Source: Victivallales bacterium (GTDB taxonomy: Bacteria > Verrucomicrobiota > Lentisphaeria > Oligosphaerales > Oligosphaeraceae). Taken from it: 64,000 nt of DNA. The notes under the pieces were generated by a model. It did not search any database and was not told the DNA's origin. It saw only the letters and a list, made by a program, of their open reading frames with translations. Both the position numbers and the translations under genes were made by a program. Of this stretch, positions 1 to 64,000 are shown piece by piece; the stretch's first letter is position 1; each line of letters begins with the position of its first letter. The DNA is taken from contig JAFXUD010000039.1 of the NCBI GenBank assembly GCA_017535315.1, positions 1 to 64,000 on the forward strand, written 5' to 3'.

Positions 1-290
1 GAGCGACGGGAGGGACTTGAGCGACGAGGAGGGCGCGGGGGGGCAGGCTGGCCTTGAAGGGACGGGAGGTACAGGAGCGACGCAAGTGGCACATTTCCCA
101 AGGCAAGCTTCTCTCGTGCCCTCCTCGTCGCTCAGGTCCCTCCCGTCGCTCCCGTCCCTTGGAAATCTGCTTTCTTCCCGCGCCCCTTGCGTCGCTCAAG
201 TCCCTCCTGTCCCTCATGTCCCTTCAAGGCAAGCCTTCCCGCGCCCCTTGCGTCGCTCCTGTCTCTCCCGTCGCTCAAGTCCCTTGAAAA
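1..290. repeat. Arrays of 9-bp repeats in both orientations
   Basis: This gene-free stretch is built from 9-bp units of the form GTCSCTCNN, and their complements, often ending an array with GTCCCTT. From about 1 to 90 the units read as GNGCGAC/GNGGGAC; from about 115 to 280 they read as the complement, in three runs of about four units. The two orientations can pair into a long imperfect stem. The same units recur at 58685-58953. The open frames across this stretch change identity in every frame and have no start signals, so I regard the stretch as non-coding. Confidence 0.75.
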
Positions 291-311
291 GTTTTTTTTC
301 TCTATTATATT
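284..311 (+). promoter_or_regulatory. Vegetative promoter for the DUF4159 gene
   Basis: TTGAAA at 284-289, a 16-bp spacer and TATATT at 306-311 give a good sigma-70-type promoter about 50 bp before the start codon at 362. The -35 box overlaps the last 9-bp repeat unit, so the repeat array abuts the promoter. Confidence 0.5.
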
Positions 312-361
312 AGGAAAAAGCAATACTCTGAAATTAACAATACTAAATAAAGGCAAGCAAC

Positions 362-1900
362 ATGAGCAAGATCATCCAATTAGGTATCCTATCGTACCTG
401 GCGTGGGCTATGGCAGTACAGGCAGCAGATCCTCTGCTGAACGACCTGGGGCTGGACAGTGCTGCGGCCAAAGCAGAAAAGGAGTTTTCATGTTCACCTG
501 CACCGCCCAGCAAGGCGCCTGCTCAACATTCCTCGGCAGAAGGGTTGCCTCCACTCCCCTTGCCAGTCGTTCCTCTACGCCGTACAGAGAAGAAGAATCC
601 TCCCCGTCCCCCTGTGCTCATCGCAAAACTAGCCACACAACGGGAATCGGATTGGGCAACCAATCCAGCAGACATGAAAAACCTGCTGAAATGGATGGGC
701 AAAACGCTAGATGTCCACTTTTCCGACATGAATCTTCCAGAAGCACAGATACCTTCCGATCCTAAAAGCATTCCCGTTCTCTACCGCACGGGACACGATG
801 CCTTTACGTTTTCACCTCAGGTCCGCGAAAAACTGGCCAATTATCTTCTGCATGGCGGGACCTTAATCATGGAAGCCTGCTGTGGTAGAAGCGCGTTTGC
901 TGAATCAGCCATTCGCGAGGCACGGACACTGATACCAGAGCGTCCACCCTACCGCCTCGCCCCCGACCATCCACTCTTCCACTCCTATTTTGACATCAAG
1001 GAGATCAAATACCGTCCCCAGGCGCTCAAGGCTGGAGCAAAACAGGGGGATCCAGCAGTCATTGGCATAGACATCGGCTGCCGCACGGCTGTTTTCATCT
1101 TCCGCTGGGATGTCAGTTGCGGTTGGGATGAGCAGCCTGACACGGACAAACACCACTGCATGGGGTATGAGATTCCAACCGCGCAGACGCTGGGTGCCAA
1201 TCTGATGGCGTACATCACCTCGGAACGTTCAGCGGCCTTGCCGTTAAGCCAGGCCATGAGTTTTGTGGATGCCTCGCAAGGCAAGGCAGGAAAGTTCATG
1301 ATTGCACAGGCCAAATACAACGGCCAGTGGAAATGCAGGGACGCTGGACTCTCCATGCTGCTCAATACCTTCCATGAACAAACCAAAACCCCAGTGACAT
1401 TTGCAAGGGACGAAGTTTCCATCGCCTCCAGCAAACTCTTTGATCTTCCCATGATATATATTACTGGTCACACTGCTTTCCAATTCACGGATGCAGAACG
1501 CGCAAATCTTGCAAAATACCTCCGTCAGGGCGGCGTTGTATTTGCAGAAAGCTGCTGCGGACGTACAGAGTTCACCAGAGCATTTCGAACGGAGATTGAA
1601 AAGGTACTAGGAGGAGCTAAACTGGAAAGGCTGCCCGCAAACCATTTGATTTTCGCTCATCCGAACCGCATACAATCCGTCCAGCCAACCCCTGCCCTGG
1701 CGGAGCGGATGAAATCGACGGGGCGTGTCGGTCCCGAGCTTTATGGTGCAAACATCCATGGCCATCTTGCCGTCATCTTCTCGCCTGTTGGCTTGGCGTG
1801 TGGCTGGGAGCTGGCTACCTGCCCCTACTGCGGCGGTATCCACTCTAAGGATGCGTTGGCCCTTGGCATCAACATCCTCAACTACGCCATGCTGCAATAA
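362..1900 (+). CDS. Secreted protein with two DUF4159 domains
   Basis: This is a 512-residue protein with a signal peptide (residues 1-21, cleavage after AVQAAD-like sequence) and a proline-rich linker to about residue 75. Two copies of the same module follow, at about 80-290 and 305-510. Each copy has a Y(I/R)TGH(T/D)AF motif, a (L/V)(R/H)GG(T/V)-(L/F)-x-E(A/S)CCGR motif and a later W-E/D segment, which match the DUF4159 family found in Lentisphaerota and Planctomycetes. DUF4159 proteins have a class-I glutamine-amidotransferase-like fold and no established function. The start is supported by AAAGG 9 bp upstream. It lies 6 bp from the next gene and precedes an ExbB/ExbD set, so an envelope role is plausible but unproven. 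Confidence 0.8.
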   Translation: MSKIIQLGILSYLAWAMAVQAADPLLNDLGLDSAAAKAEKEFSCSPAPPSKAPAQHSSAEGLPPLPLPVVPLRRTEKKNPPRPPVLIAKLATQRESDWATNPADMKNLLKWMGKTLDVHFSDMNLPEAQIPSDPKSIPVLYRTGHDAFTFSPQVREKLANYLLHGGTLIMEACCGRSAFAESAIREARTLIPERPPYRLAPDHPLFHSYFDIKEIKYRPQALKAGAKQGDPAVIGIDIGCRTAVFIFRWDVSCGWDEQPDTDKHHCMGYEIPTAQTLGANLMAYITSERSAALPLSQAMSFVDASQGKAGKFMIAQAKYNGQWKCRDAGLSMLLNTFHEQTKTPVTFARDEVSIASSKLFDLPMIYITGHTAFQFTDAERANLAKYLRQGGVVFAESCCGRTEFTRAFRTEIEKVLGGAKLERLPANHLIFAHPNRIQSVQPTPALAERMKSTGRVGPELYGANIHGHLAVIFSPVGLACGWELATCPYCGGIHSKDALALGINILNYAMLQ

Positions 1901-1906
1901 CCCGTC

Positions 1907-2332
1907 ATGCCCTCTCGCAAAACCGCAACTGAATACCAACCGCCAGTTCCCAAATGTTGGGTCTATGAAACGGAATCAGGCTGGTTGATTTACGCAGGTA
2001 AAACCGACGAGGACAACGATCTGCTTTCCCTGCATTTTGCTCATCCAGCAGAACATTGGTTCCATATTAACGGAATGCCTGGAAGCCACGTCATATTGCG
2101 TGCCCCTGATGAAACCTCCAAGCATGAGATGGACAAGGTGCTGCTTGAACGAGCAGCAGGTGTTGCAGCCTGGCACAGCAAGGCACGTGACGGCGGCTGG
2201 TGCACTGTCAGTACCTGCCTTGCGCAACATGTCAGGAAGCCCCGCGGCGCAAAACCAGGGGAAGTGGAAATAACCTCCTCCAGGTTGTTGAAAGTCAAGC
2301 CAAGTATCGACGGTCTTACTTTGAGGAAATAG
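1907..2332 (+). CDS. Stand-alone NFACT-R domain protein
   Basis: The 141-residue protein consists almost entirely of the NFACT-R (DUF814) RNA-binding fold. It contains a G(K/R)-x-D-x-x-N-D-like stretch (AGKTDEDNDLL), HPAEHWFHINGMPGSHV, and the later KPRGAKPGEV motif, all diagnostic of the C-terminal half of RqcH/NEMF-family proteins. The N-terminal NFACT-N, HhH and coiled-coil parts are absent. In full-length RqcH this domain contacts tRNA or the 50S subunit during ribosome rescue; for the stand-alone form the role is unknown. It follows the DUF4159 gene by 6 bp and is probably co-transcribed with it. Confidence 0.8.
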   Translation: MPSRKTATEYQPPVPKCWVYETESGWLIYAGKTDEDNDLLSLHFAHPAEHWFHINGMPGSHVILRAPDETSKHEMDKVLLERAAGVAAWHSKARDGGWCTVSTCLAQHVRKPRGAKPGEVEITSSRLLKVKPSIDGLTLRK

Positions 2333-2537
2333 CTTTTCCTGAAAGCAATTTTATACACCGATGAGTTAATTTCAAAACAAGCACAGACTTTTCGCTCGCT
2401 TCGAAAATAACTCTGACATCAATAATGCCCCAACGCAAGGCAAATCCCAATAGCTGTGCTAAATTATATTATATATAGTCAGGCACATATATAAATAATC
2501 ACAACATAATCGGCAAAAAGCCCACAACCAAGGTCCC

Positions 2538-3233
2538 ATGTATTTTCTTCATCAACTCATAAATGCAGGCAAACCCATTAGCATCATTCTGCTAGTTTGC
2601 CTTGCCATTGCCACATTTCTGTTTTTCTACCGTTTCTTCTACCTGCACAGCATTACGCTGGACAGCGAAAGCTTTCTCATCGGGATACGCAACAACTTGA
2701 AAAGCAACAAGCTGGTCGAGGCTCTGGCCATCTGCCGCGATACGCAGACACCCGTAGCCTCTGTATGCGAATCCATCCTCTCCAGGTGGTCCAAGGATGA
2801 GATGGCCCTCCACTGTGCAGCCGAGGAAGCGGCACTCATCGAGATACCCAGGATTCAACGTTTCAGGCGAATCATTGCCGCCATTGGGCAGTTGGCACCA
2901 CTGTTGGGCTTTCTGGGGACAATCATCGCCTTCATGCAGCTGTTCGCCGACATGAAAAGCGGAAGCCTGACCATCAGCGTGGCACAAATGGAACCGCACA
3001 TCCGCCAAGCCCTCATGCTGACAGCCATGGGAATCACAGTCAGCATGATAGTCCACCTCTTCAACGTGATTCTGGAGGAACGTTGCCATTCCCTCGTCAA
3101 CGACATGGAGAAGACGGCGATTGAGCTCATCAATTTTCTGATAGAACCCAAAGAACTTGCAGACAAGATGAATGCACAGGTTCTTTCAGAAGCGCAAGCG
3201 CACCAGGACGATTCAGCCGACGAAAAGGAGTAG
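2538..3233 (+). CDS. exbB: ExbB/TolQ/MotA-family proton channel
   Basis: This 231-residue inner-membrane protein has the ExbB/TolQ layout. One TM helix lies at about 12-34, followed by a long cytoplasmic helical stretch and a TM pair at about 112-132 and 155-178. The family signature AAIGQLAPLLGFLGTIIAFM sits in the second helix, and a Thr/Gly-rich third helix (LTAMGITVSMIVHLFN) follows. Such proteins form the pentameric stator that couples proton flow to a TonB- or TolA-like partner. ExbD and a TonB-like protein follow immediately. Whether it is ExbB or TolQ cannot be settled from sequence alone. Confidence 0.9.
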   Translation: MYFLHQLINAGKPISIILLVCLAIATFLFFYRFFYLHSITLDSESFLIGIRNNLKSNKLVEALAICRDTQTPVASVCESILSRWSKDEMALHCAAEEAALIEIPRIQRFRRIIAAIGQLAPLLGFLGTIIAFMQLFADMKSGSLTISVAQMEPHIRQALMLTAMGITVSMIVHLFNVILEERCHSLVNDMEKTAIELINFLIEPKELADKMNAQVLSEAQAHQDDSADEKE

Positions 3234-3239
3234 AGCGCT

Positions 3240-3770
3240 ATGATGAACTGGGAAAAACATCTGAAGCCCATGCCTCCCCCTTCCCATGGCATCATTCTCA
3301 TAAACATCTTCTTCATTCTGCTGGTCGTGTTTATGATGAGCAGCAACTTCGTCTTCCTACCAGGCATTGAGACGGGCGCCTCGCTTCCAGAGTTGGAAGG
3401 AGCGCAGATAGTCCAGGCAAACAAGTTGATTGTCACCTTGTCAGAGAATAAAAACTACAAAAAAGGCGCCTTTGATTTAGAAGGCGAAAAATATCTCTAT
3501 TCCTTCAATGGGCAAACAGCGACCAATCGTGGAAGCCTTGAAAACAGCATTCTCAAGGAACTAGCGAACTCCACGCAATCCTCCAGAAACCGCAATCGCG
3601 GCAGAGAGTACACAAAGCCCATGATTGTGCTCAATGCAGACAAGAACATCCCCCTGCAGGAGCTTGTCAATTTCTACGCATTTGCACGTAAAAACAACGC
3701 CAATGTCTTTCTTGTGACTGATTACCAGCGGCCTGACGACAACAGGCTGGAACGACCGCAGGAACCATAA
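3240..3770 (+). CDS. exbD: ExbD/TolR-family transport protein
   Basis: A short cytoplasmic N terminus precedes one TM helix (about residues 18-38) and a periplasmic domain ending in a typical ExbD/TolR segment (IVLNADKNIPLQELVNFYAFA followed by a V-x-L-V-T-D strand). The usual helix aspartate of ExbD is not in the expected place: the helix reads ILINIFFILLVVFMMSSNFV, so the proton relay may use other residues. Length is 176 residues, slightly longer than canonical ExbD. AAGGAG lies 9 bp before the first ATG; a second ATG follows directly. Confidence 0.85.
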   Translation: MMNWEKHLKPMPPPSHGIILINIFFILLVVFMMSSNFVFLPGIETGASLPELEGAQIVQANKLIVTLSENKNYKKGAFDLEGEKYLYSFNGQTATNRGSLENSILKELANSTQSSRNRNRGREYTKPMIVLNADKNIPLQELVNFYAFARKNNANVFLVTDYQRPDDNRLERPQEP

Positions 3771-4595
3771 ATGACAGACAGGAAAGACAAATCGACACAA
3801 AGTAGGCGACAAAGGCCTCCTCAAAGGCCATTACGACTCTATTCTTTTCTTGGGGCCGCCACTGTGACCGCATTGCTCTTTGCTTCCGCCTTTTTCCTAC
3901 CAGTAAAAGAGAAAGAGGAGGGAGATGCCAGCAACGAATACCAAAGCACCCTGCTCCCCATTACTGCTTTGGCACGCCCTCAGTCATTGCCCGATGGCGA
4001 CGAAGCTCTGGAAAATATCTACGCCTGGGTGGATTTGAAAAGCAGCACATCCACGAACACATCGGATTCCCCCCTCCTTTTTTCCAGCTACAGTGGGAGC
4101 TTGCAACCCTATCACTATACCCAATTAGGGCAACATGAAGTGAAGGAGACCTCTTTCTTTGATGACAAAATGGTTGGAATGCTTGTTGAAGACACCCTTG
4201 AGGCACGCCGCAAATCCATGCCCATTCCATGGGAGACGCAGATTGTCCTGACAGAGCCAGAAGCCATCCCGTTCACCCCACCCAAGGGAATCTTCTGGTT
4301 GAATGCCGATGGGCTGGTTGTGTCAAATCCACCATCAATCGACACAAAGGAGGCCATGGAAGCGTTAGGCAGCCAGGAAAGTATCCTGCCGACGAAGCTG
4401 GAATACAGCCCCATCCCAGGCATGAAACAATTGCGTATCGTGATACGGCAGTCGTGCGGAGTTGCCAAACTTGACGAACTGGCAGTCCGTGCGCTTCGCA
4501 CACATCTGAACACCTTTGATCGAAACCGGCAATTTCAACGCAACCGCCTACCTATCTCCCAGGGGTTGCTCACCATCCTCTGGTATATGAGGTGA
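3771..4595 (+). CDS. TonB-like periplasmic energy transducer, divergent
   Basis: The start ATG follows the exbD stop codon with no gap. The 274-residue protein has a basic cytoplasmic N terminus of about 24 residues, one TM helix at about 25-44, and a periplasmic region. Its last 70 residues resemble the TonB C-terminal fold (IVIRQSCGVAKLDELAVRAL, compare the family pattern SGxxxLDxAAxxAL). The proline-rich linker of classical TonB is missing. Position after ExbB and ExbD supports the role. Function as a TonB analogue is inferred from weak similarity and context. Confidence 0.55.
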   Translation: MTDRKDKSTQSRRQRPPQRPLRLYSFLGAATVTALLFASAFFLPVKEKEEGDASNEYQSTLLPITALARPQSLPDGDEALENIYAWVDLKSSTSTNTSDSPLLFSSYSGSLQPYHYTQLGQHEVKETSFFDDKMVGMLVEDTLEARRKSMPIPWETQIVLTEPEAIPFTPPKGIFWLNADGLVVSNPPSIDTKEAMEALGSQESILPTKLEYSPIPGMKQLRIVIRQSCGVAKLDELAVRALRTHLNTFDRNRQFQRNRLPISQGLLTILWYMR

Positions 4596-4600
4596 TTTCA

Positions 4601-4849
4601 ATGCTAGCAATACTTTACATACACCAAGCCATGCTGGTCTTCCCGCTTGTGGTACTGGCAATCCTGACTTTCATTCTTTTCAATGACATCATTCAGCATC
4701 GCAACCGCAACTTGCGGATAAGCAGGCTCATCATTTGCAAATGCAAATCCTGCAACTTGGTCTTTGTGGCAAGCCGCTTCTCCCGTGCCAGACGAATCCA
4801 TTGTCCAAGATGCAACCACGAAAATCCAGTTGAGCAACGGAAATACTGA
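4601..4849 (+). CDS. Small membrane protein with cytoplasmic zinc ribbon
   Basis: This is an 82-residue protein with one N-terminal TM helix (about 10-30), then a basic segment and a four-cysteine zinc ribbon, CKCKSC near residue 46 and CPRC near residue 69. I chose ATG 4601 because GAGGTG lies 6 bp upstream; a GTG at 4592, overlapping the previous stop, is the alternative. It sits inside the ExbBD-TonB-RsmD run and is probably translationally coupled. The function is unknown. Confidence 0.65.
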   Translation: MLAILYIHQAMLVFPLVVLAILTFILFNDIIQHRNRNLRISRLIICKCKSCNLVFVASRFSRARRIHCPRCNHENPVEQRKY

Positions 4850-4851
4850 CC

Positions 4852-5466
4852 ATGAGAATCATCAGCGGACTGGCCAGGGGCATACGGCTCAACGCCCCAT
4901 TGGACAAAAACATACGGCCAACGGAAGACAGGGTCAAGGAGAGTGTCTTTGGGACGCTAGGCGACTTGTCTGGCAAAACTGTCGTTGATCTGTTTGCAGG
5001 TTCAGGCGCACTTGGTCTGGAAGCCTTGAGCCGCGGTGCATCCATGGTCTATTTCGTTGAAAGAGAGCGCAAGCATGTCAAACTCATTGAAGAGAACCTG
5101 GCACTCGTCCTGAAGGCGATGAACACATCGTCATCCAATGCAACTATCATCTGCGGAGATGCAAAATCCACACCGCTTCTTCTTCCTCAGCTTTCAGGCA
5201 AGGTGGATGTCGTTCTGGCAGACCCGCCTTACACGGAAACAGCGGAAACCTACGGGGCAAATGCGTTGATTGCCGACGAGGCATTTGCGGCATGGGCTGG
5301 CAGTCAATGCATCCTCTCGCTGGAGCACGCCTCCACTACCATTCTCCGCTGGTACCCCCTTTCACCTTGGGAACTTCTGCGTGAAAAGGCGTTTGGCATT
5401 CGCGCTGTCTCCTTTGCACGCCCAGGGAGAGACGAAGATGAGGAAAACAACCGAGCCGAGAAGTGA
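4852..5466 (+). CDS. rsmD: 16S rRNA (guanine966-N2)-methyltransferase RsmD
   Basis: RsmD methylates N2 of G966 in 16S rRNA using SAM. The 204-residue protein carries the family N terminus MRIISGLARG with RPTEDRVKESVF near residue 22. The SAM-binding motif is VVDLFAGSGALGLEALSRGA (about 44-63) and the N-methyltransferase catalytic motif is DPPYTE (about 124). It starts 2 bp after the zinc-ribbon gene, placing a translation gene at the end of an envelope operon. Confidence 0.93.
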   Translation: MRIISGLARGIRLNAPLDKNIRPTEDRVKESVFGTLGDLSGKTVVDLFAGSGALGLEALSRGASMVYFVERERKHVKLIEENLALVLKAMNTSSSNATIICGDAKSTPLLLPQLSGKVDVVLADPPYTETAETYGANALIADEAFAAWAGSQCILSLEHASTTILRWYPLSPWELLREKAFGIRAVSFARPGRDEDEENNRAEK

Positions 5467-5570
5467 CGCGCACGCTTCGCGAACCAGTTGGGAACAAAAA
5501 TGCAAAAACGCTGTCAAATAGACAATCGCACTCATAAATAATCACAATAAAACACAAGGAATCCAAACCA

Positions 5571-6536
5571 ATGATCAAAGCCGACTCTCTAGTGAAGATG
5601 TTCGGGCCGAAACTTGCGGTGGACGGCGTGTCCTTCGAGGTCAAGGCTGGAGAAGTGCTGGGGTTTCTGGGGCCAAATGGCGCAGGGAAATCCACCACGA
5701 TGCGTATGATAACAGGCTATCTTCCGATGACCTCGGGGACGATAACCATCGATGGCGCGGACATCGTGAACAATCCGATAGCCGCCAAGTCGCGTATAGG
5801 CTACTTGCCTGAAAATGCCCCTTCCTACCCTGAAAGCACTGTTGAAGGTTTCCTATCCTTCATCGCGGAAGCAAAGGGTCTGGCAGGGCAGGCAAAACAC
5901 GACGCCATTGAGCACGCCATCGGGCTTTGCCAACTGGAAAAGGTACGTCACCAGACCATTGACACCCTCTCCAAAGGCTACAAGCACCGCACCTGCTTTG
6001 CCCAGGCCATCATCAACGATCCGCCTATCCTGGTTCTGGATGAACCGACAGATGGTCTCGACCCCAACCAGAAGCACGAAATGCGCAATCTGATTCGCGA
6101 AATGGGCAAGACCAAGGCCATCATCGTCTCAACCCATATTCTGGAAGAGGTTGAAGCGATCTGCACGCGCGTCGTCATCATCGACAAAGGCAAGGTCGTC
6201 TTCAACGGCACACCTGCTGAGTTGCGCGGACGTTCCCCCGAGGCTGGTACCGTGACCATTGCCACATCAAAAGTCGAATACCAGGAGTTTGAAGCAGCCG
6301 CCAAAGTACTTCCAAACGTTGCAAAAATTCTAGACAAAGGCAAAGACGGCAACCGAAATCTCTTTGCCGTAGTTCCACGCAAGGCAACAGAAACCTGCCT
6401 TGCAGGAGATGTCAAGGCCATGATGGACGCGAAAGGCTGGAGCTTTGTCGAACTCCACACGGAGACAGGCAAACTGGATGAAGTTTTCCGCAGCATAACA
6501 AGCAATGAGACTGGCGAAAAGAAGGCGGAGGAATAA
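5571..6536 (+). CDS. ABC-2-type exporter ATPase, GldA-like
   Basis: The 321-residue ATP-binding subunit has Walker A GPNGAGKST (about 36-44) and a degenerate signature motif LSKGYKHR (the usual LSGGQ position). Walker B reads PILVLDEPTDGLDPNQ, followed by the H-loop in STHILEEVE. The C-terminal 100 residues are the usual extension of ABC-2 exporters. Gene order ATPase, permease, GldG-like and DUF4340 matches the GldA-GldF-GldG-type exporter used by gliding Bacteroidetes and widely present elsewhere without gliding. Substrate unknown. Confidence 0.9.
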   Translation: MIKADSLVKMFGPKLAVDGVSFEVKAGEVLGFLGPNGAGKSTTMRMITGYLPMTSGTITIDGADIVNNPIAAKSRIGYLPENAPSYPESTVEGFLSFIAEAKGLAGQAKHDAIEHAIGLCQLEKVRHQTIDTLSKGYKHRTCFAQAIINDPPILVLDEPTDGLDPNQKHEMRNLIREMGKTKAIIVSTHILEEVEAICTRVVIIDKGKVVFNGTPAELRGRSPEAGTVTIATSKVEYQEFEAAAKVLPNVAKILDKGKDGNRNLFAVVPRKATETCLAGDVKAMMDAKGWSFVELHTETGKLDEVFRSITSNETGEKKAEE

Positions 6537-6541
6537 CATCA

Positions 6542-7273
6542 ATGAAAAACATCTGGATAATAGCAAAACGCGAACTTTCGGGGTACTTCAACTCTCCAAT
6601 CGCTTACGTGTTCATCGTCATCTTCCTGCTTCTCATGGGGTTCTTCACCTTCATGATGGGCGGTTTCTTCCGCTCCAACGAGGCCAGCCTTGGAGCATTC
6701 TTCGTGTGGCATCCATGGCTCTACATGCTGCTGGTTCCTGCCATCGGGATGCGCCTCTGGGCTGAAGAGCGCAAACAGGGAACACTGGAACTGCTCTTCA
6801 CCATGCCCATCACGGTAAATCAAGCCGTCATCGGCAAGTTCCTTGCAGGATGGCTCTTCCTAGGACTTGCGTTGCTCTTGACCTGTCCCATGCCTTTCAC
6901 CCTTTATTACCTCGGCTCGCCTGACGGCGGCCCGATGGTGACAGGCTACGTAGGCAGCTTCCTCATGGCGGGGGCCTATCTTTCCGTCGCCAGCATGACC
7001 TCCTCCTTTACGCGGAACCAAGTCATCAGCTTCATCACCTCGCTGGTCATCTGTCTGTTGCTGGTGCTTTCTGGCTATCCGCCCGTAACCAACCTGCTTC
7101 TCAAATGGGGAGCTGCCAACTCCCTTGTGGAGCTTGCCTCCGCCTTCAGCGTGATGTTCCACTTCGAAAGCCTGCAACGAGGCGTGATTGACTTCCGCGA
7201 CCTTCTTTACTTCGCGTCCCTCATCGTCTTCTGCCTCTTCACCACCAACCTGGTACTCAAGAATCAGCGATAA
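6542..7273 (+). CDS. ABC-2-type exporter permease, GldF-like
   Basis: This 243-residue integral membrane protein has six predicted TM helices and the ABC-2 permease features of the GldF group. These are an N-terminal IAKRELSGYFNSPIAYVF segment and the RLWAEERKQGTLELLFTMPI coupling-helix motif (about 77-96). It begins 5 bp after the ATPase gene. It is the expected membrane partner of the ATPase and the GldG-like protein. Confidence 0.9.
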   Translation: MKNIWIIAKRELSGYFNSPIAYVFIVIFLLLMGFFTFMMGGFFRSNEASLGAFFVWHPWLYMLLVPAIGMRLWAEERKQGTLELLFTMPITVNQAVIGKFLAGWLFLGLALLLTCPMPFTLYYLGSPDGGPMVTGYVGSFLMAGAYLSVASMTSSFTRNQVISFITSLVICLLLVLSGYPPVTNLLLKWGAANSLVELASAFSVMFHFESLQRGVIDFRDLLYFASLIVFCLFTTNLVLKNQR

Positions 7274-7285
7274 GGAGGAAGAAAC

Positions 7286-9223
7286 ATGTGCAAACAAAAT
7301 AAAACCGTGCAGAGATACCTTTCTTCGGCGGTAGCCATCATCGCCGTGGCCGCCATCCTGGTCATCATCGGAATCATCTTCAAAAACACAAACCTGCGTC
7401 TGGACTGCACCGAGGACAAGCTATACACTCTCTCCAACGCAACCAAAACCACGCTGAAGGAGCTGGACAAAAAGCTGACCATCCGTTTCTACTATTCCAA
7501 AGACGTGGCCCAGATGCCTGTCATGCTGAAAAACTACGCAAAACGCGTCGATGACATGCTCACCGAGTACGAAATCTGCGCCAATGGAAACATCCGAATC
7601 GAGAAACTCAACCCGAAGCCCGACACCGACGCGGAGGATTCCGCCAATCTGGACGGTGTCACGGGACAAGGCAGCGACGCGCTCGGTCTGGAGGAGAACA
7701 TCTACCTCGGCATCGCCATCCGCTCAGGCGACCAATTGGTTGCCCTCCCCTTCCTGAGCCCTGAACGCGAGGCCCTGCTTGAATACGACATCACCCGCGC
7801 CATCATTACCGTAACGCATCCCGTCAAGCACAAGGTCGGCATCCTAAGCTCCATGCGTGTCTTTGGCGGCATCGACAACCCGAATATGATGATGCAGGGT
7901 CAAGGCGGAATGAAGCCCGCCTGGCTGCTCGTCACCGAGCTCAAGAAGGAGTATGATGTTTCGGAGATATCCATGAGCGCCGAGGAGATACCAGCCGACA
8001 TCGACCTGCTCGTCGCCATCCACCCCAAGGAGCCCTCTCAGAAGCTCCTCTATGCCATTGACCAGTTCGTGTTGCGAGGCGGGCGACTCATCGCCTTCCT
8101 CGATCCGATGTGCGTCGCAGACATCCAGAACCAGCCACAGCAGCAGATGGCCTACATGCCCCCCAACGCAACCTCCACTCTCGGTGAGTTGCTCACGGCC
8201 TGGGGCGTCGATTTCAACGCGGACAACGTTGTCATCGACCGCACCTGCGCCACGCAAATCCAGACACGCCGCAACGGCCCGCCCGAGGTGATGCCAAATG
8301 TGCTCAGCCTGGACGAAAAGCACGTCAGCAACGACGACCCCGCCACCGCGCAGCTCACCTCCCTGCTGATGCTCAACGCAGGCTCCTTCACAGGGACTCC
8401 CGCCGAGGGGCTGAACAAGACCGTCCTTATCACCTCCAGCGACGACTCAACCACCCTGGAAAAGTTCATGACGCAGCGCAGTGGCGAGGATATGCTGAAG
8501 GATTTCAGGTCCGATGAAAAGAAGCAGGAGCTTGCCATCCGCTTGACAGGCACCTTCAAGACTGCCTTCCCAAACGGTCTGCCCGAGGAAAAGAAGGATG
8601 AGAAAAAGGACGACAATGCTGATGACAAAAAGGAAGAGCCCAAACCAGAGGGGCTGAAGGAATCCGCCAAGCCAGGCGCCGTGATTCTGCTTGCCGACGC
8701 TGACATGATCTACGACCCGTTCTGCGTTCGCCAGAACAGCATTTTCGGACAGACCTTCTACCAGCCATTAAACAACAATCTCGCCCTCGTCCAGAACCTG
8801 GTCGAGGCGCTTTCTGGCGATGCACGGCTCTTTGAAATCCGCTCGCGCGGTGTCAGACAGCATCCCTTTACCCGCGTCCGCGAGATGGAAAAAAATGCCT
8901 CCGACAAGTACAAGGACGAAATCAAAAAGTTCGAGCAGGACGTGCAGAGTTTCCAGCGCGAGCTCTACACCATGCAGAAGCAGCGCAGCAGCGGAGACAA
9001 GGAGCTACTCTCCAAGCAGCAGAAGGAGGCAGTTGCCAAGCTGAAGAAGAAAGAGGCAGAGGCACGCAAGAACCTGAAGGCGGTCCGCAAGGACATGCGT
9101 AAGGAGATTGAATCCCTCGAAAATAACGTGATGCTGGTCAACATCGGGCTCATGCCCCTGCTGGTCATCCTTGGAGGTATCGCTTTGGCAATAAGCAAAC
9201 GCATAAGGAGTTCTGCGAAATGA
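7286..9223 (+). CDS. GldG-like ABC exporter accessory protein
   Basis: The 645-residue protein has a TM helix at about 12-33 and a large periplasmic region of the GldG / uncharacterised ABC-transporter family (LDCTEDKLYTLSNATKTTL near residue 36). A highly charged Lys/Glu linker (about 435-455) and a Lys-rich coiled coil (about 540-610) follow, and a C-terminal TM helix (about 615-635) re-enters the membrane. AAGGAGGAA precedes the start. It overlaps the DUF4340 gene by 4 bp. Confidence 0.85.
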   Translation: MCKQNKTVQRYLSSAVAIIAVAAILVIIGIIFKNTNLRLDCTEDKLYTLSNATKTTLKELDKKLTIRFYYSKDVAQMPVMLKNYAKRVDDMLTEYEICANGNIRIEKLNPKPDTDAEDSANLDGVTGQGSDALGLEENIYLGIAIRSGDQLVALPFLSPEREALLEYDITRAIITVTHPVKHKVGILSSMRVFGGIDNPNMMMQGQGGMKPAWLLVTELKKEYDVSEISMSAEEIPADIDLLVAIHPKEPSQKLLYAIDQFVLRGGRLIAFLDPMCVADIQNQPQQQMAYMPPNATSTLGELLTAWGVDFNADNVVIDRTCATQIQTRRNGPPEVMPNVLSLDEKHVSNDDPATAQLTSLLMLNAGSFTGTPAEGLNKTVLITSSDDSTTLEKFMTQRSGEDMLKDFRSDEKKQELAIRLTGTFKTAFPNGLPEEKKDEKKDDNADDKKEEPKPEGLKESAKPGAVILLADADMIYDPFCVRQNSIFGQTFYQPLNNNLALVQNLVEALSGDARLFEIRSRGVRQHPFTRVREMEKNASDKYKDEIKKFEQDVQSFQRELYTMQKQRSSGDKELLSKQQKEAVAKLKKKEAEARKNLKAVRKDMRKEIESLENNVMLVNIGLMPLLVILGGIALAISKRIRSSAK

Positions 9224-10434
9224 AAACGAAACAACTGTTTATACTTATTGGCATTGTGGTTATCCTAGGCCTCATCGCCATCCTAAAGAACCGCAAGAAC
9301 AACGAAGACTGGCGTGACAGCCAATCCGAAAAGGCCGCGACCATGCTGGCCGAGGAGTTCGACACTGGCTCCATTTACGCCGTCACCATCAAGGACAACG
9401 ACCGTTCCATTACCATGCACCGCAAGGACGATGGCTGGAAACTTGCAGACAAGTATGACTACCCCGCCAACGTCCAGGAGTTGATGCGCTTCATCGTCGA
9501 TCTGACGGAGACCCGCATTGCGCAGACGCTTCCGCTTACACAAGATCAGGAAAAGGATACCAAACTCACCCAGGAGGCAGGAGCCGTGACTGTCACCCTT
9601 GCCGATAAGGCGGGCAACGACCTCAAGACCTTCGTATTTGGCAAAAAACTGGAAAAGGAGACGGACGCATCCCAGCTCCCACCGCAGATGATAATGTATG
9701 GCATGGGTGGAAACACCCCCGTTGGGCGTTATGTCTCCATCGACGGCAACGCCTCCATTGTGGCCAATACTTTTGCGCTTGTCGATGAGAAAACCAGCAA
9801 CTGGTTCGACAGCGAGTTCTTCAAGATTTCCGACATGAAATCCGCAACGTTGAGTCAGAACGCCACCCCCATCTGGAGTGTTTCGCGCGATACCTCATCT
9901 GCCGACCTGGCGCTGGTTGGCGATGTGCCCGAAGGGAAGGAAGTCGATAACTCCAAACTCTCCGCCATCAAGTCCGCCTTCTCCTGGATACGCTTCAATG
10001 ACGTGGCAGCCCCAACTGCCAAGCCAGAAGAAATTGGCATGGACAAGGCCAAGGTCCTGACCGTCATTGGCTTTGACGGCAATGTCTATACCATCACCTT
10101 CGGTGCCCCCGTCGATGGCAAGCAATACTTGAAGGTTGCCCTGACTTGGAATGGTGCGACGGTACGCTCTCCTGGAGCCGATGAGAAACCCGAGGACAAG
10201 GAAAAACTCGACGCAGAGTTCGCCACCAAAATCAAGGACGCGCAGGCCAAGACGAAGGCCCTCAACGACCGCCTATCCCCCTGGATTTATGAGGTCGGTA
10301 CCTCCTCCCTCTCCGCCGTCGATAAAGCCCTCAACGACCTCCTGAAGGACAAGCCCAAGCCAGAGCCCACCAAGAAAGAGGACACTCCCGCGCAATCCAC
10401 TCCACCCACACCCCCCGCGCCGCCGAAGCCATAA
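9220..10434 (+). CDS. DUF4340 membrane-anchored protein
   Basis: An N-terminal TM anchor (about 5-22) precedes a DUF4340 region (DWRDSQSEKAATMLAEEF, then ITMHRKDDGWKLADKYDYPA), which usually follows GldG-like genes. The tail after residue 385 is Pro/Lys-rich (PAQSTPPTPPAPPKP) and probably spans the periplasm or contacts peptidoglycan. The start ATG overlaps the previous stop (ATGA), so the four exporter genes form one operon. Function unknown. Confidence 0.85.
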   Translation: MKTKQLFILIGIVVILGLIAILKNRKNNEDWRDSQSEKAATMLAEEFDTGSIYAVTIKDNDRSITMHRKDDGWKLADKYDYPANVQELMRFIVDLTETRIAQTLPLTQDQEKDTKLTQEAGAVTVTLADKAGNDLKTFVFGKKLEKETDASQLPPQMIMYGMGGNTPVGRYVSIDGNASIVANTFALVDEKTSNWFDSEFFKISDMKSATLSQNATPIWSVSRDTSSADLALVGDVPEGKEVDNSKLSAIKSAFSWIRFNDVAAPTAKPEEIGMDKAKVLTVIGFDGNVYTITFGAPVDGKQYLKVALTWNGATVRSPGADEKPEDKEKLDAEFATKIKDAQAKTKALNDRLSPWIYEVGTSSLSAVDKALNDLLKDKPKPEPTKKEDTPAQSTPPTPPAPPKP

Positions 10435-10456
10435 CCTTTTTTATTCGCATCGCAAG

Positions 10457-10542
10457 AGTGTAGCCAGGGCGTTCCGCTCTGGTTCCGTCTGCGCTACACT
10501 GAGAAGCACTAAAAAGAAGCCAGAGCGGCAACGCTCTGGCTT
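10457..10542. terminator. Two strong stem-loops between convergent genes
   Basis: The first structure (10457-10500) pairs AGTGTAGC with GCTACACT around an inner CCAGGGC/GCTCTGG hairpin. The second (10517-10542) is a perfect 11-bp stem, AAGCCAGAGCG paired with CGCTCTGGCTT, closed by a GCAA tetraloop. Neither has a long T run, so termination would be Rho-independent only in a loose sense. The position between the exporter operon and the oppositely oriented Rpn-like gene suggests a bidirectional end or mRNA-stabilising element. Confidence 0.55.
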
Positions 10543-10600
10543 CACTTGTCTTATAGGCGGTGCATCTTAGCCGCAGGTGGTCAGTTGCCTACCAAATGCC

Positions 10601-11671
10601 TTAGTTTCCTCCCCAGACAAGCTCTGGCAACAAATCTATAGCATGTTTTGCCTCTTCCACGGTCAGGTGGTAAAGCTGCGTCAATAGCTTACTGGTCGCA
10701 TCGCGAGATGCTTTCTGCGCGTGCATAGCCAGAATCGTGCCACGCATTTCCCCAATCTGGAGCCCCTTGCGCAGCCCCAGCTCCTCACCCTTGCGCAGCC
10801 CCAGCTCCTCACCCTTGCGAAAGCCTCTCTCCTCACCCTCTCTTATACCAATTTCTAAAGGTGTTAAGTATTCCAATTGCATATTGACACTCCTTTGGTC
10901 ATCCTCTGGTTGTTCCTCGTCTTTGAACAGGTCTAAGTTTATTTGGGTAATGACATCTATCATGCAGGCTATCGAGTAATCGACTTTGGCGAAAAAAGAG
11001 TTCGACTTGAACACCTCTTTCAACCTGGCCCTGTCGGAGGCATTGCGAGCCGCCAGAAACAACGCCTGGACATCAGGAATGAAACACTCGATCTGCTTGT
11101 CCGACAACTTGCCAGGGGACAAGACGTTTATCTTGTAGTCTGGTGTCATCTGACGGAACTCATCGCTTGGGAAATCCATCAGACTGTGAAGCGAGGTGCC
11201 CATCCCATCCAGGCTGTCTGAAAAGTCAAGCACCAGCGTCGATATGGGACGAAGCCGATCCTCTGGCGTTGTCCCCGCTAGAAACGCATCCCCTTTCAGC
11301 TTCCCCTGTCTCCTGTTTCGGTCTTTTATCTCTTCCCACTGAAAAATGTAGTTGAAAAGGTCGTATATCACGACACGGAGAGCCATAAAAGGATCCACAA
11401 ACGACTGCCCTTCAATGCCAAGAACTAAGAACGATTCCCTTATTCCCTTCTTGAATGCCGCGACTTTCAGTAAATCCCGTTCCTTGAGAAAAACCTTGGC
11501 CTCCTTCCCCTTCTCCTCGCATGTCATGAAATAAGCCTCCTGCACAGGCTGATCGGTAAGCTGTTCGGGGAGAATCACCTGCCGTCCCTTGTGATAGAAG
11601 CCGTTGAACACAGCCGCAAAAAACCTGGGCTTGCTGAAGACCCTTTTCAGACAAAGATCGAACCTGCCCAT
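10601..11671 (-). CDS. Rpn/PD-(D/E)XK transposase-like nuclease
   Basis: This 356-residue protein resembles Rpn-family recombination-promoting nucleases. It has an N-terminal fD..kRVFSKP..ff..vFNgf segment, an LGIEGQSFVDPFMALRVVIYD stretch corresponding to the (I/E)ExQ...mxxRxxxYd nuclease core, and a polar C terminus. Near residue 300 an eight-residue unit, KGEELGLR, is repeated in tandem and then degenerates to KGLQIGE. I chose ATG 11671 because AAGGAG lies 8 bp upstream; a GTG three codons earlier touches the Shine-Dalgarno. No inverted repeats surround it, so it is not obviously part of an intact insertion sequence. Confidence 0.65.
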   Translation of the reverse strand: MGRFDLCLKRVFSKPRFFAAVFNGFYHKGRQVILPEQLTDQPVQEAYFMTCEEKGKEAKVFLKERDLLKVAAFKKGIRESFLVLGIEGQSFVDPFMALRVVIYDLFNYIFQWEEIKDRNRRQGKLKGDAFLAGTTPEDRLRPISTLVLDFSDSLDGMGTSLHSLMDFPSDEFRQMTPDYKINVLSPGKLSDKQIECFIPDVQALFLAARNASDRARLKEVFKSNSFFAKVDYSIACMIDVITQINLDLFKDEEQPEDDQRSVNMQLEYLTPLEIGIREGEERGFRKGEELGLRKGEELGLRKGLQIGEMRGTILAMHAQKASRDATSKLLTQLYHLTVEEAKHAIDLLPELVWGGN

Positions 11672-11689
11672 TGCATACACTCCTTTTCC

Positions 11690-12002
11690 ATTGAGTTAAC
11701 CTGAACCCTCTGGCAGAGTGTCGCTTATTTCATTTTGATTTGTTTTAATATATGCGATTCTGCCCAAAAGTCAATCCCTTTACATCAAGAAAACATTGAT
11801 TTCATTTTGATGAATATAATATATCATATTTTCTAAAAATAAAAATTCATATTATTATTTTTTATTTTCTTTTATAATCATATTTTAGATAGTAATTTGA
11901 AATCTAATTCCGTATTTATCTGAAAAATAGAAGATGCTTCAGTACTGCATCTGAATATGTTTTATCTTATGCCAAGAGAGGAATAAATTATGGCGAGGTT
12001 AG
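11690..12002. other. AT-rich intergenic region without genes
   Basis: The stretch is much richer in A+T than its surroundings and contains long A/T runs and two copies of TTTCATTTTGAT (near 11730 and 11800). I see no gene of useful length. It could hold promoters for the Rpn-like gene on the minus strand. Confidence 0.5.
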
Positions 12003-12050
12003 TTGCATAACGTCGTGTAGAGATTATAATAAGACAACTAGATTCTCTAG
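12003..12050 (+). promoter_or_regulatory. Promoter with downstream palindrome for the DUF4091 gene
   Basis: TTGCAT at 12003-12008, a 16-bp spacer and TATAAT at 12025-12030 form a strong promoter. A palindrome, CTAGATTCTCTAG (12038-12050), lies exactly at the expected transcription start, the usual place for a repressor operator. The start codon follows 59 bp later behind AAGGAG. Confidence 0.55.
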
Positions 12051-12108
12051 TATGTTATTCCCCTGAGCCACACCAACCCTTATTCCCAATATACCCCCAA
12101 GGAGCCTT

Positions 12109-15045
12109 ATGAAAGCCCCCCTGTTGATGACCTTCCTCACATTCGCCTGCACGCTTCTGTTTGCCCAGGAACTAGTCAAAAACGGCTCATTTACCATGCA
12201 GGAAAATACTCAGACAGTCCCGCCCGAATGGACCATTGAAAACCAGGCACAGTGGCAATACCTCAACTATGACGGCATCCTCCAGGGCAGTGCCTCCGCT
12301 GACTGCCTGCGTTTCACGGCCAATGGACAGCCCCCCTCGAAAGCCAGCCAGAAAGTCACTTTGGAGGCAAGAAAATACTACACGCTTCGCTATTCGTACA
12401 AGCGCAGCGGCTGCGTGCCTGCCATACGCATTGTTGATGCCAATGGCAAACAGCTTCTCATTCTGCACGGCGACAGAAACCTGAACGAGCTCTGGAAAGA
12501 CGCCATCGCGGAGTTCGATGCACCTGGAGGCCTGGCAAATCCCGTCACCCTCGAACTCATCGGCGCTGTCGGCAACACTGAAGGTTTCAGTTGCTTCGAC
12601 AACGTTAGCCTACGCGAAGGTCATGCGGCACAACTGGCGATGGAAAACTCCAGCCAAGCCGCCGTTAAGCCTGCTGGTCCCAACATCGCAAAAGGGAAAA
12701 CCTACACCTTCACGCTCAAGCCCAACTATAGCTACTGCACGGACAAGGACGATGCCATCCAGCTCACAGACGGCATCTACTCGCAGGGCTATTTCTGGGT
12801 GCAGAAATCCACCGTCGGCTGGGTGCGCGCACCGCTGGTTGGCATCACCATCGACCTTGGGAAGGAGGAGCCCATCTGCGGCGCCTCCTGGAACACTGCC
12901 GCAGGGGCAGCAGACGTTTCATGGCCGCAGGGACTTCAGATTTTCACGAGCAACGACAAGGAGAACTGGGAGCACTGCGGAGACCTCATCCAACTGACCG
13001 CCAAAACGCATCTCCCACCTCAGAACACCTACTGCACCTTCCGCTATGCCACCAACGAACTGAAATCCAAAGGTCGCTACATCCAGTTCGTGGTCTCCTC
13101 CACCTCCTACACCTTCGTCGATGAGATTGAAGTCTATCGCGGCCCCGACAACTGGCTCTACGAGCTTCAGCCCGTTTACGCCATCAAGGACCCGAAGGAG
13201 CTGGCCAGAAGCAGAATGGCCCTCGGAAGCGCGGCTGTTCGCATGAAAACTGATCTTCACAACCTGATGGAGCTTCTGGAAAGGTTGCCGCAGCCCCTAC
13301 GTGACAAGGCTCTCTCCGAGGCCAGGGCTCTTTATGTCGAGACAAATGAAATGAACGATTTGCAGGGAAAAGAGTTGAACTCCACCGAACTGCCGCTTTC
13401 TCCTCTCCATGCAAAGATACTCGCACTCAACTCGTATGTTCTCCAGGCCCAAGGGCTTCTCGAGCCAAAGCTGTGGCACAACGTCCGCTGGGACAACCTC
13501 TCCATCACCGCAATCCCGCCCAAGCAGGAGATGGCTCCGTTGGAAGTACACCTCATGCGCGGAGAAGTGCGCGGAGAGACCGTGAATATCACCAACCCGT
13601 ATGAAATACCAATCGGTGTCAGCTTCAGCGTCGAAGGTCTCCCCCAGGGGGCCAATCTGAAGTTCAACGAGGTTCTGGTAACCGACACCAAGCAGAACCA
13701 GCCCATTGCCGACGCCATCCGCCCTGCCGACGCCAGTGGCCGTCTGGTTGTCGTTGTCCCAGCGGGCTGCACACGCCAGGTCTGGCTCTCTTTCGACAGG
13801 CCGACTGCCAAGGCAGGCACCTACCAGATGACCCTCATCGCCAAGCCTGGCAGCCATCAATTGCTTCTCAAACCTGAAATCGACAGCAAGCACCGTCCCA
13901 TTGAAGCAAAACTTACCCTCACCATCTACGACAAGGATTTTCCCACACGCCCGACCATGCACGTCGGAGGTTGGGACTACGTCAACGGCGGCAACAAATA
14001 TTATAAGTCACCTGACAATCTCGTTCCCAAGCTGGCACTGATGAAGGATATCTATGTCGATAGCCCCTGGGCAACCAGTGCCGTCATGCCCCATGGAGCC
14101 GTGTTCGACAAGGAGGGCACCCTCACCAACGAGGAATCGCTGGACTACACCAATTGGAACGAGTGGAAGGCCCTCTTCCCAGAAGCCCGCAACTACTGCG
14201 TCTTCTGGTCCGTCGGCACCACCTTCCAACGGGAAAAGATGGGCACCCCCATGTTCGAGAAGAAGCTTGGGCAGTACCTGAACGCATGGTGCCAATACCT
14301 CAAAAAGACGGGTGTAAACCCAAAACAACTGGTCATCCTGCTTCTTGACGAACCCCACAACCACGATCAGGACGCCATCATCATCGCGTGGGCAAAGGCC
14401 ATCAAAGCCACATGCCCCGACATCACTCTCTTTGAGGACCCAACCTATCTCGACCCCACGAAGGCTCTCCCCGAACTCTTCACCTGTGTCGATATCCTCT
14501 GCCCCCACACACCGCACAGGGTTTCCAAGGGAAAATCCTTCCGCGACTTCTACGTAAAGCAGCGCGAAGATGGACGCACCCTCTGGCTCTACTCCTGCAA
14601 TGGCCCCGCCAGGCACCTCGACCCCATCACCTACCACCGCGGCCAGATGTGGAATGCCTTTGACATGGGGGCTATCGGCACCTTCTACTGGGCACTAGGC
14701 TGTGGCGGAGGCATCGGCAATTCCTTCAAGGCATATCATCAGACAGGGCTGGAATACTCGCCCTTCTTCGTCTCCGACACCTCTGTCATGCAAAGCAAAC
14801 ACAGCGAAGCCATCCGCGAGGGCGTGCAGGATTATGAATACATGGTGATGCTTCGTGATAGAATCGCAGAGCTCCGCAAGCTGGGAAAAACGGCACAGGC
14901 CGACCAGAAGCTGGCCGTGCTCGATGCATCCCTCAAGCGCGTCATCGACTCCATTATCGCCGACGGCATGGACTGGAGACGCGAAAAGGACCGCTCCATC
15001 ATGGACCAGTCCCGCATTGCCATCCTCAAAGCACTTATGGATTGA
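12109..15045 (+). CDS. Secreted glycoside-hydrolase-like protein, discoidin and DUF4091 domains
   Basis: This is a 978-residue exported protein. A signal peptide (1-20) is followed by a CBM-like beta-sandwich (about 22-168, LVKNGSF...F(D)NVSL) and an F5/8-type discoidin-like domain (about 195-345). A helical linker and a beta-sandwich (about 490-605) lead to a TIM-barrel-like part with an acidic LLLDEPHNHD motif near 745. A DUF4091 tail ends in EAIREGVQDYEYMVMLRDRI (about 900-925). DUF4091 proteins are associated with polysaccharide degradation; catalytic activity has not been assigned here. AAGGAG lies 5 bp before ATG. Confidence 0.85.
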   Translation: MKAPLLMTFLTFACTLLFAQELVKNGSFTMQENTQTVPPEWTIENQAQWQYLNYDGILQGSASADCLRFTANGQPPSKASQKVTLEARKYYTLRYSYKRSGCVPAIRIVDANGKQLLILHGDRNLNELWKDAIAEFDAPGGLANPVTLELIGAVGNTEGFSCFDNVSLREGHAAQLAMENSSQAAVKPAGPNIAKGKTYTFTLKPNYSYCTDKDDAIQLTDGIYSQGYFWVQKSTVGWVRAPLVGITIDLGKEEPICGASWNTAAGAADVSWPQGLQIFTSNDKENWEHCGDLIQLTAKTHLPPQNTYCTFRYATNELKSKGRYIQFVVSSTSYTFVDEIEVYRGPDNWLYELQPVYAIKDPKELARSRMALGSAAVRMKTDLHNLMELLERLPQPLRDKALSEARALYVETNEMNDLQGKELNSTELPLSPLHAKILALNSYVLQAQGLLEPKLWHNVRWDNLSITAIPPKQEMAPLEVHLMRGEVRGETVNITNPYEIPIGVSFSVEGLPQGANLKFNEVLVTDTKQNQPIADAIRPADASGRLVVVVPAGCTRQVWLSFDRPTAKAGTYQMTLIAKPGSHQLLLKPEIDSKHRPIEAKLTLTIYDKDFPTRPTMHVGGWDYVNGGNKYYKSPDNLVPKLALMKDIYVDSPWATSAVMPHGAVFDKEGTLTNEESLDYTNWNEWKALFPEARNYCVFWSVGTTFQREKMGTPMFEKKLGQYLNAWCQYLKKTGVNPKQLVILLLDEPHNHDQDAIIIAWAKAIKATCPDITLFEDPTYLDPTKALPELFTCVDILCPHTPHRVSKGKSFRDFYVKQREDGRTLWLYSCNGPARHLDPITYHRGQMWNAFDMGAIGTFYWALGCGGGIGNSFKAYHQTGLEYSPFFVSDTSVMQSKHSEAIREGVQDYEYMVMLRDRIAELRKLGKTAQADQKLAVLDASLKRVIDSIIADGMDWRREKDRSIMDQSRIAILKALMD

Positions 15046-15052
15046 TCCATCC

Positions 15053-16384
15053 ATGACCATCCCAGAAGCCATACGCGACCTGCTGCAACGCAATCACCTT
15101 GAAGGCCCCTTCTTCGTCGGCTTCAGCGGAGGGGCCGACAGCACCGCCTTGCTTCTAGGGATGGTTCAAGCGAAAATTGCCCCGCTCACAGCCGTCCATT
15201 TCCACCACGGTCTCCGTGGCGTGGAAGCCGACGCAGACGAGGCCTGGTGCCGCGATTTCTGTGCTACCCGTTCCATCCCCTTCATCGCCAGACACCTCGA
15301 TGTTCCGCACAACATGCATCGCGGCGAATCCTGCGAGGAAGCGGCACGCCGTCTGCGTTTGGAAGCATGGCAGGAACTCGCCCTTGCAGAAAACACGACT
15401 GTCTTGCTGGCGCACCATGCGGACGACGCCCTTGAGGAGCTTTTCCTGCGCCTGGCGCGCGGCTCCAACACCTCTGCCCTCGTCCCCTTGAAGCCCTTGC
15501 GAAAACTACATGGGCTCACCTTTGCGCGCCCCCTTCTAGGCTTTCGCAAAAAAGAGCTAGAAGATTGGCTACGCAGCCAGGATATCACAGATTGGCGCAT
15601 CGACAGTACCAACGCCGAGAGCAACGTCCGCCGCAACGCCGTGCGCAACCGTCTTCTGCCGCTCTTCCGCGAAATCTTCACGGAGGACATTGGGCTTCTT
15701 CACGCGCTTTCCGCAATCCGCGACGATGCAGCCTTTTTGGACGAGGCCGCAGCAAACGCCTTCGCCTCCCTGCGCTCGCTCCACGACTGGCAGGCGTTGC
15801 CCCCTGCCCTGCTGCCGCGCGTCCTTCGCCTCCTGCTGGAGGCCAATGGCATCTCCACACCGCCTAAACGCTCCGTTATCACACGTCTGCACGACGCCCT
15901 GCATAGTTCCAAATCTGCCAGGCACGAAATACCGCTTGATGGCACGCACGTCATCCAACTCGATGACTCGGGACCTGTCGTTCGTGACCCGCACGAGGCC
16001 ACGCCCAAGGCAATCTGGCAAGAGCTAGAGTGGAATTGGCGTGAAAAACCATGCATCCAGTTGGGGAAATACATGCTCTGCGTGGAAGCGTCCCCAGAGG
16101 GAGCCCTTGTTGAACGCTTCGATGCAGCAACCATGCCACCCATCCTCCGCATACGCCACTGGCAGCCAGGCGACAGGATGCTCCCCTTCGGCGCAACTGT
16201 ACCCAAAAAACTCCAGGACCTTTTCACGGACGCGAAGGAGCCCCGTGAAAAACGCTTTGAACTGCCAGTCATTCTTGCAGGGGAGCAGATCATCTGGGTG
16301 CCAACCGTGAGGCGAGCCGCCTTTGGGGCTATTCACGACAAAACCACAGCCACCATTACCATGAGTTTCAAGGAGAATCCATGA
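15053..16384 (+). CDS. tilS: tRNA(Ile)-lysidine synthetase TilS
   Basis: TilS converts C34 of tRNA-Ile(CAU) to lysidine so that it reads AUA. The 443-residue protein begins MTIPEAIRDLL and carries the PP-loop motif FSGGADSTA (about 23-31). It also has the HHGLRG..AD.DE segment, the LAHHADDALEELFLRL helix (about 118-133) and the IDSTNAESNVRRNAVRNRLLP motif, followed by TilS substrate-binding and C-terminal domains (HWQPGDRMLPFGA). The open frame runs upstream, but the family N terminus fixes the start at 15053. Confidence 0.93.
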   Translation: MTIPEAIRDLLQRNHLEGPFFVGFSGGADSTALLLGMVQAKIAPLTAVHFHHGLRGVEADADEAWCRDFCATRSIPFIARHLDVPHNMHRGESCEEAARRLRLEAWQELALAENTTVLLAHHADDALEELFLRLARGSNTSALVPLKPLRKLHGLTFARPLLGFRKKELEDWLRSQDITDWRIDSTNAESNVRRNAVRNRLLPLFREIFTEDIGLLHALSAIRDDAAFLDEAAANAFASLRSLHDWQALPPALLPRVLRLLLEANGISTPPKRSVITRLHDALHSSKSARHEIPLDGTHVIQLDDSGPVVRDPHEATPKAIWQELEWNWREKPCIQLGKYMLCVEASPEGALVERFDAATMPPILRIRHWQPGDRMLPFGATVPKKLQDLFTDAKEPREKRFELPVILAGEQIIWVPTVRRAAFGAIHDKTTATITMSFKENP

Positions 16385-17244
16385 GCACAGTCAGAGAACA
16401 GATCTGGATGTACGGGGCCGTCTGCGGCGCCTATCATACCCCGCACTACAAGCTACCAGGAGAAAACACGATGGATTGCGCGGATGCGTGCCGTAAATAC
16501 GGACTGAAAAAGGCGGTAATGGATGTCTGTGTCAAAGGCCCCGCCTACCCGTTTGACGCGGAATCGGAGAAACTCGCCTTTCTGGACGAACTCGTCTGGA
16601 CCATCTTCCCCTCAGGCAGCGTCGTAAGAAATGATTTGAACTACTACGACCGCGATGAAATCATTCGCCAAATCCAGAAATATCCCAACGTCAAGGGGGT
16701 GTTTGTCGATGACTTCCAATATCGTCGTCGCTCTCACTACACGCCCGAGATGATGACGGCGATGAAGCAGATTGTGCAAAACGCCGCGCCGCGCCCCATC
16801 AACCTCTGGCAGGTTCTCTATGCGACGGATGTCTTAACGGAGAAACTCACGCCCCATCATGCTCTCAACTACGGTGCCTACGTCGATACCGTCAGCTTTT
16901 GGAACTGGCAGCCCTTCTACATCAAGATACTGCGTGAAAACCTCGCCTATGTGGCCTCGCAATGGCCTGGCAAAAAATACAATCTGGGCATCTACCTTTG
17001 GGACTTCAGCAAGGGTGCCCCCATTGCAGATGACTTGATGCAACTTCAGCTCGATACCAGCCTTGAACTCTTGCACGAAGGGCTACTGGACGGGCTCACC
17101 ATCTGCGCCTCCTGCATCATGGGCATCGGCCTCCATTCAGAGGAAATCTTCGCGAAGTGGCTCGACCAGCACGGCGAAGAAGAACTCACGACACACGCGC
17201 CAACTGCAGCACAGCCCGCCATCGGCGACAACGAGCGGCTATAA
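16381..17244 (+). CDS. Unrecognised 287-residue protein, possibly TIM-barrel
   Basis: The start overlaps the tilS stop as ATGA, so the two are translationally coupled. The protein has no signal peptide or TM segment. Alternating hydrophobic strands with acidic ends, such as VKGVFVDDFQYRR (about 98-110), YNLGIYLWDF (about 200) and a WNWQPF segment, suggest an (alpha/beta)8 fold of glycosidase type. I do not recognise a named family. The gene lies between tilS and a PfkB kinase, and the sugar-metabolism genes around it make a carbohydrate-related cytoplasmic role possible. Confidence 0.75.
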   Translation: MSTVREQIWMYGAVCGAYHTPHYKLPGENTMDCADACRKYGLKKAVMDVCVKGPAYPFDAESEKLAFLDELVWTIFPSGSVVRNDLNYYDRDEIIRQIQKYPNVKGVFVDDFQYRRRSHYTPEMMTAMKQIVQNAAPRPINLWQVLYATDVLTEKLTPHHALNYGAYVDTVSFWNWQPFYIKILRENLAYVASQWPGKKYNLGIYLWDFSKGAPIADDLMQLQLDTSLELLHEGLLDGLTICASCIMGIGLHSEEIFAKWLDQHGEEELTTHAPTAAQPAIGDNERL

Positions 17245-17258
17245 GGAGGGGGTTAACC

Positions 17259-18248
17259 ATGGATTTTGCAGCCATTCTGCAATCTGTCTGCAAGTTGCGA
17301 ATCGGCGTCATCGGCGACTTCTGCCTGGATGTCTATTGGCACGCCGACATGCGGCGCAGCGAGCTTTCGCGCGAGACACCCCACTTTCCGCTTCCCATCG
17401 TGGAGGAGCGTCTTTCACCAGGCGGTGCGGGCAACGTGGCAGCGAACCTCTATGCCCTGCGCCCAGCCACCGTCCACTGTATCGGCCTCGTCGGCAGGGA
17501 CTGGCGCGGTTCTGCGCTTCTGGAAACGCTTGCCGCCATCGGCACCGACACATCCGCACTGATCGTCTCGCCCAATCGTGTCACCAATACATACATCAAA
17601 CCTCTACGCAAGGGCTTGACGGATGTGGTCTATGAAGACCCCAGGCTCGACTTCACCAACTATACCCCGACCTCGCCAGAAGACGAACGCCGCTTGGTTG
17701 AAGCCTTGGAGCGGCTTGCCTCCGAACTTGATGTGCTCTGCGTCTGCGACCAGATGCCATTCGGCTGCATCACGCCTATGATACGCCAGCACATCATCGA
17801 ACTAGGCAAAAACGGACTCACTGTGCTCGTCGATAGCCGTGACCACATTGGAGAGTATCGCCACGTCATCATCAAACCGAACGCCGTCGAGGCGTGCCGT
17901 GCGCTGAACCTCCCTGTCACCACGGAGATTCCCCTGCTTTTCCAAGCCGCCCCCTCCCTGGAGAAATTGACGGGAAAGCCTGTCATCATCACAGACGGCG
18001 AACAGGGCTGCATTATCTGCGAAAAAGGTGTCTGCACCCACATTCCAGCAGTCAAGGTGGCAGGTGAAATCGACATCTGCGGCGCGGGCGACACCTTCCT
18101 CTCCGCCTTCTCCTGCGCCATCGGCGCAGGCGCATCTCTTCAGGATGCCGCAAAACTGGGCTGCTATGCTTCAGCCGTCACCATACGGAAACTAAAAACC
18201 ACGGGCACCGCCTCGCCCGAGGAAATCCTGAACGTGGCCAAGCCTTGA
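17259..18248 (+). CDS. PfkB-family carbohydrate kinase
   Basis: This is a 329-residue ribokinase-superfamily enzyme. It has an N-terminal VIGDFCLDVYW, PfkB signature 1 around SPGGAGNVAANL (about 50-61), and signature 2 with the catalytic Asp in CGAGDTFLSAFSCAIGAG (about 272-289). The first half resembles the HldE/RfaE-type heptose kinase group, but no nucleotidyltransferase domain is present. AAGGAGGGGG precedes ATG 17259; the upstream open frame is only the reading-through of the previous gene's end. Substrate not determined. Confidence 0.88.
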   Translation: MDFAAILQSVCKLRIGVIGDFCLDVYWHADMRRSELSRETPHFPLPIVEERLSPGGAGNVAANLYALRPATVHCIGLVGRDWRGSALLETLAAIGTDTSALIVSPNRVTNTYIKPLRKGLTDVVYEDPRLDFTNYTPTSPEDERRLVEALERLASELDVLCVCDQMPFGCITPMIRQHIIELGKNGLTVLVDSRDHIGEYRHVIIKPNAVEACRALNLPVTTEIPLLFQAAPSLEKLTGKPVIITDGEQGCIICEKGVCTHIPAVKVAGEIDICGAGDTFLSAFSCAIGAGASLQDAAKLGCYASAVTIRKLKTTGTASPEEILNVAKP

Positions 18249-18305
18249 CGCGCATCTGCCAGCACCTCTTTTTCCACGTTTTTTTCTGCCGCACCTATGG
18301 GGGTC

Positions 18306-18695
18306 TTACCCTACGGGAATAGAGCATTTCACTAAAGCATCCACCTCTTGCATAAGGGAGGCAACCTTTTTCTGCCCCAAATCATCTCTTTTGCATTGTT
18401 GTATTATAAGGCACAATGTGAAGAGCCTGGAGCAAAGTGTCCGCATTTCATTCGGATTGTCATCAGCCATCTGCTTGAGCCAGCCCATGAAACCATCCAG
18501 ATAGCCAGCCACAAAAAGCAGGATTTTCGCCTTGTTAAGCAAAACAGGCTTTTTGCTCTTTCCATTCACCCAATTGGAGACAGTGCCAGTTTTCACATCG
18601 AATATCACACCAGCTTGCCTATAGCTGCAAGACCATTCTGTCAGCTTTTCGCGCAGCGCATCGCGCAGACTATCTGGATTCTCCAAGGCTTTCAT
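18306..18695 (-). CDS. Small HTH-type DNA-binding protein, putative
   Basis: This 129-residue protein has a Xre-like helix-turn-helix pattern near residues 20-50 (SYRQAGVIFDVKTGTVSNWV, then NGK). The C-terminal half is helical and hydrophobic. No close family is recognised. A near-consensus promoter (TTGACA, 17 bp, TATTAT) lies on the same strand about 130 bp upstream, which supports a real gene. The ribosome binding site is weak. Confidence 0.6.
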   Translation of the reverse strand: MKALENPDSLRDALREKLTEWSCSYRQAGVIFDVKTGTVSNWVNGKSKKPVLLNKAKILLFVAGYLDGFMGWLKQMADDNPNEMRTLCSRLFTLCLIIQQCKRDDLGQKKVASLMQEVDALVKCSIPVG

Positions 18696-18824
18696 ATGTC
18701 AGCCATCCATAAACAGAGACAAAAAAAGTGATGCCATCAGATTCTCTCTGCAATTAAGAAAAATAAGGTCATATAGACCCCGTCATGTAAAATGTTCAGA
18801 GGACGTATCTGGCATCACGCTATT

Positions 18825-18853
18825 ATAATACCACCCAATTTCCCGCTTGTCAA
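18825..18853 (-). promoter_or_regulatory. Consensus promoter for the HTH gene
   Basis: Read on the minus strand, TTGACA (18853-18848), a 17-bp spacer and TATTAT (18830-18825) make the closest match to a sigma-70 consensus seen in the window. The predicted leader before the start at 18695 is about 120 nt. Confidence 0.6.
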
Positions 18854-18907
18854 ATCCTTTTTCACTTTTTTTTGCATTGAGGCCAAATAGTCTCCCAGAA
18901 TACCGTA

Positions 18908-18968
18908 TCGTTATAATTCTACTTTGTCAATATTATACGATTGCAAAAACAACGATAAATGGTATAAT
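18908..18968 (+). promoter_or_regulatory. Promoter region of the FAD-oxidoreductase cluster
   Basis: TTGCAA at 18941-18946 and TATAAT at 18963-18968 are separated by 16 bp, but the start would then fall inside or just after the ribosome site of the following micro-ORF. An alternative -10 (TATTAT, about 18931) lies upstream. An imperfect inverted repeat, ATCGTTATAAT (18908-18918) with ATTATACGAT (about 18931-18940), overlaps the region and could be an operator. Confidence 0.4.
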
Positions 18969-18976
18969 AAAGGAGC

Positions 18977-19015
18977 ATGATTTTAACAAATTCTCCCCAT
19001 GAGCAACGACCATGA
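18977..19015 (+). CDS. 12-codon micro-ORF coupled to the FAD oxidoreductase
   Basis: An AAAGGAG Shine-Dalgarno is followed by ATG and twelve codons (MILTNSPHEQRP) ending in TGA at 19013-19015. That stop overlaps the ATG of the next gene (ATGA). The FAD-oxidoreductase start itself has no good ribosome site, so the micro-ORF probably supplies translation by coupling. It may be a leader peptide or just a landing site. Confidence 0.45.
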   Translation: MILTNSPHEQRP

Positions 19016-20784
19016 AATATCTATCACATAAGTCAGACATCTGCATCGTCGGCGGCGGCATCTCGGGAATGTGCGCAGCCGTGGCAGCGGCGCGGCATGG
19101 AGCCAGCGTCGTCCTCATCAACGACCGTCCCGTACTTGGGGGCAACGCCTCCAGCGAGGTGCGCATGTGGTTCAGCGGTGCGCATGGTGAAAACATGCGG
19201 GAGACAGGGCTGGTCGAGGAGATCAACCTGGAGAACAACTACCGCAACCCCTCCTCCAATTTCTCCATCTGGGACAGCGTGATGTACGAGTTCGTCAAAT
19301 ACTGCCCAGGCGTCGAACTCTTCCTGAACTGCTCCGTCAATAACGCCAAGATGAATGATGACGGCACCATCCGCTCTGTGACGGGCTGGCAGGGTACCGC
19401 CGAAACCTGGCACACCTTTAGCGCGGAACTCTTTTTGGACTGCTCAGGAGACAGCATCCTCTCCACACTCACGGGCGCTGAATACCGCATCGGACGCGAA
19501 GCACGCGCAGAGTTCGGCGAAGACATCGAGCCCGAGGAAACCGACCGCAAGACCATGGGCATGAGCTGCCTGCTCCAAGCCCGCGAAACCGACCATCCCG
19601 TCACCTATATTCCGCCCAAGTGGGCACGTGTCTTCAACAGCCCAGACGATATTCCAAACCGCCACATCGGATTCAAGGGCCTCAACAACTTCTGGTGGAT
19701 TGAACTCGGTGGCGAAGACGATTCCATTCACGATACCGAAGCCCTGCGGGACAGGCTACTCCCCATCGCGTTCGGTGTCTGGGACCTCATCAAGAACCGC
19801 GGCAACTACGGCGCAGACAACTGGGAGCTGGAGTGGGTCGGCTTCCTGCCTGGCAAGCGCGAAAGCCGCCGCTACATCGGCGCGCACATCCTTACCCAAA
19901 ACGAGGTCCGCGCCGAGGGCCGCTTCGACGACCTCATCGCATACGGCGGCTGGACAATGGACGACCACAACCCAGGCGGCTTCGACTACCCAGGGCATCC
20001 GACCATCTTCCACCCCGCCCCCTCGCCATACGGCATCCCCTACCGCTGCCTCTACTCGCGCAACATCAAGAACCTGATGTTCGCGGGACGGAATGTGAGC
20101 GTCACCCATGCGGCGATGAGCTCCACGCGCGTGATGTTCACCTGCGCCACCTTGGGACAGGCGGCGGGCACCGCTGCCGCCATCGCCATACGCGAGAAAT
20201 GCACGCCCGCTGGCGTCTATGAACACCACATCCCTGAACTGCGCCAGACACTAGCCGACGACGATTCCTACCTGCCCTGGTTCACGCGCGCCATACCAGA
20301 ACTCTCGCGAACAGCCCGCCTCACCGCCTCCGAAGGCGATCCTGAGCCGCTCCGCAATGGTATCGACCGCCCCGTGAAGGACGCCTCTGGCACGTGGGAT
20401 GACAACTCGTGGGCAGGTGCGCCAGGCTCCTGGGTGCAGTATGAGTTCGAGGCCCCCTCGCACGTCACGCTGGCACGTTTCACTTTCGATTCAGACCTGA
20501 ACCGCAAAGGGAAAGGCGAGGCGTCAAACCACTGGGAGAAAAACATTCTGAGCAACTATCCGCTCCACCAGCCGCCCAGGACAGTCCCGCCCACCATCGT
20601 CAAATCCTTCCGCATCGAGGCAAAACGCCAAGACGGCACCTGGCAGACCATCTTCCATGAGGGAAACAACTATCAGCGGCTAGTCAAAGTACCTATTGAC
20701 GCCACCACCGCCGCCATCCGCTTCGTCCCCGAATCAACCTGGGGAACGGCCATCTGCAAACTGTTCGCATTTGAGGTAAAATAA
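19012..20784 (+). CDS. FAD-dependent oxidoreductase with C-terminal discoidin-like domain
   Basis: A 590-residue flavoprotein with an N-terminal Rossmann motif ICIVGGGISGMCAAVAAARH (about 10-29) and the RPVLGGNASSEVRMW motif typical of the FAD_oxidored group found beside polysaccharide-degrading genes. The C-terminal 140 residues (from WDDNSWAGAPGSWVQYEF) look like a discoidin/F5-8C beta-sandwich. No signal peptide is visible, so it is probably cytoplasmic. It heads a cluster with a sugar-binding lipoprotein, an SDR and a huge GH42-like protein; oxidation of a sugar or polyol is a reasonable guess. Confidence 0.85.
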   Translation: MKYLSHKSDICIVGGGISGMCAAVAAARHGASVVLINDRPVLGGNASSEVRMWFSGAHGENMRETGLVEEINLENNYRNPSSNFSIWDSVMYEFVKYCPGVELFLNCSVNNAKMNDDGTIRSVTGWQGTAETWHTFSAELFLDCSGDSILSTLTGAEYRIGREARAEFGEDIEPEETDRKTMGMSCLLQARETDHPVTYIPPKWARVFNSPDDIPNRHIGFKGLNNFWWIELGGEDDSIHDTEALRDRLLPIAFGVWDLIKNRGNYGADNWELEWVGFLPGKRESRRYIGAHILTQNEVRAEGRFDDLIAYGGWTMDDHNPGGFDYPGHPTIFHPAPSPYGIPYRCLYSRNIKNLMFAGRNVSVTHAAMSSTRVMFTCATLGQAAGTAAAIAIREKCTPAGVYEHHIPELRQTLADDDSYLPWFTRAIPELSRTARLTASEGDPEPLRNGIDRPVKDASGTWDDNSWAGAPGSWVQYEFEAPSHVTLARFTFDSDLNRKGKGEASNHWEKNILSNYPLHQPPRTVPPTIVKSFRIEAKRQDGTWQTIFHEGNNYQRLVKVPIDATTAAIRFVPESTWGTAICKLFAFEVK

Positions 20785-20804
20785 CAACAGGAGAAACGAG
20801 AAAA

Positions 20805-21755
20805 ATGAAACTGAAGAAACTATTCCTTGTTCTGGCAGCAGGGCTGCTTGTCTTTGGCTGTGGCAAGAAGCAGGAGGCGGCGAAGAAGACCATCCGCATC
20901 GGCGTCTCGATTCCCGCCGCGACGCACGGCTGGGCAGGGGGCGTCGTCTGGGCAGCAGAACAGACGCAGAAGAAATACAAAGGGACGGATGTTGAAATTC
21001 TTTTCGCAACCGCCTCGAACCCCACCGAGCAGGCGAACAGCATTGAGGACCTGCTTATTCGCGATTTGAACGGACTCGTCGTGATGGCGCAGGAACCTGG
21101 TCCGCTCACGCAGGTCTGTAAACGTGCCAAGGAGCAAGGCATCTTCCTGACCATCGTCTCCAACCCGCTCACGGAACCGATTGAAGATATCTTCGTCAAC
21201 GGGGACAACACGAGCTTCGGCGAGGCGGCTGGCAAGGCTATCATCAAGCTCCTGGACGGCAAAGGCGACATCCTTGTGATGGAGGGCATCCCCTGCCCCA
21301 TCAACACGCAGCGCGTGACTGGTTTCAACGAAGCCCTGAAGGCCGCACCTGGCATCCGCGTCATGGAATCGCAACCCGCCAACTGGAACACGGAGAAGGG
21401 GCTGGCACTCATGGAGAGCTACCTGTTGAAATATCCGAAAATCGACGCTGTCTGGGCTGGTGACGATGATGTCCTGCTGGGGGCCATCAAGGCCTATCGC
21501 GAATCGGGCCGCAAAGACGTGAAGGCCTTTGTGGGCGGCGGCGGCAGCAAGCTGATTGTCAAGCCCATCCTGGACGGCGACCCGCTCATCAAGGCAACCG
21601 TCACCTACCCGCCACAGATGATTTCCAAAGCCATTGACGAAACCGTCGTGGTGCTGCGTGGCGAAGCCCCGCCCCAGAAGGAGATCATCATCAAATCGCA
21701 GATTGTCGATAAGGATAGTGCCCAAGAGCACTACTTCCCCGAATCCGTGTATTAA
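20805..21755 (+). CDS. Sugar-type ABC substrate-binding lipoprotein
   Basis: The 316-residue protein has a lipoprotein signal with lipobox LLVFGC near residue 19 and the periplasmic-binding-protein type-1 (RbsB-like) fold. That fold shows IRIGVSIPAATHGWAGGV, ASNPTEQANSIEDLLIRDLNG and the later AVWAGDDDVLLGAIKA. AGGAG precedes the start. No permease or ATPase gene is adjacent, so it either works with a transporter elsewhere or acts as a sensor. Confidence 0.88.
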   Translation: MKLKKLFLVLAAGLLVFGCGKKQEAAKKTIRIGVSIPAATHGWAGGVVWAAEQTQKKYKGTDVEILFATASNPTEQANSIEDLLIRDLNGLVVMAQEPGPLTQVCKRAKEQGIFLTIVSNPLTEPIEDIFVNGDNTSFGEAAGKAIIKLLDGKGDILVMEGIPCPINTQRVTGFNEALKAAPGIRVMESQPANWNTEKGLALMESYLLKYPKIDAVWAGDDDVLLGAIKAYRESGRKDVKAFVGGGGSKLIVKPILDGDPLIKATVTYPPQMISKAIDETVVVLRGEAPPQKEIIIKSQIVDKDSAQEHYFPESVY

Positions 21756-21811
21756 TCGTCCTGGATTCACGTTCCTTCAAAGCGTGAACAACAAAAAAAA
21801 GGAGCCAAAGA

Positions 21812-22561
21812 ATGGAACTGAAACTGGATTTTACAGGTTATGTGGCGATGTGCAGCGGCGGTGCCTCTGGCATGGGGCTTCTCTGCGGGCAGAAGTTCGC
21901 GCAGTCTGGCGCAAAGGTGGTGCTATGCGACGTAAACGAAGAGGCCGCGAAGGCGAAGGCACAGGAGATTTGCGACAACGGCGGCGAAGCCATCGGGCTT
22001 GGTGTCGATGTACGCAAATTCAGCGATATTGAGAAGGCGGTGAAGACGACGGTTGAGAAATGGGGGCGCATCGACTACCTCATCAATGCGGCGGGCGGCG
22101 CATCCTCCCGCATCTTCTCCTGCAAGGACGCCTGGTACGAGCGTGACCCTGCCATCATCGAATGGGGACTTGACGTCAACCTGAAGGGTGCCGTGCTCTT
22201 TAGCCGTGGTGTCATTGGCGAGATGATCAAGAACAAGCACGGTGTCATCATCACTTTCGGCTCCGTCACAGGCGAAGAAGGCAGTGCGCAGTGCGTAGAT
22301 TATGCGGCGGCGAAGTCTGCCATGCACGGTGTCACCAAAGGGCTGGCGCAAATCGGCGCGCCGCACGGCGTTCGTGCCTGCTGTGTCATCCCTGGCCCCG
22401 TGCTGACGCGCCCTGCCATGGCCAATATGAAGACGGCCCTCGGACGTGCCGCCGAACCGTGGGAGCTCTGCGACTTCATCATGTACCTCTGCGATGACAA
22501 GCAGGGCGGCTTCATCACGGGTTCCGCCCACCTCATTGATGGCGGTCGGCTACTTCTCTAA
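21812..22561 (+). CDS. SDR-family oxidoreductase
   Basis: A 249-residue classical short-chain dehydrogenase. The cofactor motif is SGGASGMG (about 11-18), VVLCDVN places an acidic residue at the end of strand 2 (NAD preference likely), NAAGG is present, and the active site has Ser in ITFGSVTG and Tyr/Lys in DYAAAKSAMHG (YxxxK). AAGGAG lies upstream. In this cluster it probably oxidises a sugar or sugar derivative; substrate unknown. Confidence 0.9.
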   Translation: MELKLDFTGYVAMCSGGASGMGLLCGQKFAQSGAKVVLCDVNEEAAKAKAQEICDNGGEAIGLGVDVRKFSDIEKAVKTTVEKWGRIDYLINAAGGASSRIFSCKDAWYERDPAIIEWGLDVNLKGAVLFSRGVIGEMIKNKHGVIITFGSVTGEEGSAQCVDYAAAKSAMHGVTKGLAQIGAPHGVRACCVIPGPVLTRPAMANMKTALGRAAEPWELCDFIMYLCDDKQGGFITGSAHLIDGGRLLL

Positions 22562-22672
22562 TCTTCGCTTAGCGCGTGCTTCATCTCAATGTGCGCGCTC
22601 GCGCACATCAGCAGCCTTCCCCCTCTTCCCTAGTGCGCGTGCAGCACGCACAATCCTCCAAAGAAAACCATT

Positions 22673-25600
22673 ATGAAAAGAGTCCTCTTTCTATCCTGCA
22701 TTTTGACCTTGGCGGCATTCGCCTCCGATTTTCGTGTTGACAATAAAGCTCTTGAAGCGGAGTTCTCCTTCAAGGGGGGCGGCATCACGCAGCTGACGCG
22801 CAAAAAGAACAATGCAGTTCTCAGCTTCCCTGGGTACACCAGTGTCACGGAGCGCGTCTTTGCGCAGGCGGGAGAAGTCTCCTTGCAGGAAACCTTTGCA
22901 AATCTGGAGTACCGCATGGTAAGCTACACGCGTACTCCGCAACACGGCTATGACGTGACGCTGACCACGCAGGGCACGGCATGTTTCGACTGGCTGCGCA
23001 TCACCAAGACCTTCGCTTTCCCGCACAACAAGGAAAACTTCACGGTTCTTTACACGCTGAAGAACCTGGACAGCAAGCCGCACTTTGCAGGGATGTGGCT
23101 CAAGACCTTCTTCGCGCTCTACGACGAGGCTGGCTCCTCGAACCGCATCATGCAGCCACGCAACGGCGAGTTGACGGAAATCACCCACCCTGGCAGCGCA
23201 ACGCACGACGAATGGAGCCCCACGCCTGGCCTTTCACTTGTCTCCATTGGCGGCAAGGAAAGCAACCAGGGGATTGTCGCCACATTGCCGCCCACCGTCT
23301 GCGCGGGCTTCTACAGTTGGTGCTCGGCACGCCATGGCTCCACCCTCAACACCTTTGAGATGATTACCCGCGAGATGGAGCTCCCCGCCAAAGGTGAAAT
23401 CTCCTTCCTCGCCACCTTTACTGTCAGCGACAATGCAGCCGAACTGGCGCGAAGGCTCGCAAAAGGACCTGAATACAAAATCACCGAAAGCCAGGGGCGC
23501 GAGGCCTCCTGCATCCCAGGCACCCCCGCCTATCGTCCCTACAAGGCAATCAAAACAGGCGTCTTCGGCGACTTCAGCAGCTACGTCGATTTCGTGATTC
23601 CTCGCCAGTTCAACGAAAGCATCCGTTCCGCCATCCTTCCGCCAGACGCTGATCCCGCGCGTGTCGCAGTCTATGAACTTTGCAACAAACGCGTTGATAG
23701 AGACCGTCCCCTGCCATCAACCGTCAAAACCCTTCCAGACGGCACTAAACGCCTGCTCTTCAAAGTCCCTTCCATGGGCGGCCATGGGCACCTCTACACC
23801 AGTATCGATGAAAATGGCGTCGCCTTCGACAAGTTCAACGGCCTCAACCCACGCCCCTGCCTTGGCAAAGTCAACATGATTTGCCGCATCGTTCTTGACG
23901 CGGAGCCGAACAGCGCCCCGCCCTTGGATGTCGATGCGCCTGAACTGGTCTTCAATGCCTCTTTCGAAAAGCCCAACGCCAACAACGACTTCGCTGACGG
24001 ATACTTCTGGCACTCCATGATGCTCCGCCGCAAACTCCACTTCTGGGAGAAGGATGCTGGGCGGAACGGTACCTACGGCATCCGCCTCAAGCAGGAAGGA
24101 CAGCCGACCCCTCCCGTATTCAGCCTCGATTTTCTGGCGGAGCCTGACAAAAGATACAATTTCAGCGCATGGGTGAAATGCGACAACCCCGACCAGAAAT
24201 ACGCCATCGTCTATGTGATTCCCTACGATGCGGGGCAAAAGCCCATTCAGTCCTCCAAGGTTTACATTGACAACGCCAGTGCAACCTATCCATGGAGACG
24301 TATCTCCAAGAAGTTCCAGCTTCCCAAGGAGGCGGTCACCTTCAGCATCTTCTTCCAGCTCGCTGCGGCAGGCAAAGAGAACACCATGTGGATAGACGAT
24401 GTCTCCCTCGTGCCCGATGATTTCTTTTTCGTCCCGAAGCCAGCTCTTGAAATAGCCCGCGAGACCGCCATTCTGAACGGCTACACCCCCCTGCCCCTGA
24501 TGGAGACCATCGACCACAGCTATGTGACTCCGCACGAGAAGTGGTTCAAGCCAGCGGCCTTCCAAGCGCCCGACATCCTCTACTGCTGCACCATCATTGG
24601 CAGCAATGAGGATGCTTCGCGGCGGCAAATCGTTGAGCTTTCCCAACGCATGGATTTGAACTACACCTTCATCCCGCTGCTTCTTAAACTCAATGGCATC
24701 AAGAGCAAATATTCATTTGGCGTTGGCCAGGCCCTCACGGAAACCTACCTTGAGCCCTATTCCATCGAGCGCATCAAGGCACTCAAGAGCCTTCCAAAAC
24801 TCGCCCTTGTCCAAGGCATCGAGTTCGACAAGCACGATTCCAACCAGGCTCTCACCAATGTGCTTGCTGACTTGCAGGCAAAAGGCGTTGAGTTCGTCTT
24901 CCTGAACTGCAAAATGATTCCGCAGAGTTTGACAGGAAAAGCCCTCAAGCAGACACCTCCTGAATGGTTCCTCATCCCCCGTATGAACGACAACAAGCGG
25001 TTCAACCGCTACATGGAGGTCTACGAGAAGGCATTTGTCTTCGACTTCAGCAATGCGCACTATGCGATGCTGCAAAACTTTATAAGCACGCCACCAGAAA
25101 TGCGCAACCAGATATCGCCCGCCTATTTCAGCCGCGACTTCCCCTTCTGGGAATACCCCTTCCTCCCCCTTGCCAAGGCAATTCGTCAAAAGGCAGGAAT
25201 CACCCCAGATGCATTGTTCACCGCCGCCGAATACAAGGAAGGCACGCTTTCCTTCAAGTTGAATGCAACCCAGGAAACCAACGCGCGTCTCCGCATCGAA
25301 TATAAAACCACCTTCCGCTCGACGGATGCCACCACCGTGCAGGATGTCTCCCTCAAGACGGGTGAAAACAGCATCCAGGCAAGTACCCCTGAACTTCCAG
25401 GCGGCTGCCACATCGTCCACTACAAGTTGATGAACACCGCCGACAAGGTCATTGATGCAGGCGCCCTCCGATTCGACACTCCAGTCCAGTCGCCAATCAG
25501 CATCGAATACGCCCATAAGGACCGCATCTACGCCACCAGGAAACCCATTGAGTTTTCCGTCACTGCGGAGAATATCCAGGCAGGCGATGTGATTCAGGTC

Positions 25601-27973
25601 GCGCTGGAGGACACCGAGGGGCGTGTTGTCGCCAAGGCGGACAAACCTGCCGCCGCAAAGGCCGATTTCTCCCTCACCGTACCTGCCCCCTACACGATTC
25701 TCTACCGTGTATTCGCCAACCTTGTCCGTGGCGGCAAGGTGCAGTCTCAAGTAATGGGTGAAATCTCCCTGCCCGACCGCAAGCTCGACCCGACCGACTA
25801 CCATGCGGGCATGTGGGGTGGACGCCTCCTCCTCTCGGGAATGCTCCGCAACCTCGGCTTTGACCTGCTCTCCTGCGAAGGACGCAACGACCTCATCACC
25901 AACGGCACGCTGCGCAATGAACTGAATCTGGGCTTCTATCCGCTGGTCCTCAACCTCGGCCACGTCGCCAACGAGAACGCAGACGTTTACCGCGCGGATG
26001 TCCCCACCGACCCCGTGCGCAACCCTTGCTACAACGACCCAGCAGTTGCAAAACGCGCCATGGAGGAGACCAACGAAAAACAGCGCATAAACAATGCCAG
26101 ATATTACGCCATGTACTACAATGAGCTGGGCGACGAGCAGTTCCTTGGCTCAACCGTCTGCTACAGCGAGCATTGCCTGTCCGAATTCCGCAAGTACCTC
26201 CAGGCGCAGTATGGCACGGTCGCCAAGTTGAATGAGGAGTGGGGCACCGCCTACGCGTCCTTCGACGAGGCGACGCCCGTCCAGAAGGAACCTGTGGCGA
26301 ACAGCGACAACCTCTCGCAGTGGCTTGACCACAAGATGTTCATGAGCAGCGTCTATGCGCATCAGTTCGTGGGCAGGCGCGAGGCGATTATCCGCCGCGA
26401 GGTTCCAGAAGCGCAGGTCGGTCTTTCGGGCACCCAGGTTCCTGGCTATGGCTATGACTGGGCGCAGTTGATGAAGCACTGCACATGCCTCTCATACTAC
26501 AATGGCGTGCAAACCACACTTGTCAACGATTTCGCCCTACCTGGCACGCTCCTAGGCCAGTGGGGCGGAGGCTACGTCAGCAGCGCCACCGTCTGCGAAA
26601 TCTACCAGCGTTCGCCACAGTGGAGCAACCTCCTCAAGGGTGCGAATATCTCCTGGAACTGGCATGGGAGCGCCTACAACGGCGACGGCTCCCCCACGGG
26701 AAACCTGAAGGTCTATTGCGAGGAGTTCCAACTCTTCAAGCGGGGTCTCGGCAAATTGCTGCTGACCTCCGACAAGGAGACGCGCCCCGTCGCCGTCCTC
26801 TACAGCCAGCCCTCCCTCTTCACCGCCATGAACGGCGGCCTTGGCATCTCCGACTGGCAAAACACGCAGACTGGCTGGGATGAGCTTCTCCGTGATATGA
26901 AGTTCAGTTTCCGCTTCATCTCATACGAGGAGCTGGCGGCTCCAGATTTCACCTCGCGCGGCTTCAAGGCCGTCATCCTGCCGATGGCGCTGGCCCTCTC
27001 CGATGCCGAGCGCACCAACCTGGTCAAAGCCGCCGAGAACGGCGCCATCATCATCGCGGACATCGCGCCTGGACGCTATGACTCACATGGCAAGCGCATC
27101 GCCAACACTGTCCTGGACAAGTTGTTCCCGCCCAATCCAGGCCCGATCGTCCCCGAAACGATGCTTATTGAACAGCCGCCTCTGAAGAGTCGCTTCCACG
27201 TGGCGGAACCCGCGCTCGGTGTGATGAAGGAAACGCCTTGCGGCAAGGGGCGTGGTATCCTGATGAACACGATGATGACCAGCTACCAGGCCATCACAAT
27301 CGGCGGCACGGGCGGTGAGCTGGCAACGGGTACCAGCGGCACCCAGGAGCTCTGCCGTTCCATACAAAACGTCCTGCTTGAAGCCATGACCAAGGCCGAC
27401 ATCAAGCCCTTTGCGACGGTTGTCGATGCCAAAGGCAACACTTTCACCTGCCAGACAACCCTCCGCAAAGCGGGCGACAACCACTACTTCGGCATCATCC
27501 CGCACACAAGCCTCCGTGGACGAGGCATGATTGACCACGAGAACGCGCCAACCGTCACCGTGACGCTACCCGTCAAGGGAACCATCTATGATGTGCGCCA
27601 GGGCAAGATAATCGCGGAAGGCAACACCTTCGCCGTCAAGGCCCCCATTGGCTATGGACAGCTCTTTGCCATCCTGCCCGCCTCCGTGGAGCCACCCGCC
27701 ATCACCCTGCCCGAAACAGTCAATGCGGGCGACATCGTCACCTGCTCATGCTCTGCGAAAGGGGCAACCAGCAAGACAGTCTATCACATGGAGGTGACGT
27801 TCCCCGACGGCACCACATCCGCCATCTACACGCAGAACGCGACCTTCGATTCACCTGAAGGCACCTTCTCCTTCCAGGTGCCCTTCAACGCCGCTCCAGG
27901 CAAGTGGGACGTCACCATTACCCACGTCGCCAGCGGCGCACGCTCCACGCGCAACTTCATGGTTGCAAAGTGA
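22673..27973 (+). CDS. Giant secreted GH42-like multidomain protein
   Basis: This 1766-residue exported protein begins with a signal peptide (1-17). It continues with a beta-sandwich region of unknown type (about 20-270), a further beta region, and a CBM4/9-like module around 425-585 (ELVFNASFEKPN ... MWIDDVSLVPDD). The central GH42-like (alpha/beta)8 part carries a YYNELGDEQ motif near residue 1147 (candidate acid/base Glu), then C..CLSEFRKYLQ, AQYGTVAKLNEEWGTAY. It is followed by a beta-galactosidase trimerisation-like domain (about 1350-1480) and beta-sandwich C-terminal domains. Beta-galactosidase or a related exo-glycosidase activity is inferred, not shown. It is far longer than the usual 650-700 residue GH42 enzymes. 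Confidence 0.8.
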   Translation: MKRVLFLSCILTLAAFASDFRVDNKALEAEFSFKGGGITQLTRKKNNAVLSFPGYTSVTERVFAQAGEVSLQETFANLEYRMVSYTRTPQHGYDVTLTTQGTACFDWLRITKTFAFPHNKENFTVLYTLKNLDSKPHFAGMWLKTFFALYDEAGSSNRIMQPRNGELTEITHPGSATHDEWSPTPGLSLVSIGGKESNQGIVATLPPTVCAGFYSWCSARHGSTLNTFEMITREMELPAKGEISFLATFTVSDNAAELARRLAKGPEYKITESQGREASCIPGTPAYRPYKAIKTGVFGDFSSYVDFVIPRQFNESIRSAILPPDADPARVAVYELCNKRVDRDRPLPSTVKTLPDGTKRLLFKVPSMGGHGHLYTSIDENGVAFDKFNGLNPRPCLGKVNMICRIVLDAEPNSAPPLDVDAPELVFNASFEKPNANNDFADGYFWHSMMLRRKLHFWEKDAGRNGTYGIRLKQEGQPTPPVFSLDFLAEPDKRYNFSAWVKCDNPDQKYAIVYVIPYDAGQKPIQSSKVYIDNASATYPWRRISKKFQLPKEAVTFSIFFQLAAAGKENTMWIDDVSLVPDDFFFVPKPALEIARETAILNGYTPLPLMETIDHSYVTPHEKWFKPAAFQAPDILYCCTIIGSNEDASRRQIVELSQRMDLNYTFIPLLLKLNGIKSKYSFGVGQALTETYLEPYSIERIKALKSLPKLALVQGIEFDKHDSNQALTNVLADLQAKGVEFVFLNCKMIPQSLTGKALKQTPPEWFLIPRMNDNKRFNRYMEVYEKAFVFDFSNAHYAMLQNFISTPPEMRNQISPAYFSRDFPFWEYPFLPLAKAIRQKAGITPDALFTAAEYKEGTLSFKLNATQETNARLRIEYKTTFRSTDATTVQDVSLKTGENSIQASTPELPGGCHIVHYKLMNTADKVIDAGALRFDTPVQSPISIEYAHKDRIYATRKPIEFSVTAENIQAGDVIQVALEDTEGRVVAKADKPAAAKADFSLTVPAPYTILYRVFANLVRGGKVQSQVMGEISLPDRKLDPTDYHAGMWGGRLLLSGMLRNLGFDLLSCEGRNDLITNGTLRNELNLGFYPLVLNLGHVANENADVYRADVPTDPVRNPCYNDPAVAKRAMEETNEKQRINNARYYAMYYNELGDEQFLGSTVCYSEHCLSEFRKYLQAQYGTVAKLNEEWGTAYASFDEATPVQKEPVANSDNLSQWLDHKMFMSSVYAHQFVGRREAIIRREVPEAQVGLSGTQVPGYGYDWAQLMKHCTCLSYYNGVQTTLVNDFALPGTLLGQWGGGYVSSATVCEIYQRSPQWSNLLKGANISWNWHGSAYNGDGSPTGNLKVYCEEFQLFKRGLGKLLLTSDKETRPVAVLYSQPSLFTAMNGGLGISDWQNTQTGWDELLRDMKFSFRFISYEELAAPDFTSRGFKAVILPMALALSDAERTNLVKAAENGAIIIADIAPGRYDSHGKRIANTVLDKLFPPNPGPIVPETMLIEQPPLKSRFHVAEPALGVMKETPCGKGRGILMNTMMTSYQAITIGGTGGELATGTSGTQELCRSIQNVLLEAMTKADIKPFATVVDAKGNTFTCQTTLRKAGDNHYFGIIPHTSLRGRGMIDHENAPTVTVTLPVKGTIYDVRQGKIIAEGNTFAVKAPIGYGQLFAILPASVEPPAITLPETVNAGDIVTCSCSAKGATSKTVYHMEVTFPDGTTSAIYTQNATFDSPEGTFSFQVPFNAAPGKWDVTITHVASGARSTRNFMVAK

Positions 27974-27980
27974 CATTCTC

Positions 27981-28001
27981 CCTGGCGCTGAAAGCGCCAG
28001 G
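27981..28001. terminator. Hairpin between convergent genes
   Basis: CCTGGCGCT and AGCGCCAGG form a perfect 9-bp stem with a GAA loop, 8 bp after the stop of the GH42-like gene. There is no T run. It may terminate or protect transcripts from either side, the AI-2E-family gene being convergent. Confidence 0.45.
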
Positions 28002-28076
28002 CACAGAACAGGTTCTCCTGTCCAGCGCGGCGGGAAGCCTGTCCTATGCGGCGCGCTTCAGCGCGGCGGAATTCCC

Positions 28077-29501
28077 CTATGCCTTCGACTTCACCTGTGT
28101 ACTGAAGATAAAGAGGCAGATACTGCAAAGGCCCACGATGATGGGACCATAGATAATGCCGATGAGGCCAAAGGTCTGAAGTCCGCCCAGAATCGAGAAG
28201 AAAAGCACCATGTAGGACATCCCTGTCTTGCCGCCCCGCTTCATCAGGAACGGGCGGATGATGCTGTCAACATTGGCGACGAAGCAGCCGCAGAAAAGCA
28301 GGATGAACACACCTTGCGCCGTATGCCCTGCCATGAACAGATAGACGGTCACAGGCACCCAGATAAGCCCAGTCCCGACAAATGGGATGATGGAGCACAT
28401 GCCCAGAAGCGTCCCCCAGAAAAGCGCGGGCACCCCGACGATTCGGAACGCGATCATGGAAAGACCGCCCTGGATAAGTGCCGTCCCGAAGATGCTGTAG
28501 AAAATCGCCCCCGTTACGTTCTTGATGCTCCCCACGATGCGGTTCTGGTCACTATCACTAAAGGGGGATATCTTCAGCAGATACTCCCAAATGCGCTTGC
28601 CATCCAGAAAGATGTGGAACATTACAAACAACATGATGAAGAAATTAAAAATCGCAAAGCCGATTTTGGAGAGCATTCCTTTCAGGATGTTGCGCAGATA
28701 ATGCAGAATGACCAGGGTAACCTCCGCGACCATGCTGGATAATTCAGGCGGGGCAGTCTCCTCCCCCTTCGTGTTCTCATCTTTCGTTTTTGCGCTCTCC
28801 GCCTCCGTTTTTGCACCGTCAGTAGAAGACGAATCAGCATCCACAGCAGGCATTTCAGCAGTCGATTGCGTCATTGCCGTTTCAGGCGTCTGATTCTCAG
28901 CAGCATCCAAAATAGGGACTTCACTTTGTCCCACTACATCATGGACGTGTTTTTTCATGTCCGCAAGCATACGGGCTGGGTCTCCGCCAAAGGCTTTCAC
29001 CATCTTCTCGGTAAGGCTTCTCAACTGCCGTATCAGATATTTATTGCGATACTTCTCATACAACTCCATGCTCTTGCGGGGCATGTCGTTCTGCACCCAT
29101 TCCGCCGCCTTTGGAATCGCCGTTATCCCCTGTTTGACAACGCTTGTGCCAAAGGCAGATAACGGAACCACGATGACAAAGAACACCAGAATGATGGAGA
29201 TGATGGAGGCATACAGGCGGCTACGCCAGCAGAGCCTGCTTTCATATTCAGCAGGACGCACCTGGCGGTAGTGGCACTGCTTGCGGCTCCGTCCATAGGC
29301 ATAGTCCAGAAACTGGCGCACTTTTTTCACAATCCGCTCGTGCAATGGCATCAGCATGATGGCGAACAACACGCCCAATATAATGGCGTGCAGAACGTTG
29401 CGCAACATGTACACTACTGTCAGCACCAATGCCACCGTCAAAACCAGAAAGGTCACTTTCGCTATGACGGGCCTCCAATCCTTGTAATCTGTATCGTTCA
29501 T
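28077..29501 (-). CDS. AI-2E/PerM-family membrane permease
   Basis: The 474-residue protein has about eight TM helices: a pair near residues 12-55, one near 100-120, and a C-terminal set from about 275 onward. The family motif is GTLLGMCSIIPFVGTGLIWVP with a following P in MSYMVLFFSILGGLQTFGLI...GPIIVGL. An unusual acidic insert rich in Ala/Glu/Thr (about 190-260) lies in the long soluble loop. The family exports various solutes and its substrates are mostly undefined. I chose ATG 29501 over two upstream Met codons that fall in the promoter region. Confidence 0.85.
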   Translation of the reverse strand: MNDTDYKDWRPVIAKVTFLVLTVALVLTVVYMLRNVLHAIILGVLFAIMLMPLHERIVKKVRQFLDYAYGRSRKQCHYRQVRPAEYESRLCWRSRLYASIISIILVFFVIVVPLSAFGTSVVKQGITAIPKAAEWVQNDMPRKSMELYEKYRNKYLIRQLRSLTEKMVKAFGGDPARMLADMKKHVHDVVGQSEVPILDAAENQTPETAMTQSTAEMPAVDADSSSTDGAKTEAESAKTKDENTKGEETAPPELSSMVAEVTLVILHYLRNILKGMLSKIGFAIFNFFIMLFVMFHIFLDGKRIWEYLLKISPFSDSDQNRIVGSIKNVTGAIFYSIFGTALIQGGLSMIAFRIVGVPALFWGTLLGMCSIIPFVGTGLIWVPVTVYLFMAGHTAQGVFILLFCGCFVANVDSIIRPFLMKRGGKTGMSYMVLFFSILGGLQTFGLIGIIYGPIIVGLCSICLFIFSTQVKSKA

Positions 29502-29510
29502 TGTTTTTTT

Positions 29511-29568
29511 CTCAAATATCATACATTTATATCTGCAAATATAATACATTTATATCCGCTTCTGTCAA
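29511..29568 (-). promoter_or_regulatory. Promoter with tandem 23-bp duplication for the AI-2E-family gene
   Basis: On the minus strand TTGACA (29568-29563), a 16-bp spacer and TATTAT (29546-29541) form a strong promoter. The -10 lies in the first of two adjacent 23-bp direct repeats (29534-29556 and 29511-29533, about 20 of 23 identical, each starting GATATAAATGTAT), so the leader carries a near copy of the -10 region. Confidence 0.55.
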
Positions 29569-29600
29569 GCACGACATTCAAAAAACTGGACAAGAAAAAA

Positions 29601-29638
29601 TGCGACAAAATGTCGCAGTGCGACAAACAGGCGCGACA
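29601..29638 (+). promoter_or_regulatory. Repeated TGCGACA sites, candidate enhancer-protein binding sites
   Basis: TGCGACAAAATGTCGCA (29601-29617) is a perfect 7-bp inverted repeat. A third copy in direct orientation follows at 29619-29625, and GCGACA occurs again at 29633-29638. The block ends about 96 bp, and its palindrome about 119 bp, before the -24 element of the dnaK promoter, the usual distance for a bacterial enhancer-binding protein. The protein that binds is not known. Confidence 0.55.
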
Positions 29639-29733
29639 ATGATTGCTTTCATTGGGTGTGACATGAAGTTTGCTCGGATAGCAGTATAAAAATAGTTTAT
29701 TGCAATACCGCATGTTGTGACTTAAGACCAAAA

Positions 29734-29750
29734 TTGGCATAGATATTGCA
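29734..29750 (+). promoter_or_regulatory. Sigma-54 promoter of dnaK
   Basis: TTGGCATAGATATTGCA matches the -24/-12 consensus (YTGGCACGN4TTGCW), with GG at 29736-29737 and GC at 29748-29749 separated by exactly 10 bp. Predicted transcription start is about 29761, giving a leader of about 45 nt before dnaK. No CIRCE (TTAGCACTC-N9-GAGTGCTAA) occurs here or before groES. Confidence 0.65.
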
Positions 29751-29806
29751 TATCCTCTTTCGTCAAATAAAAAATATAAAAAATGACAACAAAAGGAGAA
29801 CAGACT

Positions 29807-31735
29807 ATGGGAAAAATCTTAGGTATTGATTTGGGTACTACGAATTCGTGCATGGCCGTCATGGAAAACGGGAAGCCCGTTGTGATTCCGAACGCGGAAG
29901 GCAGCCGCACGACACCGTCCGTTGTTGCGTTCACCAAAACTGGCGAGCGTTTGGTTGGCGCGCTGGCAAAGCGTCAGGCTGTGACGAATCCCGCGCAGAC
30001 CATTTTCTCCATCAAGCGTTTCATGGGCCGCAAGTATGCGGAGGCAACCAAAGATGAGGAGATGGTGCCGTACAAAGTTGTGTCAGGGAAGAACGGCGAC
30101 GCCTACGTCCAGGTTGGCGACAAGCTCTACTCCCCGCCAGAAATCTCCGCCATCATCCTGCAAAAGCTGAAAGCGGATGCAGAGGCCTATCTTGGCGAGC
30201 CCATCACCGAGGCGGTCATCACGGTTCCTGCATACTTCAATGACAGCCAGCGCCAGGCCACCAAGGATGCAGGGCGGATCGCAGGCTTTGATGTGAAGCG
30301 TATCATCAACGAGCCGACCGCAGCCTCTCTGGCATACGGCTTGGACAAGAAGAAGAACGAGAAGATTGCCGTGTATGACCTGGGCGGCGGTACCTTTGAT
30401 ATCTCCGCGCTGGACCTTGGCGACGGCGTCTTTGAAGTTATGGCGACCAACGGCGACACCCACCTGGGCGGCGATGACTTCGATGGCGTCATCATCGACT
30501 GGCTGGCCGATGAGTTCAAGAAGGAAAACGGCATTGACCTGCGTCAAGACCCCGTCTCCCTGCAGCGTCTGAAAGAGGCGGCTGAAAAGGCAAAGTGCGA
30601 GCTTTCCTCCAGCACCTCTACGGAAATCAGCCTGCCCTACATCACGGCAGACGCCTCTGGCCCGAAGCACTTGAACCAGGTGTTGAGCCGCGCCATGCTG
30701 GAACAGCTGACCAGCGAACTCTGCGCCAAGACCAAGGAACCCTGCATGAACTGCATGAGGGATGCAAAACTCTCCTCCTCGCAGTTTGACGAGGTCATCT
30801 TGGTCGGCGGCATGACCAGAATGCCCAGAGTCCAGAAACTGGCCGAAGAGATCTTTGGCAAGGTTCCGAACAAAGGCGTGAACCCCGACGAGGTCGTCGC
30901 AATCGGTGCAGCTATCCAGGGCGGCGTGCTTGCAGGTGATGTGAAGGATGTGCTGTTGCTGGATGTCACACCGCTTTCACTGGGCATCGAGACCCTCGGC
31001 GGCGTCTTCACCAAGCTGATTGAACGCAATACCACCATTCCGCATAAGAAGAGTGAAATCTTCAGCACGGCCAGCGACAACCAGCCAAGCGTTGAAATCC
31101 ATGTTCTGCAAGGCGAGCGCTCGGTGGCCAGCGGCAACAAGACCATTGGTCGCTTCCACTTGGACGAGATTCCGCCAGCCCCACGCGGCGTTCCGCAGAT
31201 CGAAGTCACATTCGATATCGATGCCAACGGCATCCTGAAGGTCACCGCCAAGGATATGGGCACTGGCAAAGAAAGCAAGATCACCATCACCGCCAACTCT
31301 GGCCTCTCGGAGGACGAAATCAAGAAGATGATGGATGACGCACAGGCCCACGCCGAAGAGGACAAGAAGAAAAAGGAGGAGGCCGACATTCGTAACCGCG
31401 CTGATTCGCTGGTTTACCAGACGGAAAAGCAGCTGAAAGAGAATGGCGACAAGATTCCTGCCGAAATCAAGGAGCCGATTGAGAAGAGCCTGGCCGACCT
31501 GAAGGAGGCCATCAAGGACAACGATGTTCAGAAGATGGATTCCATCATGAAGGATATGGAGAGCAAGCTCCACGCCTTCGCGGAAGAGCTCTACAAGAAC
31601 GCGCAGGCTGCGCAGGGTGGTCCACAAGGCGCTGGCTTCAACCCAGGTGCTGGATTCAACCCAGGCGCTGGACAGGCTGACGCAAACAACGCGAAGAAGA
31701 ACGACGACTACATCGACGTTGATCCCAAGAACTAA
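29807..31735 (+). CDS. dnaK: Chaperone DnaK (Hsp70)
   Basis: DnaK is the ATP-driven Hsp70 chaperone. The 642-residue protein has [11 protein letters not shown] (about 5-15), [12 protein letters not shown] (about 190-201) and the [14 protein letters not shown] substrate-binding-domain motif. The C terminus ends in YIDVDPKN after a short GAGFNP repeat. AAGGAG lies upstream of ATG 29807; the upstream ATG at 29783 precedes this ribosome site and is rejected. grpE and dnaJ are not adjacent; groES and groEL follow instead. Expression is predicted from the sigma-54 promoter at 29734-29750. Confidence 0.97.
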
Positions 31736-31745
31736 ATAGAAAAGC

Positions 31746-31788
31746 AATTCCTTTGCCTTAAAGCTTCATGCTTCAGGGCAAAGGAATT
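31746..31788 (+). other. Stable stem-loop between dnaK and groES
   Basis: AATTCCTTTGCC pairs perfectly with GGCAAAGGAATT (12 bp), and AAGC/GCTT continues inside around a TTCAT loop. The stem starts 11 bp after the dnaK stop. It lacks a T run, so it is more likely an RNA processing or attenuation element separating dnaK from groESL than a full terminator. Confidence 0.65.
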
Positions 31789-31855
31789 ATAGTAGGAAGA
31801 CAGAAAGCAAATCGGGTTTTCCCCGTCATAACAATAAACAAAAGGAGATTCACGA

Positions 31856-32143
31856 ATGAACATCAAACCATTGGGCGACCGCGTTCTTATCGAGGCCATT
31901 GAGCAGAAAGAAGTCATCAAGGGCGGAATCGTTATTCCCGACAGCGCCAAGGAAAAACCCCAGGAAGCAGTTGTCGTGGCCGTTGGCCCTGGCAAGCGCG
32001 ATGACAAAGGTGTCCTGATTCCCGTTGAAGTCAAGGTTGGCGACCACGTCCTGACTTCCAAGTACGGCGGCACCGAAATCAAGATTGACGACAAGGAATA
32101 CAAGATTCTGAATGCCAGCGACATCCTCGCAATCGTCGAATAA
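31856..32143 (+). CDS. groES: Co-chaperonin GroES
   Basis: The 95-residue Hsp10 forms the lid of the GroEL chamber. Family features seen are [13 protein letters not shown] at the N terminus, the mobile loop (about 17-32, [15 protein letters not shown]), and [28 protein letters not shown] lies 7 bp before ATG. It is followed after 60 bp by groEL. Confidence 0.97.
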
Positions 32144-32203
32144 GGCGTCCTTCAAAGAGATTCACAAACGTAACATTTTGGAAAAATAGGAGTAAAACAA
32201 ACC

Positions 32204-33847
<1,644 letters not shown>

Positions 33848-33861
33848 TTCATACCACATGA

Positions 33862-33937
33862 GGTGCGCGCCTCGCGCGCACCAGATTGAGCACCCTAAAA
33901 AAAGCCCCCGCTGGTTTATTCTGGCGGGGGCTTTTTT
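33862..33937 (+). terminator. groEL terminator, two hairpins
   Basis: A first hairpin (33862-33882) pairs GGTGCGCGC with GCGCGCACC around CTC. The main terminator (33897-33937) pairs AAAAAAGCCCCCGC with GCGGGGGCTTTTTT, giving a 14-bp stem with flanking A and T tracts that works in either direction. Confidence 0.9.
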
Positions 33938-34144
33938 GGGATACGCTATGTTCCCCAAGAGGGTAGTTTTTGGAAGCCGCGGAGCGGCAGCGCCCGTTAG
34001 GGCGCAACCATGCGCAACCCCACGCAAGCGCCCGCAAGGGCGCGTAGCGTGGGGGAGGGATGCCCCCTAGAATCCGCGCCCGTAAGGACGCAACAAAAAA
34101 ACGTTGCCGTTACCTATCCTCTTGGGGAACATAGCGTTGGGATA
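33936..34144. mobile_element. MITE-like element, family B, with target duplication
   Basis: The 193-bp element spans 33944-34136. Its ends are 23-bp inverted repeats matching at 22 positions (left CGCTATGTTCCCCAAGAGG then GTAG; right its complement at 34114-34136). It is flanked on both sides by the same 8 bp, TTGGGATA (33936-33943 and 34137-34144), a target-site duplication. The interior is non-coding and folds into nested hairpins (GCCGCGGAGCGGC; CCCCACGC...GCGTGGGG around GCGCCC/GGGCGC). The insertion site is the downstream flank of the groEL terminator. A diverged second copy lies at 42647-42837. Confidence 0.8.
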
Positions 34145-34163
34145 AAAAGTGTTTACGAATCTC

Positions 34164-35216
34164 TTATGGCCTCTCGAAGAAGTAGGGCTTGCCTGTGCGG
34201 GCGGATTCATAGATGCCGCAGATGAGTTCCACGGCGCGGCGCCCTTCCCTGCCATTGAGCTTGGGCTCGCGATGGTTGAGGATGGCGTCGGAAAGGTCTT
34301 GGAGCTGAAGTCGGTGCCCCGTGATGTCGATACCCATCGGAGTGCGCCCGCCAGCGGCGTCGATTTCGCGGGACTGCTCGGTAAACACGTTTTCATCTTC
34401 GGGGAGTTTTTTCACAAACTCCCAACGGGTGATTTTGTCCTCCTCAAAGGCGACAGTACCCTCGCTGCCCGAGAATTCGATGCGGCGCGGGAAGCCAGGC
34501 GCGCAGGAGGTGCTGACCTCGATGGTGCCGAAGGAGCCGTTGCGATACTTGATGGCGGCGCAAAGATTGTCCTCCACCTCGATACTGTGCGAGAGCGTGC
34601 CAGCGAAGGCGAAGACCTCCTCTGGGGCGCCATTGATGTAGAGCAGCATGTCAATGGCATGGATGGACTGATTCATCAGGGCTCCACCGCCGTCCATGTG
34701 CCAGGTGCCACGCCAGTCGGAGGCGCTGTAGTAGTCGGCTGAGCGGAACCAGCGGACCTGTGCGCTGGCAAGCACCATGCGACCAAAGCGTCCGCGTCGC
34801 ATGGCATCCTTCACCATGCAGACGGCACGGGTGAAGCGAGACTGGAAGACAGGTGAAAGCAGTACGCCGTTGTCATCACATGCCTTGATGATGGCATCGG
34901 CCTTTTCCAAGGTGATGTCCAAGGGCTTCTCGCAGAAGACATGTTTGCCCGCCTTGGCGGCAGGAATGGCCATGGCTCCATGAAGTCCAGAGGGCGTTGC
35001 AATGGTGACAGCCTGAATCTGGGAATCCGCCAGAAAGTCCTCGAACTTGGTGTATGCACGGCAGTTGTATTCCTTTGCCAGCCTCTCAGCGGCGGCGGGA
35101 ATCTTGTCATACACCGCCACAAGGCAGGAGTTGTCAAGCATGTTCAGGACCTTGGCGTGAATGCCTGCGATGGCTCCCGCGCCGATGATGCCGTAACCGA
35201 CTTTCTGATTATCCAT
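34164..35216 (-). CDS. Gfo/Idh/MocA-family oxidoreductase
   Basis: This 350-residue NAD(P)-dependent sugar dehydrogenase-like enzyme has an N-terminal Rossmann motif YGIIGAGAIAGIHAKVLN (about 8-25) and the catalytic EKP motif in HVFCEKPLDITLEKAD (about 91-106). The C-terminal alpha/beta dimerisation domain contains MDGGGALMNQSIHAID. AAAGGAG precedes the ATG. It lies downstream of the beta-mannosidase-like gene on the same strand, so it may process the released sugar. Confidence 0.9.
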   Translation of the reverse strand: MDNQKVGYGIIGAGAIAGIHAKVLNMLDNSCLVAVYDKIPAAAERLAKEYNCRAYTKFEDFLADSQIQAVTIATPSGLHGAMAIPAAKAGKHVFCEKPLDITLEKADAIIKACDDNGVLLSPVFQSRFTRAVCMVKDAMRRGRFGRMVLASAQVRWFRSADYYSASDWRGTWHMDGGGALMNQSIHAIDMLLYINGAPEEVFAFAGTLSHSIEVEDNLCAAIKYRNGSFGTIEVSTSCAPGFPRRIEFSGSEGTVAFEEDKITRWEFVKKLPEDENVFTEQSREIDAAGGRTPMGIDITGHRLQLQDLSDAILNHREPKLNGREGRRAVELICGIYESARTGKPYFFERP

Positions 35217-35261
35217 TGTAGATTCTCCTTTGGTCTTATTGGAGGCAATTTCGATTATAGT

Positions 35262-35331
35262 TGAGGTAATTTCATAACTTACGCGAAATGCGCGTTAGTT
35301 TTGAAATTATCTCAGTTTTGAAATGACCTCA
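35262..35331. repeat. Collapsed copies of family C inverted-end repeat
   Basis: TGAGGTAATTTCATAACTTA at 35262 runs into ACGCG, a 3-nt turn, and then the complement ending TTGAAATTATCTCA at 35314. Together they form a 53-bp near-perfect palindrome made of two family C ends with almost no interior. A further half copy, AGTTTTGAAATGACCTCA, follows at 35314-35331. The structure lies between the GH2 gene and the MocA-family gene and could terminate or attenuate the shared transcript. Confidence 0.7.
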
Positions 35332-35335
35332 TTGT

Positions 35336-37642
35336 TTAGATTCGTGTTGTTTTGGCGATGATGTCCATCCACTGCCTGCATTTCCCCAGGTCGAATGGCG
35401 GGGTGCCAAGCAGGTAGTGGTTGTAGTGCGGGACGTTCTCCCCCTCAAGTGTCCACTCCATCATAAAGAGGCGCTTGGCACTGCGTGGTGCGCGGATATT
35501 GCCGAGGAAGGTGTTCTGGTTTGCCTTGGAGGTGAAGTAGCCCTCCATCAGCGTCTCCTCCGTCTCGCCGTCCCAAACGCGGAAGTGGCCTTTGTAATCC
35601 TGGCGGGTGGTGTTATCGACGATAAGACGGCAGTTCCAAACATCTGGCTCGCAGAGAATCAGGCAGACATCCTGATGGGACTGCTTCAGATAGTCGAAGG
35701 CCAGCTTCTTCGTGAAATAGTAATCGACGATGGCATCGGAGATTTGCGGCCATCCGTCCATCATGTTCCACCAGAGGATGCCCGAGGTGAACGGGCGGCG
35801 CTGTCGGAACAGCTCAACAAAGAACTTCTTCGCCTGTGCCTGCACAAACTGGGAGGCAGGCGCATATTCCTCAAGATTATCAGGAATCACCCCGTAGAAC
35901 TCCATCATCTGGTTGGACATCATCGTGATGCGCCCGTCCAGATGAGAGGTGCCTGGAATGGGGTCCGTGGCATGAATGCCCCATTCGGGATTCCCCTTCC
36001 AAGGCCAGTTGAACTCGGGATGCGTGAACTTGCGGATGGATTCCGCAGCGGGGCAACCATGGTAGCCCGTCTCGGACGCAAAGCAGGCGTTGTTGTTGGC
36101 GTAGAACGGAGTCTTGTAATAGTCGCGCGCCCCCCAGAGATGCTGTTCGGGTCCGATGCGCTCGTTTCCATGGAGCGCAACGATTTCGGGAGTGATGTAC
36201 GGGGAACTTGGGATATAGGGGCGGAAGCCGTCCAACCTGTCCAGCACCTGCGGGATGACCTCGCGTGTCAGGCGGTTCTTGGCGGGATCGCGGTAGTTGC
36301 CCCACCAGCCGACGGCACCGCAGTCGTTCTCATTGTCGCCTGCCCAAAGCACGATGCAGGGGTGCTGGCGACGTTCTGCCACCACAATCTCCGCCTCCTT
36401 GCGGAAACGCGCCAGAAACTCCTCGTCCTGCGGATAGGCGCCGCAGGCCATCGAAAAGTCCTGCCAGACCATGATGCCCTTGCGGTCGCAGATGTCGTAG
36501 AAGAGCTGCGGCTCATAGACGTTCCCGCCCCAGCAGCGCAGCATATTGCAGTTCATCTCCGTGAAGAGCTTCAGGATGCGTGGAATGCGCTCCGCGTCGC
36601 GGCTATGAAGTGCATCGGCGGGAACCCAGTTGGAGCCCTTGGCGAAAACAGGCACGCCGTTGATGATGAACTGGAAGCGACCTGGATGCTCCTTGGTGTT
36701 CAGCATGGTGTTGTCCAGAACGGCTGTACGGATGCCCAGCGTGGTATGCTTGTCGGCGATGACCTCGCCGTGGTGCAGGATTTCCACATGCACGTCATAG
36801 AGATTGGGGTCGCCGTAGCCGCGCGGCCACCACAGTTTCGGGTTACGCACATTGAAGCGGAACTGGTTCCAGGTGAAGGTCAGCGGGCGTTCATCCGTGA
36901 AGCGCGATTCGCCGCAGGTCCCCGTGATTCTCATCGAAAGCCCCTCCAGCACCTTCAAATCCGTGGTAAACTGGTAGAAGCAGTGGATGTCCGCACGGTT
37001 TTCATCGCAGCTTTCCACTGCAAAGTAGAGCATCGTGATGTCGTTCGGCAACCGCTCCTCCAGATAGACAGGGCGCCAGATGCCAGCCGAGACAATGCGC
37101 GGCATGATGTCCCAACCGAAACAATGGGATGGTTTGCGTATGCGCAACGCCTCGATGCCGAAGGCATGGGCTCGATACCAGATGTCCATCGGCTCGTCCC
37201 GCACCATGTTCATCGGGGAACGCAGGCAGACAAAAAGCGTGTTCTCCTCCCCCGCTGGACGCAGCCATTCCCCCACAGGAAAGCGGTGAGGTATCAAGGC
37301 GTTGTCCGTGGAGGAAATCTTAATGCCGTTGAGCCAGATGTCCGCATAGCAGTCCAGTCCCTCGAAGACCAGGTCAGGATGCACGAAGTCAGGGGTTTTG
37401 AAGGTCCGCTCATAGCAAAAGGTATGAAACTCGTAAGGTCGCAGCTGAGTGCTGTTCGTCCCTATGAAGGGGTCTTCGATGAGCCCCGCACGCATCAAGT
37501 CGATCTCGACATTCCCTGGCACCTTGCCAGACAAAACAGGAAGCAATTTCACATCTTCAGGGGTCTTATAGTCGAAATCACCTTCCAGAAAGTGCCTCAT
37601 CGACCACTCGCCGCCCAGATCCATTCTTCTGCGTTCTGACAT
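35336..37642 (-). CDS. GH2 beta-mannosidase-like glycoside hydrolase
   Basis: The 768-residue enzyme has the beta-mannosidase type of GH2 layout. An N-terminal sugar-binding jelly roll (about 5-175, FEGLDCYADIWLNG) precedes an Ig-like domain (about 180-280) and a TIM barrel. The candidate acid/base Glu lies in LWAGDNENDCG (near residue 430), the candidate nucleophile lies in ASETGYHG (near 528), and beta-sandwich tails follow. No signal peptide is seen, so it likely acts on imported oligosaccharides in the cytoplasm. A promoter with two palindromic operator-like sites precedes it. Confidence 0.87.
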   Translation of the reverse strand: MSERRRMDLGGEWSMRHFLEGDFDYKTPEDVKLLPVLSGKVPGNVEIDLMRAGLIEDPFIGTNSTQLRPYEFHTFCYERTFKTPDFVHPDLVFEGLDCYADIWLNGIKISSTDNALIPHRFPVGEWLRPAGEENTLFVCLRSPMNMVRDEPMDIWYRAHAFGIEALRIRKPSHCFGWDIMPRIVSAGIWRPVYLEERLPNDITMLYFAVESCDENRADIHCFYQFTTDLKVLEGLSMRITGTCGESRFTDERPLTFTWNQFRFNVRNPKLWWPRGYGDPNLYDVHVEILHHGEVIADKHTTLGIRTAVLDNTMLNTKEHPGRFQFIINGVPVFAKGSNWVPADALHSRDAERIPRILKLFTEMNCNMLRCWGGNVYEPQLFYDICDRKGIMVWQDFSMACGAYPQDEEFLARFRKEAEIVVAERRQHPCIVLWAGDNENDCGAVGWWGNYRDPAKNRLTREVIPQVLDRLDGFRPYIPSSPYITPEIVALHGNERIGPEQHLWGARDYYKTPFYANNNACFASETGYHGCPAAESIRKFTHPEFNWPWKGNPEWGIHATDPIPGTSHLDGRITMMSNQMMEFYGVIPDNLEEYAPASQFVQAQAKKFFVELFRQRRPFTSGILWWNMMDGWPQISDAIVDYYFTKKLAFDYLKQSHQDVCLILCEPDVWNCRLIVDNTTRQDYKGHFRVWDGETEETLMEGYFTSKANQNTFLGNIRAPRSAKRLFMMEWTLEGENVPHYNHYLLGTPPFDLGKCRQWMDIIAKTTRI

Positions 37643-37669
37643 CTTAATGCCGCTCCTGCATTCGTTTTT

Positions 37670-37736
37670 ATACCATTGGTATATTTTTCATAGCATTGGT
37701 TTATTTTAACTATAATCGCGAAAAATGGAATTGCAA
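37670..37736 (-). promoter_or_regulatory. Repressible promoter of the GH2 gene
   Basis: On the minus strand TTGCAA (37736-37731), 16 bp and TATAGT (37714-37709) form the promoter. Just downstream lie two similar sites 20 bp apart: a perfect palindrome ATACCATTGGTAT (37670-37682) and a variant ATAGCATTGGTTT (37690-37702). Their spacing of two helical turns across the transcription start fits a dimeric repressor. No regulator gene is adjacent. Confidence 0.55.
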
Positions 37737-37750
37737 GCGAAAGAGGCGCA

Positions 37751-38917
37751 TTATCCGCGCATTACCCCAGCCTTGTACTCTTCTTCAAGAATGCTTGCCA
37801 TGTGCCGCCAACCAAAATTGCGTTTGACGGCGACCTGCCCCCGCTGCCCCATTTCGATGCGCCGATTTTTGTCACGGAGCAGGATGATAATCTCCTTGGC
37901 CACCTCCTCGGGTGTTTGCATCTGGCAGAGGATGCCAGTAAGACCGTTTGAAACAACCTCTGGAGTGCCGTCCAGAGGATAGGCCACCACTGGGACGCCA
38001 GTGGCAAGTGCCTGGACGGCGGCGCGCGGCAATCCCTCCCGCAAGGAAAGATGAGCCAGAACCGTCATCAGCGGAGTATATCGCGGGACCTCCGACGGAG
38101 AGACCAGTCCCGTGAAGATGAAGTGGTCGCTCAAATCAAGTTCGGCAATCCTCGCCTCCAGTTTCTCCCGTAGGATACCATCGCCGACCAGCAGAAACTT
38201 CGCATTGGGGAAGGCATTGACGATTATCGGTGCCGCCTCTATAAGCGTATCATGTCCCTTGAGTGGGAAAAGCCTGGCTATACAACCAATGACGGGGTCA
38301 TTTTCCCCGATGCCCAACTGCTGGCGCAACTCAGGCTCAGGCTGTGCCCTCAGGTAGGCATTCAAATCCATGCCGCTATAGACGACCTTGTACTTTTCGC
38401 GCGGGGCAACATGGGCGGCAACACACTGCTCCACCATCGCCTTGGCGACGGCGTAAATCTTGTCGCAGTAGCGTGCTGCATACCATTCGGCGGCAATGTA
38501 AAACCAGTTCAGCAGGAAGAACTGCCCCTTGAAGAAAGGCTGACCATGGACGGTGTGCACCACAAAGGGCACCCCCTCCTTGCGGGCCGCAATACGCCCC
38601 AGAATGCCCGCCTTGGAGGCATGTGTATGCACAACGTCAAAATGCTGCTCGCGGAATATCTCCCGCAACTGCTTGTAGGCGCGCCAGTCCTTTTTGGGAC
38701 TCAATTCACGCACCAAATCAGAGACCTCGATAATCTTCAGGCCTTCGGGGCAGGTTCTGCTCAAAAGCTCCCCTTCTGGCCCAGGGGAAGGCCCCGTGAC
38801 CAGCGTCACATCGTGACCATTCTCCAGCAGCCCCTGGCACGTGTAGAGAGTGTTCTCCTGCGCGCCGCCAACTATCATTCGGGTGATGACATGACAGATT
38901 TTCAGTTTCTTTTCCAT
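37751..38917 (-). CDS. Family 4 glycosyltransferase
   Basis: The 388-residue GT-B enzyme has an N-terminal VGGAQENTLYTCQGL loop (about 17-31) typical of GT4. The C-terminal donor-binding domain shows VIGCIARLFPLKGHDTLIEA and the LREGLPRAAVQALATGVPVV motif that corresponds to EX7E (about 300-319). It is the last gene of the rodA-lepB-hflX operon, 16 bp after hflX. A role in envelope polysaccharide synthesis is likely. Confidence 0.88.
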   Translation of the reverse strand: MEKKLKICHVITRMIVGGAQENTLYTCQGLLENGHDVTLVTGPSPGPEGELLSRTCPEGLKIIEVSDLVRELSPKKDWRAYKQLREIFREQHFDVVHTHASKAGILGRIAARKEGVPFVVHTVHGQPFFKGQFFLLNWFYIAAEWYAARYCDKIYAVAKAMVEQCVAAHVAPREKYKVVYSGMDLNAYLRAQPEPELRQQLGIGENDPVIGCIARLFPLKGHDTLIEAAPIIVNAFPNAKFLLVGDGILREKLEARIAELDLSDHFIFTGLVSPSEVPRYTPLMTVLAHLSLREGLPRAAVQALATGVPVVAYPLDGTPEVVSNGLTGILCQMQTPEEVAKEIIILLRDKNRRIEMGQRGQVAVKRNFGWRHMASILEEEYKAGVMRG

Positions 38918-38933
38918 GTTTGCCCTCGCGGGG

Positions 38934-40217
38934 TTATATTCCTAAATTTTTCAAAGCCGCCTTTGGCAGCTTTGCATGGATGTGCGCCCCTCTCTCATCG
39001 TATTCCTCTGATAATATTGTACCCCATTCTCGGATTCTCGCAAGGAGGTCAAGACGATTATGTGGAATAACCAGCTTCTTTTCCTGCCAACTTGCCGCCA
39101 TAGCCCCCTCTAGGCAATGCGCCAGTTCCGCAAGTCCCACACCCGTCTTTGCCGAGCAAGGAATACCGTCAGGAAATCGCTTTTGGACGCGCTGGCGCGT
39201 CAAATCGTCAATTAAATCCACCTTGTTGAGCACCAGCAGTGCACGACGCGCATCAGCACCGATTTCGCCAAGCACCCTCATGGTCGTCTCATGGCGTTCT
39301 TCCATGCCAGGCGTGCTCACATCCAGCACCTCGACGATGATATCCATAAGCACAGTTTCTTCAAGGGTCGATTTGAACGCCTCAACCAGGTGATGCGGAA
39401 GTTTTCGGATGAAGCCGACCGTGTCCGCCAGAAGCAACGTCTGTCCGCCTGGCAGCTGATACTTGCGGACGGTTGGGTCTAAAGTTGCAAAGAGTTTGTT
39501 CTCCACCAGCACGTCCGCCCCTGTCATGGCATTGAGAAGGGAGGACTTTCCCGCATTGGTGTATCCGACAATCGCGGCAGTGGGAACGGGACGGCGAAGC
39601 CGCTGGAGCCGCTGGACCTCGCGGTGCTTCTGCACCTCCTCCAACTGCTGCTTCAACTTGGCGATTTTCATGCGGACGATACGCGAGTCCAGCTCAATCT
39701 GCTGTTCGCCTTCGCCACGCATCCCCATGCCGCCTGCCATACCGCGCTGACGATTCAGATGCGTCCATTGACGCTTCAGCCTGGGCAACGAATAGTTGGA
39801 ACGCGCCAGCTCAACCTGGAGCACCGCCTCCTTGGTCTTGGCGTGTGCAGCAAAGATGTCCAGAATGACCTCATGGCGGTCAATGACGGCCATGCCCGCC
39901 AGCTTTTCCCAGTTGCGCTGCTGCGAGGGGGACAGGGAATCATCGAAGACAATGGCGTCGGCCCCCAGCTCGCTGGCGCGCCGCGCAATCTCCGCCGCCT
40001 TTCCTGAACCAATCAGGTAGCCTGGGTTGGGTTCCCGCTGCTTGGCGATGTCGCTTCCAACCACATCCAGCCCCAACGTAGTACAAAGTTCCTTCAGCTC
40101 CAGCAGGAGTTCCGCGCACTCTTCGGCACCGCACTCTTGTGTCTGAATCGCCACCAGAAACGCAGAGGTGACGTGGGTCGAGTCTGCATCATTTATCTCA
40201 ACGTCGTTTTTATGCAT
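38934..40217 (-). CDS. hflX: Ribosome-associated GTPase HflX
   Basis: HflX splits stalled 70S ribosomes, notably under heat stress. The 427-residue protein has the HflX N-terminal domain (NPGYLIGSGKAAEIA near 68), the Gly-rich GMAGGMGMRGEGEQQIELD linker (about 156-174), G1 GYTNAGKSS (about 213-221), G3 DTVGFI, and G4 NKVD. It starts 3 bp after the upstream NTF2-like gene's stop on the minus strand. Confidence 0.95.
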   Translation of the reverse strand: MHKNDVEINDADSTHVTSAFLVAIQTQECGAEECAELLLELKELCTTLGLDVVGSDIAKQREPNPGYLIGSGKAAEIARRASELGADAIVFDDSLSPSQQRNWEKLAGMAVIDRHEVILDIFAAHAKTKEAVLQVELARSNYSLPRLKRQWTHLNRQRGMAGGMGMRGEGEQQIELDSRIVRMKIAKLKQQLEEVQKHREVQRLQRLRRPVPTAAIVGYTNAGKSSLLNAMTGADVLVENKLFATLDPTVRKYQLPGGQTLLLADTVGFIRKLPHHLVEAFKSTLEETVLMDIIVEVLDVSTPGMEERHETTMRVLGEIGADARRALLVLNKVDLIDDLTRQRVQKRFPDGIPCSAKTGVGLAELAHCLEGAMAASWQEKKLVIPHNRLDLLARIREWGTILSEEYDERGAHIHAKLPKAALKNLGI

Positions 40218-40220
40218 GCT

Positions 40221-40718
40221 TCACTTCTTCAAAAGCTCATCCTGCTTGAAAGAGGCGAAAAGCCACTTTTTGTTTTCGCCTTTCACCAAATCGGAGGTGA
40301 ACTCCCGCACCTCGTCGTAGTTGTAGTCGCCAGTTCTGGAACGGGTGCGTACCTTGACGGCACACCGCGAAACCGCCGTCGTCTTGGAGGTGAACTCCGT
40401 CTCAACGTCCAGGATGGTGATTTCCATATAGTCGAAGTAGGAGCGTCCGCGCGTGGCGAGGCTGACCAGCTCGTCGGCTGGCATTTCACTGTTGAAAGGA
40501 AAGTCCTTGATGCTGATGAGAACGCTGTCGTTCAGGAGGTTGCTCAATGTAGCCATCTTCACGCCCATTGCGATGTTGCCCTCCCCCGACGGCTTGCTCA
40601 CGGCGTTCGCAATCGCCAGGAACTGCTTGCGGACCTTGCGCGTCTCGCTCTGGCAGACATAGTACAGGATGCAGGCCAGCACCACCACCGCAAATCCAAT
40701 CTCAATATACTTTTTCAT
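40221..40718 (-). CDS. Small membrane-anchored protein, NTF2/SnoaL-like
   Basis: A 165-residue protein with one N-terminal TM helix (about 5-22) and a soluble domain of alternating strands, ending in a WLFASFKQDELLKK tail. The pattern suggests an NTF2-like cone fold, but this is a weak call. ATG 40718 has AAAGGAG 8 bp upstream; the longer open frame upstream overlaps lepB and is rejected. It sits inside the rodA-lepB-hflX operon and has no assigned function. Confidence 0.65.
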   Translation of the reverse strand: MKKYIEIGFAVVVLACILYYVCQSETRKVRKQFLAIANAVSKPSGEGNIAMGVKMATLSNLLNDSVLISIKDFPFNSEMPADELVSLATRGRSYFDYMEITILDVETEFTSKTTAVSRCAVKVRTRSRTGDYNYDEVREFTSDLVKGENKKWLFASFKQDELLKK

Positions 40719-40764
40719 CGTTGAACTCCTTTTCTGCTTTCCTACCCATTTCGCAAGAGGAGGC

Positions 40765-41265
40765 CTACCAGAGCGGCATTCCAAGGACGCGACTGGCGGG
40801 AATCTGGCCGAAAATGTGCTCGTCGATATCCATGGAGCGGTTGTCTCCAACCACATAGACATGCCCAGGCTCCACGGTCCTCGGGGGCAGGTTCCAGTTG
40901 CAGGGGCCAAGGGTTTCCCATGGCTCCTTGGCCTTCTCGCCGTTCAGGTAAAGCTGCCCATCCCGAAACTCCACCGTATCGCCTTCCAGAGCGATGATGC
41001 GCTTCAGGATGTAAACCTTGTTGCCGACCATGCGCAGAATGGCCACATCGCCGCGCTTGGGCTTGGTCACCCAGTAGATGGGCTTCCAGCAGAAGGTGAA
41101 GCCGAAACCACTATACGTGGGACGCATGCTCTCCCCCTGTATGACGCAGGGACGGCAGACAAAGCCGAAGAACACAATGCACACGGCTGCCAGTATCGCC
41201 AGCCGCTTCAGCAGCCGCGCATCCAACTTCGGGAAAAAGAATTTCTCTAGAGAGCCCTGAAACAC
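40765..41265 (-). CDS. lepB: Signal peptidase I
   Basis: LepB removes signal peptides at the outer face of the inner membrane. The 166-residue protein has an N-terminal TM helix (about 20-38), the catalytic Ser in GESMRPT (about 48-54), and the catalytic Lys in YILKRIIALEGD (about 86-97). The conserved GDNRSMD motif (about 138-144) follows. It is shorter than the E. coli enzyme but has all core boxes. It begins 3 bp after rodA. Confidence 0.92.
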   Translation of the reverse strand: MFQGSLEKFFFPKLDARLLKRLAILAAVCIVFFGFVCRPCVIQGESMRPTYSGFGFTFCWKPIYWVTKPKRGDVAILRMVGNKVYILKRIIALEGDTVEFRDGQLYLNGEKAKEPWETLGPCNWNLPPRTVEPGHVYVVGDNRSMDIDEHIFGQIPASRVLGMPLW

Positions 41266-41268
41266 TGC

Positions 41269-42519
41269 CTATTCCTTTGGTTTCACAATAGTATGGATAT
41301 GGACGCTCTGCACAAGCCCCGCCACCAGCAGCATCCCCAGGAGGCAGGAGCCGCCATAGCTGACGAAGGGCAGCGGAATGCCGATGATGGGCGAAAGCCC
41401 GATGCACATCCCCATGTTGATGGCACAATGGGAGGCAACCAGAACGGCGGCCCCAATTGCGATGCTGGCACCAAACTCGTCGTTGGCGCGCATGGCGGTG
41501 CGGCACGTCAATACGATATAGACCACAAACAGGAATATCACGCAGAGTGCCCCCAGCAGTCCCGTCTCCTCGCAGATGACGGCAAAGATAAAATCGGTGG
41601 GGGCGACGGTCCTGGGGAGGTAGCCCAGCGTGTGCTGCCGCCCGTTTGTATAGCCAAGCCCTTTAGAGCCGCCAATGGCAACTGTACGCAAGGACTGTTC
41701 CGCATTCCAGTTGTCGGGTTCGATGCGGTTCCCCTCTTTGTCACGGATGCTTTCTTTCATCCGATCGTAGATCATATCGAAGCTCCTCTGCATTTGCGCC
41801 TCTTTTTCCTCGCCGACAAAAGCGCCCACGGTGAAAATCGCCATCTCGCAAGGTTCCTTCATAAAGACCACGATACGCTGCTTCTGATACGGTTCCAAGA
41901 CAAAGTACAGGAAGGGAAGACTGATGGAAACCACCAGCACAATGATAAGCAGCCAACGCTTCCTAAGACCATTGACAAACAGAATGGCGAAGCTGAACGG
42001 CAGGAACTGCAGGCCTGTCCCCATATCATGCTGCAAGGCAATAATCCCAAAGGGAAGCATAATGATGGCCCCCCAGATGCAAAGTGGAGAGATGTTTGAG
42101 TATTTCAGGAGTGGATGCGAAAGCGCCCATGCCGTGAAGAGCAGCGCCGCCGCTTTCATCGGCTCCGACACCTGGACCGACATCCCTGGCAACCGCAGCA
42201 CGCTGCGCGCCCCGACGTCCTTGCCTCCAGAGACAAAGACCATCGAAAGCAGCACCAGACCAACCGCAAATATCGCCCAGGAATAACGTCCCAACAGACG
42301 ATAGTTCGTTAGGGCACAACCAAAATAGAGCACCATCCCGATACCGATGAAGACCGCCTGGATCAGCCAACGAGTTGGAAAAATCAGCGATTGGTACTCC
42401 ATCCCCGCGCACCGAATGAACAACAGGCCGATTCCCAGCAATAACACCATGCACAGAAAGGACAATTTGTCCATTCTGGACAATAGGCGCAAAAACTGTT
42501 TCAGGTCAAATGGATTCAT
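41269..42519 (-). CDS. rodA: SEDS peptidoglycan polymerase RodA
   Basis: RodA polymerises glycan strands for lateral cell-wall growth. This 416-residue protein has about ten TM helices and the SEDS features QVSEPMKAAALLFTAW (about 134-149) and LQHDMGTGLQFLPFSFAILF (about 181-200), with the conserved D in HDMG. A long periplasmic loop (about 230-310) and the C-terminal GIPLPFVSYGGSCLLGMLL motif follow. A role in elongation rather than division is inferred from similarity; no PBP2 or MreBCD genes are in the window. It is the first gene of its operon. Confidence 0.88.
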   Translation of the reverse strand: MNPFDLKQFLRLLSRMDKLSFLCMVLLLGIGLLFIRCAGMEYQSLIFPTRWLIQAVFIGIGMVLYFGCALTNYRLLGRYSWAIFAVGLVLLSMVFVSGGKDVGARSVLRLPGMSVQVSEPMKAAALLFTAWALSHPLLKYSNISPLCIWGAIIMLPFGIIALQHDMGTGLQFLPFSFAILFVNGLRKRWLLIIVLVVSISLPFLYFVLEPYQKQRIVVFMKEPCEMAIFTVGAFVGEEKEAQMQRSFDMIYDRMKESIRDKEGNRIEPDNWNAEQSLRTVAIGGSKGLGYTNGRQHTLGYLPRTVAPTDFIFAVICEETGLLGALCVIFLFVVYIVLTCRTAMRANDEFGASIAIGAAVLVASHCAINMGMCIGLSPIIGIPLPFVSYGGSCLLGMLLVAGLVQSVHIHTIVKPKE

Positions 42520-42646
42520 TTACGGGTGAGTTTTTTTCAGCATCTCTTCTGGAAAAAAGAAGCGTTCCAATTTGAAAGCTCTCATTTATGAATATAATTT
42601 AATAGAGAAGAAATTAAAATGGGTTATCTGAATTTTATTCAGGAAA

Positions 42647-42837
42647 TGCTTTGTTCTCCAAAAGAGTAGTTTTCGGAAACCGCGAAGCGGCAGCACACGA
42701 AGTGCGCGACCATGCGTAACCGCTGGCAAGCGCCCGAAGGGCGCGCAGCCTGCGGAAGTCATGCTCCACAAGAACCTGCGCCCGCAAGGGCGCAACAAAA
42801 AACATTGCAGTTAACTACCCTCTCGGGGAACAGAGCG
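42647..42837. mobile_element. Diverged MITE-like element, family B
   Basis: The 191-bp element aligns along its length with the copy at 33944-34136. Its ends read TGCTTTGTTCTCCAAAAGAG and, at 42815-42837, the complement of CGCTCTGTTCCCCGAGAGG. The same internal hairpin blocks are present (ACCGCGAAGCGGC, GCGCCCGAAGGGCGC, GCGCCCGCAAGGGCGC). No target duplication is seen, so it is an older copy. It ends 21 bp before the kinase start and therefore forms the kinase leader. Confidence 0.7.
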
Positions 42838-42858
42838 ATTCCAAAAAGGAGAAGCAGG

Positions 42859-43851
42859 ATGAGCGCCAAGAAAAAGAATCAGGCCATTCCAGGCAGTTCT
42901 GTCCATCTGGACGACCTGGACACCGCCTGGCGTGTCGGGGCCCTGACCTGTCCCTATTGCGGCAAAGACATACCGATGGAGGGTCTTGCCTCGCTGGAGA
43001 TGCACGACTGCCCGCATTGCAAAAACAAGTTCTTCATGCCGCGCAAGATGGGCGACTACTACCTGTACGAACCTGGCGGCGGCGGCGGCATGGGAAGCGT
43101 CTATAAAACAGTTTCCCGCCGTTTCCCTGGCAAGGTCCTCGCCATGAAACTGCTTGCCCGCAAGGCTCGCGACAACCCGTCCAACATCCACGCCCTGCTC
43201 AACGAAGCCGAGGTGAGTTCACACTTCAATGATTCAGAATACCTCGCTGCCTGCTTTGACAGCGGCTATATGGACGACGAGTATTTCACGGTCATGCCCT
43301 TCATCTCTGGCGAACGGCTTGACAAGCGTATTGAACGCCTCACCAAGATGCCGCCCTCGGAAGTGATTCCCATGACCATGCACATTCTAGCGGCTGAGCA
43401 GCATATCTACCGCAAGGGATACCTATTCAGGGACATGAAGCCCGAAAACATCATCATCAACCAGTACGGCTATGCTATCCTGCTGGACTTTGGCCTCTGC
43501 ATCCCGCTGGAGCAGGCACGCAACCCGCAGGATGAATTCATCTCTGGCTCCCCGTACTACATGCCGCCCGAACGTCTTCTCGGCAAACCCGAGGACGCCT
43601 GTTCCGAAATCTACAGCATCGGCATGGTCATCTACAATGCCCTGACAGGAACCACCATCTACGATGCCGATGACCTGGATGCGCTGGCACACCGCCATGT
43701 CGCCAAACTCAAGGTCAACAATGCATCCAAGATGACGGACATCCCAAAGGATATTGCCGTCGTTCTTGAGAAGATGATCCGCCGCGAGGCGGAAGAAAGA
43801 TACCAGACCTTCCAGGAAGTCGCCGAAGCCTTCAAACAACTGAAATATTAA
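42859..43851 (+). CDS. Ser/Thr protein kinase with N-terminal zinc ribbon
   Basis: The 330-residue protein begins with a zinc ribbon (CPYCGKD near 35 and CPHCKNK near 53). The kinase domain that follows has a Gly-rich loop GGGGMGSVYK (about 76-85) and ATP-binding Lys in LAMKLLA. The catalytic loop LFRDMKPENIIIN has Phe in place of the His of HRD, and the Mg-binding DFG and PPER are present. No TM segment or sensor domain follows. ATG 42859 has AAGGAG upstream; the frame is open into the MITE, which is rejected as coding. Confidence 0.85.
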   Translation: MSAKKKNQAIPGSSVHLDDLDTAWRVGALTCPYCGKDIPMEGLASLEMHDCPHCKNKFFMPRKMGDYYLYEPGGGGGMGSVYKTVSRRFPGKVLAMKLLARKARDNPSNIHALLNEAEVSSHFNDSEYLAACFDSGYMDDEYFTVMPFISGERLDKRIERLTKMPPSEVIPMTMHILAAEQHIYRKGYLFRDMKPENIIINQYGYAILLDFGLCIPLEQARNPQDEFISGSPYYMPPERLLGKPEDACSEIYSIGMVIYNALTGTTIYDADDLDALAHRHVAKLKVNNASKMTDIPKDIAVVLEKMIRREAEERYQTFQEVAEAFKQLKY

Positions 43852-43873
43852 CAAACAACCCAAAGGAATTGCA

Positions 43874-44710
43874 ATGAGCGGACTTAAAATCGCCGTCATG
43901 GTCCACAACCTCCGTATTGACTTCATGGAGGCACTGAAGTTCACAGCCGACATGGGATGCACAGGCGTCCATATGGCCATCTCCAAGGAGCGCTGCCCTG
44001 AATCGCTTGATGCCGCAGGGCGCAGGCAGCTCTTGCAAACCGTCAAGGACATGGGGCTAGAGTTTTCCGCCATTTGCGCCTGGGGCGGCAACGTCGATCT
44101 GGGCAACCCTGTGAATTTGCAGGAGCACATTGAGGAAGGGAAACGCCTTCTGGAGTTCGCCGCCGACCTGGAATGCGGCATCTGGCAGGGCCATTGCGGC
44201 ATCATGCCCCATACCAAGGACGACCCCAAATGGGCACGCTTCGTGGATTCATTCGGCCAGCTTTGCCAGCACGGCGAGAAGGTGGGCGCACGCCTTGCCG
44301 TCGAGACAGGGCCCGAGCCGCCAGAGGTCTTCATGCAGATGATTGAGGATGTCGGAAGCCCTGCCCTCAAAGTCAACTACGACCCCGCCAACCTCATCCT
44401 CTGGCCCGCCAAATACATGATGTGGGCAAACGAGCCATACGACAAGGAGAAGGCCTTCGCGGAATACAAGCCTGTCGAGGGTGTCAAGGTTTTCGGCAAA
44501 AACATCATCCACACGCACGCCAAAGACGCCAAGGTCTTTCCCGAAGGACGCCGCGAGGTCCCACTCGGCGAGGGCTGGATTGACTGGCCGCTCTATGTCA
44601 GCTACCTCCGCGAAATCGGCTATGACGGCTATTTCGCCATTGAACGCGAGGTCGGTGAAAACCCAAAGGCCGACATCACCAAGGCCATCAACTACCTGAA
44701 GACATTGTGA
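43874..44710 (+). CDS. Sugar phosphate isomerase/epimerase family TIM-barrel protein
   Basis: A 278-residue xylose-isomerase-like TIM barrel (AP endonuclease 2 superfamily). Metal-ligand type residues occur in LAVETGPEPPEVFMQM (about 143-158), NYDPANLIL, HTHAKDAK (about 212-219) and FAIEREVGENPKADI near the C terminus. AAAGGA precedes ATG. It follows the kinase by 22 bp and precedes a CBM9-like lipoprotein. Substrate unknown. Confidence 0.88.
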   Translation: MSGLKIAVMVHNLRIDFMEALKFTADMGCTGVHMAISKERCPESLDAAGRRQLLQTVKDMGLEFSAICAWGGNVDLGNPVNLQEHIEEGKRLLEFAADLECGIWQGHCGIMPHTKDDPKWARFVDSFGQLCQHGEKVGARLAVETGPEPPEVFMQMIEDVGSPALKVNYDPANLILWPAKYMMWANEPYDKEKAFAEYKPVEGVKVFGKNIIHTHAKDAKVFPEGRREVPLGEGWIDWPLYVSYLREIGYDGYFAIEREVGENPKADITKAINYLKTL

Positions 44711-44730
44711 TTTTTCATATGGAGGATTGT

Positions 44731-45552
44731 ATGATGAAGAAGCTAACGATAGTAGTACTTTGCCTGGCCGCACTTATCTTGAGTTCATGCTGCTGCCCCT
44801 ATTGCCGCGAAAGAATGGCCCAGGAAAAAGAAGTGAACAAGCGATTCGGCGTGGATTCGCCAAGACCTGTCGTCAATGTCGCCAAATGCGATTCCACCAT
44901 CACCCTGGATGGCAAGCTGGACGACCCCGCCTGGGCAAAGGCCCAGACCTACCAGATGGCTCCCCCCTTCATCGGACGCGACATGCTCCCCAAGATGAAG
45001 GCAAACAGGGACAGCGAGCCTTTCGAGGGAGCGGAAGTCAAATATCTCTATACTGCTGATACGCTCTATATCGGCGTCAAACTCCAGGATTCCGACGTCT
45101 ATCAGAATGGTATTGATGACCAATCGCACTTCTACCAGCAGGGCGACCTCGTGGAAGTCTTTCTCAAGCCTGAAAATGCTTCCCCATACTGGGAAATCTA
45201 CGGCACCCCGAACAATCTGAAGACCACCTTCCGCTTCACCGCCCGCGGATGCGGACGCTCCGACTGGGGCGAACTCGACCCAGCCTACAAATGCGCCGCA
45301 ACCGTCCAGGGCACCCTTAACAAGTCCGACGACAAGGACGGCGGCTGGACCATCGAGATGGCCTTCCCCTTCAAGATGCTGGAGGCCTTCTGCGGCGTGC
45401 CATTCGGCAAGGGACAAAAATGGACCTGCCTGGTCGCACGCTACAACTACAACAACACCTACACAGGCTACCAGAACTCCTCCGTCCCCATGCTACCCCA
45501 GGCAAACTACCACCTCATCGAATACTACGCAGCCCTCAACCTTTTGGATTGA
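44731..45552 (+). CDS. Lipoprotein with CBM9-like domain
   Basis: The 273-residue protein has a lipoprotein signal (LAALILSSC, lipobox Cys near residue 18). The rest is a CBM9-like beta-sandwich of the DOMON-related type: ITLDGKLDDPAWAKAQ (about 57-72), LYIGVKLQDSDVYQN, GDLVEVFLKPEN, and WTIEMAFPFKML. Such proteins bind carbohydrate at the cell surface. GGAGGA lies 4 bp before ATG 44731, with a second ATG directly after. Confidence 0.82.
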   Translation: MMKKLTIVVLCLAALILSSCCCPYCRERMAQEKEVNKRFGVDSPRPVVNVAKCDSTITLDGKLDDPAWAKAQTYQMAPPFIGRDMLPKMKANRDSEPFEGAEVKYLYTADTLYIGVKLQDSDVYQNGIDDQSHFYQQGDLVEVFLKPENASPYWEIYGTPNNLKTTFRFTARGCGRSDWGELDPAYKCAATVQGTLNKSDDKDGGWTIEMAFPFKMLEAFCGVPFGKGQKWTCLVARYNYNNTYTGYQNSSVPMLPQANYHLIEYYAALNLLD

Positions 45553-45556
45553 TAGG

Positions 45557-45590
45557 AACCTCGTGGCGATAAGCCCCCCACGGGGTTTGG
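45557..45590 (+). terminator. Imperfect hairpin after the CBM9-like gene
   Basis: AACCTCGTGG can pair with CCACGGGGTT, including one G-T pair, just after the stop codon. There is no T tract, so it is a weak terminator candidate. Confidence 0.35.
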
Positions 45591-45642
45591 GGATGTGGGA
45601 CGCAGGCTGATTGCTGAGGTCCAAAAAAATCAACATGGCGGT

Positions 45643-45670
45643 TTGCAAAAGTGGAAACTGCCAATATATT
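45643..45670 (+). promoter_or_regulatory. Promoter of the tRNA-Met gene
   Basis: TTGCAA at 45643-45648, 16 bp, and TATATT at 45665-45670; the predicted start is about 20 bp before the mature tRNA. Confidence 0.55.
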
Positions 45671-45697
45671 AAAAGCGTTTTCAGAAGAAAACAAAGT

Positions 45698-45773
45698 GCC
45701 GGGTTAGCTCAGCTGGTAGAGCAGTGGAATCATAATCCACGTGTCATTGGTCCGAATCCGATACCCGGTACCA
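45698..45773 (+). tRNA. tRNA-Met (CAT), elongator type
   Basis: The 76-nt gene folds as a cloverleaf. The acceptor is GCCGGGT with ACCCGGT, and the D arm is AGCTC/GAGC. The anticodon stem is GTGGA/TCCAC with loop ATCATAA (anticodon CAT), and the T arm is ATTGG/CCGAT with TCCGAAT. The CCA end is encoded. The first acceptor pair is G-U. The anticodon stem lacks the three G-C pairs of initiator tRNA, so elongator Met is most likely; tRNA-Ile with lysidine-modified CAT is the alternative. Confidence 0.92.
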
Positions 45774-45785
45774 ATCCTGAAATCC

Positions 45786-45827
45786 AAATCCCTGCTCTTC
45801 CCTAAGGAAAAGCAGGGATTTTTTTGT
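45786..45827. terminator. Terminator after tRNA-Met
   Basis: AAATCCCTGCT pairs with AGCAGGGATTT, followed by a T tract on the plus strand. The AT-rich flanks also allow it to act for the convergent DUF4126 gene. Confidence 0.85.
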
Positions 45828-45855
45828 GCGCTCTTACTGGGCGATTCCATTACAA

Positions 45856-46461
45856 TCAGCCAGCGGTAGGCTCTGGCGAGGTTTTCTTTTTCCAGGAAAG
45901 GAAAAGGCGTTTCAGGAAGAGACAAAATGCAACCAGCAGGCAAATGACGATGATGCTTCCAATCAGCGGAAGCAGAATGGACAGCAGGCTTCCCAGAACC
46001 GAGCCAATCGTCTCAAAGGTGTTGATAAAACTATTGCCTAAGCCAGCCGTGACAACTGTGCTGGTTCCACGGACAGCCGACGATGCTATCTTAACAGCCG
46101 CGCTGGCACCGCCGCCCGCGACAATCGCCAGAACCCACTTCAGCATCGGCGAAATGTCGGCAACCATCGTAGAAGAAACGGCCATCGTCCCCGCGATGAC
46201 AGCGACGGGAAACGAGATGGCGTCCATGAAATTATCGACACCTGGGATGTAATAGGTGCAGATTTCCAGGATTGTCGCCACCGCAAGCAAGAAAACGGCG
46301 GGATAGCTGCCCAGCCAGGCAAAACCAGGGGAAAGGGTAATCCACCCAGCATGCGCACCTAAACTCAGGCATAGCATCGGCACAAACACCTTGAAGCCGC
46401 AGGTTGCACTCAACGCAATCCCCATGATCAAGCAAACAACAAACTGATAGGCATTTTCCAT
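45856..46461 (-). CDS. DUF4126 membrane protein
   Basis: A 201-residue integral membrane protein with about five or six TM helices and the DUF4126 pattern: GIALSATCGFKVFVPMLCLSL (about 12-32), YIPGVDNFMDAISFPVAVIAG, GGGASAAVKIASSAVRGTST and a final basic tail after a TM helix. I prefer ATG 46461, which has GAGG about 9 bp upstream; an ATG three codons earlier abuts the same motif. The function of this family is unknown. Confidence 0.8.
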   Translation of the reverse strand: MENAYQFVVCLIMGIALSATCGFKVFVPMLCLSLGAHAGWITLSPGFAWLGSYPAVFLLAVATILEICTYYIPGVDNFMDAISFPVAVIAGTMAVSSTMVADISPMLKWVLAIVAGGGASAAVKIASSAVRGTSTVVTAGLGNSFINTFETIGSVLGSLLSILLPLIGSIIVICLLVAFCLFLKRLFLSWKKKTSPEPTAG

Positions 46462-46571
46462 AGTCTTCATCCTCTAATACTTTATCCCTTTTATCCCTTT
46501 TTTCCTTCTAAAAATTTAAACCTAATTCCAAAGATTTCAATTGTCTCCAAACAAATTACTTCTCTTTCCTC

Positions 46572-46599
46572 TTGTTATTCCCATTTATCAGGTTATAAT
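46572..46599 (+). promoter_or_regulatory. Promoter of the prepilin-like gene
   Basis: TTGTTA at 46572-46577, 16 bp, TATAAT at 46594-46599; start codon 66 bp downstream. Confidence 0.5.
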
Positions 46600-46664
46600 T
46601 TAGAAAGGTATTTAGTCTATCTGTTAATCGTTCGTTAAAAATCATAAACATAGGAATCTCCGCT

Positions 46665-47393
46665 ATGAAAAAACGCTTCACCCTCATAGAGCTTTTGGTC
46701 GTAATCGCCATCATCGCGATTCTGGCGGCCATGCTGCTGCCCGCCCTTGCCAAGGCACGCGAAAAGGCACGTGCCATATCTTGCACAAACAATGCCAAAC
46801 AGTTGATGCTCGGCCTGGTTCAATATACCATGGATAACCATCATCTGCTCCCATACGGATGGAGCTACTACAACGACAACGGTACTAAATATGCAAAAAA
46901 CTACCCCTGCTCCAACAACGAATTCGACAAGGCGTACTGGCCTGCCGCCATCTATGACAACGTCGGCGACATAAAGGCCTTCAAGTGCCCATCCACTGTC
47001 ACGGAAAACAAAATCGGCTATGCAACCGTCTATGGTGGCACAGCCTCTGGAATGCCTTACATATCCTATGCGGGCCCATCGCCCGTGCTCAACGAGCACA
47101 AAACCCCGTCACAGACCATGTACATGGCCTGCTGCGGCACGAAAGAAAACGTGATTCAAGCCTACAACTATTTCATTTATAGCCCCTGCAACAGCGCCCT
47201 GGCTGCCTGGTGGGATGGCACAACTGCCAATTTCGGCAAGCTCAATACAGCACACGGTGGTGGCGCAAACGCAGGCTTCCTGGACGGCCATGTGGAAGGG
47301 CATCCCCTTAATTTCTTCCGCCAGACGGGAGCCAAGAACAGCTACGAGGTTGGCGCACGCCTCTGGGCATACTATAAAACCAGCACCAACTAA
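46665..47393 (+). CDS. Prepilin-like protein with H-X9-DG motif
   Basis: The 242-residue protein starts [20 protein letters not shown], a type IV prepilin cleavage/methylation leader followed by the hydrophobic helix. A globular domain then ends in [12 protein letters not shown] (about 205-216), the H-X9-DG signature of surface proteins that are greatly expanded in Lentisphaerota and Planctomycetes. It is probably processed by a prepilin peptidase and assembled at the surface or in a pseudopilus. The function of this class is not known. Confidence 0.92.
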
Positions 47394-47442
47394 AGAGGCT
47401 TATCCTTTTTTCCAGCCAGGTGCTCTGGTTTTGCAGTAGATT

Positions 47443-48078
47443 TTAAAGGAAGTGTTCGCGCATGATGGCTACAAAGCTGTCGGTCGCGTATGGGGTTCCA
47501 ATGGCACGGAACTTCCAGCCGCCGTTTCGACGGTAGAATTCGCCGAACACCATCGAGCACATCCCGTCGTACTTCTCCTCATTGGAAAGGTCGTACCGCA
47601 GCATCTCGCGTCCTTTCGCATCAACGGCGCGGATGAAGGCGTTCTCCACCTGCCCGAAATCCTGATGTTTCTGAATCCCATGGTAAATCGACGCCAGAAT
47701 CACAATGACGTCATAACAGGCATCCAGCTTGTCAAGATTGATGATGATCTGCTCGGCGTCGCCTTCCCCGTCTCCCGTGCGGTTGTCCCCAGTGTGATAG
47801 ACATAACCAGTGAAGTGGCGAAGATTGTTGTAGAAAACCACATCGCCGCCAACCATTTTCCTGTCCCCTAGCCTGGCAACCTTTCCGTCGCTGTCAAGCA
47901 TGAACGCAATGGCGTTCAGATCGTAATCATCGTTTTCATTTTTCTTGCCCAAAAGCGATGAAAAAAGACCCTTGGGGCTTTCCTTCACATCCCACCCCAA
48001 TCCGACTGTTACGGAAGAAAGATCATACACATCCTTTTCAAGGTTGATCGTCTGTCCTTTTTGCAGGTTAATCACCAT
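47443..48078 (-). CDS. terD: TerD-family protein
   Basis: This 211-residue protein matches the TerD/calcium-binding stress protein family. It has VINLQKGQTINLEKD at the N terminus, VGLGWDV (about 26-32), the acidic NENDDYDLNAIAFMLD stretch (about 46-61) that in family members binds Ca2+, and EIxVxL-like strands later. A perfect AAGGAGG precedes ATG. No other ter genes are present. It lies downstream of a Ca2+-type P-ATPase on the same strand, separated by a mobile element. Confidence 0.92.
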   Translation of the reverse strand: MVINLQKGQTINLEKDVYDLSSVTVGLGWDVKESPKGLFSSLLGKKNENDDYDLNAIAFMLDSDGKVARLGDRKMVGGDVVFYNNLRHFTGYVYHTGDNRTGDGEGDAEQIIINLDKLDACYDVIVILASIYHGIQKHQDFGQVENAFIRAVDAKGREMLRYDLSNEEKYDGMCSMVFGEFYRRNGGWKFRAIGTPYATDSFVAIMREHFL

Positions 48079-48110
48079 GTTTCCTCCTTGTCAAGTTATG
48101 TGGTCACTTG

Positions 48111-48265
48111 AGAGGTAATTTCAAAACTAACGCGAAATGCTCTAAGAAATGGGTGCAGTAGCTAAGACAACGGCTTGAAGCCACACTTTCATGTGCGAGA
48201 AGCGTCGACAATGTCAATGTGTTCAGATCGACGCGTATTTCGATAATAGTTTTGAAATTACCTCT
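48111..48265. mobile_element. MITE-like element, family C
   Basis: The 155-bp element is bounded by perfect 19-bp inverted repeats, AGAGGTAATTTCAAAACTA at 48111-48129 and its complement at 48247-48265. It has no coding capacity. Its right end overlaps the end of the P-type ATPase gene: read on the minus strand, AGAGGTAA provides the last Arg codon (AGG) and the stop (TAA). Other ends of this family occur at 35262-35331, 50962-50984, 51198-51216, 55232-55266 and 56615-56632. Confidence 0.7.
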
Positions 48266-50864
48266 TGATGAGTTTACAAATCACGTCAATTGGAATGACC
48301 AGGAAGGCCAGCAAGAGGCATTTGCCCCACGTCGCCATGGAGAGAGGGGTCACATTAAGAGCCTTCCCACCAAATGTGACAAACAGAAACTGAAGAAGGA
48401 ATATGCCGCCCATCACAATCAGGAAGGTGATGTTACGCCCGATCCCCTCGAAGGGATTGAGATGAGCTGTGCGTGCATTGAATCCATTGAAAGTAATCGC
48501 CATCATGAACGTGGCAAACAATGCCGATTTCAGATAGATTTTATCGAGTACGCCGTTTACATCCGTTGCTCCGATGAAACTCTGAATCCACGGCACCAAA
48601 AGAATCGACAGGCAAATGGCGGTGATGTAGAACGCGCTGATGATGATTTCCGTCATCATGCCTGCGGTGACAATGCTCTCCGACCGTGGAATCGGCTTCT
48701 CATTCATATACTCCTTCAACGGCGGCTCACTTCCAAATGCTATCGCAGCCATCGTATCCATCGCCAGATTGATAAGCAGAAGCTGGATAACGGTCATCAC
48801 CACGTTCTCGCCGAACATCGGTCCAATCGCACAGGTCAGAACCGCCGCAACATTCACCGTCAACTGGAAAATCAGGAACTTGCGGATGCTCTTGAACATC
48901 GTCCGTCCGTACAGAATGGCCTTCTCGATGGAGGAGAGGTTGTCATCAAGGATTGTGATCTCGCCCGCCTCTTTGGCCACCTCTGTGCCGCTGCCCATGG
49001 CAAAACCCACATCCGCCTTGCGCAACGCGGGGGAATCGTTCACGCCATCGCCTGTCATGCCGACCACCAGGTTCAGTTCCTGTGCATTCTTCACCAAACG
49101 GCTCTTGTCCAGCGGCAATGCCCTGGAGACGACGCGCAGATGAGGAAGGAGCTTCTTCAACTCTTCGTCGCTCTTCTCAGCCAGTTCAAACGAAGTGAGG
49201 GCAACGTCATCATCGGAGACCAATAGTCCCGCCTCCTTCGCGATGGCAACGGCCGTCTCTTTGCGGTCACCCGTGACCATCACAACCTGGATGCCCGCGT
49301 TCTGAATCTCCTTGACGGCATCCTTGACCTCCTTGCGCACATTGTCGCGGATACTAATGATGCATACCAGCGTCAGCGGCACATCATCCTTGTTGCCATC
49401 AGCCTTCGCAACCGCCAGCAGACGCATGGAGCGCCCAGCCTGCTCATTCAGATAGGCATTGATGCGCGCGGTGTCCCCTAGCGGCTGTTCCTTTCCGTCC
49501 GCATCCACATACTTCTTGCAGCGGTCAATGATGCGTTCGGGAGCACCCTTGATGTATATCCGCGTGGCACCATCGTGGTTGACCACGATCGATGAACATT
49601 TCTTGTTGGAATCAAAGGCATTAAAGGTCACAACCTCCTCCTTGTTGATGGACTTCGCCAGCCCATTGGAAATCAGAAAGGCCATCAGGGCGCGGTCAGT
49701 TCCGTTTCCGCCAATTACGCTGTCCGCACTCGCTATGGAGCTGTTGTTCACGCCAATGCCAATCAACACGTCATCCCGCAAGGAGGCCGTGATTTTGGAG
49801 AGGTTGTCAAACCTGTCCAGACCACCTGTCGCCATCTCCACAACAGAAAGGCGCCCCTCCGTGATGGTCCCCGTCTTGTCGCTGAAGAGGATACTCAAGC
49901 TACCCGCCGTCTCAAGACCATTTATCTTGCGCACCAGCACGTTGTCCTTGACCATTTTCAGGCTCTGGATGGCCTGCAGGATAGAACTCAGCATCGGCAA
50001 CCCCTCTGGCACAGCGCAGACAATAATGGTGACCGCCACCGTTACAGCATCGACAAGCAACCGTAGCCAATCCTGCCAATCTGACGGGGCTTTGCCTGTC
50101 AAAACGGTCACCAGCACAACGATGGCGACGATCGTGGCTGCACCAATGTACCCAAACATGGATATCTGGTTTGCCAGCTTGCCCAATTTCACTTGTAGCG
50201 GGGTTTCGCGGGTCTGCTCCTGAGCAGCAAGCGCGGCTTGGCCAAACTCCGTCTTGTCGCCGACGACTTTGACCTCCTGGTATGCCTCTCCGCTGCAAAT
50301 GACAGTTCCGCGGTAGATGTAGTATTGGTTGAGAAGGTCCTTTGTATTGTAGGTAGCTCCTTTTTCAAACGCGACCTTGGGAGCTTCCTCTGACTCGCCG
50401 TTCAAGGAAGCCTGGTCAACTTTCAAACTCCCCTCCAGCAAAATACCATCAGCGGGAATCTTGTCGCCCGCCTGAAGGAAGATGACATCCCCGACAACCG
50501 CGTCGTCCAACGGAATCTCAACCACGCTGGATTCACGGACCGCCTTGATTTTCTCCTTTGCATTCTCCGCATGTTTCAAGGCCGAAGCCTTGCCCTCCTG
50601 CTTGTTCTCAAATACGGCAGCCACGCCGTTGGCAATGATGATGGCGACAAAGATACCAAAGGGCTCGTACCATTCGGCCTTCCCGAAGACGTACAAAGCC
50701 AGCTGGACGAGCAGTGCAACCAGAAGAATCATGATCATCGGGTCCTTGAAGCCCTTCAGGATTTTCGACCACAGCGGCTCTGGCGGAATATCGGTCAACG
50801 CATTCGAGCCATTTTGCTTTCTGCTCTCTTCAACCTGTTGTTTCGTTAATCCCGAAAAAATCAT
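48258..50864 (-). CDS. Ca2+-type cation-transporting P-type ATPase (PMCA-like)
   Basis: The 868-residue P2-type ATPase has N-terminal cation ATPase and E1-E2 domains (VGDVIFLQAGDKIPADGIL, about 128-146; NGESEE) and TM4 with CAVPEGLPM (about 291-299). The phosphorylation site is SDKTGTITEG (about 326-335), the hinge is MTGDGVNDSPALRKADVGFAM (about 609-629), and the C-terminal TM5-10 region follows. It resembles plasma-membrane Ca2+ ATPases and probably exports Ca2+. AAGGAG precedes the ATG. The final codons come from a family C repeat. Confidence 0.93.
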   Translation of the reverse strand: MIFSGLTKQQVEESRKQNGSNALTDIPPEPLWSKILKGFKDPMIMILLVALLVQLALYVFGKAEWYEPFGIFVAIIIANGVAAVFENKQEGKASALKHAENAKEKIKAVRESSVVEIPLDDAVVGDVIFLQAGDKIPADGILLEGSLKVDQASLNGESEEAPKVAFEKGATYNTKDLLNQYYIYRGTVICSGEAYQEVKVVGDKTEFGQAALAAQEQTRETPLQVKLGKLANQISMFGYIGAATIVAIVVLVTVLTGKAPSDWQDWLRLLVDAVTVAVTIIVCAVPEGLPMLSSILQAIQSLKMVKDNVLVRKINGLETAGSLSILFSDKTGTITEGRLSVVEMATGGLDRFDNLSKITASLRDDVLIGIGVNNSSIASADSVIGGNGTDRALMAFLISNGLAKSINKEEVVTFNAFDSNKKCSSIVVNHDGATRIYIKGAPERIIDRCKKYVDADGKEQPLGDTARINAYLNEQAGRSMRLLAVAKADGNKDDVPLTLVCIISIRDNVRKEVKDAVKEIQNAGIQVVMVTGDRKETAVAIAKEAGLLVSDDDVALTSFELAEKSDEELKKLLPHLRVVSRALPLDKSRLVKNAQELNLVVGMTGDGVNDSPALRKADVGFAMGSGTEVAKEAGEITILDDNLSSIEKAILYGRTMFKSIRKFLIFQLTVNVAAVLTCAIGPMFGENVVMTVIQLLLINLAMDTMAAIAFGSEPPLKEYMNEKPIPRSESIVTAGMMTEIIISAFYITAICLSILLVPWIQSFIGATDVNGVLDKIYLKSALFATFMMAITFNGFNARTAHLNPFEGIGRNITFLIVMGGIFLLQFLFVTFGGKALNVTPLSMATWGKCLLLAFLVIPIDVICKLIKR

Positions 50865-51250
50865 TTTATCTCCTTACCCCAAACGCAAGGTTTCGCTTGG
50901 GCTTGTTAAAAAATCCAATCTACAGAGGTTATTGCAAAACGAATGTGAAAAACATAATGTAAGAGGTAATTTCAAAATTACCTCGTAAGGTTTGTCTTTC
51001 GAGAAGAATTATGCAAACGCCTCGTATCTTATGAATATATTGTTGCGGAATCAAAATACAAATACATTAAGCGTATTTGAGCACCTCCACGTCCTTTGTT
51101 CGTTTCATAAGAATTTAGAGGACCCTTACGAGAAAAAAGCGATTTGCAAAACCGCAAAAAAACAGCATATTATAGCTACATTACTGTTTTGGATATAAGA
51201 GGTATTTTCAAAACTCTTAATGAAAACTCTGGCGAAGGAACCATCAATTC
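50865..51250. other. Divergent intergenic region with family C repeat ends
   Basis: This region separates the ATPase gene from sbcD. It contains a 22-bp perfect palindrome made of two fused family C ends (GAGGTAATTTCAAAATTACCTC, with the outer A at 50962). A solo end, AGAGGTATTTTCAAAACTC at 51198-51216, lies 35 bp before sbcD. A possible sbcD promoter is TTGCAA near 51144 with TATTAT about 18 bp on. No gene is seen. Confidence 0.55.
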
Positions 51251-52393
51251 ATGAAGATTTTCCATCTTTCCGACTTGCATCTGGGGAAGCGCATCAACGG
51301 GTATTCCATGCTGGAGGACCAGACATATATTCTGGAAAGAATCCTTGACAGCGTCAAAGAGGAGAAACCGCAGGCGGTCATCATCGCTGGCGACGTCTAT
51401 GACAAGGCCATGCCATCGGAGGAGGCCGTAGCCCTGCTGGACGACTTCCTCTGCAAGTTGTCCGCACTGGAAAACCGCCCAGAAGTGTTTGTCATCTATG
51501 GCAATCACGATTCAGCGGAGCGGTTGTCGTTCGGCAATCGTCTGATTGAGAAAAGCGGCGTTCATCTCTCACCTGTCTTCAATGGAAAAGTCAAATCCGT
51601 GAAACTGACGGATGCACACGGGACTGTAACCTTCCATTTGCTGCCCTTCATCAAGCCGTCGGATGTCAGAAACGCCTATCCTGAGGCGCAAATCGAAAGC
51701 TACACCGATGCCGTCCGCGAGGCAATCGGCCATTTGGACCTGGATGCCACAAAGCGGAATGTCCTGGTCGCCCATCAATTTGTGACGGATGCGGTGCGCA
51801 GTGATTCAGAAGATGTGAGCGTCGGCGGAATGGACAATGTGAACGCCGTGGCCTTCGAGGGTTTTGACTACGTCGCACTCGGTCATCTGCATCGTCCGCA
51901 GGCCATTCCAGGCAACGAGCACATCCGCTATTGCGGGACGCCGCTGAAATACTCCATCTCCGAAAAGGATGACAAAAAGGGGATTCTCGTCGTTGAAATG
52001 GGAGCCAAAGGGGATATGAACTACCGAACCATCCCCCTGCTGCCATTGCACGATATGCGTGAAATCAAAGGGACATACGATGAACTGGCGCTCAAGAAGA
52101 ACTACGAGGGGTCAAACACGGAAGACTATATCCACATCGTCCTGACGGACGAAAATGACATCATGGACGCGGTGGGACGTCTCCGTGTCATCTATCCCAA
52201 CATCTTGTCGTTGGAATACCAAAATAAGAGGACAAGCATAGATACAAAGGTTGAGCAACTGAAAAACATCGAGCAGAAAACCGACATGGAAGTTCTGGAA
52301 GCATTGTACAAGATGCAGAACAACCAGGAGCTGAATGAGGCCCAGTGCGTATTTTCAGAGGAAATCTTCAAATCTATCCAGGAAGGGAAATAA
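51251..52393 (+). CDS. sbcD: Exonuclease subunit SbcD (Mre11-like)
   Basis: SbcD is the Mn2+-dependent nuclease subunit of SbcCD, which cleaves hairpins and processes DNA ends. The 380-residue protein has all phosphoesterase motifs: FHLSDLHLGKR (about 4-14), IIAGDVYD (about 45-52), YGNHDS (about 84-89), VAHQFV and LGHLHRPQ. Its stop codon shares one base with the sbcC start (TAATG), so the two are coupled. Confidence 0.95.
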   Translation: MKIFHLSDLHLGKRINGYSMLEDQTYILERILDSVKEEKPQAVIIAGDVYDKAMPSEEAVALLDDFLCKLSALENRPEVFVIYGNHDSAERLSFGNRLIEKSGVHLSPVFNGKVKSVKLTDAHGTVTFHLLPFIKPSDVRNAYPEAQIESYTDAVREAIGHLDLDATKRNVLVAHQFVTDAVRSDSEDVSVGGMDNVNAVAFEGFDYVALGHLHRPQAIPGNEHIRYCGTPLKYSISEKDDKKGILVVEMGAKGDMNYRTIPLLPLHDMREIKGTYDELALKKNYEGSNTEDYIHIVLTDENDIMDAVGRLRVIYPNILSLEYQNKRTSIDTKVEQLKNIEQKTDMEVLEALYKMQNNQELNEAQCVFSEEIFKSIQEGK

Positions 52394-55176
52394 TGAGACC
52401 TACGAAACTGACCCTATCCGCATTTGGACCATATGCCGACAAGCAGGAACTGGACTTGACTGTTCTTGGAGACAAGGGCATCTACCTGATTACTGGCGAT
52501 ACAGGGGCTGGCAAGACCACGCTCTTTGACGCCATCACCTACGCTATCTTCGGTGAAGCCAGCGGCGATGTGCGTGAAGTCAACATGCTCCGTTCGGACT
52601 ATGCGGACAAGGATACCCCGACCCAGGTGAGTTTGGAGTTCACCCATAGGGGAAAGAACTACTCCATCACCCGTTTGCCAGCCCAAACGCGTCGTGCAAA
52701 AAGAGTGCAAGACGGCAATGAATACGTTGAGGGAAAAGCAGAAGTCAGCTTGAAGCTGCCTGATGGGAGTGAACTAACGACCGAGAAAAACGTTAGCTCA
52801 AAAATCAAGGAGATCCTTGGCGTGGATCGCGACCAATTCAGTCAGATTGCGATGATTGCCCAGGGGAAATTTCAGGAATTGCTTTTGGCAGAGACAAACA
52901 CACGTCTGAAAATCATTCGTGAGATTTTCAAGACCCAGCGCTTCGAGGCTTTCGAAAGGCAAGTCCAGGAGGAAAACTCCAGAATCAATAGGGAGTACGA
53001 AAAAATAAAGAACTCCCTTGCACAGTATGTTAACGGCATTCGGTGTTCAGAAGAGAGTCCATTATTCTCTCAAGTCGAATTAAGCAAAAAAGGCGAGATG
53101 CCTTGGGAGGAGGTTGCTTTTCTGCTTGAGAATCTTGTGTCCGAGGAAACCAAACAGGAAAGAGTTGCAAAAGAACTTGTTGCCGTGAAGGAACAGGAAA
53201 TCAATCAATTGACGGCACGCATTGCCACGGCGAAGAATCAGGCAAAGGCACGTGAAGCCATTACAACGACGAAGGCACGCATCCAGGAACTGGAACCAAA
53301 GGAACAGGAGTTTAGCAAAACCGCAGAACAGGTCAGGGGTGTCAACAACGTTCAGATTACAGAAAAGCAGCAGCAAATCGGCAAGATTGAGCAAACCCTG
53401 CCCTCATACGACCAATTGGCGGCATTGAAAACTCAGGTTGCGGAATCGCAGACTGCAATTGACAAGCTCAAGACGTCGATAGCAACCGCTGAAACAGAAT
53501 TGCTGAACTCACAGAAAGATTATCAGGCTCTGAAAACAGAGTTTCAGGCACTGACGGATTCTTCTGTCATCATTGAACGCATGAAGGGAGACCAAAAGGC
53601 CTTGGAAGAACGTCAAAAGGAGTTGAAAAAACTTGAGGCTGACCAGGCTGAATACAATAAGCTTGCCAATAAATTGGAGGAAGCACAGAAAAAGTATAAA
53701 GAAGAGCAGGCCAAGGCAACCAAAGCTCAGGAAACAGCGCAGGTTCAACGCACGCTCTTCAACAACGAGCAGGCGGGACTGATGGCAGAAACGCTGACGG
53801 AAGGCACCCCCTGCCCCGTCTGTGGGTCAACAGAACATCCGCATAAGGCGGTCAAGTCGGAAAAAGCCCCTACGGAAGCAGCAGTCAAGAAGGCTGAAAA
53901 AGCCGCGGCTGATGCCCAAAAGCTTGCCAATGACAAGAGTTCCGAAGCCAGTCAGTGCAAGGGACAGGTTGAAACTGCCTTGAGAACACTGTTGAGACAG
54001 TCAGAGACACTGCTGCAAGTCAAGGCTCTAGACCGTCTGGCTGAACAATTGCCGATTGAAGAAAAGAATACCGAAGAGAAACTCAAGGTTAAGAAATCCG
54101 AAATTCAAAAGGAGCAGAAACGCCAGGAACGCTGGAAGGAACTGCAGACGCTGATTCCAGAGAAAGAGCAGACGCTTCAGACTGATACAGCAGAATTGGC
54201 AAACAAGAGGACAACCCTGGCAGCCCGCCAAACGCAGTTGGACGAACTGAACAAGCAGGTTGCTGAACTTGCACCAAATCTTTCCTATGCTGACAAGAAA
54301 ACCGCCCAAAAGGCCCAAAAAACAATCAAGAGTGAAATCACTGCGTTGCAAGATGCCATCAAGACCGCAGAAACAAATCTGCAAAACTGTAGGAATGAAC
54401 TTACCCAAAAGCGTGGAGAGCTCACGCAGTCTCAAGATTTACTGAAAGACGCTGAAACGCTTGATATCGCGGTGGAGGAAGAAAACCTGATAAAATTGAA
54501 TGACGCGAAGAAGACACTGACCGAATCGCAGCAGGCAATCAAATCCATGCTGGATAGCAACATTATTACAAAAAACAACTTCTCCAAGAAACTGCAGGAA
54601 AGTTCTGAGGTACTTGAACGAAGCAATTGGCTGGATGTTCTCTCCAAAACAGTAAATGGCCAGTTGACTGGGAAACCGCACATTCAATTGGAGACCTATT
54701 ATCAGATGGGGGTGTTTGACAGAATCATCATTCGTGCAAACTCCTATCTCATGAAGATGTCCAACGGCAAGTATGACCTGAAACGTCGGGAAGATTATTC
54801 AGGTGGCAAGCAGGTGGGACTAGACCTGAATGTCATCGACCATTACTGCGGCATGGAGCGTAGTGTCAAGTCCCTTTCAGGCGGCGAGACCTTTATCGCG
54901 GCCCTGTCGCTTGCACTTGGCTTCTCCGAAGAGATTCAGGCCACGGCGGGCGGCATCGCCCTGGATACGATGTATGTGGACGAGGGCTTCGGCACTCTGG
55001 ATGAAGAGGCTCTTCAGCAGGCGCTGAAGGCTCTTAACGGCCTGACAGAGGGAAACCGTCTGATCGGCGTTATTTCACATGTCGAAGAACTGCGGAAAAA
55101 CCTTGAGAAACAGATTGTCGTCACCAAAGCGGGCAAAAGCAGCAAACGGGGCAGTTCCGTTGAAATCCGCGTATAG
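52393..55176 (+). CDS. sbcC: Exonuclease subunit SbcC (Rad50-like SMC ATPase)
   Basis: The 927-residue SMC-type ATPase has Walker A GDTGAGKTT (about 34-42), Q-loop region, two long coiled-coil arms rich in Lys/Glu/Gln, and the zinc hook PCPVCG near residue 473. The ABC signature SLSGGETFIAALSL lies near 828 and Walker B DTMYVDEGFGTLDEEAL near 856. ATG 52393 is chosen because the family N terminus MRPTKLTLSAFGPYAD begins there. A terminator made from a family C repeat follows. Confidence 0.96.
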   Translation: MRPTKLTLSAFGPYADKQELDLTVLGDKGIYLITGDTGAGKTTLFDAITYAIFGEASGDVREVNMLRSDYADKDTPTQVSLEFTHRGKNYSITRLPAQTRRAKRVQDGNEYVEGKAEVSLKLPDGSELTTEKNVSSKIKEILGVDRDQFSQIAMIAQGKFQELLLAETNTRLKIIREIFKTQRFEAFERQVQEENSRINREYEKIKNSLAQYVNGIRCSEESPLFSQVELSKKGEMPWEEVAFLLENLVSEETKQERVAKELVAVKEQEINQLTARIATAKNQAKAREAITTTKARIQELEPKEQEFSKTAEQVRGVNNVQITEKQQQIGKIEQTLPSYDQLAALKTQVAESQTAIDKLKTSIATAETELLNSQKDYQALKTEFQALTDSSVIIERMKGDQKALEERQKELKKLEADQAEYNKLANKLEEAQKKYKEEQAKATKAQETAQVQRTLFNNEQAGLMAETLTEGTPCPVCGSTEHPHKAVKSEKAPTEAAVKKAEKAAADAQKLANDKSSEASQCKGQVETALRTLLRQSETLLQVKALDRLAEQLPIEEKNTEEKLKVKKSEIQKEQKRQERWKELQTLIPEKEQTLQTDTAELANKRTTLAARQTQLDELNKQVAELAPNLSYADKKTAQKAQKTIKSEITALQDAIKTAETNLQNCRNELTQKRGELTQSQDLLKDAETLDIAVEEENLIKLNDAKKTLTESQQAIKSMLDSNIITKNNFSKKLQESSEVLERSNWLDVLSKTVNGQLTGKPHIQLETYYQMGVFDRIIIRANSYLMKMSNGKYDLKRREDYSGGKQVGLDLNVIDHYCGMERSVKSLSGGETFIAALSLALGFSEEIQATAGGIALDTMYVDEGFGTLDEEALQQALKALNGLTEGNRLIGVISHVEELRKNLEKQIVVTKAGKSSKRGSSVEIRV

Positions 55177-55231
55177 CACCCCATAGCACTAGCAGATTCC
55201 CTAGAATGACAATGTAAATATTCTGAACTAT

Positions 55232-55273
55232 AGAGGTGATTTCGCGCTAACTTTGAAATCACCTCTTTTTTTG
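55232..55273 (+). terminator. sbcC terminator derived from a family C repeat
   Basis: AGAGGTGATTTC pairs perfectly with GAAATCACCTCT (12 bp) around an 11-nt loop containing GCGCTAAC, followed by seven T. The arms and loop match the ends of family C elements, so a collapsed mobile element here works as an intrinsic terminator. Confidence 0.85.
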
Positions 55274-55365
55274 GGGGGAAAATTATATAATTGAGTTACC
55301 GAGCAGTAATTGTCTGGTAGACAAACTCTTGAACATCTAGAACATCAAGTATATTTAGGAAATCA

Positions 55366-55561
55366 GTAACTATTCAGAAGGGTAAGCCGCGTTAGCGGCG
55401 ACAAGAACATAGCCGTGGGTGAAGCGAGCGCCTTTGGCGCGAGCGAAACCCACGGGACAAGCAATCCCCCCGATTACCTCTCGCCTTGCCGCGTAGCGTA
55501 GCGAAGCGGCAAGGCGCAGAAAAAGAGCCAGCCGATACCAATCCCCCTTCTGAATAGTTAC
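55366..55561. mobile_element. MITE-like element, family A, copy 1
   Basis: The 196-bp element has perfect 17-bp inverted ends, GTAACTATTCAGAAGGG (55366-55382) and the complement (55545-55561). Flanking 8-mers GGAAATCA (55358-55365) and GGAAACCA (55562-55569) match at 7 of 8 and may be an old target duplication. The interior forms hairpins GCCGCGTTAGCGGC, CCGTGGGT...ACCCACGG around GCGCC/GGCGC, and GCCTTGCCGC...GCGGCAAGGC. There is no open frame of note. Confidence 0.75.
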
Positions 55562-55612
55562 GGAAACCAAATATGATACTTCCTTTTTGTATAGTGTATA
55601 CCAAGGGGAATA

Positions 55613-56140
55613 TCAAGCCGTGACGGGGCCGTCTCCGCAGAATTTTCTTCGTCCGCACTTAACGCAGCAGGCTCCGCGCCAGACAGAATCGAACTGCTCG
55701 CAGAGCGGTTCCACCAAAGACGGCTCGTCGGTCAGGATGCCGTTCTCGAAGTTGCGGCGGCTGTCGCTCTTCGCGCCCAGTCCCGCGCCCGTCAGATTGG
55801 CGCTGCCGAAGTAGGCCTTTGTCCCGTCAGCGATGATGCACTTGAAGTGGACGCGCGGGCAGAGTACCCGCTCCATCTGCGTCCAAAGGCGAGGATAGCG
55901 GTCAAAATCCTGTCGGAAGTTGGGGCCTGGCTCCTTGGCGTGGATAAGGCGGATATCGACCCCTCGCGCCAGCAGTTGATCAAGCACGCCCAGAAAGGGA
56001 ATCATCTCCCTTTCTCCAGGCATGGCAACGTACATGTCCTTGATGTCGGCGGTGGCAATCCAGAGCCGTTTTTTCGTATGTGGGACGAGTCCGCAGATGA
56101 CTTTGTCATAGATTTCGTGATTTGTAATAAACAGATTCAT
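55613..56140 (-). CDS. Single-HKD phospholipase D-type nuclease
   Basis: The 175-residue protein carries one HKD motif, HFKCIIADGTKAYFGSANLT (about 98-117), followed by G. The fold resembles the Nuc/PLD-like endonucleases that act as homodimers, each chain giving one HKD. The N-terminal half (LWIATADIKDMYV) is the usual PLD strand-helix. No signal peptide is present, so it works inside the cell, perhaps on nucleic acid. A family A repeat lies on each side, in the same orientation. The C terminus has CCVKC..RKFC cysteines, possibly a metal site. Confidence 0.8.
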   Translation of the reverse strand: MNLFITNHEIYDKVICGLVPHTKKRLWIATADIKDMYVAMPGEREMIPFLGVLDQLLARGVDIRLIHAKEPGPNFRQDFDRYPRLWTQMERVLCPRVHFKCIIADGTKAYFGSANLTGAGLGAKSDSRRNFENGILTDEPSLVEPLCEQFDSVWRGACCVKCGRRKFCGDGPVTA

Positions 56141-56199
56141 TGCTATTTCTTAGGGAATTTTATTCTTTAGTTGCCAATTGGACTATACCAACAGAGAAG

Positions 56200-56335
56200 A
56201 GCCGCGTAAGCGGCTGCAAGAGCATAGCCGTGGGTGGAGCGAAGCCGCGACAGCGGCGAAGCGAAACCCACGGTCAGATGCCCACCCCAGTCTCCGTGCG
56301 CCTTGCCGCTTAGCGCAGCGACGCGGCAAGGCGCA
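56200..56335. mobile_element. Family A element core, copy 2
   Basis: The 136-bp core matches the interior of copy 1: AGCCGCG(T)AAGCGGC, AGCATAGCCGTGGGTG, GCGAAACCCACGG, CGCCTTGCCGC and GCGGCAAGGCGCA appear in the same order and orientation. The 17-bp terminal repeats are not recognisable here. Together with copy 1 it brackets the PLD gene as direct repeats about 0.8 kb apart. Confidence 0.65.
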
Positions 56336-56589
56336 TCCTGTCTATCGACCAGTGATGAATAATGTCATCAGGAAACTCAAGGATATTATTCCCATTTCTT
56401 GTGCCTCCACTAATGGCAAAGCAAATCACATGCCAATGACTGGCAGCCTTGATTCGAGCAGAATGGTTTTGCCATGATTGTCCTGTCCTGCTCATAAAAT
56501 AATCATAGTGGTTAATTAATGCAACTAGTCATTGTGCAAAATAACAATTCATGTCATATATTACACAGCAATCGGTCAAAAAATGATTT

Positions 56590-56606
56590 TTGGCATTTTG
56601 TTTGCA
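56590..56606 (+). promoter_or_regulatory. Sigma-54 promoter of the exonuclease-activator operon
   Basis: TTGGCATTTTGTTTGCA has GG at 56592-56593 and GC at 56604-56605, separated by exactly 10 bp. The predicted start, about 56616, coincides with a family C end (AGAGGTAATTTCAAAAC, from 56615). Since the second gene encodes a sigma-54 activator, autoregulation is likely. The TGCGACA motif found before dnaK is not present upstream. Confidence 0.65.
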
Positions 56607-56660
56607 TTATACTTAGAGGTAATTTCAAAACGTAAACCAAAAGCCAAAAAGGAAACTTCA

Positions 56661-57194
56661 ATGAAACTGGCTGGACTTGATTTTGAGACGGCGAACGGAA
56701 AGAGCGGGAGCATCTGCGCGGCGGGCTGCGCCATTCTTGACGATGGCGTATTGACGGAGAGCCGCGAGTGGCTCATCTGTCCCCACAAGGGCTACCGCTG
56801 GATGCGGCCCGATTTCACGGAGATACACGGGCTTTCCTACTGGGATGTCTGCAACTGCGCCGAATTCGCCTGCATCTGGCCCGAGCTGCAACGGATGCTT
56901 CTTTCCGTCGACTGCGTCATCATCCACAACGCCCCGTTTGACTTGGGACACCTGCGGAGCGTTCTGGAATTGTATGAGCTGCCTCCAGTTGAGTTTGACT
57001 ATGCCGACAGCGTCGTCATCTCCCGCAGGCTCTTTCCCGAAATGCCCTCCCATTCGCTGGATGCCATGGCGGAACGCTTCGGCATCGTTTTCCACCATCA
57101 CGATGCATTGGAGGACGCTATGGCCTGCGCCTCCATCATCGCCCGTACAGGCATCCCAGAAGGATACATACGTCATTTTTCAACAGGAGACTGA
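56661..57194 (+). CDS. DEDDh 3'-5' exonuclease (DnaQ-like)
   Basis: The 177-residue protein has all acidic motifs of the DEDDh group: LDFET at 5-9 (Exo I), HNAPFDLGHL near 95 (Exo II), and HDALEDAMA near 148 (Exo III, HxxxxD). It is a stand-alone domain like the DnaQ epsilon or oligoribonuclease type, without the polymerase-binding tail. I chose ATG 56661 (AAGGA upstream) over an upstream ATG that lies 5' of the sigma-54 promoter. Its stop lies 1 bp before the activator gene. Substrate (DNA or short RNA) is open. Confidence 0.88.
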   Translation: MKLAGLDFETANGKSGSICAAGCAILDDGVLTESREWLICPHKGYRWMRPDFTEIHGLSYWDVCNCAEFACIWPELQRMLLSVDCVIIHNAPFDLGHLRSVLELYELPPVEFDYADSVVISRRLFPEMPSHSLDAMAERFGIVFHHHDALEDAMACASIIARTGIPEGYIRHFSTGD

Positions 57195-57195
57195 T

Positions 57196-58668
<1,473 letters not shown>

Positions 58669-58684
58669 ATTGCAGTCGCACCCC

Positions 58685-58798
58685 AATTAACGCCTAATGG
58701 GACAGGAACGACGGGAGCGACGGGAGCGACAGAGCAAAGTCACTAACACAATTGGGCTGTCCCTCCCGTCCCTCATGTCTCTCCCGTCCCTTTTAAGT
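58685..58798. repeat. Inverted 9-bp repeat array, unit 1
   Basis: The 114-bp unit begins AATTAACGCCTAATGGGAC and ends CTCCCGTCCCTTTTAAGT. Its left arm is AACGACGGG/AGCGACGGG-type 9-mers and its right arm the complementary GTCNCTCNN 9-mers, giving a hairpin of up to 35 bp. It is near-identical at both ends to the unit at 58839-58953 and related to 1-290. Confidence 0.75.
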
Positions 58799-58838
58799 CA
58801 GGAGTATTAGCTTGTTCACCGTCGCTACCCCCGTCAGT

Positions 58839-58953
58839 AATTAACGCCTAATGGGACAGGAGAGACAGGAGGGACGGGAGCGACAAAAACAAAAGACCTA
58901 TTGTCATTTCGCTATCCCTCCCGTCCTGCCTGTCTCTCCCGTCCCTTTTAAGT
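58839..58953. repeat. Inverted 9-bp repeat array, unit 2
   Basis: The second unit of 115 bp has the same AATTAACGCCTAATGGGACAG left end and GTCTCTCCCGTCCCTTTTAAGT-type right end. A different loop (AAAAACAAAAGACCTATTG) lies between the arms. It ends 35 bp before the DUF234 fragment. Confidence 0.75.
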
Positions 58954-58987
58954 TCCGCTTCATTATCAAATCCTGACACAGGTTCGT

Positions 58988-59314
58988 ATGTTCGATGAAC
59001 TTCGGAAGCTGATTCTGCGGGACTACGAGGTCTTTTCGGGCATCGCCCTTGAAAGGTATTTTCATGCAAAGTTCATTGAGGAGCATTCCTACTCGCATCT
59101 GGGTGGATGGTGGGATCGCAAGGGGGATAATGAGATTGATTTAATCGGTGAGAACGAGTTCAAGGGGACACTGGATTTCTTCGAGATCAAACGTGATTCC
59201 AGGCGAATTGATCTTAATGTTCTGCAACGCAAGGCATCTGCGTTTTTCAATCAGAACCCTGACCTTCAGTCAAGGACTTTGACCTTCTCAGGGCTCTCCC
59301 TGCAGGACATGTAG
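58988..59314 (+). pseudogene. C-terminal fragment of a DUF234-type ATPase
   Basis: These 108 codons match only the C-terminal nuclease-like part of DUF234/AAA ATPases. They contain LRDYEVFSGIALERYFHAKF, then GGWWDRKGDNEIDLI and FFEIKRDSRRIDL, a PD-(D/E)XK-like E..D..E.K arrangement. The family is normally about 450-480 residues with an N-terminal AAA domain, and that part is missing. In-frame stops lie just upstream at the edge of the 9-bp repeat unit. It is probably a remnant, although a short expressed nuclease-like domain cannot be excluded. Confidence 0.7.
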
Positions 59315-59337
59315 TACCTGAATCCATGACATATCAT

Positions 59338-59778
59338 CTAGCGTAGCTGCGGTTTGTCGTCGCCGTGGATTTTTTGTTCAAGGGGCAGGAGCAGGGGCTT
59401 GCAGCGTTCCGCAAGGTCAGGGGCGAATGTTTCGATGAACTCCTTAAGGCGCGCCAAGTCGTCTTCGGAAGACGCCAGTGCTACTGCCTTGCGGAAGCAG
59501 CGTTCAGCAAGTCCCACAGTGCCAAAGTACTTTAGATGCGCCGTGGCAAGATACAGAAACATGTAGCAGTCACAGGCTCGGCACTCCGCCTCCAACAGAC
59601 AGCGGACGGCATTGTCGTGGTCATGAAGGTCATGCTCCCATCCACGCGCACACAAGATCAGGTGCTCTGGCACAACTTGCGACGCATGGCTTTCCGCCTC
59701 GCGTAGCAACTCCCTGGCTTTGTCGGGATTGTTCTGTGCCAACTCGGTGGCTTTTACAAACAACTCAGAGTATCTCAT
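59338..59778 (-). CDS. TPR-like helical protein
   Basis: This 146-residue all-helical protein has pairs of helices resembling tetratricopeptide repeats: AQNNPDKARELLREAESHAS, DHDNAVRCLLEAE, and GTVGLAERCFRKAVALAS near 93-110. It overlaps the upstream ankyrin gene by 14 bp, so it is the last gene of the AAA-MoxR-VWA operon. A scaffold or interaction role is likely. Confidence 0.7.
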   Translation of the reverse strand: MRYSELFVKATELAQNNPDKARELLREAESHASQVVPEHLILCARGWEHDLHDHDNAVRCLLEAECRACDCYMFLYLATAHLKYFGTVGLAERCFRKAVALASSEDDLARLKEFIETFAPDLAERCKPLLLPLEQKIHGDDKPQLR

Positions 59779-60805
59779 AGGCTTCTTTGCATAGATTGTA
59801 ACTCAGGTTCAAATGGTTGCGGGCGTCGGGATCGCAGCCATACTTTATCAGCGCCTCCTCCAGTTCTTCCCTTCCGCATCTGTACAGGCAATACCAGAGG
59901 GGCGTGTTGCCCAGCTTGTCCTTGGTCTTGCTGATGCCAGGGTACAGTTGCTCAAGGGTGTCAAGCACTTTGATTCCTCGCCCATCTGCGCATGAGCAAC
60001 AGCAGATAAGCCAATCCTGGGGTGCAAGAATGGCTGTCATTGCCTTGGTGCGGTGACGCAGCAAATGGGAAATGATATTGTAGGCTCTATAATGCATTAT
60101 TTCACGCAACAGTGATGCCGTCAGTTTCTTTCCAGTGAGAGTTAATTCAAGTTCGAATAGTGAAATTGAATCTTCCGCCATTGCTTGTTCCATTTTTTTA
60201 GACAGCTCATAGTGCCTTTTGGCATCCATGAATACAAGTCCAGGTGGAATCAAGTCGTGCACAGCATGCTTATACTTGAACATGGCAAGTTTGATGTCGG
60301 AATTGTCAATCATGACAATATCTACGCAATCATCTGGAACACATCCACAATAGCACCAGGTGATTTTCCGCATCAAAGTCCAGAAGAATGCTCGAATAAT
60401 GTCTGGCAGCACATTTTTCATCGAGAGTATTCTGGCGATAGCATTGAATGCACGATGATAGAATTCATGATGGCGGGAGTGCATCAAGTATTCACCGATT
60501 CTCTTCAAAAGGGGCATATCATCCTCTTGCAAGTGCTTCAGAAACGAAGGCATTAGCACCATATCGCCCCATTTGTTGCTTTTTTGCAAGATGTCTTCTA
60601 TTGGAATGAACGTTTTCTCCAATGTCTCATTGGATTCTTCTTGTGCAGGTTGCCGCTTATAAACAATCTCTGTATAAAGATGTTGGCTACAAAAATCGAT
60701 TATCTGTCGTATGGGGGCATCTTTTTCCCAAAGCTCCTCGTATTCCTGAACAAGTTTGGTGAATTGTTTGGTGTATTGTGTGTTATAATCTAATTCATCC
60801 ATCAT
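59765..60805 (-). CDS. Ankyrin-repeat-containing protein of the MoxR-VWA operon
   Basis: A 346-residue soluble protein. The C terminus has an ankyrin-like repeat (DKLGNTPLWYCLYRCGREEL, about 295-314, then EEALIKYGCDPDARN). The N-terminal 250 residues are helical, with no recognised domain. Its ATG shares one base with the VWA gene stop (TGATG), and GGGAG lies upstream. Codon composition is more AT-rich than the MoxR and VWA genes, which may mean a separate origin. Function unknown; a partner of the VWA protein is likely. Confidence 0.7.
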   Translation of the reverse strand: MMDELDYNTQYTKQFTKLVQEYEELWEKDAPIRQIIDFCSQHLYTEIVYKRQPAQEESNETLEKTFIPIEDILQKSNKWGDMVLMPSFLKHLQEDDMPLLKRIGEYLMHSRHHEFYHRAFNAIARILSMKNVLPDIIRAFFWTLMRKITWCYCGCVPDDCVDIVMIDNSDIKLAMFKYKHAVHDLIPPGLVFMDAKRHYELSKKMEQAMAEDSISLFELELTLTGKKLTASLLREIMHYRAYNIISHLLRHRTKAMTAILAPQDWLICCCSCADGRGIKVLDTLEQLYPGISKTKDKLGNTPLWYCLYRCGREELEEALIKYGCDPDARNHLNLSYNLCKEAYEIL

Positions 60806-62355
60806 CAACTCTCCCTGCTATGTTTCAATTTAATGCAGCGTCCCCAAGTGGCGGGGGTGCGTCCGTCCTGCGTCAGCACCCACAGCACAGGATAGCGCGG
60901 TTTTGTTTCAGGAGCATCGCCAAAGCCATCCGTCAGGTAGATGAATATCTCTGGCTTCAGGCGATGTTCGCGGACATAATTGAATGGCGGAACGAAGGAG
61001 GTGCCGCCGTGCCCGTAGCTCTCCCACTGGTAATTTCGCGGAAAGTGCTTGATTTCGCTGAAGGTCTCCACATGCTGGATGGTGCAGTCGCACTGGATGA
61101 CGGTCAAGTCGTATTTGCCGAAGGAGTTGAGCAGACTGGAGAGCTCCGCGAAGAATTGGGGCAAATCGCCCGTGGTGCTGCCGCTGGTGTCGATTGCCAT
61201 GACCGCGTTCATCCGATTGTCGCGATAGGAGGGCAGATAGAGCTTCCTTGAAACATGTCTGCGTTCTGGAGGCAGCCAGCGACGCGAGCCGCCATAGCAG
61301 CTTGTGACGAACTGCCGAAGCAATTCCCGCCATGGCAGTTCAGGCTTGCGAAGCTTTTCCACAATGCCTTGTATATGCGCTGGCAGATGCCCCTGCGTGC
61401 GCTCTATGACCTGCGCCGTCTGTATGATAATGCGGCGCATCCATTCCACCGACTGCGCATCCCAGGCAGGCGTTTCTGAAATGCTGGATTCTCCTGTCGT
61501 GCTGTCGCCATCCGCATTTTCGCCATTGTCAGAACTCGCAGCTTCGCTGGAACGGTTTCCTGAATTGCCACTGCTTTTGTTTCCATTTTGTTCATCACTG
61601 TCATTTTGCGAATCCGAACCTGCTCCGCCTTTTCCAGTCGCGGGTGTATTCTCTTCCTCGCCTTCGGATGACTTGTTGCCCCCTTTTCCCTCTTCGTTGC
61701 CTCCTTTTCTTTTTCCCTCTTTAGTGTCCTCAAGAGGTTTCTCGCCACACCCTGAAAAGATGTGCTCGTCAAAGCCTTCGCCGTTTTCCTGCCCTTTGAT
61801 GTGCTCCGATTGTTTTCCTGGAGCCTTGAAATTGCCATTGTCATCAGGGAACCCTCCGCCTTTGCTTGAAGGAAAAATGCCACCGTTATGGGGAGCCAAA
61901 ACTGCATTCTTGGATTTCCGCTGTGATTTATGCCCCAGTTTTTCGTAGATTTCCTCTGCGGAAAGGCCATCCCAGTCAGGATCGTGGGATAGGACGAAGG
62001 GCTCCTTCATCTTCTCTTTCTGGAGAATAAAATGAATCTCCAGGTCTGCGGCGATATTGAACAGATGCTGATTGCGTGTCTGGTAGCGCACGCCGTGCAT
62101 CAGAACGCAGTGCCACGCCTCATGCGCCATGACGAAAAGCCGCTCCTCCAAATCCAGCTTAGCATAGAAAGATATGCTCATCATGATGCGCCGTCCGTCT
62201 GTGCAGGCGGTTCGCAATCTGTTTCCAGGCATGGGGACCAGTTCCAGATTCATGAGAATCAAACCGATGAATGGCTGCCTTGTCAGTAGCTTCTGCCTGT
62301 CCTGCTCCATGCTCTTCAGGACAGCCGCCGCCTTTTGCTCGAATGTCTTTTCCAT
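60805..62355 (-). CDS. DUF2201-type metallopeptidase/VWA protein
   Basis: The 516-residue protein has an N-terminal metallopeptidase-like domain with HEAWH (HExxH, about 77-81) and a following HG. A long low-complexity acidic linker rich in Gly, Glu, Ser and Asn (about 150-295) leads to a C-terminal VWA domain with the MIDAS motif DTSGST (about 386-391) and later YLTDGFGD. DUF2201 proteins regularly accompany MoxR AAA ATPases. ATG 62355 is preferred (AAGGGG upstream) over a GTG eight codons earlier. Confidence 0.85.
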   Translation of the reverse strand: MEKTFEQKAAAVLKSMEQDRQKLLTRQPFIGLILMNLELVPMPGNRLRTACTDGRRIMMSISFYAKLDLEERLFVMAHEAWHCVLMHGVRYQTRNQHLFNIAADLEIHFILQKEKMKEPFVLSHDPDWDGLSAEEIYEKLGHKSQRKSKNAVLAPHNGGIFPSSKGGGFPDDNGNFKAPGKQSEHIKGQENGEGFDEHIFSGCGEKPLEDTKEGKRKGGNEEGKGGNKSSEGEEENTPATGKGGAGSDSQNDSDEQNGNKSSGNSGNRSSEAASSDNGENADGDSTTGESSISETPAWDAQSVEWMRRIIIQTAQVIERTQGHLPAHIQGIVEKLRKPELPWRELLRQFVTSCYGGSRRWLPPERRHVSRKLYLPSYRDNRMNAVMAIDTSGSTTGDLPQFFAELSSLLNSFGKYDLTVIQCDCTIQHVETFSEIKHFPRNYQWESYGHGGTSFVPPFNYVREHRLKPEIFIYLTDGFGDAPETKPRYPVLWVLTQDGRTPATWGRCIKLKHSRES

Positions 62356-62360
62356 ATATG

Positions 62361-63506
62361 CTAGAACCCCTTTTTGCACATACGGGCCCGCATCGCCTTG
62401 CCATGCTTCTCCGCCCAGGCGGTATACCCCTTGTGGTTATACAGTTTGTCGGCAAACACACTTGGGTCGTCGGTCTTGCGGTTTCCCGTGAGGGCGTCTA
62501 TCATCAGCATCGTGGCGAAATCGCTGGGCAGAGCCATGGCAATACGGTAGAAGCCAGACAGCAGTTGCTCCTCCTCTTCAGGCGACTTGCCGCGCCAGAG
62601 GTGATACGCCACTGCCGCGCAGAAGGCATAGCGCTGGTCGGGCTTTTCAGGAATGTGAATCTTCTTGCTCGGATTGGTCATCAGCTCGTGCGTATCGTCA
62701 AATTGAGTGGCTATCTCCTTGAACGCAAGAAACTCGACTCCAGCCTGGTTGCCGACGAGCCCGTAGAGCATTTTGTCCAGCAGATACGGCTTGTCTGCGA
62801 TGCGAAAACGGTGGAGCATCGTGCTGACGCGCTCCCACGAGCGGGGCGTGGGCCAGCCGCGCTCCAGATTCTCGTTCTCCTGGTGGAACAGCAAATCTGG
62901 GCGGAAGCGGATGAAGCCGATGACAGCGGGATGGATGCCGTTCTGAAGCCCCCAGCGCACCCATTCCTCTGGCGACTCCTGCAATTCCACGTGCATAAAG
63001 CGGTTGGCAAGTGCGGAACTCATGGTGGTGGCGACCGCCATGTCCTCCTCGCGGTTGCCTGCGGCCACGATGTACCAGCCATCAGGTAAGTGGTATAGGT
63101 CTCCCAAACGCCTGTCCAGGATGATTTCGTAGGCGGCAACTTGCAGGGAGCGGTCCGCCGCCGTCAGTTCGTCGAACAGCAGGATGCCGCGGCTATTGGC
63201 ATCCCGCGGCCAGTCGGAGGAAATGAGCCAGCTGACGGAATCCTCGTTGGGCACTGGCAGTCCACGGATATCCACAGGTTCCCGCTGTGCCAGCCGTATG
63301 TCAATGAAGCCGATGCCAGCCTCCTTTGCCACATTGCGCAGAATTGTGGATTTTCCCATGCCTGGCCCGCCCCATACCATCAGCGGTGGCAGCGCCGATG
63401 ACAGTTCTGGATTTTCGGCGATGATTTCCACGTTGTTGCGCACAATCGCCTCCAGATCCTCTGGCGTAATTTTGTTGCGCATGTCAAGAATTTCAGATGT
63501 GTCCAT
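62361..63506 (-). CDS. MoxR-family AAA ATPase
   Basis: This 381-residue MoxR/RavA-type AAA+ ATPase has Walker A GGPGMGKS (about 46-53), the REPVDIRGLPVP motif typical of MoxR partners of VWA proteins, and Walker B ILLFDELTAAD (about 104-114). Sensor 1 AAGNREED and sensor region ALANRFMHVEL follow. ATG 63506 is preferred because GGAG lies 10 bp upstream; ATG 63515 is possible. MoxR ATPases act as chaperones that remodel complexes containing the VWA protein. Confidence 0.92.
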   Translation of the reverse strand: MDTSEILDMRNKITPEDLEAIVRNNVEIIAENPELSSALPPLMVWGGPGMGKSTILRNVAKEAGIGFIDIRLAQREPVDIRGLPVPNEDSVSWLISSDWPRDANSRGILLFDELTAADRSLQVAAYEIILDRRLGDLYHLPDGWYIVAAGNREEDMAVATTMSSALANRFMHVELQESPEEWVRWGLQNGIHPAVIGFIRFRPDLLFHQENENLERGWPTPRSWERVSTMLHRFRIADKPYLLDKMLYGLVGNQAGVEFLAFKEIATQFDDTHELMTNPSKKIHIPEKPDQRYAFCAAVAYHLWRGKSPEEEEQLLSGFYRIAMALPSDFATMLMIDALTGNRKTDDPSVFADKLYNHKGYTAWAEKHGKAMRARMCKKGF

Positions 63507-63532
63507 TGTTGTCATTCTCCAATTTTACAGTT

Positions 63533-64000
63533 TCAGCAGAATCCCAATTTCCCGCGCACAGCAAAGGCACCACCCTCCTTGGCGGCAGCTTCCCGCTCCA
63601 GGGCGTCCAGGCGCTGGCCGTTGGTGATTTCACCGCCATAGTAGAAGAGGCTCTGGCGGACGGTGCGGAAGTCGCCTGGCGCGAGGTTGGGGATTGCCTT
63701 CAGGCGTTCCAGTTCACTGTCCGACAGCGTACACTTGAACATCCGCTCGAAGAAGAGCCGCTTGCCGTTGTCGTCCAGGAAGTTGAACTGCAACTTGAAT
63801 GTGAAGCGGCGCATGACGGCCTGGTCGAGGTTCTGGATGAAGTTGGTAGCGCCGATCATCACGCCGTCGAAGTTCTCCATCTGGTGGAGCAGTTCGTTGA
63901 CCTGCGTCACCTCCCAGGAGCGCTGCGCGTTGGTGCGGCTCTGGACAAGGCCGTCGAGTTCATCCAGGAAGAGAATGGAGTGCTCCGCCTCGGCTTCACG
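63533..64000 (-). CDS. AAA ATPase, C-terminal part (gene runs off window)
   Basis: Only the 3' end (156 codons) is present, and the frame stays open to the window edge. The visible portion holds Walker B SILFLDELDGLVQSR, sensor 1 GVMIGATNFIQN, and the arginine-finger region DQAVMRRFTFKLQF, then a helical lid (LDDNGKRLFFERMF). It is a classical AAA protein and not a second MoxR. It lies 26 bp upstream of the MoxR start and is probably in the same operon. The N-terminal domain lies outside the window. Confidence 0.85.
   Translation of the reverse strand, partial: REAEAEHSILFLDELDGLVQSRTNAQRSWEVTQVNELLHQMENFDGVMIGATNFIQNLDQAVMRRFTFKLQFNFLDDNGKRLFFERMFKCTLSDSELERLKAIPNLAPGDFRTVRQSLFYYGGEITNGQRLDALEREAAAKEGGAFAVRGKLGFC

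Follow-up and report, generated by a model that had tools for sequence, protein, structure and literature searches.

The window analysed here is the first 64 kb (64,000 nucleotides) of a 100-kb contig from a draft genome of 4.9 Mb, and contig coordinates carry on its numbering past 64,000. Five open reading frames on the minus strand at its end overlap or are separated by short gaps, indicating one operon that is cut by the window end; a first-pass annotation had proposed this operon, and all five frames were confirmed at its coordinates. Extension past 64,000, where that annotation had expected the operon to begin, reached the start of the gene for AAA2, a two-ring Cdc48/VCP-like AAA ATPase of 728 aa (contig 63533-65719), of which only the last 155 aa (63533..64000) lie inside the window. 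AAA2 is followed on the same strand by a MoxR-type AAA+ ATPase (384 aa, 62361..63515), a DUF2201 protein with an N-terminal HExxH metallopeptidase domain and a C-terminal VWA domain with a MIDAS motif (516 aa, 60805..62355; VWA below), an ankyrin-fold protein (346 aa, 59765..60805) and a small TPR-like protein (146 aa, 59338..59778).

AAA2 matches the AAA family (Pfam AAA, 5e-39), as first annotated, but has two AAA domains, not one, behind an N-terminal domain, with both Walker A/B motifs intact, as they are in its homologues. By profile, the closest solved structures are VAT (VCP-like ATPase), which is the best PDB match, and Cdc48; the score against the Cdc48/VCP model TIGR01243 is 77.4 bits, below the cut-off of 802.65, and the likeness is one of working mode only. 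The IetAS (IteA) anti-phage system also links an AAA ATPase to a protease, but AAA2 scores 120.6 bits against the IetA/IteA model NF042959, far under the equivalog cut-off of 510, and its unit contains no subtilisin gene. In viral sequences AAA2 was found in one contig only, which speaks against a viral origin. The MoxR call held: the protein is weak in Pfam (AAA_3, 0.002) and matches phrog_1297 of PHROGs over nearly its full length (1e-85), its P-loop reads GGPGMGKST, and its identity to close-type relatives is 57-97%. The DUF2201 protein belongs to its family by both domains (DUF2201_N, 5e-37; DUF2201, 4e-22) and by the predicted HExxH and MIDAS motifs, whose residues are kept in 20 homologues with identity down to 26%; a literature search for DUF2201 together with MoxR found no report. 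The two repeat proteins were borne out only in part. The ankyrin assignment is weak, being based on a match to one repeat (Ank, 7e-5) and on a moderate AlphaFold model (pLDDT 72) that resembles DARPins over part of its length with weak E-values (0.03-0.1), and TPR stays below the Pfam cut-off in the small protein, which is weakly assigned and has a 40% identical homologue in the operon of locus L036.

The locus extends beyond this operon. Downstream of it, and divergent from each other, lie a gene for a PLD-family nuclease-like protein with a Cys-rich C-terminus (175 aa, 55613..56140, minus strand; PLDc_2, 5e-14) and a plus-strand unit in which a DEDDh (DnaQ-type) exonuclease gene (177 aa, 56661..57194) is placed one base ahead of the gene for an RtcR-like sigma-54 enhancer-binding protein, the regulator (490 aa, 57196..58668). 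On the far side of AAA2, divergent from it and outside the window, are the plus-strand genes for the repeat protein u401 (contig 65982-67088) and a soluble FtsK motor (contig 67085-68716). The module thus comprises about ten genes and is larger than the five noted at first; the regulator, DnaQ, PLD and FtsK all fall outside the operon as then described. In a different family of the class, locus L036 combines AAA2-MoxR-VWA-ANK x3-TPR with u401, PLD and FtsK homologues; PLD homologues are also present in L067 and L070, and DnaQ lies near AAA2 in L056, L079, L103, L107 and L108. The repeat-rich island in which the operon had been placed proved to consist of a genome-wide MITE-like element and small local repeats, and when the left flank was used to look for an empty site it matched only the dispersed repeat. 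Gene calls in this survey were mechanical, many contigs are short, and contigs of metagenome-assembled genomes may be chimeric.

Sigma-54 boxes and the RtcR-like regulator

Four units of the module are preceded by a strong sigma-54 box: PLD, DnaQ-regulator, AAA2-MoxR-metallopeptidase/VWA-ankyrin-TPR and u401-FtsK. By a simple weighted consensus, with weights set by hand from the known one, nine strong boxes were counted on both strands of 99 kb of the contig, compared with 0-1 in base shuffles; four of the nine lie within the module's two divergent gaps, one in front of each unit. The box upstream of DnaQ-regulator, TGGCATTTTGTTTGCA, is at 56591..56606 on the plus strand, and that upstream of PLD, TGGCATGTGATTTGCT, is at 56420..56435 on the minus strand, with a repeat fragment between box and ATG; the boxes before AAA2 (contig 65773-65788, minus strand) and u401-FtsK (contig 65934-65949, plus strand) are outside the window. 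The boxes end ~54 bp ahead of the start codon in the case of AAA2 and DnaQ, ~32 bp ahead of it for u401 and ~280 bp for PLD. Across loci, a strong box lies in 14 of 73 regions upstream of AAA2, compared with 15 of 645 other genes (p ~1e-7), most of the latter 15 being themselves members of the module gene set; of 29 regulator loci retrieved separately, 18 have one or more boxes within ~1.5 kb. The window genome also has rpoN, which together with the -24/-12 boxes before the units and the enhancer-binding protein gives the features of a sigma-54 regulon. In the search for a common enhancer motif, the only good inverted repeat, AATGAC-N7-GTCATT between AAA2 and u401, did not recur in other loci.

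The AAA-HTH part of the regulator is RtcR/PspF-like, and RtcR_PspF2 matches this part only; against the RtcR model NF038308 the protein scores 267.1 of 650 bits. RtcR senses tRNA fragments (PMC7790460), and RtcR-like non-rtc regulators have been noted beside restriction systems (PMC4012209). The RNA-repair regulator (PMC7790460, PMC9650030) shares the sigma-54 AAA+ and HTH parts with the protein described here, and by inspection CARF-like N-domains of the RtcR type stand beside AAA2 in six loci; in contrast, the window locus and seven others have a different N-domain, in our case of DHH-type fold, and no rtcBA genes adjoin. The predicted structure of this sensor domain (residues 1-205, pLDDT 88) matches DHH phosphoesterases, PAP phosphatase at 6e-5 and then RecJ at 3e-3; the fold search was the informative one, whereas the sensor alignment, used as a profile against the PDB, returned weak DnaA matches only. 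On inspection, the alignment lacks the DHH catalytic motif and keeps S..RRLPE, G and W.S, a combination that fits a ligand-binding rather than a catalytic role, which we suggest for this degenerate domain.

The C-terminal tail of AAA2 and ClpP

AAA2 ends in ...GKLGFC and so carries the tripeptide LGF, which corresponds to the published ClpP docking motif (L/I/V)-G-(F/L) (PMC8745299). Among AAA2 homologues with complete ends, 76 of 82 have [ILVM]-G-[FL] (M being allowed first) inside the last 22 residues. The tripeptide falls inside the final five residues in 63 of 84 homologues, compared with 4 of 832 other proteins; as the homologues share ancestry and are not independent, a p-value for the tail is not to be read literally, and the evidence lies in the contrast between motif and linker, with the G invariant, the F/L nearly so and the preceding 14 residues variable.

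The usual partners of ClpP are ClpX, ClpA or ClpC-type rings. A clpP gene adjoins AAA2 in nine loci, while most AAA2 loci, our own included, are without one. Some of the adjacent ClpPs look canonical and three are divergent (L035, L109, L126), and the Ser and His regions are retained in all nine. The window genome encodes a single ClpP, adjoining ClpX, and this ClpP would have to be the partner of AAA2 here; the ClpX of the genome has LGF at the expected docking-loop position. Similar to VAT/Cdc48 and the Cpa proteasomal unfoldases (PMC6017811), AAA2 is a two-ring VCP-like AAA protein of the kind that works with a barrel protease, but those serve the proteasome, whereas here the tripeptide and the clpP neighbours make the tail a putative ClpP dock. 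The tail could also bind another partner.

Distribution and mobility of the gene set

A core-genome setting linked to housekeeping, which the first-pass annotation had named as the finding that would speak against its reading, is not what we observed: AAA2 is present in 61 of 388 genomes of the phylum and the VWA protein in 19 of 99 relatives, a pattern that speaks against core housekeeping, and the gene set is accessory and probably horizontally moved. AAA2 and the N-domain of the regulator occur together in 34 of the 388 genomes (7.4 expected) and on one contig within ~10 kb in 16 genomes, often adjacent. The genome scan supplied 80 named loci for the neighbourhood survey; most are from Lentisphaeria, Kiritimatiellae and Verrucomicrobia, many of gut and rumen, and the others from Planctomycetota, Fibrobacteres, Spirochaetes and Bacteriovoracaceae. 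Recurrent neighbours of AAA2 are the regulator (14 loci), a WYL-type regulator (12 loci, called by inspection and two Pfam WYL matches), ClpP (9) and a calcineurin-type phosphatase (7), further ones being DnaQ, PLD, GmrSD, u401, FtsK and ANK, with MoxR-VWA in a minority. The operon first described is real, but AAA2 is the hub and MoxR-VWA(-ankyrin) a frequent add-on.

In a genome of a different genus (G020), MoxR-VWA is 93.7% identical in DNA from the start of the MoxR gene onwards and the upstream genes differ, while for dnaK, taken from another member of the genus, identity is 74%, which makes a recent cross-genus transfer of MoxR-VWA likely. Contamination of the metagenome-assembled genome is also possible for this match. 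The components diverge at different rates, with median identities between loci of 60% for MoxR, 51% for VWA, 46% for AAA2 and 28% for the ankyrin protein, which is less conserved than MoxR in 36 of 36 locus pairs, is the fastest-diverging component and is present in one to three copies in other loci; such divergence would be expected of a variable recognition part.

Proposed function and alternative readings

The sequence itself shows which genes are present and linked, the promoter boxes, the active-site motifs in intact form and the conserved tail, and from these we infer the ligand, ClpP docking, adaptor role and biological purpose proposed here. We give slightly better than even odds (a probability of about 0.52) to a mobile, inducible unfolding-proteolysis module in which the regulator acts through four sigma-54 promoters on AAA2 and hence ClpP, the adaptor and nuclease parts being exchangeable. 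A nucleotide-like ligand, made in nucleic-acid damage or infection, would be sensed by the degenerate DHH domain of the RtcR-like regulator, which would turn on the four promoters; AAA2 hexamers would unfold selected proteins and pass them to ClpP via the C-terminal (I/L)GF tail. The fast-evolving repeat proteins (ankyrin, TPR-like, u401) may be substrate selectors or adaptors, MoxR and the metallopeptidase-VWA protein may add a remodelling/peptidase stage, and PLD, DnaQ and FtsK may act on nucleic acid. We are more tentative, and would put it at somewhat under even odds, about the fuller idea of a targeted-degradation immune or damage response, in which a bacterial two-ring Cdc48/VCP-like AAA protein docks ClpP via a C-terminal IGF tail within a mobile regulon that responds to nucleic-acid damage (DHH- or CARF-sensor, sigma-54) and has swappable, fast-evolving adaptors. 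If true, ClpP could be reached by one more route, through a classical two-ring AAA protein whose IGF tail hangs free at the C-terminus, RtcR-type nucleic-acid sensing would be joined to regulated protein degradation, and the loci would show bacterial attachments of the widespread, uncharacterised MoxR-DUF2201 pair. We have not found the combination of a putative nucleic-acid-sensing regulator with an unfoldase bearing a probable ClpP docking tag described.

The module might instead be a dedicated anti-phage MoxR-vWA conflict system, in which the invader would be sensed by the ankyrin protein and a threshold set by AAA2 together with MoxR, while the metallopeptidase would act as effector along with PLD/DnaQ and might kill the cell. 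The plan has been described: FtsH-type MoxR-vWA ternary systems combine MoxR and vWA with a third protein that has two AAA domains of the classical type, in accessory operons that also occur in planctomycetes (Kaur et al. 2020, PMC7159879), and they resemble our locus in the MoxR-vWA pair beside a classical AAA gene. The fast-evolving ankyrin protein, the patchy distribution and horizontal movement, the WYL-type regulators and the GmrSD restriction enzymes near some loci would also suit such a system. However, the FtsH-type systems have a degenerate vWA, a MoxR loop that often reads GXXXTAKS and an N-terminal AAA domain lacking the P-loop and Walker B. Our locus has intact motifs at both AAA sites, at MIDAS and at HExxH, its MoxR loop reads GGPGMGKST, and AAA2 has its ClpP-type tail; a search for caspase, EAD or ubiquitin-like components found none. 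PADLOC families show no clear excess in the 127 genes within 4 kb of AAA2 over 127 further-off control genes, although GmrSD and ClpP recur there. On the module genes, PADLOC models gave only generic AAA, SspH/FtsK, DnaQ and sigma-54-activator similarities, none for VWA, TPR or u401 and a chance-level one for ankyrin. There is no obvious toxin, and CARF/DHH-sigma54 control fits repair as well. We consider a conflict system unlikely. The first-pass description of an uncharacterised defence or quality-control machine is a fair summary, but its defence half, for which it had suggested surveying homologous operons for linkage to defence genes, found no support in the neighbour test.

It is less probable still that two unrelated neighbours meet here, one a stress module of AAA2 and the regulator, the other a MoxR-metallopeptidase-VWA-ankyrin module lying downstream by chance. 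Most AAA2 loci are without MoxR-VWA, MoxR-VWA-ANK stands without AAA2 in reach in L037, L042 and L044, and the 94% identical pair of G020 lies behind different genes; yet AAA2 occurs in 9 of the 10 genomes that have this VWA type, compared with 61 of 388 overall, several independent loci have the genes side by side (L035, L036, L046, L116 and our own), and L036 repeats the gene order in another family together with PLD, FtsK and u401.

A captured virion-assembly pair still doing particle assembly is very improbable. In its favour, 471 phage records contain relatives of the VWA protein, and the same MoxR and DUF2201 families form a pair proposed for jumbo phage virion assembly (PMC7824862) as well as N4 gp24/gp25, where gp25 (vWFA) counts among the core phage genes (PMC4193335). 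Against it, those pairs occur in a phage virion context that has neither sigma-54 control nor AAA2 nor an ankyrin protein, we noticed no phage structural genes near our loci, AAA2 itself was found in a single viral contig, and the best-ranked phage relatives are just 24-33% identical.

Repeats within the island

Much of the repeat-rich appearance of the island, remarked on in the first-pass annotation, is due to a MITE-like element of ~200 bp with terminal inverted repeats of ~20 bp, found at 55363-55564 and 56200-56335 in the window and at contig positions 71329-71483; at least two dozen copies are present in this genome, and many also occur in genomes of the same genus. A 30-nt direct repeat (AGAGGTAATTTCAAAAC...) is dispersed in five copies (48111, 50924, 50962, 51198 and 56615), one of which lies in the leader of the DnaQ-type exonuclease gene. 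Between the RtcR-like regulator gene and the operon end, GGGACGG-type short repeats in both direct and inverted copies are followed by a DUF234/DUF4143-like fragment (58685-58953 and 58988-59314).

Neighbours of AAA2 and of the MoxR-VWA pair

At locus L045 of a genome from a different genus (G020, contig C273, 1618-4761), a 94% identical MoxR-VWA cassette has, in place of the two-ring ATPase AAA2, genes for an AAA_21/AbiEii-like ATPase and a protein of LRR-like type ahead of it; at L036, a homologue of this AAA_21/AbiEii-like ATPase is placed between AAA2 and MoxR. Gyrase-B-like proteins and long repeat proteins, the latter built of the unit 'LLxxQPQFAxKCDW', occur near AAA2 at L036 (565-3181), L115 (5984-7366) and L064 (1606-4073). 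In Kiritimatiellae and relatives, RtcR CARF-like regulators adjoin AAA2 (L075, L082, L084, L091, L065 and L133), some of these loci also carrying ClpP, a helicase and a phosphatase.

Phage records H1-H30 frequently annotate relatives of the metallopeptidase-VWA protein as 'HNH endonuclease', a label that looks wrong.

Sigma-54 and dnaK

A strong sigma-54 box (29735-29750) lies 48 bp upstream of dnaK (29783), and the dnaK near AAA2-ClpP at L126 is likewise preceded by one; DnaK may be under sigma-54 control in these bacteria.
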